Positions 1-49,564 of a stretch of 49,564 nucleotides of DNA are shown piece after piece. The stretch is taken from NCBI RefSeq assembly GCF_010692555.1, contig NZ_JAAHHG010000028.1, forward strand, positions 4,432 to 53,995, given 5' to 3'. The notes below the pieces were generated by a model. The model worked only from the letters and a program-made list of their open reading frames with translations. It was not told the origin of the DNA and searched no databases. Made by a program: the position numbers and the translations under genes. Source of the DNA: Okeania sp. SIO3B5 (lineage in GTDB: Bacteria > Cyanobacteriota > Cyanobacteriia > Cyanobacteriales > Microcoleaceae). Positions within the stretch are counted from its first letter, which is position 1; each line of letters opens with the position of its first letter.

Positions 1-420
1 CTAATTTCATTAAAGCATTAGCATAACTATTAATAGTTAGAACATTATCAGGTTTCAGTTGTAGAGATTTTTCAAATAAAGGCAACGTTTCTTCAACTCT
101 TCCTAATTTCATTAAAGCATTAGCATAACTACGAATAGTTAGAACATTATCAGGTTTCAGTTGTAGAGATTTTTCAAATAAAGGCAACGTTTCTTCAACT
201 CTTCCTAATTTCATTAAAGCATTAGCATAACTACGAATAGTTAGAACATTATCAGGTTTCAGTTGTAGAGATTTTTCAAATAAAGGTAATGTTTCTTCAA
301 CTCTTCCTAATTTCATTAAAGCAGTAGTATAACCATAAATAGTTAGAACATTATCAGGTTCGAGTTGTAGAGCTTTTTCAAATAAAGGTAATGCTTCTTC
401 TACTCTATCTAATTCCATGA
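1..420 (-). repeat. 102-nt tandem repeats encoding identical TPR units
   Basis: Within the TPR part of the ATPase gene the DNA repeats with a period of 102 nt (34 codons). At least three units are almost base-identical and the units nearer the start of the array (300-420) have diverged. Such near identity at the DNA level points to recent unit duplication or gene conversion. The array continues past the left edge. Confidence 0.85.
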
Positions 421-1957
421 AAGCACTAGCATATTTATTAATATTTAGAACATTATTAAGTCTCATCCGACGTTTAATTCCACCTTTGCGTTGAACTTCA
501 AAACCATATCTATAAATATCAGGCATATTAATTCGCCGATCTGAGCGACGAATTTCCACAATGCCTAATTCTTCTAAGTATTTTAAAATTTCTTGAGGTT
601 TTCTAGAAGGAGGTTCTTGATTCCATTCTGTATTTTCTAGTATCTTGAGAAAGTTTTCTTCCTCAGTTAAAAGATTGAGATTTTTAAGACCTATTTTAAG
701 AGCTTCTAACCAGGGATATTCTTCCACTGTAAGTTCTTTTATTCGATCTTTAGAAGTACCCATTAAAGCTACTTGTAAATCAGAAGGTTCTAATAAACGA
801 TTTTCTGGTAAATCCTTTTCCTCAAATTTTTTCAATCTACGTTCTGCTGCTAAAGAGAATAACTTTAAAAAAGAACGAGGAACAATTCTCCTTTTAGCAT
901 CTTGAAGGTGATTAGGAATCCATTTATAAGTGTAACTTTCTTGAGCATTATCTCCCATCCATTCCCCAACTATTTTTTCCATTAATAATTCAAAACAAGA
1001 CTCATCTAATGCTGGCAATATACCCAATATTTCATCCTTTTTTGAAATTAAACCAGGAACTATTTGTAAATAATCATTCATTTCTGATCCAGAGTTAGCC
1101 AAACGCTTCACAAATACCTGATATAACCATGAAGTTTCCCACTCTAAACTAACTTGATATCCTCTGAATTTAGAAGCATCTGGAAATCCTAAAAATTCCT
1201 GTCGAAATAAATCTGTGCGTAGAAATATTTTGGGTCTAATTCGTTCCCAACGACGCCATCTATCTAGCCAAAATGCTAATAGTTCGGCGATAGAATTAGC
1301 AAGTTCTAAATAAGAAGGAACTACTCGCTCCAGCTCATCATAAGTGATAAATAACCAGCGATCGCTTGCCAATAATTCCTCATCTAATTTATCCAAAGCA
1401 TAATTGATACTTTCAAAATTCTGACGAGCATCTGGAAACCAATGGGAAATTAATGATAATTTGTTAGTTAAACTATCACGAGTTTCCTCTGGTATTTCCT
1501 CAACCCAACTATGATTTGATAATTCTTTTTCTTGCTGAAATATTACTCCTACTATCAATCCTGCCCAGAAAATCCGCCAATCAATTCTATCCTTGTATTT
1601 CATGTAGTTTTCTGTGATATCTGGTGCAGGAAATTTTTTTTCCCTAGTTTTAGTACGACCATATCCAGAAATCCAGATTGTTGTTTCTAAAGGGGGTAAA
1701 CCTCTAATATTTAAGTTTTTTACTAAAGCTTGGCGACCAGCATAATTTGCTAATAAACGAAAAAATTCTGTTTTACCAGCACCTCTTTCACCTAATATTA
1801 AAAGTGTGTCAACTTCCAAAGCCATTCGGTGGCTAGGTAAAGGTAAAAAATTTTTGAGGAATATATTTTCATCATTACTTTCATGTTCCGCTACACCTCT
1901 TCCTGGTGCAATATTAGCCATAATTTCTAATAGCTTTTTTTTATTAAAGTTAGTCAT
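1..1957 (-). CDS. P-loop ATPase with C-terminal TPR repeats (3' end beyond window)
   Basis: My own translation of the minus strand gives an open frame from ATG at 1957 to the window edge, so the C-terminus is missing. A ribosome-binding site (TAGGA) lies just upstream. Residues ~54-62 read GERGAGKT, a Walker A loop, and ~195-205 contain FITYDELERV, a plausible Walker B. About 300 residues of mostly helical, unassigned sequence follow. From about residue 500 there are tetratricopeptide units of 34 residues (A-L-M-K-L-G-R-V-E-E pattern). It resembles the cyanobacterial P-loop ATPases of the Sll1717 kind (family recall, not searched). The gene starts 14 nt after the KGGVGR ATPase gene and is surely co-transcribed with it. 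The fusion of a NTPase with TPRs suggests a sensor or scaffold in a STAND-like or conflict system; that function is inference. Confidence 0.8.
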   Translation of the reverse strand, partial: MTNFNKKKLLEIMANIAPGRGVAEHESNDENIFLKNFLPLPSHRMALEVDTLLILGERGAGKTEFFRLLANYAGRQALVKNLNIRGLPPLETTIWISGYGRTKTREKKFPAPDITENYMKYKDRIDWRIFWAGLIVGVIFQQEKELSNHSWVEEIPEETRDSLTNKLSLISHWFPDARQNFESINYALDKLDEELLASDRWLFITYDELERVVPSYLELANSIAELLAFWLDRWRRWERIRPKIFLRTDLFRQEFLGFPDASKFRGYQVSLEWETSWLYQVFVKRLANSGSEMNDYLQIVPGLISKKDEILGILPALDESCFELLMEKIVGEWMGDNAQESYTYKWIPNHLQDAKRRIVPRSFLKLFSLAAERRLKKFEEKDLPENRLLEPSDLQVALMGTSKDRIKELTVEEYPWLEALKIGLKNLNLLTEEENFLKILENTEWNQEPPSRKPQEILKYLEELGIVEIRRSDRRINMPDIYRYGFEVQRKGGIKRRMRLNNVLNINKYASAFMELDRVEEALPLFEKALQLEPDNVLTIYGYTTALMKLGRVEETLPLFEKSLQLKPDNVLTIRSYANALMKLGRVEETLPLFEKSLQLKPDNVLTIRSYANALMKLGRVEETLPLFEKSLQLKPDNVLTINSYANALMKL

Positions 1958-1971
1958 TTTCCTACCAAATT

Positions 1972-3339
1972 TTATTTATTTAATTTACGCTTAAAAATAG
2001 TGCAAAGTCTTTCAGCAAGTTGCTGATAAGGTTTACCTGTTAAAACATCAATAAGATATGACAAACGACTATCTTCCTCCGGAGTAGAATCTCGCTTAAA
2101 TAAACTTACTTCTCTACGCAACTCACTTTGCCAATTTATAATTATTGGGTAAAAACTAGCTTCTCTATCATCGGGTTTAGGAACATCTTCCCTATAGTAA
2201 TGCTCTTGAAAAACAATGTAAGCTTTCTCTCGAAAAGCTCCAAGTTCCTGTTCTGCCCATTTTACATCTAATCCCGGAGCTAAAGCATGGACGAGTAAAA
2301 CTGGCAGCGGTTCAGGAGCTAAAGGTCTTGCTAGACGACGAATAACATGAGTTAAACCTTTCCAACTTTGACGAGATTGAGTGCCAAAAATGACTGCTGC
2401 ATGGGATAAGTCAGCGATCGCCAGTCCACCAAGATCGTGAAACCCGGTTCTGGTATCTAGCAAAATAAAGTCTAACTTTCCCACTGCATTAAGTTCTTTG
2501 AACAAATTTTGCCAGGTTTCTGGCAGTTGATTATTAGCGTTGAGCAAATTTTGAAAATCTAGTCTTGCCAACTTTTCCAGATAGTTATCATCCACGCTAC
2601 CAGCTCCCAGCAAACTCAGACTCTCTCCGGTATCTCCCAACAATTTCTGCTCGTTGACTAATTTCAAATGAGTGCGGAGTTTCCAGTTTTTACTCTGGAT
2701 ATTTTTCTCTAACAAATAATCGATCACCCCAGGAATGCTCTCCTCTGATGCAGAGGAGAAAACAGTCGATAGACCAGGAGATTCTAAATCTAAATCGACT
2801 ATAGCTATACGATGACCATGACGAGCCAATGTCAGAGCCGTTGCTACTAATGTTGTTGTACGACCAACTCCACCCTTAAAGGAAAAAAATGAAACTATTG
2901 CTGGTTTGTGCCCTTCATCTACCACTTTCTGCGACCAAGGAGGCTGACCTACATTTTTATTTGTCCATGCTTGCTTCGCTACATGACGCTCTAACACATA
3001 CCAATGAGGTTTATTTCCATCATCCCATTCTGCCAAAACCCTTTCTTGACAGATGACATCAATCAAGGCTTTATAACCATCTTTTTCGCCCTGTGGTAGC
3101 CAAATATCTTCGCCATAGTAGTTGCCAAGTGTTTTCCTCAGCGAGTTTTCTAGGTCATTTAGGATATCATCTTCTAGCTTACTGTTATTTAAAGGTTCCA
3201 GAAAAATCCTAATTTTCCCCACAACATCCCGAATTATAGTTATGGATTCTAGATTTTGTGTTAGTTTGTCTTTTATAGGAGATTCCGCAAAACATTCCCG
3301 CACTTTTTCAAATGTTGCACTGAAAGTTATATCAATCAT
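1972..3339 (-). CDS. KGGVGR-motif ParA/MinD-like ATPase
   Basis: A 455-residue protein. Residues 152-163 read FSFKGGVGRTTT, the deviant Walker A of the ParA/MinD/CobQ ATPases but with R in place of the usual K (KGGVGKTT), which defines the KGGVGR-motif variant. IAIVDLDLESPGL follows (the A' region, with D residues) and FILLDTRTGFHD is the Walker B-like strand. The N-terminal ~145 residues have no recognised domain. Known relatives are soluble nucleotide-dependent switches; the KGGVGR class is often found beside conflict genes, but its target is unknown. Start codon chosen because it abuts the HEPN stop codon (TAGATG) with a G-rich binding site just before it. It sits in a four-gene minus-strand array and probably works with the HEPN protein and the TPR ATPase. 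Confidence 0.85.
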   Translation of the reverse strand: MIDITFSATFEKVRECFAESPIKDKLTQNLESITIIRDVVGKIRIFLEPLNNSKLEDDILNDLENSLRKTLGNYYGEDIWLPQGEKDGYKALIDVICQERVLAEWDDGNKPHWYVLERHVAKQAWTNKNVGQPPWSQKVVDEGHKPAIVSFFSFKGGVGRTTTLVATALTLARHGHRIAIVDLDLESPGLSTVFSSASEESIPGVIDYLLEKNIQSKNWKLRTHLKLVNEQKLLGDTGESLSLLGAGSVDDNYLEKLARLDFQNLLNANNQLPETWQNLFKELNAVGKLDFILLDTRTGFHDLGGLAIADLSHAAVIFGTQSRQSWKGLTHVIRRLARPLAPEPLPVLLVHALAPGLDVKWAEQELGAFREKAYIVFQEHYYREDVPKPDDREASFYPIIINWQSELRREVSLFKRDSTPEEDSRLSYLIDVLTGKPYQQLAERLCTIFKRKLNK

Positions 3340-3765
3340 CTAAATTTCCCCACTGGAAATTCTGCCATCCAAAATTAATCTAGGAATAATCTCATTATAG
3401 ATTTTTCCAGCTCGTTTAACTGCCTCTATTGCTTGACTTTCACACCATAAGTCTGACTTGGCATAGCGTCGCTCTGGATGATCGTCCGCTAAGACTGTCC
3501 CGTTTGTACGCGAAATTGGTAGTTGAGTATCAAGAATGGGATACATTACCCGTAACCTCTCAACAGCTTTGCCTTGAAGTTCTGTTAAATCATGGCCGAA
3601 TTTGCTACAAGCTTGATTTTTAATATATTGCTCTACTATAACTTTAAAAGCACATTCTACTACATAAGCTGCCAAATAAACCGCATTATCCCAACGATGC
3701 TGACTCAGCAAAATTTCTGCATCATGTAAATGCCTCCCCGCAGCTTGAATAAATGATTCTTCCAT
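3340..3765 (-). CDS. HEPN domain protein
   Basis: A 141-residue, mostly helical protein. The segment AAGRHLHDAEILLSQHRWDN followed by AVYLAAYVVECAFKVIVEQY, and later FGHDLTEL, matches the HEPN pattern (small helical domain; H-W-D/N-A and GHDL signatures). HEPN proteins include RNases of toxin-antitoxin and abortive-infection systems, but many are inactive binding partners. I do not see a clear R-x(4-6)-H catalytic motif, so RNase activity is uncertain. Its start lies 3 nt after the stop of the GTP cyclohydrolase II gene, and its stop touches the start of the KGGVGR ATPase, so translation of the three genes is likely coupled. A minimal nucleotidyltransferase partner (MNT), the commonest HEPN mate, is not present; the two ATPases take that place. 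Confidence 0.8.
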   Translation of the reverse strand: MEESFIQAAGRHLHDAEILLSQHRWDNAVYLAAYVVECAFKVIVEQYIKNQACSKFGHDLTELQGKAVERLRVMYPILDTQLPISRTNGTVLADDHPERRYAKSDLWCESQAIEAVKRAGKIYNEIIPRLILDGRISSGEI

Positions 3766-3768
3766 GGT

Positions 3769-5016
3769 TTACTCAGTTAAATTTCTCCCTTTTATACTTG
3801 ACAAAACATTCTCATCCGGCACCTCCCCATCTGTATAATAACCCGCCGCTTTCTTCGCTGCAATTTCCACCTGCGCATCCTCTGGCACCAAATCATCAGG
3901 AATAGGCACTCGCTCCACTATCTCAATACCAGAATTAACAATAGCGTTATATTTCATATCGCTCATCGACACCAAACGGTCAATTTTACTCACACCCAAC
4001 CAATGCAAAACATCTGGCATCATTTCCTGAAACCGCATATCTTGCACCCCTGCCACACATTCAGTCCGAGCAAAATAAGCATCTGCGCGATCGCCTCCTT
4101 CCTGTCTTTTCCGAGCGTTATAAACCAAAAATTTAGTCACCTCTCCTAACGCTCTCCCCTCTTTACGGAAATAAACTATCACACCCACTCCCCCCTCCTG
4201 CGCTGTCTGAATACAAACCTCAATACCATGTACCAAATAGGGGCGACAAGTACAAATATCAGAACCGAAAACATCCGAACCATTACACTCATCGTGAACT
4301 CTGACTGCCAATTTTTTTGTGGAGTCGGCAACATCAGCAACATTTCCCACTATATATACTGTCGTACCACCAATAGGAGGCAAAAATAAATGTAAATCTG
4401 GGCGCGTTACCAACTCTGGGAACATTCCACCCATTTGTTGAAACAACACCCGACGCAAGTCACTTTCTTCCACATTGAGTCGTTTAGCAATTCCTGGCAA
4501 ATGCCAAACTGGGTCGATCGCTGCTTTTGTTACCAATAAATTACCATTATCTTTAACAATATTGCCATCAACTTTCAATACACCCCTAGCAACAGCATCC
4601 TGTAATTCTGGCATATTAATATTTGCCTTTGTAATAGCAATAGTAGGTCGGATATCGTATCCTTTTTCATAGTAAGATGCAAATACTTCTTCCACCACCG
4701 CCCCCCAAGGATCGAGACAGACAATTTTATCGGGGTCATACCAACTCGGATGAGGCCCAATATGTGCTGCCGGAGAAGTATTTGTTAAATCAGCACGGTG
4801 ATTTGATTGTAGTTTACCAGAAGCGATCGCCAAAGCACGATAAACGGCATAAGAACCGGAGTGAGTACCAATAACATTACGATGGTTAGGATTACTCAAA
4901 GACCCGATCGCAGGTCCCCGCTCTATGGGGTTTTGAGCGCCCCACTGCACGGGAATTGGTTTTTTGTCCGCAGGACCAGGATGGGATGTTAATACAATAT
5001 GCTTATGCTTTGCCAT
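3769..5016 (-). CDS. long-form GTP cyclohydrolase II (Urc1-like)
   Basis: A 415-residue protein with an N-terminal domain of about 200 residues, then a RibA-type GTP cyclohydrolase II domain. The three zinc cysteines are visible at C244, C255 and C257 with the same spacing as E. coli RibA (11 and 2), and YFRKEGRALGEVTKF corresponds to the RibA LRQEGRGIGL loop, though altered. There is a C-terminal tail that RibA lacks. This architecture (extra N-domain, C-tail) is that of the Urc1 family, which acts in a uracil-degradation route in fungi and bacteria; classical RibA makes the first riboflavin intermediate from GTP. A Urc4 (DUF1688) partner is not in the window. The close coupling to HEPN and ATPase genes downstream is unusual. 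The family is certain, the pathway is inference. Confidence 0.85.
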   Translation of the reverse strand: MAKHKHIVLTSHPGPADKKPIPVQWGAQNPIERGPAIGSLSNPNHRNVIGTHSGSYAVYRALAIASGKLQSNHRADLTNTSPAAHIGPHPSWYDPDKIVCLDPWGAVVEEVFASYYEKGYDIRPTIAITKANINMPELQDAVARGVLKVDGNIVKDNGNLLVTKAAIDPVWHLPGIAKRLNVEESDLRRVLFQQMGGMFPELVTRPDLHLFLPPIGGTTVYIVGNVADVADSTKKLAVRVHDECNGSDVFGSDICTCRPYLVHGIEVCIQTAQEGGVGVIVYFRKEGRALGEVTKFLVYNARKRQEGGDRADAYFARTECVAGVQDMRFQEMMPDVLHWLGVSKIDRLVSMSDMKYNAIVNSGIEIVERVPIPDDLVPEDAQVEIAAKKAAGYYTDGEVPDENVLSSIKGRNLTE

Positions 5017-5403
5017 TTTTTCTTAACTTTGAGATAATAATTATATTATTTGTTTTGATGAAAATAAGCATAGCATAATTCAACAAAAAACAACTTAAAG
5101 CAAATTTAGCATTGCGAAAATAATGTGAAATTTATCATATAACTATCACAAATATAGTATAATCTTCTATAATTAAAATGAACATTTATATGGTCATATA
5201 ATGTAACTCCTTAGATTAGTATTCAAATATCTGAATATTAGTCCTAAGTATTCAGCCGTTAGCTATCAGCTACTGATAACTTTTAACTAATAACTGAAAA
5301 AGCTATCAGCTACTGAAAACTAATAACTGAAAACTGATAACTGTTAACTAATAACTAAAAAAGCTATCAGCCACTGAAAACTGTTAACTAATAACTGAAA
5401 AAA
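5017..5403. other. divergent spacer with 7-base repeat tracts
   Basis: The space between the minus-strand cyclohydrolase operon and the plus-strand binding-protein gene. 5020-5220 is A/T-rich and should hold both promoters, but no convincing -35/-10 pair or riboswitch was found; in particular I see no FMN-riboswitch-like fold. 5250-5400 is filled with repeated AGCTATCAGCTACTGA and AACTAATAACTGAAA units, largely with a seven-base period. The start codon of the next gene follows directly after this repeat and lacks a good ribosome-binding site. Confidence 0.5.
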
Positions 5404-6420
5404 ATGAATTATATTAATCGTCGTCAATTTCTTCAATATAGTAGCCTCGCTATTAGTACCAGCATATTAACAAGTTGTGCTACTCCTGATAACTCCAATT
5501 CTACTGCTAAAAATAACAAAAATCTTGACAAAGTAACCTATGGAACTAATTGGTATGCTCAAGCCGAACATGGAGGATTTTATCAAGCAATTGCTACAGG
5601 TATTTATGAAGATTATGGATTAGATGTTACTATTAAAATGGGCAATGCTCAAGTGAATGGAACTCAGTTATTAGTAGGAGGTGCAATCGATTTTTATATG
5701 GGGTCTAGTATAGAGGCAATTAATTCTGTACAAACAGGAATTCCTACTATTACAATTGCAGCTATTTTTCAAAAAGATCCCCAAGTATTAATTGCTCATC
5801 CAGGAACAGGAAATGACTCTTTAGAACAACTCAAAGGTAAACCTATTTTGATATCTTCTTTGGCTGATAAAGGCTATTGGCAATTTCTTAAAGCTAAGTT
5901 TGGTTATACAGACGACCAGAAACGTCCTTACAACTTTAGTGTAGCTCCATTTTTATTAGATAAAAACTCAATTCAACAAGGTTATCTGACATCTGAACCT
6001 TTCACAATTCAGAAAAAAGGAGGCTTTGAACCTGTAGTTATGTTATTAGCAGATGCTGGTTATAAACCTTATGCTACTACTATAGAAACAACAACAAAAA
6101 TGGTAGAAGAAAATCCCGATCTAGTGCAGAGATTTGTCGATGCTTCAATTAAAGGTTGGTATAGTTATTTAGAAAATCCTGAACCAGCTAATCAATTAAT
6201 TAAAAAAGATAATCCAGAAATGACAGATGAGTTATTAGCTTATAGCTTAGAAAAAATGAAAGAATATGGCATTATTACTTCTGGAGATGCTGTAACAAAA
6301 GGTATTGGTGCAATGACTGATGAACGGTGGAAATCATTCTTTGATACTGTTGTAGAAGCTGGAGCAATTAAGCCAGATACGAATTATAAAGAAGCTTTTA
6401 CTTTACAATTTATTAATTAG
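5404..6420 (+). CDS. ABC transporter substrate-binding protein, NMT1/ThiY-SsuA type, Tat lipoprotein
   Basis: A 338-residue periplasmic binding protein. The N-terminus has a twin-arginine-like motif (NRRQFL) and a lipobox (LTSC, cysteine about residue 25), so it is probably exported folded and anchored as a lipoprotein. The mature part begins with KVTYGTNWYAQAEHGGFYQA, the strand-loop typical of NMT1/THI5-like binding proteins, which bind pyrimidines, sulfonates, taurine or riboflavin-like ligands. No permease or ATPase gene lies beside it, so it is an orphan here. It is divergent from the Urc1-like gene, which would fit a pyrimidine or related ligand, but this link is only inference. A run of repeats abuts the start codon. 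Confidence 0.8.
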   Translation: MNYINRRQFLQYSSLAISTSILTSCATPDNSNSTAKNNKNLDKVTYGTNWYAQAEHGGFYQAIATGIYEDYGLDVTIKMGNAQVNGTQLLVGGAIDFYMGSSIEAINSVQTGIPTITIAAIFQKDPQVLIAHPGTGNDSLEQLKGKPILISSLADKGYWQFLKAKFGYTDDQKRPYNFSVAPFLLDKNSIQQGYLTSEPFTIQKKGGFEPVVMLLADAGYKPYATTIETTTKMVEENPDLVQRFVDASIKGWYSYLENPEPANQLIKKDNPEMTDELLAYSLEKMKEYGIITSGDAVTKGIGAMTDERWKSFFDTVVEAGAIKPDTNYKEAFTLQFIN

Positions 6421-6488
6421 GAAGTAATTAATAATTAATAATTAATAATTAATAATTAATAATTACCTCTTCTTAGAAAAGGTAGTTC

Positions 6489-6682
6489 GTAAGCATTCAG
6501 CTATTAGCAATAAGATCTTGTGCTTAAGGACGAGATTTAAATGAATATAGACTTTGGAGCTGACTTTAGCCAAATTTTTCTAGCTTAATTCAATATTGCT
6601 TTTATCACTCACTAAAAGCAATAGCTGTTAACGCAGTTCCGACCATAGGAGGCTAGCTGATAGCTGACGGCTGAATGCTTAC
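6489..6682. mobile_element. MITE, GTAAGCATTCAGC family, copy 1
   Basis: Non-coding element with ends GTAAGCATTCAGC and GCTGAATGCTTAC in inverted orientation. The 8-bp flanks are GGTAGTTC on the left and GGTAATTC on the right (7 of 8 match), as expected of a target duplication. The ends carry seven-base AGCTATN repeats. Related copies lie at 36279, 36616 and 44974, and end fragments near 8450 and 38525. Confidence 0.75.
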
Positions 6683-6774
6683 GGTAATTCTAAATTCTGA
6701 ATTCTAAATTCTAAATTATTGAAGATTCCTGATATAATATAAATTAGCCAACAAAATTACGCAAGAGGAAAATT

Positions 6775-7347
6775 ATGTCTATTAATCTCAGCAAAGGTGA
6801 AAGAGTAAATCTTTCCAAAGAATCTCCCAATTTGAAACAAGCAGGTATTGGCTTGGGATGGGATGTAAATACTACAGACACAGGGTCAGAATTTGACTTA
6901 GATGCTTCTGTATTTATGTTAGGAGCTAATGGAAAAATTCCAGCAGAAAAATACTTTGTTTTCTACAATAATCTCGTCTCACCAGATAGTTCTGTCAAAC
7001 ATTCAGGAGATAGTAGAACAGGAGAAGGTTCTGGAGATGATGAACTAATAGAAATTGATTTAACAAAAGTAGATGAAGCCATTCAAGAAATAGTATTTGT
7101 AGTGACTATCCATGAAGCAGATGCCAGAAGACAAAACTTTGGACAAGTTAGAAATTCTTTTATTAGAATCTATGATATTACCACTGAAGAAGAAGTAGCT
7201 AAATATGAATTAGAAGAAGATTTTTCACGAGAAACAGCTCTGGAATTTGGCAGACTTTATCGCAAAAATAATGATTGGAGATTCCAAGCTGTCGGACAAG
7301 GTTATAATTCAGGTTTACAAGGATTTGTTGATAAATATGCCTCTTAA
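6775..7347 (+). CDS. TerD family protein
   Basis: A 190-residue protein with all the TerD/CABP marks: MSINLSKGERVNLSK at the start, IGLGWDVN, FDLDASVFML, the acidic SGDDELIEIDL calcium-binding stretch, and FVVTIHEADARRQNFGQV. Length is the family's usual. TerD domains bind calcium and occur in tellurite-resistance and stress or phage-inhibition gene sets, where they pair with vWA and other Ter proteins at the membrane. A ribosome-binding site (AGAGGA) precedes the ATG. The vWA gene follows 196 nt later on the same strand, consistent with a small Ter module. Other ter genes (terC, terB) are not in the window. Confidence 0.93.
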   Translation: MSINLSKGERVNLSKESPNLKQAGIGLGWDVNTTDTGSEFDLDASVFMLGANGKIPAEKYFVFYNNLVSPDSSVKHSGDSRTGEGSGDDELIEIDLTKVDEAIQEIVFVVTIHEADARRQNFGQVRNSFIRIYDITTEEEVAKYELEEDFSRETALEFGRLYRKNNDWRFQAVGQGYNSGLQGFVDKYAS

Positions 7348-7543
7348 ATCAGCTAATATTATTAGTGCAGGATGGCAGAAATAACTAACCAGTTACAAAA
7401 TCCTAAAAGCTTTAACAATCAATATTTTTGACTTTTTACTTTTGACTTTTAACTTCCGCGTAGCGGCACTAGAATAATTTAGGACTTTGGCAATCAATGA
7501 AGAATATTTTTTTATTTAATCAAATTTAATCAGGTAAAAAATT

Positions 7544-8323
7544 ATGCCCATATCTCTCGAAAAAATTGAAAGAGATGCTCCCAGATTAATCGATCTTGCT
7601 AAAAAAGCAGATATTTCAATCCTCAAAGCAAATCTAACAAATCATCAGGCTAAAGTTGCACTTTGTCTAGATATTTCTGGCTCGATGTCCTTCCTTTATT
7701 CATCTGGTAAAATTCAAACTTTAGCAGAAAAAATATTAGCTCTAGGGTGTCGGTTCGATGATAACGGTTCTATAGACATTTTTCTGTTTGGACAAAATCC
7801 TCATCAGGTAGGAGAAATGACTTTAGGTAACTTTCAAGATTTTATTCCTAACATAGAACAAGAACATCCTCTAGAAACAGGAACTTATTATGGCAAAGTC
7901 ATGAAAATGATTAGAAATTTCTATTTTCCAGAGGGAAATGGTGATAGTAGAAATTCTCCTTTTACTGCAGATGAACCCATTTATGTAATGTTTGTCACTG
8001 ATGGTGCAACTTCTGATGAAGAGGAAACACAAAACCAGTTAAAATGGTCGTCTTTTGAGCCAATTTTTTGGCAGTTTATGGCTATTGGTAAGCCACGGAA
8101 AGATGTTTCAGGAGAAGGACTTTCGGGTTTTGTTGGTAAAGCATTAGCTACTGATTTTAGCTTTCTGGAAAAACTTGATGAAATGAAGGGTTATACTGAC
8201 AATGCAGCTTTCTTTAATGTAGAAGATCCAGAAAGTATTTCCGATGACGAGCTTTACGATATATTAATGGAGGAATATCCTTCTTGGGTAAAGTTTGCTT
8301 ATTCTAAACAGTTACTCAAATAG
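7544..8323 (+). CDS. vWA domain protein, TerF/TerY-like
   Basis: A 259-residue protein. ALCLDISGSMS at about residues 38-50 is a MIDAS metal-ion site (D-x-S-x-S), and YVMFVTDGATSDEE carries the later conserved acidic residue of the von Willebrand A fold. The first ~30 residues (ERDAPRLIDLAKKADISI) match the lead-in seen in vWA proteins of ter gene clusters. With the TerD gene upstream it makes a minimal TerD-vWA pair, likely a peripheral membrane or stress-signalling complex; the ligand is unknown. Confidence 0.88.
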   Translation: MPISLEKIERDAPRLIDLAKKADISILKANLTNHQAKVALCLDISGSMSFLYSSGKIQTLAEKILALGCRFDDNGSIDIFLFGQNPHQVGEMTLGNFQDFIPNIEQEHPLETGTYYGKVMKMIRNFYFPEGNGDSRNSPFTADEPIYVMFVTDGATSDEEETQNQLKWSSFEPIFWQFMAIGKPRKDVSGEGLSGFVGKALATDFSFLEKLDEMKGYTDNAAFFNVEDPESISDDELYDILMEEYPSWVKFAYSKQLLK

Positions 8324-8381
8324 AAAATTTTGATTTTTAGTTAAATAGAACTTACGCAAATTCATCTTTAAAACGCCATCT

Positions 8382-8407
8382 GTAGGGGCGAATGGCATTC
8401 GCCCTCA
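8382..8407. repeat. dispersed palindrome (GTAGGGGCGAAT type)
   Basis: GTAGGGGCGAAT and its near-complement ATTCGCCCTCAC form a hairpin. Similar palindromes lie at 18711-18761 (long loop), 23893-23917 (inside a coding region) and 32791-32818, so this is a dispersed REP-like repeat. Confidence 0.7.
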
Positions 8408-8486
8408 CTGGATTCAGTATCAGTCCGTTCCTGGAGTTAATAAATCATAGCTGATAGCTGATAGTTGACGGCTGAGTGCTTACTCA

Positions 8487-8757
8487 CTAACTAACGGCAA
8501 ATTCAGTTAAACTACGTTTATATGGGGCATGAAATCCTAAGACAATATCTTTTTTAGGAACCCCAGCAGCTATCAATTGATTAGCAATTCCGATTTCTGT
8601 TCCATCTCTTTGAATCCATATTTTATTATCTTTTAAGTCAACATGAATAATCACACCATAGATTATTTTTTGTTCTTTCCAGCCTATATTTAAAACTTGA
8701 TAATGATGGCGTTTTGTATCAAAGAGAAGTTTAATTTCTGTGTTACTTTTTCCATTG
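8487..8757 (-). pseudogene. xisI: xisI fragment (3' part only)
   Basis: Minus-strand frame open for about 90 codons ending DIVLGFHAPYKRSLTEFAVS, the XisI C-terminus. The first ~20 codons are missing: at 8757 homology to the second copy (10577 onward) stops and unrelated sequence containing TTTGCGCAGCATTCCGCAGG begins. About 95 percent of bases match the second copy by eye. XisI is a control factor for excision of the fdxN element in Nostoc, but homologues are widespread in cyanobacteria without that element. Immediately downstream sits an end fragment of the GTAAGCATTCAGC element (8450-8483). Confidence 0.8.
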
Positions 8758-8802
8758 TTTGCGCAGCATTCCGCAGGAAATGCTTACCTTTCAAAAGACT
8801 AG

Positions 8803-8940
8803 CTATTTCCGAAAGTCTAAAAACCCCCACTTGATTATTTCTTGATTGCCAGCTTCAATCCATGAATTTAGACGATAGTTCATTTTGTCAAAAAACTCCT
8901 GAGTCCATACATTCCGCTCTTCGTTTTGTATTTCTTTCAT
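8803..8940 (-). pseudogene. short unassigned reading frame, possibly a gene fragment
   Basis: A 45-codon frame beginning MKEIQNEERNVWTQEFFDKM and ending WGFLDFRK. Composition looks protein-like, but I recognise no family and it ends beside the broken xisI copy. It may be the start of a displaced gene. Low certainty. Confidence 0.25.
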
Positions 8941-8966
8941 TGTGGCAAGTAATCGCGAATAATTTA

Positions 8967-9159
8967 TACCAATTAAAAAAAAGAATGTTACGAATAATCA
9001 GGGCAATTAAAATACTTTATAGGAGATGTTTTTTGGACTAAAAAGATAAATTTAGCCCTAAAAACTGCTATTAAAGCCATTATTATGACTCCTGACTCCT
9101 GAGTTCTGAATCCTAAGAAATATCCTAACTATTTGTAGCCAACATTTATCAATTTGGTA
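8967..9159. mobile_element. MITE, TACCAATT family, copy 1
   Basis: Begins TACCAATT and ends AATTTGGTA, with a shared inner sequence AAAAAGAATGTTACGAATAA on the left and CTAACTATTTGTAGC on the right; the same arrangement recurs at 47361-47555. The middle contains a seven-base tandem repeat (GACTCCT). No coding potential. Confidence 0.65.
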
Positions 9160-9309
9160 TTATAGCTATATTCTCAGACATATCGAGCCACCTACTAATA
9201 CTGGGAAATTTAATAGACTTAGTAATGGAATTTTTTTTGTGATAAGTATCACTGCTGTTGTTAACTAAATTAATCTAAAATTTTGAGGTAATTTTAGATT
9301 CAATCAAAT

Positions 9310-10485
9310 ATGTTAACCAACGCATCTTTAATCAAAATAGGTTCTGGTTGGGAATTTGTCAGTGAAGAAATTTTAGAGGATTTTCTTTATGAAAATTTGG
9401 AAAAATTACTCGGTTTAAATGTCTTAGACAGACAATATATTGTTAATAATCAAAGATGCGATATTTTGGCAGTCGATAGTCATAAAAAATTAGTAGTTTT
9501 AGAATTAAAAAATGTGGAGGATAGGGGAATAGTTCAACAGTTGACTCGTTATTATGATGCTTTATTAGGCGAGCAACCTTTTAGTGAGAAAGTAGATTAT
9601 CAGCAACCTGTAAGATTAATAGCAATTACTCCTAATTTTCATCGAGATAATTTTACAGATAGAACATATCATACTCTTGATTTTCAGTTTCTAGAGTTTT
9701 CTGTGATTGAAAATGAGGATAAGTTTTATCTCAGTTTGAAAGATGTCGATAATGGGAAGATTTCAAAGACAATTATTCCATATCAAGAATTAGAAAATGA
9801 TTTATATTTACCTACTCCACCTACAGCACTTTTGAAACTTGTAAATAATTGTGATGATCAACGGCAAGAAGAGATTTTTAGGATTCGACAGAAAATTTTG
9901 GGGTTTAATCCTAAAATTCAGGAATTTGCTTCTGCTGGCAGTATTAAATACGGAAGTGGTAGTGGCAAAAGTAGTAAATTTTGTGCTGAATTTTGTTCTT
10001 ATAAAGATGAAATAATATTGTTTCTTTGGCTGCCATATAAAGGTGGTGAAAGTTCAAGAATTGGTAGAGCAAGAATTTGGACAGATTGGCAAGATCAAGC
10101 TTTGATTGAAGGTTATGTTTCAAAAGGAATAGGAACAAAAATAAATAAGCATAAAAAGAGTATGCAAAAATTAATAGAAGCAATTGAAACAGAAGGAGAT
10201 TGCTGCAAAGTAACATTCACTGAGAATAAAATTGTTAAGGGTAGATATAGTTTACCAATCAAACCAACTATGCTCAATAAATATTTTCAGGTAGTCAATA
10301 GAATTCTTAGTGATTACGAACACGCAAAACTTTTAACATACGAAGATGTAGAGTTATTTAAGCATTATAAAAAAATGTCCAAAGAAAGAATGGGAAAAGA
10401 ATTAAATTCAAAAGTTTTAGATTATTACAAATCTCTAGACTCATTAATTGACCTAGTATTAGAAAAATGGTTAGCAAGACTTTGA
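9310..10485 (+). CDS. NucS-like (DUF91) PD-(D/E)XK endonuclease-domain protein
   Basis: A 391-residue protein. Residues ~15-115 hold a PD-(D/E)XK core: the strand RCDILAVDSHKKLVVLELKN gives D..(E-x-K), followed by an alpha-helix with QLTRYYDAL, the pattern of the NucS/RecB-like archaeal-type endonuclease domain. The remaining ~270 residues, including a lysine-rich central block, have no assigned fold and probably bind nucleic acid or a partner. No methylase is nearby, so it is either an orphan nuclease or a defence component. It lies between two direct ~270-bp copies of the xisI 3' part, which suggests arrival or loss by recombination. The ribosome-binding site is weak. Confidence 0.75.
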   Translation: MLTNASLIKIGSGWEFVSEEILEDFLYENLEKLLGLNVLDRQYIVNNQRCDILAVDSHKKLVVLELKNVEDRGIVQQLTRYYDALLGEQPFSEKVDYQQPVRLIAITPNFHRDNFTDRTYHTLDFQFLEFSVIENEDKFYLSLKDVDNGKISKTIIPYQELENDLYLPTPPTALLKLVNNCDDQRQEEIFRIRQKILGFNPKIQEFASAGSIKYGSGSGKSSKFCAEFCSYKDEIILFLWLPYKGGESSRIGRARIWTDWQDQALIEGYVSKGIGTKINKHKKSMQKLIEAIETEGDCCKVTFTENKIVKGRYSLPIKPTMLNKYFQVVNRILSDYEHAKLLTYEDVELFKHYKKMSKERMGKELNSKVLDYYKSLDSLIDLVLEKWLARL

Positions 10486-10576
10486 ATATAACTACAATTC
10501 AATCTGATAAAAAAAATATTTAGCTTTAAGAAAAACATCCTGCATATACAAATCCCGATACCTAAATTAATCATTA

Positions 10577-11037
10577 CTAACTAACAGCAAATTCGGTTAA
10601 ACTACGTTTATATGGAGCATGAAATCCTAAGACAATATCTTTTTTAGGAACCCCAGCAGCTATCAATTGATTAGCAATCCCGATTTCTGTTCCATCTCTT
10701 TGAATCCAAATTTTATTATCTTTTAAGTCAACATGAATAATCACACCATAGATTCTTTTTTGTTCTTTCCAGCCAATATTTAAGACTTGGTAATGATGAC
10801 GTTTTGTATCAAAGAGAAGTTGAATTTCTGTACTATTTTTTCCATCATTAACTGAATGTTCGGTGAGAATATTTTGGATAAGTTGAGAGTAATATCATGT
10901 CCGGATAATTAGTGATAAAAAACTTTCTCCTTCTTTTCTTCTTTCTTCCCTCCTGAATTCTGAATTGCAGAATTGCTGAATTCTGAGTGTTTATTTATAA
11001 CTGTTCAACCGGACATGATATAATCTATTCTTTCCAT
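10577..11037 (-). pseudogene. xisI: xisI, interrupted by a 126-bp MITE
   Basis: The frame starts MERIDY at 11037, overlapping the end of xisH, and is broken after six codons by an inserted element (10894-11019). After the insert it resumes YSQLIQNILTEHS and runs to TEFAVS and a stop. Removing the insert and one copy of a 2-bp AT duplication leaves 333 nt, or 110 residues, the normal XisI length, with the frame intact. The insertion is therefore recent and the protein was whole before it. XisI works with XisH in fdxN-element excision control in Nostoc; the wider role is unknown. Confidence 0.88.
10894..11019. mobile_element. MITE, ATCATGTCCGG family, inserted in xisI
   Basis: 126 bp with perfect inverted ends ATCATGTCCGG / CCGGACATGAT, flanked on both sides by AT, the probable target duplication. 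The inside has seven-base-like TGAATTC repeats. A second, left-truncated copy is at 19060-19160 and a diverged relative at 22119-22221. No reading frame. Confidence 0.85.
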
Positions 11038-11441
11038 AACACGACTTCCTGTTTAATATAATCAAAAATTAAAAGTTTAATTTGATATTCTGCCACAGAA
11101 TCTTGAATAAATTGACGAGAAAAGAAATCTTCATAAGTATCTTGAGGAATTGCCAAGTAGAGGATTCTTTCTGGTTATTCCTGTTTTAAGGCTAACCGAT
11201 AATTGAGAATTTGCCCTAAAGCAAGATGAAATTCTGTGACTTCTGATGCTCTTAAGAAAGATTTAATTTCTATGGCGATTTTTTGACCTGCTTTTTCGGC
11301 TGCAATTAATCTTTCTGCGCCTAGATATATGTAAAATTCTACATCATTTACTTTCAGATAAAGCGGATCGTTAGTAATCTTCCAGCCATCTTTTTCAATG
11401 GCGATACAAACTGATTGATGAAATATATCTTTGGCTGACAC
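11025..11441 (-). pseudogene. xisH: xisH with a premature stop codon
   Basis: The minus strand encodes a full-length XisH (138 codons): MSAKDIFHQSVCIAIEKDGW, LGAERLIAAEKAGQKIAIEIKSF, LALGQILNYRLAL, then after an in-frame TAA (11175-11177) PERILYLAIPQDTYEDFFSR and on to VVLWKE. XisH has a restriction-endonuclease-like core (E-I-K-S-F is visible). A single base change would explain the stop, giving an 88-residue product truncated after that core. Start codon is GTG. Its last codons overlap the xisI start, the usual xisH-xisI operon arrangement. Confidence 0.88.
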
Positions 11442-11581
11442 AGAATTTAATTATTAACACAATTACATTAGTATAAATAGTTATTATCTCTAGCTGTAGG
11501 AGCTAGCTGTTAAGAAACCTTGAAAATTCAATATTTATCTTCAATATAGACTCTCTCCTACAGATATTTTTTCATTACCAA

Positions 11582-12220
11582 TTAATACATAATTCCCTTA
11601 CCTTTTTCATTAAACTCTTTAAAAGTTTGCTCTGATAATTCCTGGGTAGTCATTGCTTGCAAAACAGAAAATGGTAATGTCAAATGATTAGCACCTGCTA
11701 ATAAAGTGGCAACAGCTTCATCAGGAGATTTTATACTTGCTGCTAAAATTTCTGTACCGCTACCCTGCACTACCTCAGCCATTTCCCGTACCAACTTTAA
11801 ACCATCTCCCAATAGTCTTGTTGCCCGGTTAACATAAGCGATCGCATATTTAGCACCTCCTTCTACAGCTACTACTGCTTGAGCGGGATGATATATTCCA
11901 GTTACAGAACAACTAATTTCTCGAGACAGATGAGATAGTGCTTGAAAACCAGTGGCAGTTGCCGGAATTTTCAGAACCATTTTATGACCAATTAATTTCG
12001 ATGCAGTTTTCGCTTCTGCCATCATGTCATCAAAATTAGTAGCAGTAAGTTGGTAATATAATTCTCCAGAAACAATTTCTGAAAGTTCTTTTAATGTAGC
12101 TTCTGGAGACAGATCGCTTTTTACTAACAAAGTAGGGTTAGTTGTCACGCCAGATATCCAACCAAATTTACTGGCAACTCTAGCTTCTGTTACTATTGCT
12201 GAATCAAGATAAAGAACCAT
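11582..12220 (-). CDS. transaldolase family protein (TalC/fructose-6-phosphate aldolase type)
   Basis: A 212-residue TIM-barrel enzyme of the short transaldolase class. LYLDSA at the start, GVTTNPTLL, and VLKIPAT with the Schiff-base lysine are the family signatures, and LAASIKSPDEA and GANHLTLPF follow in the right order. The short class covers transaldolase and fructose-6-phosphate aldolase; which reaction this copy catalyses (C3 transfer between sugar phosphates, or aldol cleavage) cannot be told from sequence alone. A strong ribosome-binding site (AGGAG) precedes ATG. Cytosolic. Confidence 0.88.
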   Translation of the reverse strand: MVLYLDSAIVTEARVASKFGWISGVTTNPTLLVKSDLSPEATLKELSEIVSGELYYQLTATNFDDMMAEAKTASKLIGHKMVLKIPATATGFQALSHLSREISCSVTGIYHPAQAVVAVEGGAKYAIAYVNRATRLLGDGLKLVREMAEVVQGSGTEILAASIKSPDEAVATLLAGANHLTLPFSVLQAMTTQELSEQTFKEFNEKGKGIMY

Positions 12221-12282
12221 TTTTTCTCCTACAAAAATTGGCGTTGCTGAATTTGTGTATGATATTAATTTTAATTACTAAG

Positions 12283-12389
12283 GAGTCAGGAGTCAGGAGG
12301 AAAGAAAGGAAGATATATTTCTCTTTCTCCCCACACTCCCCACACTCCCCCACTCCCCCACTCCCCTACTCCCCTACTCCCCTATTCCC
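12283..12389. repeat. seven-base tandem repeats (GGAGTCA; CCCCACT/CCCCTACT)
   Basis: Two arrays: GGAGTCA units near 12285-12306 and C-rich CCCCACT-like units at 12330-12389. The second array overlaps the 3' end of the next gene on the minus strand and supplies its last codons and stop. Confidence 0.8.
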
Positions 12390-13036
12390 TCAAAAGGTCC
12401 TAAAAAAGTAGGTCGAGGGCGAGTAATATGAACTTCCCATAATGCTTTTAATACTGCCAAAATTTCACGGGTTGAATAACGCCTCATGGAATCATTTCTA
12501 AATTTTCCCCAATCTGGTGTACCTAAACCTGTAGCATCGACTCCCAGTTGACGACAGGTATAAACTGCACGAGGTAAATGATAACGTTGAGTTACTAAAA
12601 CTGCTTGGGTAATGCCAAATATTTCTTTGGCACGATAACAACTTTCATAAGTGCTAAAACCAGCATAATCTAAAGTAATATCATCAACAGATACACCACG
12701 GGAAATTGCATATTCTTCCATTGCCTTCACTTCATTATAATCAGGGGTACCATTGTCACCAGTCATCAAAATTTTTTGAACACTACCAGTTTTGTACAAG
12801 TTCACAGCTCCTTGTACTCTGTCAGCTAACATTGGCGTGGGAGTACCATCTTCCCATATTCCGGCCCCAAAAACTATAGCAATAGGTTGCTCTGGCACTT
12901 CTTCTGGGTTTTTGTATCGATATTTACTTGTCGCTATTCTGACATAAACGTTTAAAGCTAGAGGCATTAGTAGCATTGTTAATACTAAAACTAGAAAAAT
13001 TAAGCGTTGATTGAGTAAAAATAATTTAGGTAACAT
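12374..13036 (-). CDS. SanA/YdcF-like membrane protein (DUF218)
   Basis: A 220-residue protein with one N-terminal membrane helix (about residues 12-32) and a DUF218 domain. IAIVFGAGIWEDGTPTPMLA, LMTGDNGTPDYNEVKAM and VLVTQRYHLPRAVYTCRQLG are the conserved blocks of SanA (vancomycin high-temperature exclusion protein) and its relatives, which affect the envelope barrier. The final residues EGIGE and the stop come from the seven-base repeat that follows, so the native C-terminus may have been slightly different. Same strand as its neighbours, but spacers are too long to call an operon. Confidence 0.85.
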   Translation of the reverse strand: MLPKLFLLNQRLIFLVLVLTMLLMPLALNVYVRIATSKYRYKNPEEVPEQPIAIVFGAGIWEDGTPTPMLADRVQGAVNLYKTGSVQKILMTGDNGTPDYNEVKAMEEYAISRGVSVDDITLDYAGFSTYESCYRAKEIFGITQAVLVTQRYHLPRAVYTCRQLGVDATGLGTPDWGKFRNDSMRRYSTREILAVLKALWEVHITRPRPTFLGPFEGIGE

Positions 13037-13111
13037 AATTAAGAATAAATTTTAGGTTTTATATCAAGTTCTGGTAATTTGAGTATAGGAGACATGTATA
13101 AATGTTAACTA

Positions 13112-13348
13112 GGGCTTGTTGATTAAATCTCAAAGCATTAAGTGATATTGGCTAAAGCCTTTTTGGGGTTTAAAAAAAGTGCCTGGTATCACGTCCCACA
13201 CTCTCAAAAAGTTAGCATAAATAGCAGAATAATTGCAGAAAAATCACGATCGACAAATATATCCGACTACCTCCTAACTACTTTCTACTCCCTCACTCCC
13301 CTACTCCCCCACTCCCCTACTCCTTAAAAAGACTTTTTCAGCAAACCC
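13112..13348. mobile_element. MITE, GGGYTTGCTGA family, copy A
   Basis: Ends GGGCTTGTTGA and CAGCAAACCC in inverted orientation; 6-bp duplication TAACTA on both sides. The right duplication touches the stop codon of pyrD, so the element landed exactly at the 3' end of that gene. Inside is a CCCTACT/CCCCCACT seven-base array. Confidence 0.85.
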
Positions 13349-13354
13349 TAACTA

Positions 13355-14533
13355 CTATTTGTGTGCCAAACCAATTGCTTCAGAAATAGAATTTAATCCT
13401 CTTTCATCTAACTTTTGTAATAACCCTTGGAGAATTTGTTTGACCATTCCCGGTCCTTGATATACCCATCCTGTGTAAACTTGAATTAAACTTGCCCCCG
13501 CCGTAATTTTATCCCAAGCATCTTCTACAGTAAATATACCACCTACACCAATAATTGGTAATTTTCCTTGAGTTTCTTGCCAGATAAATTTAATTATTTC
13601 CGTAGATCTTTGAGTTAATGGTGCGCCACTAATTCCACCTGCCTCTTCAATGACAAGTTTACCAGTTTTAGCAATAATTTTAGTTTTTAATCCATCACGA
13701 GAAATAGTTGTATTAGTGGCAATAACTCCAGAAATTTGATATTGTTGAATTAGGTCTAGTATTGAAGCGATCGCTTCTTTTTCTAAATCTGGCGCAATCT
13801 TAACTAAAATTGGCTTAATACCTTGATTTTCTGCTTGTAAATCTGCTAGAATGTTACTTAAATTTTCAACATTTTGCAGGGAACGTAGCCCTGGAGTATT
13901 AGGAGAAGAAACATTAACTACAAAATAATCACCCCAATCTTTTAACAATCTAAAACTACCTAAATAATCTGTTGCTGCTGACTCTAAAGATGTTATCTTG
14001 GATTTACCAATATTTATACCATAAGGAAAAAAATTACGACAAAAAGAATAATTATTCTCCCGTAAGCTGAGAACCTCTGGAACATTTTTTCCTTGAGATT
14101 GTAATCTCATAGCTAAAGCAGCAGCACCTTGATTATTAAATCCCATTCTATTCAAAGCAGCTCGATCTATTGGCAAACGAAATAATCTTGGCTGAGGATT
14201 TCCCGGTTGTTCGTGAAGAGTAACTGTACCAAGTTCAGCAAACCCAAAACCTAATTGAGGCCAGGCATTAATGGCCACACCATCTTTATCAAATCCTGCA
14301 GCTAAACCAACGGGGTTTTTAAAGTTTAATTTCCATAAAGTTTGTTCTAGACGAGTATCCTCAAAACATAAAGATTTTTGCATCATTGTCTGCAACCCAC
14401 TTATTAGTTTACTAGAGGAGTTAGTATCCATAAAACTGAGAATATTTAGGACTTGATGATGTACCCATTCTGGATCGGATTTTAATGCAGAAAATAGAGT
14501 CGGAAATATGACAGAGCGATAAATATTTAACAC
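13355..14533 (-). CDS. pyrD: dihydroorotate dehydrogenase (quinone), class 2
   Basis: A 392-residue FMN enzyme of pyrimidine synthesis that oxidises dihydroorotate to orotate with quinone, at the membrane. Class 2 features are the N-terminal helical extension (~residues 1-60), NPVGLAAGFDKDG, FGFAELGTVT, RLFRLPIDRAALNRMGFNNQG, VNVSSPNTPGLR with the catalytic-base serine, and ATNTT, GGISGAPL and GVGGI for FMN phosphate. The start is GTG, the only start that gives the usual N-terminus. A MITE target duplication abuts the stop codon. Confidence 0.97.
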   Translation of the reverse strand: MLNIYRSVIFPTLFSALKSDPEWVHHQVLNILSFMDTNSSSKLISGLQTMMQKSLCFEDTRLEQTLWKLNFKNPVGLAAGFDKDGVAINAWPQLGFGFAELGTVTLHEQPGNPQPRLFRLPIDRAALNRMGFNNQGAAALAMRLQSQGKNVPEVLSLRENNYSFCRNFFPYGINIGKSKITSLESAATDYLGSFRLLKDWGDYFVVNVSSPNTPGLRSLQNVENLSNILADLQAENQGIKPILVKIAPDLEKEAIASILDLIQQYQISGVIATNTTISRDGLKTKIIAKTGKLVIEEAGGISGAPLTQRSTEIIKFIWQETQGKLPIIGVGGIFTVEDAWDKITAGASLIQVYTGWVYQGPGMVKQILQGLLQKLDERGLNSISEAIGLAHK

Positions 14534-15088
14534 TTGATTCTAAATGGTAGTTGACAATTAAAAACTAAAAATGAAAACTCAAATTTTTATAAGGTATAAT
14601 CTTGAGATGACAAGACTATTTTTAATCAAAGCACACTAATTAATTCTCGATTGTTAATATATCATTAATATTACTGATAAATAAGAGTTAGAGATATGCA
14701 CCCGTCTCAACAGGAAAATTTTATAAAATATCTCTTTCCCATCACTAAAAACAAGATATTTTATTGAGAACAGCTTGTTTAAAATTAATATTAAGCCATA
14801 TTTACTAGATTGAGCGGATATAAATTAATAATTAATAATTAATAATTAATAATTAATAATTACTTCTCATTGAAAACAGATTGAATTGACTCAAAGGAAA
14901 ATTTTTCTTTATTATTCCCTGAAAATGCGAGGATTAAAACCACAATTTTTCTGCAAAAAATATTGAAAATATTATGTCCTTAAAGGCTTATGAATAAACA
15001 GTAATAGGGAGTAAAAAAAATGAGTTATGAAAGCAGAAATAATACAATAAACCATAGGAAAAGAAAGTTTTTAACTTCTAAATAATTA
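14534..15088. other. spacer without genes, with an AATTAAT repeat
   Basis: No credible gene on either strand. 14823-14864 is a tandem AATTAAT (seven-base) array. The sequence ATGCACCCGTCTCA near 14697 resembles the end of the GGGTGCATCTCA element found at 15135 but has no partner end, so it may be a relic. Confidence 0.5.
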
Positions 15089-15495
15089 GGGTTTGCTGAT
15101 TAATTCTCAAAGCATTGACATATAAAGACAAATAGGGTGCATCTCATATTGGCAAAAATACTTTTTTCCTATATATTTCCTGTTCCCTGTTCCCAGATCC
15201 GGTGTTCCCTAAAAGCAATAACTTTTTGGCTTTATTCACGCATTGAGATGCACCCGACAAATACCTTTTTGGGGCCTTTAAAAAGTGCACCTGTTTCAGC
15301 TCTTAATGCTCAAAAAATTAGTATTTTAGGCACATAGTTGGGCAGAAAAATTATTCTTACAATTCTTACTCCTACTTCCTCGCTCGTACCCCGTTCCTCC
15401 TGTCTCCTGTCTCCTGTCTTCCCCTCCACCGGAGGGGGAGGGGCGAGGGGTGGGTTGTCTCCTACCCTTACCCATAAGACTTTTTCAGCAAACCC
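15089..15495. mobile_element. MITE, GGGYTTGCTGA family, copy B, carrying a nested element
   Basis: Ends GGGTTTGCTGA and TCAGCAAACCC; 6-bp duplication TAATTA on both sides. It is longer than its relatives because a 121-bp element sits inside it (15135-15255). A CTCCTGT seven-base array lies at the usual internal place near the right end. Confidence 0.88.
15135..15255. mobile_element. MITE, GGGTGCATCTCA element nested in copy B
   Basis: 121 bp with inverted ends GGGTGCATCTCA / TGAGATGCACCC and a perfect 8-bp duplication GACAAATA on both sides. Being inside copy B, it is the younger insertion. It contains a short TCCCTGT repeat. No reading frame. Confidence 0.88.
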
Positions 15496-15569
15496 TAATT
15501 AAGCTTATATATTATAATCTATTTCTTTTCTTCTCAAGATAACCATTAAATAATGAGGATAATCGATCG

Positions 15570-18500
15570 ATGTTCAAAAAAAATGAATCAGGAACAAATC
15601 ATAATAATTTGATTGCTTTAGAAAGCATAATTAGAGCAATTAGAGAAGAAGAAGATTTAGATTTCCTCATTAAAAAAGTCATCAATTATCTCCAATCAGA
15701 ATTTGATTGTTGTTTAATTTGGGTATGTTTGTACGATCAATTAGCAAATAAAATAGTAGGCAAAGGTGGAATTACTCCCAATGGTGAAATTTCTGCTCTC
15801 AAACAAAAATTCACAATAAATCATGGAGATATATTAGAACAAGTATTACTGGAAAGAAAAGCAATTAAAGTCGCTGACTTAAGGGCGGAAAAGCAAGTTG
15901 GGGAATGGGTAAAAATACCGCAAACATATCAGATTAAAGGTACAATTTTCTTTCCTATACATGACAAAGAAAAATGTTTTGGTATTGCCTTAATAGGTTC
16001 ACAAGAGTGGGGAAGCTCTTTAGAGCCAGCAGAAAAAGCACTACTATCTTTAATTTGGGGCGAACTAGGGCAAAAATTACACAAAATAGAAAAAGAATGG
16101 CAACAGCAACAAGCAAAACGACCTGATAAACCCATCCTCTCATTACTATCTCAATTAGGAAAATTAACAACCCTAGACCGACGCCTCGAAACAGTTGCAG
16201 AAATAACTCATAAATTTTTACAGCCATCCCGCACAAATATTTACTGGTATTATCCCAATGGACGCTATTTTTGGCGTCGTGCGAGTAATTATCAAGTAAT
16301 AGTAGAATGGAGCGACTTTAAACGTCCTGCTTCTGGCATTACATTGCAAGACTTAGGTGAATTCTATCATGTACTATTAACTGGACAAATTATTTGCATC
16401 GGAGAATATTACACTTCTGTAGACAACGATATTACTCGCAGACTGACTCAACAAATTAGAGCTTCTTCTGTATTAGCAGCACCAATTATCTTAGAAGAGG
16501 AACTATTAGGATTTATTGCCGTAGAAGAACAACACAACCGTCTATGGCAAGATGATGAAAAAAACTATTTGCAAGGAGTAGGTCAACTGATAGCTTTAAC
16601 TTCTCCCCTCTCAGAAATGCAAGATAAAATTCGTCAAGCTAAACTAGACCAAACCTTAACTGCAGGCATAACTCGTGCTATTTACGGTGATGATGATTGG
16701 CAAAAAACCCTAAAAACAACAGCAGAAAAAATATCTCAGCGCTTAGGTGCTAAATATTTTGTGTTGACTATCCGCAACAGAGGACAATTTGAAGTTGTTT
16801 ATCAAAATCATTCTACCCAAAGTCGAACAGTCAAAACTGCTCTACCCCCCCTCAGTCAGAAAGATATGGCCTTACTAGGCCGAAATACTGGAGTAGTAGG
16901 CATTGAAAATTGGTCAGAAAGTCATATATTGGGTGCTTGGCAGGAAGATTTTGAGAAACTTGGAGTACGTTCTCTTCTCTTGTGCTGCACCATAGGAGCT
17001 GGGAAAAACGAACAAGAAGAATTTATTACAAAAAATCAAGGCGATCGCTACAACCAACCTGAAGGACTCGTAATTATTGGTGATGAAACACCCCGCACCT
17101 GGACTCGCAATGAACGAGAATTAGTACAAATTGTCAGTCAACAGTTAGGTTTTCTCCTGCATCAAAGGCATATTAATCAGATAATCAACAAGCAGCAGCA
17201 ATATACGCAATATCTACAGTCTGGTTTAACTACTGTACAACCAACGACAATACTGGCAAATTCAACAAAAATATCGATTGACTCTTCCAACTCCTTATTA
17301 TTACAAGAAGTGAAAAATTTGGAACCAGTGGGAGAACAGAGCGTATTAGGAAATTTATCACTGGACAATCTCGAACGAAATTTTCTTGAATTTATTGCTC
17401 AAGCAATTGTAGGAATAACAGAGATCAACCTGCAAACTGTTCCCCTAGTTGGTTTAATTACCTGGTATCCAGTATCACAAACAGGTAGAGTAATTAGCTA
17501 TAGTTATCTTGAGTCTCATATTACTAGCACTGACAAAATTTCGATTCCAGTTCGCACTGATTCTTGGATTCAACAAATAATTTCTACAAATGGTTGGTTG
17601 CATCTGAGCGTAAGTGATGTTCCAGCAAAAACTCTACGGTGGCTCAATATTCTTCATAGCGGTCAGGTTATAGCAACTGCTTTGCGTACTGCTGTTGAAC
17701 ATCAACCAACTGGTATATTATTACTTGCAGATCCTCACAAAATTTTATGGCAAAAAACAGAAGTACCACAACCACCAAATTCTCCTACTGAAACTCTGAA
17801 AAATTTATTGACTCATTTGGTTTCTCAGTTTGCATGGTCGCGTCGCTATTTGATAGTCAAGACTACTTTGGAATCTCAGCGAGAGGAATTAGAGTGGTTG
17901 AACTGGTATAAACAAAGGCGTTTAGAAGAACTTTACCGTACTGTTGGTTCTGGTTTTAAACAGTTAAGTGAATTGAATTATACTCCATCAGAAAATCCAG
18001 CTCAACAGAAAAATGTATTGACAAATCTACGTTATCAGCAATTATTACGACAAATTGGGAATGTTTTATCATCTACTACTTCATTATTGAAACAAGAAAA
18101 ATGGCGTTTACAAGCAAATTTTGATGTTGTATCTGTAGCTAATTTGTTGAGGCGATCGCTCACTCGAATTGATTCCCATGTTAAAAAAAGACAATTGCAA
18201 TTAGAAGTTCATCGGGAAGGAAATTTGAATATTTATGGAGACAGTATTAAATTAGAATTAGTTGTTTATGAGCTTTTGATTGGTGCCTGTCGTCGTTCTC
18301 CAACTGGAGGAAAAATTGATATTAAATGCCAAACTATAGATGAAGAATGGTTAGAAATTTCTATTCTTGATGCAGGTAAGATTAGCTCAAAATTAATTGC
18401 AGAATTTAAATCCACTTCCATCCCAGATGTATTAGAACCTTCTCCATTAGTTTCACCTCCAGGCAAGCATTTAATTATCTGTCGGCGAGTAATTCAACAA

Positions 18501-18581
18501 ATGGGAGGAGAGTTGGAGTTAAATTTACAAGAAAGTGGTTTAATTGAAAGTAAATTACTTTTACCCTTAGCTCTCCTTTGA
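15570..18581 (+). CDS. multi-GAF sensor protein with degenerate histidine-kinase-like C-terminus
   Basis: A 1003-residue cytosolic protein. I read about four GAF-like domains (roughly residues 17-170, 190-350, 365-535, 600-760), a linker with coiled-coil character around 780-830, and a C-terminal HATPase-like region (860-1003). The ATPase is weak: the N-box position reads ELLIGACRRSPTGG where kinases have N, and the G1 box is DAGKIS rather than DxGxG. No H-box with phospho-accepting histidine is seen before it. So this is probably a ligand- or redox-sensing scaffold, not an active kinase. GAF1 and GAF2 lack an evident bilin-binding CxH motif. A ribosome-binding site (GAGG) supports the ATG. 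Confidence 0.85.
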   Translation: MFKKNESGTNHNNLIALESIIRAIREEEDLDFLIKKVINYLQSEFDCCLIWVCLYDQLANKIVGKGGITPNGEISALKQKFTINHGDILEQVLLERKAIKVADLRAEKQVGEWVKIPQTYQIKGTIFFPIHDKEKCFGIALIGSQEWGSSLEPAEKALLSLIWGELGQKLHKIEKEWQQQQAKRPDKPILSLLSQLGKLTTLDRRLETVAEITHKFLQPSRTNIYWYYPNGRYFWRRASNYQVIVEWSDFKRPASGITLQDLGEFYHVLLTGQIICIGEYYTSVDNDITRRLTQQIRASSVLAAPIILEEELLGFIAVEEQHNRLWQDDEKNYLQGVGQLIALTSPLSEMQDKIRQAKLDQTLTAGITRAIYGDDDWQKTLKTTAEKISQRLGAKYFVLTIRNRGQFEVVYQNHSTQSRTVKTALPPLSQKDMALLGRNTGVVGIENWSESHILGAWQEDFEKLGVRSLLLCCTIGAGKNEQEEFITKNQGDRYNQPEGLVIIGDETPRTWTRNERELVQIVSQQLGFLLHQRHINQIINKQQQYTQYLQSGLTTVQPTTILANSTKISIDSSNSLLLQEVKNLEPVGEQSVLGNLSLDNLERNFLEFIAQAIVGITEINLQTVPLVGLITWYPVSQTGRVISYSYLESHITSTDKISIPVRTDSWIQQIISTNGWLHLSVSDVPAKTLRWLNILHSGQVIATALRTAVEHQPTGILLLADPHKILWQKTEVPQPPNSPTETLKNLLTHLVSQFAWSRRYLIVKTTLESQREELEWLNWYKQRRLEELYRTVGSGFKQLSELNYTPSENPAQQKNVLTNLRYQQLLRQIGNVLSSTTSLLKQEKWRLQANFDVVSVANLLRRSLTRIDSHVKKRQLQLEVHREGNLNIYGDSIKLELVVYELLIGACRRSPTGGKIDIKCQTIDEEWLEISILDAGKISSKLIAEFKSTSIPDVLEPSPLVSPPGKHLIICRRVIQQMGGELELNLQESGLIESKLLLPLALL

Positions 18582-18598
18582 TTTCTACAAAATTTAGG

Positions 18599-18761
18599 GA
18601 GTAGGGAGTAGGGAGTAGGGAGTAGGGGAGTAGGGGAGTAGAGGAGCAGGAAAGTAATTTTTTTTTGCCCAACGATGCGCCTACAGCGGTTTTCATTTGG
18701 GTAAACCACAGTAGGGGCGATTTCCGTTCCGGAATGCTCCGCAAACACGAATCGCCCCTAC
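18599..18761. repeat. GGGAGTA seven-base array and a GTAGGGGCGAT palindrome
   Basis: 18599-18650 is a GGGAGTA tandem array directly after the GAF gene. 18711-18720 and 18751-18761 (GTAGGGGCGAT / ATCGCCCCTAC) form a long-loop hairpin, whose loop holds GGAATGCTCCGCAAAC, a motif also found near 8755 and 45060. Confidence 0.7.
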
Positions 18762-18814
18762 ACGATTTTTGCTTGTGAAGATGTGGTTCATCAATTTGAA
18801 AAGCGCTGTAATTA

Positions 18815-19053
<239 letters not shown>

Positions 19054-19059
19054 TAATTA

Positions 19060-19160
19060 GTGATAACAAAACTTTCTCCTTCTTTTCTTCTTTCTTCCCT
19101 CCTGAATTCAGAATTCAGAATTCTGAGTAATTTATTTATAACTGTTCAACCAGACATGAT
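19060..19160. mobile_element. MITE, ATCATGTCCGG family, left-truncated copy
   Basis: Shares GTGATAA, AACTTTCTCCTTCTTTTC, an AGAATTC seven-base repeat and the right end GTTCAACCAGACATGATAT with the element in xisI. The left end is missing, replaced by copy C of the GGGYTTGCTGA family. Confidence 0.75.
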
Positions 19161-19280
19161 ATTACTTATAATCCTGAAAAGTGTTAAAATATAAAATTAA
19201 CACTAATTCACATAATTGAAAAAAATAAACTTAAGCTCTTTGGCTTATTATAAAATGTTTGTCAAATAAATATTAAACGA

Positions 19281-19392
19281 CATAGGGTGTTAAGTGTGTC
19301 ACATAATGCATACCTCCCACAAAACAGGTCGGTGAGATGTAAGGCCAACCATTATTCCAAAAATGGTAAGTGTGCCGTCACACATCCTACTT
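19281..19392. other. unexplained conserved-looking block upstream of the nSTAND gene
   Basis: TAGGGTGTTAAGTGTGTCAC on the left and GTGTGCCGTCACACATCCTA on the right give imperfect inverted ends around a more GC-rich middle (CCTCCCACAAAACAGGTCGG). It could be a structured leader RNA, a regulatory site or another small element. It stands out from the A/T-rich surroundings and ends about 35 nt before the next start codon. Confidence 0.35.
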
Positions 19393-19427
19393 AATCAGCA
19401 TATTAGTAAAAATTAAAAATCTTAGCT

Positions 19428-21605
19428 ATGACTGACAAATACCAAGCAAACAATGTAGCTCAACTTATTTATACTACAGCTATTAGTGTAATTGAAGAAT
19501 GTAGCAGTAAAATTTTTTCTAATATTTTAGATGCTCATATTATTCAGTTTCAAGCTAATTTCAATATTTTGAATGCCACAGAAAGCCAACAACTAAAAGC
19601 AGCAATTGAACAGTTATATAGTAATTATAAAATACAGCAAATACCAGCATTACACATTGCCAGTATAGATTTTATTATTGGTCGAGAGGAATATGCTAAT
19701 AATCAAATAGATACAGCATTAAATAAATTTAAAAATAGCCTATTAATCTGGGAAAAAAGTACAAATTTTCTACCTGGAGAAGTAGTTAATCAACAAATCA
19801 ATGAAAGATTAGAAAAAATAGGAATTGTATTATTTTATATCGGATTATGTTGCGAACATAAAGGCAATTCAAACATTCCAGTAGAACAAAAAAATAATTA
19901 TTGGCAACAAGCACAACATAATTTTCAGCAAAGTTTAGATTTATTTGGTAAAATAGACCGACAAGAATTAGTAGCTAAATTCATCATTCAGCAAGGTGAA
20001 GTTCTCAAAAAATTAGAAGCATGGGGCGATCTATACAAGCTTGCTCAAAAAGCTTTAGAACTACATTTAACTTACGGTACAGAAGAACAAATTGCTCATG
20101 ATTATGGATTTTTGGCTGAGGCAGCAATGCACGAGTCAAAATGGGACCATGCTAGTCAATTAGCAGAATTAGCAGTTGCCATTCAAAATCAATCCATAGG
20201 AGACCCTCTAGAAATTGCAGAATATCAAAATTCTTATTTCTCAATTTTAACTGAATCTCAAAGTAATTTAGAAGAGTGGCAAGCTACTGTTAATCAACTA
20301 GAAAAAGCACGACGAAAAACAAACCCTCATCATGATTTACAGTCCTATATTTCCATACTAAAAGCATTAAAAAAACTTTATTTTGACCAAGACCAATATG
20401 GAAAATCTGCCAGAGTCAAAGAAGAACAATTACGAGTTGAACATCAATATGGATTAAAAGCTTTTATCGGAATAAATCCATTACAACCACAACAAAACTC
20501 TGATAATAATCTGATAGTTCCTAGAGAAATTAAAGTTTCTGGTCGCCTAGAAGACTTGAATAATTTAGTGGGAAGAATCAAAAGCCAGGAGCATAAACTA
20601 ATAGTTATACATGGAGTCTCTGGTGTGGGTAAAAGTTCTTTAATTAATTCTGGATTAATACCTACTCTACTAGCAGAAAATTCAGATGAGAATCAAGAAA
20701 TTTCACCCATACTACTGCGAGTTTATACAGATTGGATGAGAAATTCTGACTCTGCAACTTGGAATCTAGAATATGTATTAGAAACATTGCGTAAAAACCA
20801 TCAAAAAAATAATTTAAAAGTATTAATTTTAGACCAGTTTGAAGAGTTATTTACTGTCTGTCCAAAACTAGCTCAAAGACTACCACTTTATCAATTTTTA
20901 TATGACTGTTTAAACTTGGATTTTGTTAAAGTAGTTTTATCTATTCAAACAAATTACTTACATTACTTATTAGAGTGCGATCGCCAGGCAAACTTAGAAA
21001 CAGTAATTAACTATGAAATTTTATCTAAGGAAATTCTTTACTACATCAGTAATTTTGAGCCAAATCATAGTCAAGAAATTATCAAAAATTTAATTGGATT
21101 TGCTCAATTAGATTGGGAGCCAGATTTAATTTCTCAAGTAGTAAAAGATTTAAGTTCAGCAGACAACACAGTAAGTCCGATTGAATTGCAAGTAGTAGGC
21201 ACTCAACTTCAAGAAGAAGCAATTACAACTGTTGAAGCATATCATAAACTAGGAAATAATCCTATCAAAAAACTCACAATAAACTTTATAGATGGAGTAA
21301 TAAAAGATTGTGGTTTTCTGAACGGACAAACAGCAATATCTGTCTTATACTTATTAACAAATGAACATGGTACACGCCCTCTAAGAACTCATTCTGAATT
21401 AGCATCAGAGTTATTAATGGAAGCCAATAAATTAGATTTAGTTTTAGATGTATTAGTTGCTCGAGGATTAGTTTTGCTGCTGCCAGATTTACCAGAAAAT
21501 AGTTATCAATTAGCTCATAACTATTTAATTCCTTTAGTTCGAGAACAGAAACAGGAAGGAGAAAAATCAATTTCTGAATTTGAATTTGACGGAGATATGA
21601 TGTAA
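19428..21605 (+). CDS. TPR-like protein with nSTAND-type NTPase domain
   Basis: A 725-residue protein. Residues ~1-345 are helical and TPR-like (repeated A-L-N-K-F, A-Q-H-N-F-Q-Q-S-L-D-L-F pattern). Then comes a P-loop NTPase: HGVSGVGKSS (~394-403) as Walker A and LILDQFEELF (~467-476) as Walker B with the DQFEE signature of novel STAND NTPase group 1. The end (SYQLAHNYLIPLVRE) fits the winged-helix-like tail of that group. STAND proteins are switch ATPases that oligomerise after sensing a trigger. Here the TPRs are at the N-terminus and there is no WD40 sensor and no recognisable effector, so partners are presumably encoded elsewhere. The final residues EFEFDGDMM are non-conserved. Confidence 0.8.
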   Translation: MTDKYQANNVAQLIYTTAISVIEECSSKIFSNILDAHIIQFQANFNILNATESQQLKAAIEQLYSNYKIQQIPALHIASIDFIIGREEYANNQIDTALNKFKNSLLIWEKSTNFLPGEVVNQQINERLEKIGIVLFYIGLCCEHKGNSNIPVEQKNNYWQQAQHNFQQSLDLFGKIDRQELVAKFIIQQGEVLKKLEAWGDLYKLAQKALELHLTYGTEEQIAHDYGFLAEAAMHESKWDHASQLAELAVAIQNQSIGDPLEIAEYQNSYFSILTESQSNLEEWQATVNQLEKARRKTNPHHDLQSYISILKALKKLYFDQDQYGKSARVKEEQLRVEHQYGLKAFIGINPLQPQQNSDNNLIVPREIKVSGRLEDLNNLVGRIKSQEHKLIVIHGVSGVGKSSLINSGLIPTLLAENSDENQEISPILLRVYTDWMRNSDSATWNLEYVLETLRKNHQKNNLKVLILDQFEELFTVCPKLAQRLPLYQFLYDCLNLDFVKVVLSIQTNYLHYLLECDRQANLETVINYEILSKEILYYISNFEPNHSQEIIKNLIGFAQLDWEPDLISQVVKDLSSADNTVSPIELQVVGTQLQEEAITTVEAYHKLGNNPIKKLTINFIDGVIKDCGFLNGQTAISVLYLLTNEHGTRPLRTHSELASELLMEANKLDLVLDVLVARGLVLLLPDLPENSYQLAHNYLIPLVREQKQEGEKSISEFEFDGDMM

Positions 21606-22401
21606 GCATTAATTAATAATTAATAATTAATAATTAATAATTAATAATTAATAATTAGGGTTTAAAGAAATAATATCTCCTTATATTCAATCCTCTCGGT
21701 TTTAACCAGAGGTAATTATCAATTATCCATGATCAATTATCAATTAATGAACTCTCTTTGAAAAAAAGAGGATTGACTAAAAGGAAATTTTTTTCTTCTC
21801 TTGGTCGATTGGATATGGCGAGGTCTCCTCGCCATCCCTCGACCGCTTTTTTATCCTTTAAAAGAGAGGCTTTAAACCTTAATTATTCGCTAAGGGAGTA
21901 GGGGAGATTGAATATTGAAATAATTATAAAATTATCAACATATACAACATATATATGATACCTGAAGTGACAAGATATAATTATTTACCTTAGCTTCATT
22001 TTTAACTCAGTTTAATTTAAGGTATATACACCATTCTTAAAATTGAAAATATTGTAATTTTATAGCAGAAGAAAGAAGGAAGAAGGAAGAAGGAAGAAGG
22101 AAAAATTTTTCCTTCTTGTATCATGTCCAGTAACATCGTTTGTGTATAGAATCAAGTCACAATTGGAAGAAACCTTTCTGCCTTCCTTCCACCAAAATAT
22201 AAGTATTCAAGCGGACGATATTATTTCTTACCGAATAATTAATAATTGTTAATTAAATAATTCAGCTTTATTAGCTTCCCCTTTCAAAGGGAAAAAAAAG
22301 AAGAAAAAAATCCTTTTAATCAATCCTCTTATTTATAAGAAGAGGTAATTCTAAATTCTAAATTCTAAATTCTAAATTCTTAAATTCTTCCTTATTGAAT
22401 T
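21606..22401. other. repeat-filled spacer: AATTAAT and GAAGGAA arrays, hairpin repeat, MITE relic
   Basis: No gene. 21607-21657 is an AATTAAT seven-base array. 21782-21887 is a ~105-bp dispersed repeat containing a hairpin (TGGCGAGG..CCTCGCCA) and AAAAGAGAGGCTTTAAACC; a reversed copy is at 47236-47350. 22075-22100 is a GAAGGAA array. 22119-22221 has ends TATCATGTCCAG and CGGACGATAT, a diverged ATCATGTCCGG-type element. 22352-22385 is a TCTAAAT array that ends close to the next start codon. Confidence 0.7.
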
Positions 22402-23424
22402 ATGAAAAAACTAGCTAAAATCATCCTCAATACTGCTTTATTTGCTAGCTTGGGTTTGAGTTCTATAGTCATACAAGCAGGTAGTTGGGATAACTTTAAA
22501 CTGCGCTATTTTCATCTAACACAATATCTAAATAATCAAGATAAAGAACTCCAAGATATTCAAGCACAAAACCTCGATCCTCAGAAATATAGTCGAATTA
22601 ATTTAGATCAACTTTTGAATGGCGGACCGCCAAAAGATGGTATTCCTTCTATTGATAAACCGAAATTTGATACAGCCACAACAACACCTTTTTCAACTAA
22701 TGAAACAGTAATTGGTATAGAAATAAATGGTGAAGCTGTTGCTTATCCTTTTGGCATTATGAATTGGCATGAAATTGTTAATGATACAGTAGGAGGAATG
22801 AAAATTACTGTTTCTTATTGCCCTCTTTGTGACACTATAATCGCATTTGAACGTGGTAATACAACTTATGGAGTTTCTGGCAAACTTTATCAAAGTTGTT
22901 TAGTTATGTACGACCGCTCTAATGATACTCTTTATTCTCAACCTTGGGCCATTGGTATTCTTGGCCGGAATGTTAACAGTAACTTAAATAGAATTTCTGC
23001 CATTAAAACTACTCTAGAAAATTGGTTAGCAGCCCATCCTGATAGTAAGATTTTATCTACAAAAACAGGTTATAAACGTGACTATTTTAACTATCCTTAC
23101 GGCAGCTACTATACCGATAAAATGTTGATTTTTCCAGTCAGAAATCAAGACAAAATTAATCAACATCCTAAAGCTATTATTAGCTATGTTTGGGAAGCAG
23201 ACCGACAAACACCTGAAAATTATTTCTCAGGTAGTAGTGTTCAGTTTTTACATTCAGAAATTAAGCAACTAAAAGAAAAAATTGTAGAATTTAATGGGCG
23301 AAAAATTCGTGCCAAATGGGACAGTAAAATGCAAACCGTCATTGTTGAAGAATTCGATGGTACAACTATCCCTAGTTCAACCGCTTTTGCCTTTGTTTAT
23401 CCAGCATTTTTTCCACAAGAATAG
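22402..23424 (+). CDS. DUF3179 domain protein, secreted
   Basis: A 340-residue protein with an N-terminal signal peptide (MKKLAKIILNTALFASLGLS, cleavage probably after QAG). The body matches DUF3179: GIPSIDKPKFDTA, ETVIGIEINGEAVAYPFGIM, NWHEIVND, VSYCPLCDTIIAFER with the paired cysteines, and SGKLYQSCLVMYDRSNDTLY. The CPLC motif resembles a thioredoxin-like or metal-binding site; the family has no established function. Probably periplasmic. No operon partners. Confidence 0.9.
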   Translation: MKKLAKIILNTALFASLGLSSIVIQAGSWDNFKLRYFHLTQYLNNQDKELQDIQAQNLDPQKYSRINLDQLLNGGPPKDGIPSIDKPKFDTATTTPFSTNETVIGIEINGEAVAYPFGIMNWHEIVNDTVGGMKITVSYCPLCDTIIAFERGNTTYGVSGKLYQSCLVMYDRSNDTLYSQPWAIGILGRNVNSNLNRISAIKTTLENWLAAHPDSKILSTKTGYKRDYFNYPYGSYYTDKMLIFPVRNQDKINQHPKAIISYVWEADRQTPENYFSGSSVQFLHSEIKQLKEKIVEFNGRKIRAKWDSKMQTVIVEEFDGTTIPSSTAFAFVYPAFFPQE

Positions 23425-23426
23425 CT

Positions 23427-23500
23427 ATTTCAGTTATCAGTTATCAGTTATCAGTTATCAGTTATCAGATAGTTTTGTTTTGCTTTGCTTTGCTTTGCTT
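23427..23500. repeat. TTATCAG seven-base array and CTTTG five-base array
   Basis: 23430-23467 repeats TTATCAG with a seven-base period; 23470-23500 repeats CTTTG with a five-base period, the only non-seven array of this kind noticed in the window. Confidence 0.75.
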
Positions 23501-23569
23501 TGTGGAATGGGTTTTGTGGAATGGGCCTCTGGCCCGTTCATTCCGTTCATTCCCGTTCCCCAGAAAATA

Positions 23570-24769
23570 CTAAACCCTAAGTCGCAAAAAGTCACAGAAA
23601 CTCCAATGATACAGACTATAACAGATTTCTCCCCCAATTTCTTGCTGATGTAAAAATTCTACCCAAGTTTCCAGCACCTCTTCTATATCATATTCATCAA
23701 TGTCTACGAACTGAGCATTGCCAGAACATAGCGATCGCTCTATCCCCTCCACAGAAACTGCTTCTTCTTCCTCCACTAACACCCTCAGCACTCCTAACTC
23801 AATTTCTGACAAACCCTCACCCCCCATTTTTTCCCACAAACCCTGATAATATTCCTCCAAACCTGCCGTAGGGACATTCCATCGAACCTTCCAAGGGCGA
23901 ATGCCATTCGCCCCTACAGTTGTCTCCCCCCCTTCCAAAAAGAGGTTAGAATTCCGGTCCCCCCCTTCCCAAGGGGGGTTAGGGGGGATAACACCCAATA
24001 CCCGACTCAAATACATAAAATTATTCCCACTCTCAACCACCAACTCTCGACAAAACTCTGCCTCACTCAAATAATTTTCAGCAACCCAAGATTTAATATT
24101 TTCCCCTACTCCCGGAATTGCCAAATAATGCTCAATATAAGCTCGTGCATCTTCCCGGTTTTGTTCTGGATATTCTTCTAAATTCAGTGTTTCCGCAGGA
24201 GTTTCAATTAATAAACCAGATTTTGCTCTCAGAAATGGTCTGCGGGCGAGGAGGAAATAGACTTGTTTGGGCAAATATCTGGGCAGGTAGAATATATTGG
24301 AGTCTCGTGGTTGACTTTGTGGATCGAGGTTGTCGCATCCATCCACAACTACGATTAATTTTTCCTCTGCTGTGAGGTTGTCGCTAATTTTCTGGAGTAA
24401 TAGGGATAGATACCAACTACCTTCCGTAACATTGTCGGGAAGGGTGGGGTTTTGGTTTTCTATTTTTTGGATGAGTTGGGTGCAAATGGTAATTAGAAAT
24501 TCGTCAGCGCGGTTTTTGCCCTCAACTTCCGCAGTGTAATAAACAGTTTGGGGGTTTTGCATGGTGTAGTTGGCGAGGATGGCACTTTTACCACTACCGG
24601 GGGAACCGATGAGAGTGAAGTAACCGTGGTTGTGGTTTTGGAGGAAGTTATTGATGGTGGTGGAGATGAGAGAGCGATCGACATAATTTTCAGTTTTTTG
24701 TTGAATGAATTGTTGAAATATTGTTGGGTAGGGGGTGGTTGGAGTGAGAATTTGAGGTTTGTTGTTCAT
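23570..24769 (-). CDS. NACHT-type ATPase B (no N-terminal domain)
   Basis: A 399-residue P-loop ATPase. Start chosen at the ATG whose ATGA overlaps the stop codon of the WD40 gene, with GGAG 9 nt upstream, rather than at an upstream ATG inside that gene. GYFTLIGSPGSGKSAI (49-64) is Walker A, LIVVVDGCDNLD (138-149) Walker B, YFLLARRPF sensor 1. It aligns with residues ~170-490 of NACHT ATPase A, but lacks A's N-terminal ~170 residues and ends early (WSFCDFLRLRV), where repeat sequence begins. Residues 260-300 have no counterpart in A and are encoded by two palindromic repeats that stay in frame. Translationally coupled to the WD40 gene, so likely its partner. Confidence 0.85.
   Translation of the reverse strand: MNNKPQILTPTTPYPTIFQQFIQQKTENYVDRSLISTTINNFLQNHNHGYFTLIGSPGSGKSAILANYTMQNPQTVYYTAEVEGKNRADEFLITICTQLIQKIENQNPTLPDNVTEGSWYLSLLLQKISDNLTAEEKLIVVVDGCDNLDPQSQPRDSNIFYLPRYLPKQVYFLLARRPFLRAKSGLLIETPAETLNLEEYPEQNREDARAYIEHYLAIPGVGENIKSWVAENYLSEAEFCRELVVESGNNFMYLSRVLGVIPPNPPWEGGDRNSNLFLEGGETTVGANGIRPWKVRWNVPTAGLEEYYQGLWEKMGGEGLSEIELGVLRVLVEEEEAVSVEGIERSLCSGNAQFVDIDEYDIEEVLETWVEFLHQQEIGGEICYSLYHWSFCDFLRLRV
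23893..23917. repeat. GGGGCGAATGGC palindrome inside the NACHT B coding region
   Basis: GGGCGAATGCCATTCGCCCC, a member of the same dispersed palindrome family as 8382, 18711 and 32791, but read through as VGANGIRPW of the ATPase. Confidence 0.85.
23958..23989. repeat. CCCCCCTT palindrome inside the NACHT B coding region
   Basis: CCCCCCTTCCCAAGGGGGG followed by TTAGGGGGGAT, the same dispersed palindrome as at 27270 and 27354. Read on the minus strand as IPPNPPWEGG, a peptide often produced when this repeat lands in a gene. Confidence 0.88.
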
Positions 24770-27276
24770 GGTTGTTTCTCCATTCCTTCCAGGCGGAAGA
24801 AATGTAAGTTTCCTGAAGCTTCCCCTACTACAATAGTCATCCCATTGGGTGCAACAGTACAGCATTCTACAGGACTTTCTCCAGTGAAAATGGCAACTTC
24901 TGCCCCAGTTTCCAGACTCCAGACTTTGATAGTGTTATCACCTGAACCAGAGATCGCTTGCTTGCCATCAGGGGTGACTGCTACTGTATTTACCGAGTCA
25001 CTGTGGCCTTTTAGCGTCTGAATTTCCTCCCCTGTTTTCATATCCCAGAGTTTGATAGTGTTATCATCCGAACCCGAAATCACTTGTTTGCCATCAGGGG
25101 TGACTGCTACCGCATTTACCGAGTCACTATGACCCTTTAGCGTCTGAATTTCTCTCCCAGTTCTCAGACTCCAGACTTTGATGGTATTATCCTTTGAACC
25201 AGAAATCACTTGCTTACCATCAGGGGTGACTACTACAGCATTTACCCAGTCGCTATGACCTCTTAGGGTGTGAGTTTCTTTTCCAGCTAGGGTATAAATA
25301 TCTCTTCGAGTTGGGGTATGAATGCCACCTCTTCTAGTTTTCAGACTCCAGACTTTGATAGTATTATCCTTTGAACCAGAAATCACTTGCTTACCACCAG
25401 GGGTGACGGCTAAAGCATTTACTGAGTCGCTATGACCTGTGAGGATACCAATTTCCTCCCCAGTTTCCATATCCCAGAGTTTGATAGTACTGTCAGATAA
25501 GCCAGAAATTACTTGCTCGCCATCAGGGGTGACTTCTACAGCTCTTATAAAAGACCTCTCGAATAGCCTTCTAGCTGAGGCTGGTATAAAAAGGTTGTTA
25601 GACGTTAATCCCAATCTAAAGGGTGATAAAATACGGTCAATATCGTCAATATCAAAAAGATCGTCATATTCTACAAGTGGATATCTCAATCTGAATCTGA
25701 ATCTTCTAAAGAGAGAGGAAAAATCCTCATTTTTTCTAATTCGAGAGTAGTCACCATCTATAAACCTACTTCCCCGTTCCAGACTCCAGAGTTTAACAGC
25801 ATGGTCATCTGAAGCGGAAATAGCTTGTCTGCTATCAGGGGTGAATGCTACAGTATTTACCGAGCAAATATGACCTTTTAGAGCATAAGTTTCCTCCCCA
25901 GTTTTCATATCCCAGAGTTTGATAGTGTTGTCACTAGAAGCAGAAATCACTTGCTTGCCATCAGGGGTGACTGCTACAGCATTTACCCAGTTGCTATGAC
26001 CTCTTAGGGTCTTAATTTTGGCTCCAGTCTCAATGTTCCACACTTTGATAGCGTTTTCCTTTGAAGCAGAAATCACTTGCTTGCCATCAGGAGTGACTGC
26101 TACAGCATTTACCAGTTCCCTATGACTTTTTAGGGTCTTAATTTTGGCTCCAGTCTCAATGTCCCACACTTTGATAGTATTGTCCCATGAACCCGAAACC
26201 ACTTGTTTGCCATCAGGGGTGACTGCTACAGCGTTTACCCAGTCGCTATGACCTCTTAGGGTCTTAATTTTGGCTCCAGTCTCAATGTTCCACACTTTGA
26301 TAGTATTGTCCCATGAACCCGAAATCACTTGTTTGCCATCAGGGGTGACTGCTACAGCATTTACCCGGTCGCTATGACCTCTTAGGGTCTTAATTTTGGC
26401 TCCAGTCTCAATGTCCCACACTTTGATAGTATTGTCCCATGAACCCGAAATCACTTGTTTGCCATCAAGGGTGACTGCTACAGCTATTACTGAGTTTCTA
26501 TGACCTTTTAGTGTATGAGTTTCTGCCCCTGTCTCCAGACTCCAGACTTTGATTGTTTTGTCATCTGAAGCAGAAACCACTTGGTTGCCATCGGGGGTAA
26601 CTGCTACAGCTATTACTGAGTTTCTATGACCTACAAGGGTATGAATTTCTGCTCCTGTTTCAAGACTCCAGACTTTGATTGTTTTGTCAAATGAGGCGGA
26701 AATCACTTGCTTGCCATCAGGGGTGACTGCTAGAGCATTTACCGAGTCGCTATGACCTGAAAGAGTACGGGTCAAAGGCCCTCCAGGAGTGATTAAGCTC
26801 GTTGTCAAGGGTCGCAACCAGATATTATGTTTGTTCTGCTTTGCTTCTAACAGTAACTCCCAAATTTCTGGCTCGCGAAAATACTGCGTCCTCCCCCATA
26901 ACTGACTTGCCAGTTGCTCCCCATCCTTTTCCAAAATATGCGCCGACAGTCGCAACGCTCCTTGAATTAATTTCAAAGTTTTAACTTTATCATTGTCATC
27001 CTCAACTAGATCGTAATCTTCAATTAACGCCTGCACCCCAAACTCAGAATGTTGCACCTTTGCTACCAGGAAATCAAAATTAGTCAGGAGTTTGTAATAC
27101 TTCTCCAATTGCTTTGACTCCACCAGAGTATGAATATTACCCAACATCGCACGTTGACGCGCAGGCGTTGCAGAAGCTAATTTTTCAGCAAATTTCCCCA
27201 CAATATTACTCCTGTCTAAGAAACTTTTTGTTAACTCATATTTGTTAAAGCTCTCTACTGGGTTTGATCCCCCCAA
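24766..27276 (-). CDS. WD40 repeat protein, 14 blades (two propellers)
   Basis: An 836-residue protein. Residues ~12-160 are helical (LEKYYKLLTNFDFLVAKVQ.. LIEDYDL.. LKLIQGALRLSAHIL..LWGR) and match the spacer that joins NACHT and WD40 domains in fused cyanobacterial STAND proteins. Then come 14 WD40 units of GHSDSVNAVAVTPDGKQVIS type: eight, an unusual ~75-residue insert (RIRKNEDFSSLFRRFRFRLRY and on), then six, enough for two 7-blade propellers. Blades 3-6 are almost identical at DNA level. The start is TTG and lies inside a palindromic repeat (27270-27297), so the first residues MGGSNP are repeat-derived. It shares the reading frame of NACHT A upstream. Likely a sensor working with the two NACHT proteins. 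Confidence 0.85.
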   Translation of the reverse strand: MGGSNPVESFNKYELTKSFLDRSNIVGKFAEKLASATPARQRAMLGNIHTLVESKQLEKYYKLLTNFDFLVAKVQHSEFGVQALIEDYDLVEDDNDKVKTLKLIQGALRLSAHILEKDGEQLASQLWGRTQYFREPEIWELLLEAKQNKHNIWLRPLTTSLITPGGPLTRTLSGHSDSVNALAVTPDGKQVISASFDKTIKVWSLETGAEIHTLVGHRNSVIAVAVTPDGNQVVSASDDKTIKVWSLETGAETHTLKGHRNSVIAVAVTLDGKQVISGSWDNTIKVWDIETGAKIKTLRGHSDRVNAVAVTPDGKQVISGSWDNTIKVWNIETGAKIKTLRGHSDWVNAVAVTPDGKQVVSGSWDNTIKVWDIETGAKIKTLKSHRELVNAVAVTPDGKQVISASKENAIKVWNIETGAKIKTLRGHSNWVNAVAVTPDGKQVISASSDNTIKLWDMKTGEETYALKGHICSVNTVAFTPDSRQAISASDDHAVKLWSLERGSRFIDGDYSRIRKNEDFSSLFRRFRFRLRYPLVEYDDLFDIDDIDRILSPFRLGLTSNNLFIPASARRLFERSFIRAVEVTPDGEQVISGLSDSTIKLWDMETGEEIGILTGHSDSVNALAVTPGGKQVISGSKDNTIKVWSLKTRRGGIHTPTRRDIYTLAGKETHTLRGHSDWVNAVVVTPDGKQVISGSKDNTIKVWSLRTGREIQTLKGHSDSVNAVAVTPDGKQVISGSDDNTIKLWDMKTGEEIQTLKGHSDSVNTVAVTPDGKQAISGSGDNTIKVWSLETGAEVAIFTGESPVECCTVAPNGMTIVVGEASGNLHFFRLEGMEKQP

Positions 27277-27386
27277 CCCCCCTTACCAAGGGGGGCTTAA
27301 GAATTAAGATTCATGCAACAAAGCCTTAAAATAGTATAAAAGTAAAGAGTCTGGTCCCCCCCTTTTCAAGGGGGGTTAGGGGGGAT
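27270..27386. repeat. two CCCCCCTT palindromes between NACHT A and WD40 genes
   Basis: 27270-27297 (CCCCCCAACCCCCCTTACC and complement half) and 27354-27386 (CCCCCCTTTTCAAGGGGGG then TTAGGGGGGAT). Both belong to the family that also sits inside the NACHT B gene. They introduce stop codons in the frame that connects NACHT A with the WD40 protein. Confidence 0.85.
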
Positions 27387-27429
27387 CAGAAAGATTGATC
27401 GCTTCCACCCAACACTTCCTAAACAACTT

Positions 27430-28989
27430 CTAAACATCGGAATATAAATCATCCGCCATCCGTGCATTCACTTCCTTAAACAACTTGCGGTTACTACCCA
27501 ACTGCCTTTGCTCTTGGAGAAAATCAAGAAAACTTGCATGATAGATGCCGTAGCAAGTTTCCTTCCCAATTTTCCGCTTACTCAAAAATTCCACCCACTC
27601 TTCCAGAATATATTCCACATCAGACTCCTCCTGTTGCCCCCATTTGGCAATCATGTCCAGGGTAGGCATAGTCCGACTTGCCACCAAAATAAACAAAACA
27701 ATAAGCTTATTTTTCTGGGGTTTATCATCCATTCCCATTCGCGCCCAATGTTTTTGATAATAATCTTGCAAACCATCAGGCAATTCCTTCAAAATCAAAT
27801 CTTGATAATTACCTTTAGCAATATCCGGTAACACATAACGCAGATACATGAAATTATTTTCACTCTTTTCTGCCACCTGCTCAATAAAATCTTCCTTTTT
27901 AATATCCCGCTCTTGCACCCAGTTTTGCAACCTAACCCCATAGTCTCGGTCTGCATTCAACATAAAACCGATATATTTTTTCACATCATCCCGACTCAAA
28001 CCCTGATATTGACTCGCCCTCAAATCTAATTCTGTCATCCCCCCCCCTGGAGAAACACTCAAACGTTTGTTCTTACGTTCATAAGGTCGCCTAGTCAAGA
28101 AAAAATAAACCCCATCCGGCAGCGTCGTCGGAAAATCAAGAATATTACCGCCTCCAGTTTGATCCACCTCATCCAAAGCATCAACCACAATAACCAACTT
28201 TTGCCCCCGAAGCTTTTCACTAACCCTTTGCAGCAAAGCAGACAAACCAAGGCGATCGGCATCTTGCAACTCATAGCGTCTAATCAATTGTTGGCGGATA
28301 CTCTCGAGAAAAAGTTCTAGTTTATTACGACCATCAGCACGAATATTAAAATAACAGGGACACTTATGGTCATAAACATATTTAGCAGCAATAGCACTTT
28401 TGCCCATCCCCGGCTCTCCAACCACAGTAAAATAACCGTTAGAATTATCCCTAATAAAATTCTCAAATTCCTTAAATACAAATTCCCGACCACAAAAAGC
28501 CTTAATTTTTTCCTCAATTAAAGACTTAAACTCCGGCGGATATTCGTCAAAATTCCATTCTGGATAAGGCCAAAATTCTAAAGATTTACTCCGCTTCGCC
28601 ACATCAATAAAAACTCGGCCAAATTCTTCTAATTCTGACTTAACGTCAATCTCGGATTCTTTTATTTCATCCCCCAAAGCATAAGATTGAATAAAGTCAT
28701 CAGCTTTATTCCAGAAACTTATAGGAGAATTGGCAGCATAGGCACTCCAAAAAGCCTTTCTTATTTCCTTTTCCCGCAAAAGCTTCAAAATTGGCTCATC
28801 CTTACCCACACCATATTCCACCAAAGCATAAACATAAACCCCATCAACATCTTTCGGAGGTTGTGTAGGGTCAAGTTTTAATTTTTTTAAAGTATTAACA
28901 ACAAGTTCATTTCGTTGAGCTGCATCGATCGCTTGAGGAACAGCAGATTTAGCAGCATTAATAATCGTTTTAACAATATTATCTAACAT
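27430..28989 (-). CDS. NACHT-type ATPase A with N-terminal adaptor-like domain
   Basis: A 519-residue protein. Residues 1-~135 form a distinct helical domain (MLDNIVKTIINAAKSAVPQA.., DGVYVYALVEYGVGKDEPIL, FWSAYAANSP) that I know only as an N-terminal part of cyanobacterial STAND proteins; its role is unknown, perhaps effector or adaptor. The NTPase follows: GYFTVVGEPGMGKSAI (185-200) Walker A, KLVIVVDALDEVD (264-276) Walker B, YFFLTRRPYE sensor 1, and a winged-helix-like end YGIYHASFLDFLQEQ. After DDLYSDV there is a TAG; the same frame continues, with further stops, to the WD40 protein 153 nt later. Together with the two downstream genes it forms a split NACHT/WD40 system. Confidence 0.85.
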   Translation of the reverse strand: MLDNIVKTIINAAKSAVPQAIDAAQRNELVVNTLKKLKLDPTQPPKDVDGVYVYALVEYGVGKDEPILKLLREKEIRKAFWSAYAANSPISFWNKADDFIQSYALGDEIKESEIDVKSELEEFGRVFIDVAKRSKSLEFWPYPEWNFDEYPPEFKSLIEEKIKAFCGREFVFKEFENFIRDNSNGYFTVVGEPGMGKSAIAAKYVYDHKCPCYFNIRADGRNKLELFLESIRQQLIRRYELQDADRLGLSALLQRVSEKLRGQKLVIVVDALDEVDQTGGGNILDFPTTLPDGVYFFLTRRPYERKNKRLSVSPGGGMTELDLRASQYQGLSRDDVKKYIGFMLNADRDYGVRLQNWVQERDIKKEDFIEQVAEKSENNFMYLRYVLPDIAKGNYQDLILKELPDGLQDYYQKHWARMGMDDKPQKNKLIVLFILVASRTMPTLDMIAKWGQQEESDVEYILEEWVEFLSKRKIGKETCYGIYHASFLDFLQEQRQLGSNRKLFKEVNARMADDLYSDV

Positions 28990-29038
28990 AAATTAAACCT
29001 CAAGTTAGGAATAGCAAATCGAAAGCAGAAAGTTTTTT

Positions 29039-29353
29039 CTAGGATTTTTCAATTAGACCTAGAGCAAAGTTTAAGAGTTCCACCCTTTTTTCTTCCGAAA
29101 GGAAATTAATCAGAGCAGTAACTTTATCTGTTGTAGTTAACCATTGCTTAGTTTGAGCTTGCCAAACAACAATAAATTGATTATTACTTAGACTACATAA
29201 GGCTAAAGTTTCTCCTTGTTCATTAGAAAATTCAACTTCATATTTTCCATCATTATAACATTCAACAATTGTCCCTCTATTGCCTATAAATTGTTGATCT
29301 GAAGGTAAATTAACTAATAATTCAACAACATCAAATAACTCAGGTTTAATCAT
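29039..29353 (-). CDS. DUF4926 domain protein
   Basis: A 104-residue protein. Residues ~1-65 (FDVVELLVNLPSDQQFIGNR, GTIVECYNDGKYEVEFSNEQGETLAL) match DUF4926, a small SH3-like beta-barrel domain. An unassigned helical tail (TTDKVTALINFLSEEKRVEL) follows. Its ATG overlaps the stop of the DUF6883 gene by 4 nt, so the two are translated together; this pair recurs in cyanobacteria and behaves like a toxin-antitoxin-type module, with DUF4926 the likely antitoxin. That role is inference. Confidence 0.8.
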   Translation of the reverse strand: MIKPELFDVVELLVNLPSDQQFIGNRGTIVECYNDGKYEVEFSNEQGETLALCSLSNNQFIVVWQAQTKQWLTTTDKVTALINFLSEEKRVELLNFALGLIEKS

Positions 29354-29700
29354 AATCTTTTCCTCACATATAAGGTAATTAATCTAGCAGTATTAATCCC
29401 TCGTTCAACAATCCATCCTGTACGAACAATCTCTTTTTGTCCTTCTTGTGTGCCGATAATTTCTAAATCTATTTGATAGCGATCGCCATGTTCATCGCTA
29501 GATTTAAAAATAGCTTCGGCTTCTAAAGCTTGAGTAGAAATTTGTTCTAATAGTAGTTCATAATTATCTTTTGTGAAACCCAAATGACGCTCAAACATGA
29601 GAGCTTTATTAGCACCTTTCGGGTTCTCAGGATTGAGAGCATATTCTGTTAGTTTACGAGGATTAATCGTAATTTGGTTGATAATTTCTCTCAGTTTCAT
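29350..29700 (-). CDS. DUF6883 domain protein, partner of DUF4926
   Basis: I choose the internal ATG giving 116 residues (MKLREIINQITINPRKLTEY..) because the conserved part begins there; an upstream ATG would add 13 residues (MLLSTYSLKEAYN). PENPKGANKALMFERHLGFTKDNYELLLEQI, DEHGDRYQIDLEIIGTQ and VRTGWIVERGINTARLITLYV are the DUF6883 blocks, a fold related to BECR/RelE-like toxins of polymorphic systems. It is coupled to DUF4926 by a 4-nt overlap. Likely toxin of the pair, by family context only. Confidence 0.8.
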   Translation of the reverse strand: MKLREIINQITINPRKLTEYALNPENPKGANKALMFERHLGFTKDNYELLLEQISTQALEAEAIFKSSDEHGDRYQIDLEIIGTQEGQKEIVRTGWIVERGINTARLITLYVRKRL

Positions 29701-29794
29701 ATTGTATGCTTCTTTTAAAGAATAAGTAGATAACAGCACCCAAGACTAGCCAGTTAAAGAGTGCTATGCTATCCATTCTTTATTTACTATTCTA

Positions 29795-29914
29795 CTAGAT
29801 GGCGTTTATTAGAATTATGTTTATTAATAAACACCTACATTCGTAGCTTTTTCCTCTTAGTTTAGGGTCATTATGGTTCCACCAAACAAAAATATGAGTG
29901 TCTAGAACAATCAT
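29795..29914 (-). pseudogene. PIN-domain (VapC-like) toxin, N-terminal fragment
   Basis: A frame that starts MIVLDTHIFVWWNHNDPKL, the first strand and conserved aspartate of PIN-domain RNases, then turns into unrelated sequence and stops after 39 codons. Its ATG overlaps the antitoxin stop by 4 nt, the classic vapBC layout. All later catalytic residues are gone. Confidence 0.8.
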
Positions 29915-30192
29915 AAAACCTCTTCATAACAAGTCTCCATATCCCAGTCTTCTACAGAAATAGCTGGTTCTTGGGGATCGGCATAATCAAGATATGGCTG
30001 TTTATTTGCCAATGGATTAGAAGGATATTCTTCTTTATTTTCACTAATATTAACAACTTCAACCCGCTTATTTTGAATAGCTTCATTTAATATTTCTGAA
30101 GCGAGTTCTTCTACAGATACTTGTTTTTTAGCCGCTGCTTTTTTCAAAATTGATTAAGCCTCTGGAGTAATATTAACATTCGTTTTAATCAT
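29911..30192 (-). pseudogene. VapB-like antitoxin with early stop codon
   Basis: The full frame would be 93 residues: MIKTNVNITPEA, an in-frame TAA (30154-30156), then SILKKAAAKKQVSVEELASE and an acidic C-terminus EDWDMETCYEEVL. The part after the stop keeps the ribbon-helix-helix-like region and toxin-binding tail; a TTG at 30147 could restart a 78-residue product. With the toxin reduced to a stub, the module is dead. Confidence 0.75.
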
Positions 30193-30219
30193 AATCTTTT
30201 CCTCTAAATTTCATAATTA

Positions 30220-30262
30220 TAGGGAGTAGGGAATAGGGAGCAGGGAATAGGGAACGGAAGGA
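30220..30262. repeat. GGGAATA/GGGAGCA seven-base array
   Basis: AGGGAGTAGGGAATAGGGAG and following, a seven-base array with unit variants, between the antitoxin remnant and the PD-(D/E)XK gene. Confidence 0.7.
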
Positions 30263-30321
30263 GGGAATTAGGATAGCTTAAATCATCGTCAGCATTCTGC
30301 GTTGTCAGCTATCAGTTTCGT

Positions 30322-30963
30322 TTAACTGTTAATTGTTAACTGATAACTTAAATTACCAATATTTTTGAGAGCTGCTAAAACTTGCTCCAATTCATTTTCT
30401 TTCTCAATAGACAAAGCATAAGAACGACCATATATAGGAACATCTGCTTTTTGAAGTTTAACAAAAACAAACTCTCTACCATTCAGCAAAAAAGCAAACG
30501 TTGGCCGATCGTGTTGCGAGTTTTTCAACATATAAACTAGAGCTTGAGGTAGAGCTGCCGTAACATCAAATTTAGTCCTTTTGGATTCAATAACCAATAT
30601 CCAAAATCTCTGTTGTAGAACTAAAACATCTATTCTACCTCTAACAATTAAATCATTATCTTCATCAGAAATTTCCACAGAAGTTTCAGTTGTTATGGAA
30701 AAGGGAGATTGAAAAAATCCAGCTAAATCTAGTAAAGGTGCTAAAATAACCAACTTGACTCCCTCTTCCAATAAAGGGCGACGATTAACTAAGTTAAAAT
30801 AGTTACTTCTAACTCTTTCTAAACTGCGTTTTTCTTCATCAGTTAAAGAAGGTAAATTATCTTGCCATTCTCGAAAAAATTTACTATCAGTTGTTAGTTG
30901 CAGTCCGAAATTTTCTTGTAATTCTTCTAGAGTAATATCCTGAGCTTGAATAGTTTTAACCAT
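30322..30963 (-). CDS. PD-(D/E)XK nuclease-like protein (type I restriction R-subunit N-domain type)
   Basis: A 213-residue protein. RPLLEEGVKLVILAPLLDLAG, GRIDVLVLQQRFWILVIESKR and TAALPQALVYM give a PD-(D/E)XK core with D, E-x-K and a Q in the next helix, as in N-terminal nuclease domains of type I restriction enzymes; cyanobacteria carry many such stand-alone proteins. There is no helicase, methylase or specificity gene nearby, so restriction activity is unproven. The last residues SYQLTINS are encoded by a TTATCAGTTAAC-type repeat, so the original end may have been replaced. Weak ribosome-binding site. Confidence 0.75.
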   Translation of the reverse strand: MVKTIQAQDITLEELQENFGLQLTTDSKFFREWQDNLPSLTDEEKRSLERVRSNYFNLVNRRPLLEEGVKLVILAPLLDLAGFFQSPFSITTETSVEISDEDNDLIVRGRIDVLVLQQRFWILVIESKRTKFDVTAALPQALVYMLKNSQHDRPTFAFLLNGREFVFVKLQKADVPIYGRSYALSIEKENELEQVLAALKNIGNLSYQLTINS

Positions 30964-30973
30964 TAAAAATCAT

Positions 30974-31024
30974 TGCTTTTAGGGAACAGGGAACAGGGAA
31001 CAGGGAACAGGGAACAGGGAATAG
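30974..31024. repeat. GGGAACA seven-base array
   Basis: Six perfect or nearly perfect units of AGGGAAC immediately upstream of the PD-(D/E)XK gene and downstream of the next one. Confidence 0.85.
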
Positions 31025-31027
31025 TCT

Positions 31028-31495
31028 CTACAAATTAGGAACTACATTCGTGACTTTTTTATCACTCTTTAACCACTCCTTATATTTCTGTTCATCGCCA
31101 CCAAAAGAATCAACAGTTACTGGCATTAATTCAATAGGTTCAATAAAATCTTTTACCTCATCAGGAGTCATTGGTTTATAAACACAAAATGCCAAAACAA
31201 TATCCTTAAATAAAGGTATCTGTCCTTCATTAGGAGAATACCTACAAACATCCGTTACCACCCATCCAGTAGGTATTTCAGTAGTAGGTTTTCCCGGCGC
31301 TCCAAAAATAGACATTGTTAAACGACGACCTATTTCTCGTTTTTCATCAAACTTTCCACATTGATAACTTGTTTGTAGATGGCGTTTAACAGTAGACTTT
31401 GGCGACAAATAATTAGGTTCTAAAACCATCTTTTCACCATCTTTAATGAAGTACATAATAGCTGTAGCTTCTTCACTAAAAGTTTTATTATTCAC
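31028..31495 (-). CDS. hypothetical protein
   Basis: A 155-residue protein I do not recognise. It starts with GTG; a strong binding site (AGGAGG, plus AGGA closer in) supports that start over an internal ATG at codon 14. The sequence looks soluble with several conserved-looking stretches (YLSPKSTVKRHLQTSYQCGK, IPTGWVVTDVCRYSPNEGQ, VTVDSFGGDEQKYKEWLKSD). No membrane segment or signal peptide. It sits in a minus-strand series of small conflict-type genes and overlaps the end of a small frame upstream, so may be its partner. Confidence 0.65.
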   Translation of the reverse strand: MNNKTFSEEATAIMYFIKDGEKMVLEPNYLSPKSTVKRHLQTSYQCGKFDEKREIGRRLTMSIFGAPGKPTTEIPTGWVVTDVCRYSPNEGQIPLFKDIVLAFCVYKPMTPDEVKDFIEPIELMPVTVDSFGGDEQKYKEWLKSDKKVTNVVPNL

Positions 31496-31568
31496 TCCTA
31501 TTAATCCTCCTGATAAAATTCCGTTGTATGACTACGGTCGTCTGTTTCTTCAAATTGACATTCTGTAT

Positions 31569-31703
31569 CTAAATACTATTCGAGCCATCATTTTCTATCT
31601 TAACTAGATTCCAACCAGGGTTTCTCCTTGCCATATTCTCACAATCTTCTGGAGATGCTGCCCAGTGACTAAACCGCTTTCTTTTTTTGTCTTTATCTGC
31701 CAT
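31569..31703 (-). CDS. small basic protein, possibly frameshifted
   Basis: A 44-codon frame, MADKDKKRKRFSHWAASPED.. ending KIENDGSNSI. After the stop, another frame reads TECQFEETDDRSHTTEFYQED and stops at 31501, just before the 155-residue gene's start; the acidic tail looks like the original C-terminus, so a small deletion may have cut the gene. The product would be about 66 residues. Family unknown. Confidence 0.4.
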   Translation of the reverse strand: MADKDKKRKRFSHWAASPEDCENMARRNPGWNLVKIENDGSNSI

Positions 31704-31739
31704 CTATAATCTTTCACACAAAATTTTATTCTGACTTCT

Positions 31740-31877
31740 GACTCCTGACTCCTGACTCCTTTCTTCGCAGGCAAGATGCCCGCACTACCCAGGTTTTATT
31801 GTTCTGCTAACTCCCGACTCCTGAATTCTAAATTCTAAATTCTAAATTCTAAATTCTAAATTCTAAATTCTAAATTC
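31740..31877. repeat. GACTCCT and TCTAAAT seven-base arrays before hisB
   Basis: GACTCCT units at 31740-31765 and TCTAAAT units at 31823-31877; the latter ends a few bases before the hisB stop codon (minus strand). Confidence 0.85.
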
Positions 31878-31881
31878 TTAA

Positions 31882-32526
31882 CTACAAAACTCCCTTAGAA
31901 CTAGGAATTTCCCCAACTCGCCTGGGGTCAATTTCCGTAGCCATCCGTAGAGAACGAGCAAAAGCTTTAAACCCCGCCTCAATAATATGATGAGAATTAA
32001 TCCCCGCCAACTGCCGAATATGCAAAGTCATCAAACTATTATTAGCCACAGCCACAAAAAATTCCCGCACCAACTGAGTATCATAACTACCAACCCGTTG
32101 AGTAGGCATTTCCAAACCATAACTCAAATGTGGACGACCAGAAAAATCCAAGGCCACCTGAACCAATGCCTCATCCAAAGGAGCCAGAAAATGACCAAAA
32201 CGCACAATACCCTTGCGATCGCCCAACGCCTGCTTTAAAGCCTGGCCCAAAGTAATCCCCACATCCTCATTAGTATGATGGTCATCAATTTCAATATCCC
32301 CCACAGCATGGACATCCAAATCAATTAGTCCATGAGAAGAAATTTGATGCAACATATGGTCTAAAAAAGGAATTCCAGTATTAGCCTTACAATTACCCAC
32401 ACCATCAAGATTAAGACTAACAGTCACATCAGTTTCTCCAGTAGTTCGTTTCACCGAAGCAACTCTAGCAGGCAAATCAAGTTTTTCTGTAATAGTAGAT
32501 TGAGAAGGGCGATCGCTTATTTGCAT
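31882..32526 (-). CDS. hisB: imidazoleglycerol-phosphate dehydratase
   Basis: A 214-residue Mn-dependent enzyme that dehydrates imidazoleglycerol phosphate in histidine synthesis. Hallmarks are [20 protein letters not shown], the two metal-binding histidine clusters [10 protein letters not shown] and [18 protein letters not shown], and the end [15 protein letters not shown]. Length is typical for the monofunctional bacterial form. No other his genes are adjacent, as is usual in cyanobacteria. Cytosolic. Confidence 0.97.
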
Positions 32527-33014
32527 AATAAAAATATAAATATAAATTTTGAATTTTAATTTTTCAATATTAGGGGCAGGTTCCGCACTATATGTTAATT
32601 GCTCAACATTAAATTTAGATGAACCCGCCCCATTCCCCCATGTCAGTCCAGTAGGTTGGGTTGACGCAGGAAACCCAACAACAACCCACCAAACCCAACC
32701 TTAACTTAAGTCAATCGGGAAACTCTACTGCTATAAATAGCAGTTGCCATCACAATTAGGACATTCTCAAATATAGTCCGTATCACAAATGTAGGGGCGA
32801 ATGGCTATTTACCCCTACTGACTTCACCTATACTTTCTTCACTTTTGACTTTTGACTTCACCTATACTTTCTTCACTTTTGACTTTTGACTTTTGACTTT
32901 TGACTTCACCTATACTTTCTTCACTTCTGACTTTTGACTTTTGACTTTTGACTTTTGACTTCACCTATACTTTCTTCACTTTTGACTTTTGACTTTTGAC
33001 TTTTGACTTAAAAC
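32527..33014. other. spacer with two-level repeat (TTTTGAC array nested in a longer unit)
   Basis: No gene. 32791-32818 is a GTAGGGGCGAAT..CCCCTAC palindrome. 32818-33009 repeats a unit CTTCACCTATACTTTCTTCA followed by a variable number of TTTTGAC heptamers, four times; so a heptamer array is itself repeated as a longer tandem unit. It ends next to the fabI stop codon. Confidence 0.85.
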
Positions 33015-33791
33015 TCACATTCCCATAATTTCATAACCAGAGTCCACATAGATAACCTGACCAGTAATGCCACTTGACAGATCACTACACAAAAAAGCAG
33101 CAGTATTACCAACTTCAATTTGAGTCACAGTCCGACGTAATGGAGCTATTTGTTCCACATGATGAATCATATCCTTAATACCACCCACTGCCGAAGAAGC
33201 CAAAGTTTTAATTGGACCAGCAGAAATAGCGTTGACCCGAATATTTTTCTGCCCAAGTTCCGCTGCCAAATAACGAACATTCATCTCCAAAGCAGACTTA
33301 GCAATGCCCATCACATTATAATTAGGAACTACCCGCACGCCCCCCAAATAAGTCAGAGTTACAATACTCCCTCCTTCGGTCATCAGTTCTTTCGCTTCGG
33401 AACTCAAATCAATCAGAGAATAAGAACTAATTTCCAAAGCACGAGTAAACCCTTCACGGCTAGTTTTACTAAAATCCCCAGACAATTCATCCTTACCTGC
33501 AAAGGCCAAACAATGAATCAAAATATCCAACTTACCCCATTTTTCCCCTATTGCAGCAAAAGTAGCCTTCACCTGTTCGTCGTCCTGAACATTACAAGGT
33601 AAATATAAAGAAGGACTCAAAGGTTCTACTAACTCCCAAACCTTCTTTTCAAATCTACCCTTATCGTCCGGTAAAAAAGTGACACCCAAATTTGCTCCAG
33701 CTTTGTAGAGTTGTTGAGCAATTCCCCATGCAATAGAACGATTATTCGCAATACCTGTTACTAGAGCATTTTTTCCTGTTAAATCTAACAT
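33015..33791 (-). CDS. fabI: enoyl-[acyl-carrier-protein] reductase (NADH)
   Basis: A 258-residue short-chain dehydrogenase-like enzyme that does the last reduction of each fatty-acid elongation cycle. LTGKNALVTGIANNRSIAWGIAQ is the cofactor-binding start typical of FabI; LAFAGKDELSGDFSKTSREGF, LTYLGGVRVVPNYNVMGIAK contains the Tyr-x6-Lys catalytic pair, and ISAGPIKTLASSAVGG is the substrate loop. The gene is divergent from ntcA. Confidence 0.97.
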   Translation of the reverse strand: MLDLTGKNALVTGIANNRSIAWGIAQQLYKAGANLGVTFLPDDKGRFEKKVWELVEPLSPSLYLPCNVQDDEQVKATFAAIGEKWGKLDILIHCLAFAGKDELSGDFSKTSREGFTRALEISSYSLIDLSSEAKELMTEGGSIVTLTYLGGVRVVPNYNVMGIAKSALEMNVRYLAAELGQKNIRVNAISAGPIKTLASSAVGGIKDMIHHVEQIAPLRRTVTQIEVGNTAAFLCSDLSSGITGQVIYVDSGYEIMGM

Positions 33792-34104
33792 AATACCTTG
33801 ATTTATTGAGAAACTATAGTAAAATTTTCAATCAAATAATAAAGTCTAAAATTTAATTTCATACTTAGAAGCTATAATACATAGCATCTTTGACATCAAG
33901 CAAATTTATAGATAAGATTAGCGCTTATGGCCATAATTAGAAGTTAAATTTCTCAGTGTCAATCCCCTAATCTATACAAATATATAAAATCAAGTAAGTA
34001 TTAAATATATATATAGCAATATGTTGAAAATTACATAGTATATTTCAGGAACTGAGCTATTTAAGGTTAAGAGACATTTAGTTAGTTATTAGAGAGTAAG
34101 GAAA
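33792..34104. other. divergent promoter region of fabI and ntcA
   Basis: A/T-rich spacer with several TATATA stretches around 33980-34020. I looked for an NtcA box (GTA-N8-TAC), since ntcA is usually autoregulated, and found no perfect match; GTATATTTCAGGAAC near 34040 is at best a poor variant. No gene or known RNA was seen. Confidence 0.4.
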
Positions 34105-34776
34105 TTGGTCGTGACGCATGATAGACCGCTAGCAGCAGTTTTCCGTAATATATCTGGTGGGTCATATCCGCCAGTTGTAGAAACTTTTGAACGGGGTAAG
34201 ACAATATTTTTTCCAGGAGACCCTGCAGAGCGCGTCTACGTTCTCATTAAAGGCGCAGTGAAGCTATCAAGGGTGTATGAAGCAGGAGATGAAATTACAG
34301 TGGCCTTGCTCCGGGAAAATAGTGTATTTGGAGTATTGTCTCTAATTACAGGCCATAAGTCTGACCGTTTCTACCATGCAGTGGCTTTTACGCCAGTAGA
34401 ATTAATATCTGTGCCAATTGACCAGGTGGAGAAAGCTCTCAGAGAAGATCCAGATTTGTCAGTTGTCTTATTGCGTGGACTTTCATCTCGAATTTTACAG
34501 ACAGAGATGATGATTGAAACTTTGGCACACCGGGATATGGGGTCTAGACTGGTTAGCTTTTTGTTAATCCTTTGTCGAGATTTTGGAGTTCCTAGCAAAG
34601 ATGGGATTACCATAGATTTGAAATTATCTCACCAAGCAATTGCAGAAGCAATTGGGTCAACAAGGGTGACGGTTACTCGTCTGCTCGGAGACCTTCGGCA
34701 AGATGGGATGATATCTATTCACAAGAAGAAAATTACAGTACATAACCCAGTGGCTTTAAGTCAACAATTTACCTGA
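34105..34776 (+). CDS. ntcA: global nitrogen regulator NtcA
   Basis: A 223-residue CRP-family activator and repressor that senses 2-oxoglutarate and controls nitrogen assimilation. FPPGD-type cyclic-nucleotide fold residues ([21 protein letters not shown]), the long dimer helix [20 protein letters not shown], and the DNA-reading helix [21 protein letters not shown] are all intact and near identical to Nostoc NtcA. The frame begins with TTG, which lines up with the usual family start (MVVTHDR against MIVTQDK) and gives the usual length; a GTG two codons on has better spacing to AAGGA and is an alternative start. Neighbours are unrelated. Confidence 0.97.
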
Positions 34777-34796
34777 TTTACCTAAACTACACGGGA

Positions 34797-35217
34797 GCAT
34801 GAAAGCCATCGTCTTTTAAGCGATGGATGAAAGGCGAGGAGTCGGATTTTAATCTTCGGTATTTTATTTTACCGAGGAAAGTTATACAAGTATTGCTTCA
34901 TTTTTAGATGGTGACAATCTACCTAATTATGGTGAGAAACCCAATGATTGGAAACCGTCAGGAAAGAGAATTAAGCATGGTTTGTATAGAACAGGTAATA
35001 ATTGGTGTATTAATGCAGACTGTAATGGGGCTGCAAATATAATCACAAAAGTAAGCAGCAAAGCATGGGTTAAACTTAAGCCGACTGTGTAGGGGCACTG
35101 CGGAAATTGTCCCCAAAGAGTATATCTTTGGTCAGCTAGGAAAAAACGAAGCAACATGGATTTATCGGTGTTGCGTAGTATCAACTTAGAATCCCCGTGA
35201 CTTAAGTCCGGGGAGTA
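34797..35217. mobile_element. internally deleted IS200/IS605-type element with both end hairpins
   Basis: A hairpin CCATCG..CGATGG at 34806-34827 in a GAAAGCC..ATGAAAGGCGAGG context resembles the left-end hairpin, and CCCCGTGACTTAAGTCCGGGG (35193-35213) the right-end hairpin, of cyanobacterial IS605 elements. Between them lies the end of tnpB. tnpA and most of tnpB are deleted. The element is about 420 bp. Confidence 0.65.
34853..35092 (+). pseudogene. tnpB: tnpB C-terminal fragment
   Basis: A 79-codon frame that reads FTEESYTSIASFLDGD.., YGEKPNDWKPSGKRIKHGLYR, WCINADCNGAANIITKVSSK and a stop. These are the C-terminal zinc-finger-flanking region and the third RuvC aspartate (INADCNGAANI) of TnpB, the RNA-guided nuclease of IS200/IS605 elements. 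The first two RuvC residues and all of the N-terminus are missing, so it is inactive. The overlap of its end with the right-end hairpin would be where an omega-RNA was made. Confidence 0.88.
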
Positions 35218-35488
35218 GTCAAAGACACAAATATCTGTAAAAATTAAGATGAAATAACTGCTGAGGGTAAACTGAAAAAATTTTATAATGGCAATCTGAG
35301 GAGAAAATATTATTTTCTCTTAAAATATTAATTAAGCAAAGAGATTGCCTTATAGAAACCAGAGAATTTTATATTTAACAGCTAGTCAAATAAATAATTA
35401 CTGTCTATAATTTTTGATATTAGGCATAGTAGCCTGAGACAATAAACTAAAGGCAACCTTAAAATTAAACTACTACCAGCAGCCATTA

Positions 35489-36121
35489 ATGACCGCCGGT
35501 ATTATCTTAGTATTAGCAATTCTGGTTTTAGGTGGTGTCATCGCTACTATTAGCGATCGCCTAGGTACAAAGGTAGGTAAAGCTAGACTACGACTTTTTA
35601 ATCTTAGGCCCCGCGATACTGCTGTATTGGTAACCATGATCACTGGCAGTATTCTTTCAGCATTAACCTTAGCTATCCTATTTGCAACTAGCAAACCATT
35701 AAGAAAAGGTGTTTTCAGAATAGATGAAATCCAAACCAAGCTTAATGAAACTCGCAAGGAAGTTACAAAAGCTGAACTTGAAACAACTCTAATCAAAAAT
35801 GAATTACAAAAAGCAAAAGCTGATTTAGAATTATCTCTAAAGCAATTGAATCAAGTTAATCAGTCTTTGGAAAAAGCTTTAGTCCAAAAAGCAGAAATAG
35901 AGTTCCAACTAAAAATAACTAAAGAGCAATTAAATCAAGTTCAAGCAGTAAAAAACCGTACTCAAGAAGAACTAGGGCAAGTTCAAAAAGCAAAAGCTAG
36001 AACTGAAGCTGAACTTAATTTAACTCAAAACCAATTGAATAGTATAGTACAACAAAAAGAAACTTTGAGACAAGAAATTGAACAATTGCAAATAGAGCGT
36101 CAAAAAATATTAAAAGATTAA
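35489..36121 (+). CDS. DUF3084 protein, C-terminally short
   Basis: A 210-residue protein. Two membrane helices (residues ~3-20 and ~50-68) around the conserved KVGKARLRLFNLRPRDTAVLVT loop define the DUF3084 N-terminus, and residues ~75-210 form a long coiled coil with repeated K-A-K-A, L-N-Q-V units. Family members I know are about twice this length with a further C-terminal domain; here the frame stops at ILKD just before a GAAGGAA repeat array. So the gene may be cut at the repeat. A YqgF-like gene follows (usually its neighbour) but 800 bp of repeats separate them. Confidence 0.8.
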   Translation: MTAGIILVLAILVLGGVIATISDRLGTKVGKARLRLFNLRPRDTAVLVTMITGSILSALTLAILFATSKPLRKGVFRIDEIQTKLNETRKEVTKAELETTLIKNELQKAKADLELSLKQLNQVNQSLEKALVQKAEIEFQLKITKEQLNQVQAVKNRTQEELGQVQKAKARTEAELNLTQNQLNSIVQQKETLRQEIEQLQIERQKILKD

Positions 36122-36278
36122 AAATATAGCACTTTATAGCAGAAGGAAGAAGAAAGAAAGAAGAAGGAAGAAGGAAAAGTATTACTTTGTCTGAGTGTTA
36201 AACTTTTGAACTGTCCTAACCTTTCCTTCGACTGCTATACCTTACCTTTATATCTACTCCCTAAAATTACATTTTTTG
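36122..36278. repeat. GAAGGAA seven-base array
   Basis: 36141-36177 is a purine-rich GAAGGAA/GAAAGAA array right after the short DUF3084 gene; the rest of this stretch shows nothing else. Confidence 0.6.
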
Positions 36279-36455
36279 TAAGCATTCAGCTATTAGCTGT
36301 CAGCTATCAGCAAAAAGACTCTCTCCTTAAAAGACGGTGTTTAAATTAATATAGACTTTAAGGGCAAGGGAGGCAACTTTTGTAGTAAGACAGTTAAATA
36401 TTGCTTTTCTCCTAAACTAAAAGCAATAGCTGATGGCTGACGGCTGAATGCTTAC
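36279..36455. mobile_element. MITE, GTAAGCATTCAGC family, copy 2
   Basis: Ends GTAAGCATTCAGC / GCTGAATGCTTAC; perfect 8-bp duplication CATTTTTT on both sides. Inner sequence AATTAATATAGACTTTAAGGGC is shared with the copy at 36616. Confidence 0.85.
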
Positions 36456-36615
36456 CATTTTTTTTACCGAATTAATGAATAATTAAAGTTTAAAGCATTT
36501 TTTTTATAGAATAAATAATATTAAATCCGGTTACCATACCACCCTTATTTTAGTAGACAAAATTTTTTATATAATATGGAATTGAGTTAACTACGATAAA
36601 GGGGTTGTGGTAATC

Positions 36616-36791
36616 GTAAGCATTCAACTATTAGCTGTCAGCTATCAGCAACAATACTCTCTCATATAGGAAACTATTTAAATTAATATAGACTTTAAGG
36701 GCAAGGAAGCCAACTTTTTTAGTAAGAGAATTAATAAAGCTTTTATCGCCAACTAAAAGCAATAGCTGATGGCTGACGGCTGAATGCTTAC
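36616..36791. mobile_element. MITE, GTAAGCATTCAGC family, copy 3
   Basis: Over most of its length close to the copy at 36279, in the same orientation 160 bp away. Flanks do not match each other, so the duplication is lost or it arose by local recombination. Confidence 0.78.
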
Positions 36792-36925
36792 ATAATTTTC
36801 AGGAGAAGTAATTATTAATTGTTAATTATTAATTGCTTAATTTATGCAACTGAGAAAAGTTACAACAAAAAGTAAAATCTCAATAAAAAAGATTAATCTA
36901 GTCAGCAAATTAAAGATATCTAAAC

Positions 36926-37336
36926 ATGATTTTAGGATTTGACCCAGGTAGCCAAAAGTGTGGTATTGCACTTATGGATAGAGAAAAACAACTACACTAC
37001 CACCAAGTTGTAGAATCTCTAGAAGTTGTCAGAACAATCAAAAACTTACATCAAAAATTTGACATTGATTTAATTGTGATTGGCGATCAAACAACCTCAA
37101 AAACTTGGAAACAAAGCCTCACAAAAATCATTTCAAAAACAGTACCAATTATCAAAATAGATGAACGTTATTCTAGTTTAGAAGCTCGCGATCGCTATTG
37201 GCAAATGTATCCTCCTCAAGGTATTTTTCGTCTAATTCCTCTAGGAATGAGAATTCCACCTCAACCAGTAGATGATATTGTCGCGATAATTTTGATAGAA
37301 AGATACTTAAAAAGTGACTCACTCTATAGTTTATAG
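36926..37336 (+). CDS. YqgF/RuvX-like RNase H-fold nuclease
   Basis: A 136-residue protein. MILGFDPGSQKCGIALMD is the first strand with the catalytic aspartate of the RuvC/YqgF fold, LIVIGDQTTS the fourth strand, IIKIDERYSSLEAR the DERxSS motif of YqgF, and VDDIVAIILIERYL the last helix with an aspartate. YqgF nucleases process pre-16S rRNA 5' ends or resolve DNA junctions; the cyanobacterial branch next to DUF3084 genes is not well studied. Weak ribosome-binding site. Confidence 0.85.
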   Translation: MILGFDPGSQKCGIALMDREKQLHYHQVVESLEVVRTIKNLHQKFDIDLIVIGDQTTSKTWKQSLTKIISKTVPIIKIDERYSSLEARDRYWQMYPPQGIFRLIPLGMRIPPQPVDDIVAIILIERYLKSDSLYSL

Positions 37337-37447
37337 TTAATTTTAACCTATTCATAAATTTAATCTATTTCTAAAATTAAGAAAGCTATAATAAAATATT
37401 AAGTAAAGATTTAATAACTTACATTAAATTCAGAAAATTATAGAGCC

Positions 37448-38308
37448 ATGAAAGAACAAGAACTGATCCAGCGATACGAACAAGGAGAAAGAAACTTTAG
37501 TGGACTGAATTTAGCTGGAGCTGACTTAAGAGGAGCAATTCTAATAGGCGTTAATCTCTCGAAAGCTAATTTAACAGGAGCAAATCTAACTAGAGCATTC
37601 CTCACAAAAACTCAACTCAATCAGGCATTATTACACAGAGCTAACCTGAGCTTTGCCAAAATGGGTGAAACAAAAATGGCCGACGCTAACCTGATCAAAG
37701 CTAATCTCAGTGGAGCTTTTTTAATAAAATCAAAACTTCCTAGAGCTAATCTGACAGGAGCTAATTTGACAGGAGCTAATCTGACAAAAACTAATTTATG
37801 GAGTGCTAACCTATGTAGTGCTACTTTAGAATCAACTAATCTACGAGAATCTAACCTCACAGGTGTTAATCTTAATTGGGCTAATATGTACGACGCAAAA
37901 TTAATGGCAGCTAAACTATTTGCAGCTCAACTGACAGGAGTTAACTTTAGAAAAGCTTACCTGAGCGGAATAGATTTGAGTGGAGCAGACTTGAATGGAG
38001 TTAACTTTAGTGAAGCTAAATTAAATGGGGCCAATTTAGAAGGAGCAAATTTAATAACAGCCAACTTCAGCAATGCTCTAATGCGTAGTATTAAATTAAA
38101 TAGTGCAGATTTAACAAAAGCAAATTTAACACAAGCTTATTTAGTCAAAGCAAATTTGAATTGGAGTAAACTTTATGAAGCTAATTTGAGTGAAGCTAAT
38201 TTGGATGAAGCAACATTTATTGGAGCAAATCTAGAAAAAGTAAAGTTCGTAAATACAACGTTACCAGAATCAACAAGGTTATATTTTAGTTTTGCTACTG
38301 CCAGATAA
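37448..38308 (+). CDS. pentapeptide repeat protein
   Basis: A 286-residue protein made almost wholly of A(D/N)LxX pentapeptides (LAGADLRGAILIGVNLSKAN and so on, about 50 units), which fold into a right-handed four-sided beta-helix. There is no signal peptide or membrane segment, so it is cytosolic. A short non-repeat lead of about 20 residues (MKEQELIQRYEQGERNFSGL) is common in cyanobacterial members. Function of the class is mostly unknown; some bind DNA gyrase or act as scaffolds. Confidence 0.93.
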   Translation: MKEQELIQRYEQGERNFSGLNLAGADLRGAILIGVNLSKANLTGANLTRAFLTKTQLNQALLHRANLSFAKMGETKMADANLIKANLSGAFLIKSKLPRANLTGANLTGANLTKTNLWSANLCSATLESTNLRESNLTGVNLNWANMYDAKLMAAKLFAAQLTGVNFRKAYLSGIDLSGADLNGVNFSEAKLNGANLEGANLITANFSNALMRSIKLNSADLTKANLTQAYLVKANLNWSKLYEANLSEANLDEATFIGANLEKVKFVNTTLPESTRLYFSFATAR

Positions 38309-38720
38309 TTCAGCTTTTAATTAATCTCAATTTTTCTTGATTTGAAAGATTAACTGACAAGATCGATATACAGATTAAATAGACATCTCCAAAAATCAAA
38401 AATAAAATCAATTCTCATACAGAAATTATCAATTATTTCTCCCTACTCCCTACTCCCTACTGTCTACTCCCTACTCTCTCTTTTCTGGAGATGTCTAATA
38501 GTTAAATATATAGTTATAACTACAGTAAGCATTCAGCTATCAGCTATCAGCTATTGCTTATTGTTCAAACGAATATAATAAATATCAAATTTTAAATTAA
38601 AAATCTAAAATTAAAAAAATCGACAAAAATCGTAATCGGCTGAAAAATGAGAAAATAATGATATAGTTATTTAAAAAGATTTACTATGTCTGCAAGCTTG
38701 ATTTTCTATTCAACTTAATA
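38309..38720. other. spacer with CTACTCC seven-base array
   Basis: No gene. 38443-38480 is a TCCCTAC array and 38525-38560 an end fragment of the GTAAGCATTCAGC element. Confidence 0.6.
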
Positions 38721-38730
38721 AACCCACTAA

Positions 38731-38883
38731 CAGGGCAAACGCATCTAATTTTGCTGATTCCTATGTGTAGTGTTTATTTAATTTTATAAACACTATATGT
38801 GGAAATTATATTGTCAACAAGCGCAATAAACCCCGGTTTATTGATAATTACCCCTACTTTATTGACAAGATGCGTTGGCCCTG
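38731..38883. mobile_element. MITE with CAGGGC[A/C]AACGCATCT ends
   Basis: 153 bp with 16-17 bp inverted ends and a perfect 10-bp duplication AACCCACTAA on both sides (38721-38730 and 38884-38893). Two hairpins lie inside (TAGTGTTTAT..ATAAACACTA, and CAATAAACCCCGGTTTATTG). No reading frame. Next to it begins a run of three GGGYTTGCTGA elements. Confidence 0.85.
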
Positions 38884-38896
38884 AACCCACTAAGTA

Positions 38897-39141
38897 GGGC
38901 TTGCTGGTTAAATCTAAAAGCATTGACATATAAAGACAAGTGCCTGTTTGGGGTAAACAAAAGTGCAAGCTTTTCAGCTCTTCACGCTCAAAAAGGAGCG
39001 TATTTTAGGCGCATAGTTGGGCAGAACAATCTTGGGACAAAACGCCCGCTCCTACCTCCTCGCTCCCAAGCCATTTCTCCTGTCTCCTGTCTCCTGTCTC
39101 CTGACTCCTACCTCAACAAAAAGACTTTTGAGCGCAAACCC
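38897..39141. mobile_element. MITE, GGGYTTGCTGA family, copy D
   Basis: 6-bp duplication TAAGTA on both sides; the right one is shared with copy E, so the two are head to tail. Left end reads GGGCTTGCTGG. Internal array CTCCTGT. Confidence 0.85.
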
Positions 39142-39147
39142 TAAGTA

Positions 39148-39413
39148 GGGCTTGCTGATTAAATATCAAAGTTTTTACTGGCAAAGGTTTCAGTCTTTGC
39201 TGGTACTAAGCTAAGGAAGTACCAGCTTTTAGGTAATTCCAGTTCAAAAATCTGGGATTTTGGGCATTTCGAGGGGTAGAAAACCAAGGGAAAATTCTTC
39301 TGACTACCTCTTCTCGGAATCTCATTCCTCCTGGATTCTGGATTCTGGATTCTGGATTCTGGATTCTGAATTCTGGCTCCTCCTCTGAAAAAAAGACTTT
39401 ATTCAGCAAAGCC
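39148..39413. mobile_element. MITE, GGGYTTGCTGA family, copy E
   Basis: Left flank TAAGTA, right flank TAGGTA (one mismatch). Its internal array is ATTCTGG, a different seven-base unit from copies D and F beside it. Confidence 0.85.
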
Positions 39414-39495
39414 TAGGTACACCCAAAGCAAAATTTTTAAGCATTACATATAGATTCTACGGATTTTAGAGCCACTTAAGCGTACTACCTAAGTA

Positions 39496-39693
39496 GGGTT
39501 TGCTGAAAAAGTCTTTTTTAAGGAGTAGGGGAGCGGGGGAGTAGGGGAGTAGGGGAGATTTTTTTTGCCCAACTATGCGCTAAAAATGCGCTCCATGCAT
39601 GAGCATGAAAAGCTGAAAACCATGTACTTTTTCAATACCTAAAAAGGCACTTACCTTTATCTGGTAATTATTTAAGATCTAATCAGCAAACCC
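39496..39693. mobile_element. MITE, GGGYTTGCTGA family, copy F (reverse orientation)
   Basis: 6-bp duplication TAAGTA on both sides. Internal array GGGGAGTA. It ends about 190 bp before the CHAT gene start. Confidence 0.85.
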
Positions 39694-39885
39694 TAAGTAT
39701 TAGTAGGTATAGCAATGTGCGCTGGCATATTTACAAATTACAGGAAGTGTCCAATAGCTAAAAGTCTGATATTATTCCAACGGAGGTGCTGCGCAAACAG
39801 CTTTTTGTCCCCCCTGTTGCCTGTTGCCTGTTGCTTGTTGCCTATTGCCTGTGTACAGCGCTATAGACAAAAAGTATATATAAAA

Positions 39886-42800
39886 ATGAATCAAAACCGC
39901 ATCCAAACCTATATAAATCTAATTCAAGAACTATTAAATAGCCCCACAGAAAGAACAGATAAAATCCTCGCAACTAACCAAGAATTACTAGATAAAGGAT
40001 TACTCCAAACAATAATCATGCTGGCACAGACATCAGCAGAAAAAGGAAACCAGGAAGCTCAAGAACTCTTACTAACCTTAGCAGTAGAACTCTCCGAAAA
40101 ATTAGAAATCTCAATTACAGAAAACACCTCAGTAACAGCAACCCCATTAGAATATTTGACATTCTTAACCCAGGTATTACAAGCAACCCACGAAAGCAAA
40201 AACGATCCTCAAATTATCTACCCTATTTTGCAAGAAAACCTAAATAAATTAGATCTAGGTTTAGCAGAAACCTTACAAACTTGGGCCACCTCAACCTTAG
40301 TAGAAATTAAACCAGAAGAAGCTCATAGTATTGCTGTAGATATAGTTAACTTCAGTAACCAGATACAAGAGTTTACTCTTGGGGATAAAGCCAATAATTT
40401 AGAAATAGCAATTACGGGATATAAAACAGCATTAACTGTATACAATAATGCTTCTAAAACTCATCATTGGGTAAGCATTACCAACAATCTTGGTACTGCT
40501 TATCTCAACAGAATCTATGGAGATAAATCTGTAAATATTGAGCAAGCAATAGAAATTTATCAATCAGCATTAAAATTAATATATCCAGAAGATAGTCCCC
40601 AAGATTGGGCAATAATTCAAAGTAATTTAGGCAACGCTTATAATCATAGAATTGAAGGGGATAAAGCCAAAAATATTGAACAATCAATAGTCACTTATCA
40701 AAAAGCATTGCAAATTATTACCAAAGAAAATTCTCCCCAACAATGGGCAACTATTCAAAATAATTTAGCTAATACCTACTTAACAAGAATTACAGGAAAA
40801 GTCGGCGAGAATATTGAATTAGCAATAGATGCTTACAAAAAAGCATTGCAAGTTATTAATCAAGAAGAAAAGCCTCTAGACTGGGCAGTAACTCAAAACA
40901 ATCTTGGTAATGCTTATCTAAATAGAATGACAGACAATCTAGAGGAAAATATTGAGCAAGCAATTGTAACTTATCAGCAAGCATTAAAAATTATTAATAG
41001 GGAAAATAAACCTTACCAATGGGCAAATATTCAAAAAAATCTGGGCACTGCTTACTTAAATAGATTCACAGGAAAAAAAAGCCAAAATATTGAACTAGCT
41101 ATTACAGCTTATCAACAAGCATTAACAGAAATTACTCCCATCGATCGTCTATTAGATTGGGTAATAATTTCCATAAATCTTGGCACTGCTTACCTCCACC
41201 TAGATACTGTAGAAAGAGTCGAAAATATTGAACTATCAATTGCAGTCAATCGACAAGTGTTGGAAGTTATTAATCCAGAAAAATTTGCTTTATGGTGGGG
41301 AATTATTCAAAAAAATCTTGGTGATGCTTATAGTTATAAAGTCATAGAAAATATAGAAAATATTGCTGATTTTTATCAAAATATTGAATTAGCTATTACC
41401 GCATATCAACAAGCATTAAATATTTTTACTGTAGAAAGTTTTCCACTTGAATGTCTACAAATATATCGTAAATTAGGCGATTTAGGATTTCAACAGGAAA
41501 ATTGGCAACTTGCTATTGAAAGTTATCAAGTAGCAATTCAATTGCTAGAAATAACTCAAAGTTTGGCAAATACCGAAATATCTTACCAAGAAATGTTAGC
41601 TGAATCAATTTATATGTATGGCAACATAGTAGAATGTTATGTCAAGATTGAGGAATATGAACAAGCATTAGAATATGTAGAAGCTTCTCGCTCTCGTCGT
41701 TTAGTAGAGTTAATGATGATCGACGACATTGATAAAAATGAGGAAAAGCCAGCAGAAGTAGAAGAATATTATGATTTACAACAACAAATTAATCAGCTCA
41801 ATTTTGATAGTACTAGAATTAATCAACCAATTACAGTGGGAAGTAAGTTTAGCATCAAAGAAATTAAATCAGAGAATCAAGAAAAGATTTCTTTATTGAA
41901 AGAAAAACAGCAAAAAGTTTGGCAAAAGATTTGGAATAGCGATCGCGTACTAGCGGAACAGTTACAAGTTACATATCTGAGTTTTTCAGATATTCAGCAG
42001 TTAGTAAAGGATGAACAAACTGCCATTATAGATTTTTATTCAACCAGAAATAATACCTATATATTCCTTCTGACTCAGCAGCAACTTACTGTTCATATTT
42101 GTCAAGGAGAGGGAATTGATAAATTACAAACTTGGATACATGATAATTGGTTTAAACTCCATGCAGAAAATAGTAGTGAATGGCAGAATCAAATGGAGGC
42201 TTTTCTTTCAGAATTATCAGAAAAGTTAGAATTAAATCAATCTATAGAACAACTGAATGAAATAAAAGAATTAATTATTATTCCCCATTTATATCTACAT
42301 CAAATACCTTACGCTGCTTTACCAGTTACTAGAGAAAAAGAAACAAAGTATTTGTGTGATTATTTCCGTTTAAGAATTTTACCTAGTTGTCACATTCTCA
42401 ATTATTGCTCAGAGCGAACGCTCATTAATAATCCCCGTAAAATAGGAATTGTGGAAACTCCTATAACAAATAAGTTTTATACAAGATATGAATGTGAAAC
42501 TCTAGCAAATATGTACTTAATTTCTCCACAAAAACGTCTGCAATATAGTCAGGCAAAAATTAATAACTACCACAACTTTATTCAACAACTAGAAGTGCTA
42601 CATTCCAGTCACATTTCTCAAGTAAATATTGTCAATCCCTTAGCATCAAAACTAAAATTATTTGATGGAGAGATAGTTCTTAGTAAAGTTTTTGCTTGGC
42701 GTTTACCAGAATTATTTGATGTATTTCTTTCCAGTTGCGAAATTAATCTCAATCAAACTAAAATTTATGACGAAATTCTTACATTTGCTAGTGCTTTTAT

Positions 42801-43143
42801 TAGTGCAGGTGCCCGTCATGTAATTAGTTCATTATGGTTAGTAGAAGACTTAGCTACAGCATTATTTTGCATTTTCTACTATCAACATCGCCAAAAATAT
42901 AGCCGTTCGGAAGCATTTAAAAAAGCACAAAATCAACTTCGTTATTTAACAGGAACTCAGCTTAGTCGTTATAAAAAGCAACTAGAAGGATATTTGGAAG
43001 AATACAAGAAACACGAAAATTCAGAAAAAATACAACAAAAAAAAGAACTCTTATCATGGTTTTGTCAACAGAGTCTTCCATTTACTCATCCTTACTACTG
43101 GGCAGGTTTTATTTCTCAAGGTATTTCAACAATTAATAATTAA
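39886..43143 (+). CDS. TPR-CHAT domain protein (caspase-like)
   Basis: 1085 residues from the ATG at 39886 (MNQNRIQTYINLIQELLN). An upstream ATG would add 57 residues encoded by a CTGTTGC repeat, so I reject it. Residues ~150-600 are TPRs of the N-L-G-N/T-A-Y..N-I-E-x-A-I..Y-Q-x-A-L type, about eight units. The C-terminal ~370 residues are a CHAT domain: LHSSHIS supplies the catalytic histidine and VFLSSCEINL the cysteine, both present, followed by SAGARHVISSLWLVEDLATAL. CHAT proteases of this build act in cell-death or defence pathways, such as Csx29 in type III-E CRISPR, but here no partner gene is adjacent. It ends in an AATTAAT array. Confidence 0.9.
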   Translation: MNQNRIQTYINLIQELLNSPTERTDKILATNQELLDKGLLQTIIMLAQTSAEKGNQEAQELLLTLAVELSEKLEISITENTSVTATPLEYLTFLTQVLQATHESKNDPQIIYPILQENLNKLDLGLAETLQTWATSTLVEIKPEEAHSIAVDIVNFSNQIQEFTLGDKANNLEIAITGYKTALTVYNNASKTHHWVSITNNLGTAYLNRIYGDKSVNIEQAIEIYQSALKLIYPEDSPQDWAIIQSNLGNAYNHRIEGDKAKNIEQSIVTYQKALQIITKENSPQQWATIQNNLANTYLTRITGKVGENIELAIDAYKKALQVINQEEKPLDWAVTQNNLGNAYLNRMTDNLEENIEQAIVTYQQALKIINRENKPYQWANIQKNLGTAYLNRFTGKKSQNIELAITAYQQALTEITPIDRLLDWVIISINLGTAYLHLDTVERVENIELSIAVNRQVLEVINPEKFALWWGIIQKNLGDAYSYKVIENIENIADFYQNIELAITAYQQALNIFTVESFPLECLQIYRKLGDLGFQQENWQLAIESYQVAIQLLEITQSLANTEISYQEMLAESIYMYGNIVECYVKIEEYEQALEYVEASRSRRLVELMMIDDIDKNEEKPAEVEEYYDLQQQINQLNFDSTRINQPITVGSKFSIKEIKSENQEKISLLKEKQQKVWQKIWNSDRVLAEQLQVTYLSFSDIQQLVKDEQTAIIDFYSTRNNTYIFLLTQQQLTVHICQGEGIDKLQTWIHDNWFKLHAENSSEWQNQMEAFLSELSEKLELNQSIEQLNEIKELIIIPHLYLHQIPYAALPVTREKETKYLCDYFRLRILPSCHILNYCSERTLINNPRKIGIVETPITNKFYTRYECETLANMYLISPQKRLQYSQAKINNYHNFIQQLEVLHSSHISQVNIVNPLASKLKLFDGEIVLSKVFAWRLPELFDVFLSSCEINLNQTKIYDEILTFASAFISAGARHVISSLWLVEDLATALFCIFYYQHRQKYSRSEAFKKAQNQLRYLTGTQLSRYKKQLEGYLEEYKKHENSEKIQQKKELLSWFCQQSLPFTHPYYWAGFISQGISTINN

Positions 43144-43174
43144 TAATTAATAATTAATAATTACCTCAGGTTTT
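43141..43174. repeat. AATTAAT array after the CHAT gene
   Basis: The stop codon of the CHAT gene lies in the first unit of this seven-base array. Confidence 0.8.
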
Positions 43175-43262
43175 AACCGTTACGAAATTGAATTAAGCAG
43201 AAATCTTATTTCTTTTTTTTCTCCTTGCTCATGAGAGGCTTTCAACCTTTGGTGATTAATTA

Positions 43263-43503
<241 letters not shown>

Positions 43504-43556
43504 TAATTATCAATTATCAATTATCCATTATCCATTGGTAAAAATATCTCTACTTA

Positions 43557-43784
43557 GGGCTTGCTGATTAAATCTAAAAGCATTGACATATAAAGACTTT
43601 AGCCTTTTTGGGATCAAAAAAAGTACCTGGTTTTCAGCTCTTCATGCTCAAAAAGGAGCGTATTTTAGGCGCATAGTTGGGTAGAATAATCTTGGGACAA
43701 TTCTTTCTCCTACCTCTTCGCTCATTCCCATTTCTCCTGTCTCCTGTCTCCTACCCCAGCAAAAATACTTTATTCAGCAAACCC
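43557..43784. mobile_element. MITE, GGGYTTGCTGA family, copy H
   Basis: 6-bp duplication TACTTA on both sides; internal array CTCCTGT (three units). Confidence 0.87.
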
Positions 43785-44031
43785 TACTTATATCATTATC
43801 AGCAGTTGTCAATTTATCTTTTTTGTAGCAGGCTTAATACTCCACCTTACCTTATAGCAATTTGAAAAAAGAATGCTATGCTTAAGTGATACTTCAACTA
43901 TTCTTCAACTATTAAGTAATTAACACAGGCTGAATAAATTTTTTGATAATTAGCACGCTAGTTATTGTTAATTATTAATTATTAATTATTAATTGTTGAA
44001 TTCTCCCCTACTCCCCCGCTCAAGAAAATAA

Positions 44032-44643
44032 TTAGGTTCTTATCCGTTGATAAAGAATAGCCTTACCTTGTCTTTTTCCAGAATCTTTCCACCCTCTTTG
44101 TTCCAGATCGCCTAATCTATTAAGAGTAGTTATATACGCAGGAGAACACCCTAAAACTTTCCCTAATTCCCTTGCTGTTTTCAATTCTTGAACATCATCA
44201 TTCAACAAGTTTTTTGTCATTTCTCTTTGTTTTATAACTGTTGTCGTTGATGATTGTTCATATTCATATTTATCCCTGAATACAAGGTTTTCTTTTTCTA
44301 TACTATGTAATTTATTATTTTTTTTAGGAGTTACTAAATCTTCAGAATTATCTATTTCTTTAACTTCTTTAATCAATTTATTTTCTATATACTTGTCTAT
44401 ATAACTATCCAATTTATTCCCAATATACTTGCCTATTTCCACATTAATTTTAGTTTCCAAGCTAAGTGATAAAATACTTTGATCGCCATCTATTTCTTCT
44501 CCTAAATAAAGATCGATAAACAAATTTAAAACTTCAATATCTGTAGAATCATTCTCCTTACATTTTACTTGGAAACGTTGCCATTTATCACAATCTAATT
44601 TTAAATTGATCTGAACTTTATCTTCTCTATCATTGCTATACAT
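44032..44643 (-). CDS. putative DNA-binding protein (ribbon-helix-helix-like start, HTH-like end)
   Basis: A 203-residue protein of no recognised family. Residues 1-50 (VQINLKLDCDKWQRFQVKCK.. IEVLNLFIDLYLGE) resemble a ribbon-helix-helix domain. The middle is a charged, low-complexity and coiled linker with KYIENKLIKEVKEID. The end, TARELGKVLGCSPAYITTLN.. GWKDSGKRQGKAILYQR, looks like a winged helix-turn-helix with a basic wing. Such a two-ended build suggests a plasmid- or element-type regulator. The gene stands alone among repeats. Confidence 0.6.
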   Translation of the reverse strand: MYSNDREDKVQINLKLDCDKWQRFQVKCKENDSTDIEVLNLFIDLYLGEEIDGDQSILSLSLETKINVEIGKYIGNKLDSYIDKYIENKLIKEVKEIDNSEDLVTPKKNNKLHSIEKENLVFRDKYEYEQSSTTTVIKQREMTKNLLNDDVQELKTARELGKVLGCSPAYITTLNRLGDLEQRGWKDSGKRQGKAILYQRIRT

Positions 44644-44973
44644 AATTAACTAAATACCTAGATAAGGGACGAAATTCAAGCAGACATCACGCTTGAAAGC
44701 CTAAAGCCGTTTATCTACCACTTATGGTATTGTCTATAATTATATACAAAAAGTCAAATAATTTTTGCAACTCTATTGATGAATAAAAAATTAATCAACC
44801 TCGAACGAGTAATTGATAATTATCATCAATAATTTACTATAATCTACTTAATCTCAAACTTCCAGATTATAAATATCAATACAGGATACTAATCTATATT
44901 CAGTGATTTTATGTTTATTTTTTAGGAAAAATTATTGAGGAATTTTATCATTAAACTTACTCAAGAAAAAAAA

Positions 44974-45165
44974 GTAAGCATTCAGCCCTCAGCTATCAGC
45001 TATGAATTATTAACTCATTATCTTGGAAGAAGGAATTAGTAGTCAAGAAGTGAAATATGTTTGCGCAGCATTTCGCAGGAAATGAAATATTTCTGTCAGC
45101 TAATCTTAGTCTTTGCTTGATTCTTTAAAAAGCTGATAGCTGAATGCTAATAGCTGAATGCTTAC
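44974..45165. mobile_element. MITE, GTAAGCATTCAGC family, copy 4
   Basis: Ends as in the other copies, with flanks AAAAAAAA / AAAAAAAT that fit an 8-bp duplication. Its middle carries TTTGCGCAGCATTTCGCAGG, a short palindrome-like motif also at 8757 and 18735. Confidence 0.7.
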
Positions 45166-45204
45166 AAAAAAATAATAGAAAAAAAGCTAAAATTTAAACG
45201 TTAT

Positions 45205-45939
45205 CTAATTTAAAAAAACACTTCCAGTTTTTTCAATTAACAAACTAGATTTATCCAAATTAAAATTATTAGTCTCAGTCATAGTTAACTTCAAAAGACT
45301 ATTTTCAACAATAAACTGAGGTTGTATCAATAAAAAACCTCCCTTATCCCGATAAAAAGTAATATTGACAGGAACTTTTAATTTCCTTAAAATAACTTCA
45401 GACTTTCCTGATAACCGGCGCTGTGTAGTATCTCCAATTATCTCATAGGAAATTGTAGCAGCAGTATTATTTGTAAGTTTGATATTGACCAAACCATTTA
45501 CAGGTTGAATAACTCCAATAGGCAATTGTCTTGCTCCAGGCAAAGGAGCTGTAGAATCATTAACAAATAATTGTTTTGAGGGTTGAGTAGGCTGAATTGG
45601 AACAATATTTGATGGTGATACAGTCGAAGACGGTTTTTCTGGAGAAGATTGTTTTGAGGGTTGAGTAGGCTGAGTTGGAGCAATATTTGACGGTGATACA
45701 GTCGAAGACGGTTTTGCTGGAGAAGATTGTTTTGAAGGTTGAGTAGGCTGAGTTGGAACAGTATTTGATGGTGATACAGTTAAAGGTGGTTTTTCTGGAG
45801 ATAATTCAGAATCAAAACGAGGCAACTGTGCTAGGCTAAAACTAGGTAAAGTTATACTTGATAGCAATATAATTATCAGCCCACAAATTTGCTTCTTTAG
45901 TCTAGTATTTATACTGAATAAATGGAAATAAAACTGCAT
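45205..45939 (-). CDS. secreted proline/serine-rich hypothetical protein
   Basis: A 244-residue protein with an N-terminal signal peptide (LKKQICGLIIILLSSITLPS, cleavage after SLA). Residues ~55-130 are three copies of a 26-residue Pro/Ser/Thr repeat (SPSN..PTQPTQPSKQSSP..KPSSTV). A C-terminal domain of about 100 residues (INGLVNIKLTNNTAATISYE.. and strands) looks like a small beta sandwich. Probably periplasmic or surface with the repeat as a stalk. No family recognised; similar domains in cyanobacteria are annotated only as hypothetical. Confidence 0.75.
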   Translation of the reverse strand: MQFYFHLFSINTRLKKQICGLIIILLSSITLPSFSLAQLPRFDSELSPEKPPLTVSPSNTVPTQPTQPSKQSSPAKPSSTVSPSNIAPTQPTQPSKQSSPEKPSSTVSPSNIVPIQPTQPSKQLFVNDSTAPLPGARQLPIGVIQPVNGLVNIKLTNNTAATISYEIIGDTTQRRLSGKSEVILRKLKVPVNITFYRDKGGFLLIQPQFIVENSLLKLTMTETNNFNLDKSSLLIEKTGSVFLN

Positions 45940-46023
45940 AATTATTTGCCTAAATAATCTAAATATTTTATTATTAGTTAAATACCTATTATTATATCAG
46001 GAAAATGTTAGAGTAAATGGTTT

Positions 46024-47196
46024 ATGAAAAGTTACGATTGGATTGTAGTTGGGGGCGGAATAACAGGAGCAGCTCTCAGTTATGAGTTAGCAAAAAAAGG
46101 TTTTACCGTACTCCTGTTGGAAAAATACCCAACTTTAAAAGGTGCAAGTCGTTATAGTTATGCTATTTTACCCTACTGGTCTGGTACTACAGATTTGACT
46201 AATCAACTTTTTCAAGAAGGAAAAGAACGTCATCATTGGCTATCTGAAGAATTAGAAACAGATACCCAATTTAGAGAGTTAGATTTATTACTAACTATCG
46301 CCCTAGAAGATGACCCAGAAAAAATAGCTGCTGCCTTCAACCACTACAATACTGTACCTCGCCTAATAAGTGTCCAAGAAGCCTGTGAAATCGAACCCTT
46401 ACTCAATAAAGAAGCGATCGCAGGAGCTTTAACTGTTAGTCACGGTCATGTTTCTCCAGAAGCAACAACTTTAGCCTACTCTCAAGCATTGGCCAGATTA
46501 GGAGGTCAAATTGAAATTGTAGAGGTAACTGGGTTAGTCAAAACAGGCGATAGTATAACCGGAGTCTACACAACTACTCAAACTTATCACGCTGCCAATG
46601 TAGTTATTTGTGCAGGTGGAATTTCTCGTTACTTCCTAAAATCAGCAGGCATTCCTACCCGTGTTTACTTCACCCATGCTGAAATGCTAGAAACTTCTCC
46701 TACAGATTTACAACTACATACTACTGTAATGCCAGCAGTACAGGAACGTTTTGAATGTGAAGCTTCTACAAGTACAGTTGAGTTTGAACAAATGTGGGAT
46801 GAACCTGATCGTGAATTTGTGACATTTAGTTTAGATGCTGGTGCAATTCAATTTAAAAACGGTAGCATCAGAATAGGTCAAATTTCCCGCGTACTTAGCA
46901 ACCCCCACGCTAAAATTGATGCAGCTAACAGCGAAATTGCTATGCGAACAGAGATAGGAAAAGTTTTACCAGCATTAGAAAATTTACCAGCAACCTGGCA
47001 TCACTGTTTAATCGCATACAGTGCTGACAATTTACCCCTCATCGGAGCTATTCCTAATCAAGAAGGGATACATATTTTTTCTGGGTTCAGTAGTCCGTTT
47101 GCATTTGTACCTCCCCTAGCGAAAAGATTCGCCAATTATCTAGCCGGAGAAAATGATGAGATTATCAAGCAATTATCTCCTAGTCGCTTTATCTAA
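46024..47196 (+). CDS. FAD-dependent oxidoreductase (DAO/glycine-oxidase type)
   Basis: A 390-residue flavoenzyme. DWIVVGGGITGAALSYELAKKG is the FAD-binding Rossmann start, VLLLEK its second strand, VVICAGGIS a middle flavin contact, and HCLIAYSADNLPLIGAIPNQ with GFSSPFAFVPPLA the C-terminal part. The fold is that of D-amino acid or glycine oxidases and DadA, which oxidise amines to imines; the substrate cannot be read from sequence. No thiazole or amino acid genes adjoin. The start overlaps a run of T-rich sequence with no strong ribosome-binding site. Confidence 0.88.
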   Translation: MKSYDWIVVGGGITGAALSYELAKKGFTVLLLEKYPTLKGASRYSYAILPYWSGTTDLTNQLFQEGKERHHWLSEELETDTQFRELDLLLTIALEDDPEKIAAAFNHYNTVPRLISVQEACEIEPLLNKEAIAGALTVSHGHVSPEATTLAYSQALARLGGQIEIVEVTGLVKTGDSITGVYTTTQTYHAANVVICAGGISRYFLKSAGIPTRVYFTHAEMLETSPTDLQLHTTVMPAVQERFECEASTSTVEFEQMWDEPDREFVTFSLDAGAIQFKNGSIRIGQISRVLSNPHAKIDAANSEIAMRTEIGKVLPALENLPATWHHCLIAYSADNLPLIGAIPNQEGIHIFSGFSSPFAFVPPLAKRFANYLAGENDEIIKQLSPSRFI

Positions 47197-47235
47197 CTAA
47201 TTAGTCCTCTTCATATTTATATCCTTACCAAATAA

Positions 47236-47350
47236 TTAAGGTTTAAAGCCTCTCTTTTAAAGGAGAAAAAAGCGATTTTTAGCGGAGCTTCCCGTAGGGT
47301 GGGATGGCGAGGTTTCCTCGCCAATCGACCAAGAGAAGAAAAAATTTTCC
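47236..47350. repeat. dispersed ~110-bp repeat with hairpin
   Basis: Reverse-complement relative of 21782-21887: GTTTAAAGCCTCTCTTTTAA, then a hairpin GGCGAGG..CCTCGCC, then CGACCAAGAGAAGAAAAAA. It differs by a short insert (GCGGAGCTTCCCGTAGGGTG). It follows the oxidoreductase gene and may act in termination, as that copy does after a CDS too. Confidence 0.7.
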
Positions 47351-47360
47351 TGATGCGTTA

Positions 47361-47555
<195 letters not shown>

Positions 47556-47594
47556 TTAGTCCTCTTCTTTTCAAGGAGAGGTAATTGTTAATTA

Positions 47595-47802
47595 GGGCTT
47601 GCGCTCATAAAATTGTAATCAATACCAGTTCAGGCTTTCAGAGTCAAATATTGCTGAAAAAGTACAAGGTTTTTGGCTCTTTTGGTCTCAAAATGCTCAT
47701 ATTTTTCCCCTGAGTATCAGAAAATTTGGCCGTAGCAGATAGTCTAGACTGTTCCCTGTTCCCTGTTCCCTATCACCACCATCAGACTTTTTCAGCAAAC
47801 CC
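47595..47802. mobile_element. MITE, GGGYTTGCTGA family, copy I
   Basis: 6-bp duplication TAATTA on both sides. Left end is a variant (GGGCTTGCGCT). Internal array TTCCCTG. Confidence 0.85.
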
Positions 47803-47904
47803 TAATTATTAATTATTAATTGTTGAACTACATTCCGTAATCTTTTTATGTTACATTGTATTATGTAGTATATATAAACAAGCAATAGTAACTTAAAATC
47901 AAAT

Positions 47905-49086
47905 ATGCCATACGAAAAGCTAAAACTCTCAACCCCAAAACCAGTATTATCTTGGGCAAATCATCCCCTAGAAAATCAAGAACACCAAATGGCCAAAAAT
48001 GTAGCATCCTTGCCATTTGTTTTCAAGCACGTTGCCCTAATGCCAGACGTCCATTTAGGCAAAGGAGCATTAGTAGGTTCTGTAATTGCCACAAAAGAAG
48101 CAGTTATTCCTGCTGCTGTGGGTGTAGATATTGGTTGCGGAATGTGTGCAGTAAAAATGCCTTTTGTTGCCGATCAACTAGAAGGCAAACTCAAAAAAAT
48201 CCGACAAGATATTGAAGCAGCTATTCCTGTAGGATTTTCTGACAACAAAGAAATCGAAAAATCTGTCACCAACTGGCAGCGCTGGAAAAACTTCAAAGAG
48301 TTACATCCAGGAGTAAAAAATTTAGAAAGTAAAGCCCTCAAACAAATGGGTTCTCTAGGTGGAGGCAACCATTTCATTGAACTTTGTCTGGATACAGAAA
48401 ACAATGTTTGGTTAATGCTACACTCAGGTTCTCGTCATATTGGAAATAAATTAGCTCAATGTCATATTAACACTGCCAAGGAATTAGCAAAACTGGCAGA
48501 TACAAAATTGCCAGATTTAGATTTAGCCTACTTTGTCACTGGAACACCAGAATTTGCAGCCTACTGGCGCGATCTACAATGGGCGCAAAATTATGCTCGG
48601 TTTAATCGAGATGTAATGATGGCTCGTTTTAAGCGAATAGTTGAAAAGCATTTAGCAGGAGGTAAACCAACAAAACCACTATTAGATGTGAACTGTCATC
48701 ACAATTATGCAGAAAAAGAAGTACATTTTGGTGAGGAAGTTTATGTAACTCGTAAAGGTGCTGTGCGAGCACAAGAAGAAGATTATGGAATTATACCCGG
48801 TTCAATGGGAGCAAAATCCTTCATTGTCAAAGGAAAAGGAAACCATGAAAGTTATTGTAGCTGTAGTCATGGTGCTGGCAGAATGATGTCTCGCACTCAA
48901 GCTAAAAAACGTTTTTCTGTTGATGATTTAGTGAAGCAAACAGAAGGAGTAGAGTGTCGAAAAGATGGAGGTGTGATTGATGAAATTCCTGGTGCTTATA
49001 AATCTATTGAAGAAGTGATGAATCAGCAAACCGATCTAGTAGAAGTTGTAGCAACTCTTAAACAAGTTGTCTGTGTAAAGGGGTAA
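47905..49086 (+). CDS. rtcB: RtcB family RNA ligase
   Basis: A 393-residue protein. MPDVHLGKGALVGSVIA, AAVGVDIGCGM with the metal-binding aspartate and cysteine, LGGGNHFIEL with a metal histidine, and CSCSHGAGRMMSR with the histidine that takes the GMP group are the RtcB signatures in order. RtcB joins 2',3'-cyclic phosphate to 5'-OH RNA ends with GTP and Mn. At 393 residues it is of the shorter bacterial type, and no release-factor homologue (RtcA/PrfH) lies next to it. It converges with the rRNA operon. Confidence 0.93.
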   Translation: MPYEKLKLSTPKPVLSWANHPLENQEHQMAKNVASLPFVFKHVALMPDVHLGKGALVGSVIATKEAVIPAAVGVDIGCGMCAVKMPFVADQLEGKLKKIRQDIEAAIPVGFSDNKEIEKSVTNWQRWKNFKELHPGVKNLESKALKQMGSLGGGNHFIELCLDTENNVWLMLHSGSRHIGNKLAQCHINTAKELAKLADTKLPDLDLAYFVTGTPEFAAYWRDLQWAQNYARFNRDVMMARFKRIVEKHLAGGKPTKPLLDVNCHHNYAEKEVHFGEEVYVTRKGAVRAQEEDYGIIPGSMGAKSFIVKGKGNHESYCSCSHGAGRMMSRTQAKKRFSVDDLVKQTEGVECRKDGGVIDEIPGAYKSIEEVMNQQTDLVEVVATLKQVVCVKG

Positions 49087-49126
49087 TTTTTCTATATTTG
49101 TTTGCTTGTCTACAAAAAAACCAAAT

Positions 49127-49155
49127 AGCCTGTTTCCAAAATCTGAGAAACAGGC
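49127..49155. terminator. hairpin terminator between rtcB and the rRNA operon
   Basis: AGCCTGTTTC and GAAACAGGCT form a 10-bp stem. A run of A on the plus strand at 49113-49119 gives a U tract for transcripts coming from the rRNA side; for rtcB the U tract is weak (TTTAATC). It may stop transcription from both sides. Confidence 0.75.
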
Positions 49156-49246
49156 TTTAATCAATCTCAAAAAAAGAAGATTTCAATAAATTAAATTATT
49201 AGCAAAAAAGGAATAAATATGTCAATCAACTACTACCGAAAACAAC

Positions 49247-49280
49247 AAAGCATCCTTCCCATATATCAGAAAGATGCTTC
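49247..49280 (-). terminator. rRNA operon terminator
   Basis: Just downstream of the 5S gene, GCATCTTTC..GGAAGGATGC forms a stem, followed on the minus strand by TTTGTTGTTTTC. Confidence 0.7.
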
Positions 49281-49290
49281 GTTAAATATT

Positions 49291-49410
49291 ATCCTGGCAT
49301 CGAGCTATTTTCACATGGGGCGACCCCCAAAGTATCTTCGCCAGCACTACGTTTCACTACCGAGTTCGAGATGGAGTCGGAGTGGTTCCATAGCCTCATA
49401 GACACCAGGA
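49291..49410 (-). rRNA. rrf: 5S ribosomal RNA
   Basis: The minus strand begins TCCTGGTGTCTATG and contains GGAACCACTCCGACTCCATC, CGAACTCGGTAGTGAAAC and the closing AGCTCGATGCCAGGA, which pairs with the start; about 120 nt, the normal length. Lies 57 nt after the 23S gene. Confidence 0.93.
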
Positions 49411-49467
49411 ATAAAGAAATCAAAGAAACAAAGAAGACTGCATAGTCAGAAGTAAGAAGTGAGTGTA

Positions 49468-49564
49468 TGAGGTCAAGTCCTCGGTCTGTTAGTGTGTCTA
49501 GGCTGCATACATTACTGCATTTCCACCGAACACCTATAAACGGGTAGTCTTCCCGTGACCTTAC
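49468..49564 (-). rRNA. rrl: 23S ribosomal RNA, 3' end only
   Basis: The minus strand reads GTAAGGTCACGGGAAGACTA, GTTCGGTGGAAATGCAGTAA, TGTATGCAGCC and GACCGAGGACTTGACCTCA, the conserved 3' end of bacterial 23S rRNA. The rest lies beyond the window. Confidence 0.93.

Follow-up and report, generated by a model that had tools for sequence, protein, structure and literature searches.

The locus described here raises the question of whether four closely packed genes of Okeania sp. SIO3B5 make up one system or several. The window, that is, the whole 49,564-nt stretch of DNA analysed, opens with four minus-strand open reading frames (3769-5016, 3340-3765, 1972-3339 and 2-1957) separated by intergenic gaps of 3, 0 and 14 nt, coordinates that agree with the layout given in a preliminary description. 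We find that this 'four-gene array' consists of urc1, a gene triad and the beginning of a separate two-gene system, and that it is not a single system. The best overall explanation, to which we give a probability of roughly 0.7, is a composite locus of urc1, a PDC-M28-type triad and a kinase/regulator pair.

The second, third and fourth genes match the A, B and C profiles of PDC-M28 in PADLOC-DB 2.0.0, adjacent and in the same order, B and C over nearly their full length. The same profiles also match triads in distant hosts. The available part of PMC12988326 presents PDCs as putative, unvalidated defence candidates. Judged by these profile matches, the triad is already catalogued as the candidate PDC-M28 and is not the undescribed system that had been suggested. 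Two differences set the local copy apart, namely the short match of its HEPN protein to component A and the TPR-kinase fusion carried by its component C.

The HEPN gene (3340..3765, minus strand, 141 aa, PDC-M28A-like) matches PF05168 with 27.9 bits (cut-off 22) and PDC-M28A with an E-value of 9.1e-12 over residues 1-49 of 141 only, which is not a full-length component A match; a longer one, over residues 1-117, is found in the Deltaproteobacteria locus L088. The R-X4-6-H RNase motif is not conserved, no pair of columns carrying it in more than 3 of the 27 full-length HEPN copies, and RNase action is therefore uncertain. An E-X3-[KR] motif is present, with E37 and K41 invariant in nine aligned HEPN sequences. 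H58 and R99/R100 are likewise invariant in the nine and may be candidates for an AF0298-like alternative site, which would combine another conserved histidine with a basic residue. Searching the sequences of solved structures with the HEPN protein, or with the AAA+ protein, returned weak, unconvincing matches only.

The third gene (1972..3339, minus strand) encodes a KGGVGR-variant ParA/MinD-like ATPase of 455 aa, which belongs to NF047398 AAA_KGGVGR (183.1 bits; curated cut-off 90), carries the KGGVGRT motif at residue 155, matches PDC-M28B over residues 4-421 (E 8.2e-61) and has a predicted fold resembling Soj/ParA. The product of the fourth is a member of the Sll1717-family P-loop ATPases (NF047389, 97.8 bits; curated cut-off 75) with TPRs in addition, and matches PDC-M28C over residues 24-497 (E 1.3e-73). 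Its AAA+ module of about 500 aa (458..1957, minus strand) corresponds to the native extent of the gene in relatives. The predicted fold of C is nearest to BREX BrxC and to ORC/Cdc6, the top ranks being BrxC (9zll, E 1.1e-5) and archaeal ORC2 (1w5t, E 1.4e-5), with TM-scores by query length of about 0.3-0.4; among the four proteins, no match to a BREX component profile of PADLOC was listed at E 0.01. A B-C partnership is supported by natural fusions: at locus L043 a single protein of 896 aa comprises B and C, and a PDC-M28A-like gene lies upstream of it; of 17 short loci, 7 have B joined to a detectable C half, among them L033, which is the L043 locus again.

How constant is the triad? The A-B-C order, HEPN upstream of B, was found in 30 of 31 database loci (the contig of the remaining one, L077, starts inside B), as well as in the Okeania sp. 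SIO3B5 locus and in 9/9 relatives, and the third gene joins the other two in all 31, cut off in one. Its hosts are mostly cyanobacteria, together with Bacillota and other bacterial metagenome-assembled genomes. Within the class its spread is patchy (6 of 388 genomes, Okeania sp. SIO3B5 included). Component B had no match among 50,697 phage records and two among 72,556 plasmid records; given this near absence, the case for mobility rests on the patchy distribution and on differing dS values. The 137 ORFs scanned in the flanks of the triad yielded 100 PADLOC families and the 116 ORFs of a control set 22, a comparison that counts families and not genes, between two unmatched sets and with many overlapping PADLOC models. 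Cas12f-like, Csx1 and mad3 families occur in the control set too, and 25 of the 100 flank families were displayed. Of 161 candidate ORFs, 137 entered the flank scan; they come from 26 loci out of the 28 (of 31) that were long enough, L061, L071 and a few single ORFs being left out.

What might such a module do? We tentatively propose, as the likeliest function though one of less than even probability, that the triad is an ATP-gated HEPN module, for which we infer the trigger, the activity of the HEPN protein and an anti-phage effect. In this model the two ATPases, ParA-like B and ORC/BrxC-like AAA+ C, would form a single ATP-dependent complex, which would restrain or position the small HEPN protein. 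A nucleic-acid or nucleotide-state change linked to infection would then free the HEPN protein, leading to RNA cutting or some other form of growth arrest.

An alternative, which we consider rather unlikely, sees the HEPN protein as the toxin and the ParA-like ATPase as the antitoxin of a toxin-antitoxin-like pair with an additional ATPase, the triad being kept selfishly and not for defence. The HEPN gene lies directly upstream of the ATPase gene, and in the available portion of PMC3710099 a MAE_18760 HEPN protein and an adjoining ParA/Soj-like SIMIBI ATPase are proposed as a toxin-antitoxin dyad. However, the HEPN of that dyad belongs to another family and keeps its motif, and no AAA+ partner is named in that portion, whereas here a PF05168-type HEPN without R-X4-6-H is accompanied by an AAA+ third gene. 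That this third gene is present at every locus and fused to B in some lineages also speaks against this alternative.

A second issue is the TPR part of the fourth gene. The preliminary description had correctly recognised a Urc1-like, a HEPN and a KGGVGR ATPase gene, as the profile matches confirm, but its 'TPR-ATPase' is a local fusion: in 9/9 relatives the ATPase ends at 498-503 aa and has no TPR, which rules out the TPR as a native part of it. Gene 4 is incomplete in the window, whose edge adjoins a 10-N assembly gap inside the TPR repeats. The TPR stretch (2..457, minus strand) runs on past the window and the gap, where the contig encodes a TPR-HATPase_c protein (L003:2304-4406), then a Response_reg-SLFN_AlbA_2 protein (the downstream REC-DUF5678-AlbA_2 neighbour, L003:1203-2264). 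Where the ATPase gene meets the TPR-histidine-kinase gene (456..466, minus strand), triad alleles align collinearly as far as window position 466, and from about 456-461 the DNA is collinear with TPR-kinase sequence. On these alignments, the TPR part belongs to the neighbouring TPR-histidine-kinase/REC-AlbA_2 pair, which in other genomes is a free-standing unit and here is joined in frame. The longest exact matches at the joint with any of seven compared stretches are about 7-10 nt, and in the absence of a long shared word a simple assembly-graph error is unlikely. The joint itself lies in continuous sequence, about 0.46 kb from the 10-N gap.

Does the fusion work? It may be that the ATPase-TPR-histidine kinase is a working chimera, feeding PDC-M28-type sensing into a phosphorelay that ends at REC-AlbA_2. 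The in-frame joint in continuous sequence, its short shared words and the kinase/regulator pair, adjacent in 9/9 genomes where it was found and with a w of 0.36 against G016, favour this possibility. We nevertheless regard it as improbable, since the fusion occurs in one of five Okeania genomes (a whole-genome search found no second copy in the other four), the assembly gap is close by, and the N-terminus of the TPR-kinase is partly missing compared with the stand-alone 1042-aa kinase of G016 (by the longest alignment, the repeats blurring the exact extent). That two conflict systems have merged, the triad ATPase sensing and thereby driving a phosphorelay to a REC-AlbA_2 effector, so that a PDC-M28-type system would have gained a two-component output, is more doubtful still. 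In Detocs-type defence two-component systems a TPR-bearing histidine-kinase-like protein is followed by a receiver-domain protein. The kinase/regulator pair has the same gene order, but the output domain of its regulator is SLFN_AlbA_2; no PADLOC Detocs match at E 0.01 was listed for the pair, and a literature search combining Detocs with further terms gave no match.

The position behind urc1 in the Okeania/Trichodesmium group is a slot in which the triad and the TPR-kinase/REC-AlbA_2 pair are alternative occupants, once fused. Behind urc1, G001 and G004 carry the triad; G016 has the kinase pair behind what is left of its urc1, and the TPR stretch behind urc1 in G002 is a stop-ridden remnant. 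The slot ends at a convergent ORF200 in G001, G003, G004, G025 and G016; this ORF was not found in the stretch of G010 examined.

To which partners, then, does urc1 belong? Gene 1 (3769..5016, minus strand, 415 aa) encodes a Urc1-like GTP cyclohydrolase II homologue with PF12471 and PF00925, lies outside the triad and matches NF005536/PRK07198 over its full length (755.6 bits; cut-off 403), which makes it a Urc1 member; its nearest solved chains are 7ej3/7eev (624 bits). Urc1 belongs to the URC uracil-catabolism pathway. Among 59 genomes, 25 have both urc1 and URC4, none urc1 only, one URC4 only and 33 neither (Fisher p 8.6e-16, or 2.8e-14 if the two-piece URC4 of G008 is scored as broken; kinship ignored). 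For urc1 and the triad the corresponding counts are 4, 21 urc1 only, 6 triad only and 28 (p 1). In 16 of the 25 genomes with an intact urc1, URC4 lies on the same strand within 5 kb, and a UPRT gene is found near urc1 in one relative examined. Unlike this arrangement, urc1 and URC4 are on separate contigs in Okeania sp. SIO3B5, and in G001 and G004 the triad sits between them, 11-16 kb apart. Gene 1 is thus a uracil/pyrimidine-catabolism gene with URC4 (DUF1688) as its pathway partner, not a triad member.

The history of the two units also differs. Between Okeania sp. SIO3B5 and G001, dS is 0.244 for urc1, 0.057 for HEPN, 0.059 for KGGVGR and 0.214 for the ATPase; against G004 the values are 0.195, 0.653, 0.424 and 0.261. 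This disagreement argues for a separate history of the triad at the same site. Of the 10 genomes with a triad, 6 have urc1 only in broken or fragmentary form, compared with 1 of 49 others (G016). In these six triad genomes, URC4 is damaged in four (G003, G014, G032 and G025), absent from G010 and open in G035. A decay of urc1 caused by the triad was considered; we provisionally read the pattern instead as shared descent and pathway loss, since three of the six belong to one genus and URC4 is mostly damaged too.

These data bear on the idea, put forward in the preliminary description, that the four genes form one system, with the cyclohydrolase producing or destroying a nucleotide signal that controls the HEPN protein and the ATPases. 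The shared strand, the 3-nt gap, the strong purifying selection on urc1 (w 0.06-0.08) and the urc1-triad order that recurs in L060 and L061, each from another species, are in its favour. However, urc1 tracks URC4 and not the triad, which persists where urc1 has decayed, and the dS values are discordant. Moreover, urc1 or a remnant adjoins the triad in only 4 of the 31 loci, all those seen being restricted to the Okeania/Trichodesmium group (of the other 27, upstream sequence is missing for L071 and L077 and limited to 0.9-1.4 kb for L065, L079 and L088). The quartet as a single system is ruled out on these grounds, and signalling by the enzyme is highly improbable. HEPN and AAA+ genes travel with the KGGVGR ATPase, the cyclohydrolase does not, and the other option then offered, a three-gene defence-like cassette behind a pyrimidine-catabolism gene, agrees well with a triad conserved without urc1. 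The composition of the triad and its independence from urc1 are demonstrated. Finally, outside the Okeania/Trichodesmium group a chance neighbourhood would fit the link between urc1 and the triad, but for genes 2-4 it has nothing in its favour, is refuted by an adjacency and order kept in 30/31 loci over several phyla, and has a negligible probability.

In the literature search, which covered sources other than bioRxiv preprints, PDC-M28 was absent among the matches listed, and there was no match for KGGVGR, for Sll1717, or for HEPN with MinD-like ATPase and anti-phage. The available part of PMC7159879, found via HEPN and ParA-like, did not contain the HEPN-ParA-AAA+ triad.

In conclusion, our analysis disposes of a misleading lead, namely that a nucleotide enzyme belongs to a defence system. 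The existing candidate PDC-M28 is strengthened by a conserved gene order over several phyla, the natural fusion of its ATPases and predicted ORC/BrxC- and ParA-like folds, evidence that we did not meet in the literature examined. For the Okeania/Trichodesmium group, the analysis reveals behind urc1 a slot with alternative cassettes, which substitute for one another and in one case have fused.

Four minus-strand ORFs, each supported by a profile match, make up the array at the start of the window: a Urc1-type GTP cyclohydrolase II homologue (3769-5016), a HEPN protein (3340-3765), a KGGVGR-variant ParA/MinD-like ATPase (1972-3339) and a P-loop ATPase of the Sll1717 family that leads into TPR repeats (2-1957). 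Their coordinates agree with the preliminary description of four same-strand genes separated by 3, 0 and 14 nt. The three genes downstream of urc1 (hereafter the triad) form a unit. Among 59 genomes, our own Okeania sp. SIO3B5 and 58 relatives, 10 carry a full-length KGGVGR protein and all 10 keep the HEPN-KGGVGR-ATPase order, the HEPN of G003 lacking its N-terminus. Scanning the genome collection yielded 44 loci, and at 31 of them the match extends over all or most of the protein (nine being the same relatives); the three genes stand in order at 30 of these 31, the exception, L077, lying on a contig that begins inside the KGGVGR gene. The HEPN and ATPase genes thus travel with the KGGVGR ATPase, as had been proposed. 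Damaged copies occur at L062, L065 and L087, and L089 is cut by a contig end. The hosts include many cyanobacteria, Alicyclobacillus and Tumebacillus, together with MAGs of Deltaproteobacteria, Planctomycetota and Myxococcaceae. Within the class the spread is patchy, with 6 of the 388 genomes sampled, ours included, carrying the triad. Searching for the KGGVGR gene in 72,556 plasmid records turned up 2 carriers, and the 50,697 phage records searched gave no match.

The suggestion that this is an undescribed system did not survive comparison with PADLOC-DB, where all three proteins match the components of PDC-M28: HEPN matches PDC-M28A (E 9.1e-12, residues 1-49), the KGGVGR ATPase PDC-M28B (E 8.2e-61) and the Sll1717-family ATPase PDC-M28C (E 1.3e-73). 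The triad, as judged from these matches, is a known, catalogued candidate defence system, real and conserved. A 2026 archaeal-defence paper, which cites a preprint as their source, describes such PDCs as putative and unvalidated (PMC12988326). Our literature search found no paper naming KGGVGR, and PDC-M28 was named in none of the papers among the matches listed.

The two ATPases also exist as one protein beside a HEPN gene. L043:2716-5406 matches PDC-M28B and then PDC-M28C, and the gene upstream of it matches PDC-M28A. This locus (G014:C152:74000-93900) carries the candidate system twice, in different forms: a HEPN gene with the fused ATPases as a dyad at 2716-5875 and, about 2 kb away, an unfused triad at 8028-11347. 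In 17 short loci, which are weaker KGGVGR matches fetched with short flanks and so give lower bounds, the ATPase half lies in the same frame in at least 7 (including L033, the L043 locus again) and a HEPN-profile match lies just upstream in at least 6.

How the triad works can be proposed only tentatively. The Sll1717-family ATPase model (pLDDT 89.6) best matches BrxC and ORC/Cdc6 in fold, with TM-scores by query length of only about 0.3-0.4, and the KGGVGR ATPase model (pLDDT 78.4) matches Soj/ParA and MinD. The HEPN keeps E-X3-K, and the aligned copies compared have no conserved R-X4-6-H. According to PMC3710099, some PF05168-type HEPNs lack the motif histidine and have another conserved one, and a HEPN + ParA/Soj pair has been proposed as a toxin-antitoxin module. 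From these folds, motifs and precedents we infer an ATP-gated HEPN module in which the two ATPases would act as one complex, a reading to which we give roughly one chance in three.

The surroundings of the triad loci give a rough sign of being defence-rich: 137 flank ORFs match 100 PADLOC families, against 116 control ORFs matching 22 (both at E 1e-10), in a comparison where the families overlap, the sets are unmatched and the flank names cover 25 of the 100. The controls were stretches elsewhere in 10 genomes carrying the KGGVGR gene. Among the matches listed, flank families include oligonucleotide cyclase and endonuclease effector, NsnA and PD-T4-2_A; Cas12f-like, Csx1 and mad3 families are common to both sets. 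In the window, a gene for an NMT1-type substrate-binding protein lies divergent to urc1, and TerD-domain and vWA-TerF-like genes come after it (5404-8323). The substrate-binding protein and TerD genes occupy the same place in G001 (where the former is broken up), G002, G003, G004, G010 and G016. An ORF at 9310-10485 carries a NucS C-terminal-like nuclease domain (PF01939, 28 bits).

The idea that the cyclohydrolase always accompanies the triad fails. Intact urc1 adjoins it at 2 of the 31 scan loci (L060, L061) and a remnant at 2 others (L063, L064), all four in Okeania or Trichodesmium; in this count upstream sequence is lacking at L071 and L077 and reaches only 0.9-1.4 kb at L065, L079 and L088. 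Across the 59 genomes, intact urc1 and the triad assort independently: 4 genomes have both, 21 just urc1, 6 just the triad and 28 neither (Fisher p = 1, kinship ignored). Intact urc1 coincides closely with intact URC4, its pathway partner in uracil catabolism (25 both, 0 urc1 only, 1 URC4 only (G035), 33 neither; p 8.6e-16, kinship ignored). The G008 URC4, which is split between two open frames on a single contig, was scored present; scoring it broken gives 2.8e-14. By coordinates, 16 of the 25 genomes have the two genes on the same strand within 5 kb of each other, and 7, ours included, have them on different contigs; in G001 and G004 the triad lies between the two, which are separated by 11-16 kb. 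Seven relatives (G010, G025, G016, G003, G014, G032, G035) have only broken or fragmentary urc1, and in six of them URC4 is damaged or was not found. In G019, urc1 is followed in turn by a Guanylate_cyc-domain gene (L054, 5744-6826), URC4 and UPRT, and ORFs that resemble the Guanylate_cyc-domain gene by eye come after urc1 in G022 and G014; a cNMP link to uracil catabolism is possible.

Synonymous divergence at the same place also differs between urc1 and the triad: dS of our urc1, HEPN, KGGVGR and ATPase genes is 0.244, 0.057, 0.059 and 0.214 against G001, and 0.195, 0.653, 0.424 and 0.261 against G004. From this it follows that the triad has a history separate from that of urc1. We conclude that urc1 is a bystander, an unrelated catabolic neighbour. 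Of the earlier picture of a three-gene defence cassette behind a pyrimidine-catabolism gene, the conserved triad and the unrelated urc1 stand, the defence role being that of a candidate only.

The TPR-ATPase is likewise not one gene type, as the ATPase of the relatives has no TPRs and stops at 498-503 aa (9 of 9). Up to window position 466 our DNA aligns collinearly with triad alleles, and collinearity with the TPR-kinase gene of G016 sets in at about 456-461; the joint has exact matches of 7-10 nt only. A 10-N gap within the TPR repeats directly precedes the edge of the window, which covers bases 4432-53995 of contig C201 in a genome of 11.06 Mb. Past it come further TPRs ending in HATPase_c, a Response_reg-DUF5678-SLFN_AlbA_2 protein and a 222-aa ORF. 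The TPR part is a fusion, unusual, found in a single genome (1 of 5 in the genus) and worth confirming.

In G016, a urc1 remnant is followed by a 1042-aa TPR-kinase, a REC-AlbA_2 gene and a homologue of the 222-aa ORF; G002, a genome without the KGGVGR gene of the triad, has intact urc1 and then a stop-filled TPR remnant. In G001, G003, G004 and G025 the site ends, beyond the triad, with a convergent ORF of about 200 aa; the same ORF closes it beyond the kinase pair in G016, and was not found in the examined stretches of G000, G002 and G010. Since triad or kinase pair stands at the same place after urc1, this is one slot that takes either cassette, and our genome holds both, fused. Kinase and regulator genes adjoin in 9 of 9 genomes where found. 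The TPR-HATPase + REC-DUF5678-AlbA_2 pair is conserved (L003:1203-4406, L052:3065-7291), with weak PADLOC matches only, and could be a separate defence two-component system.
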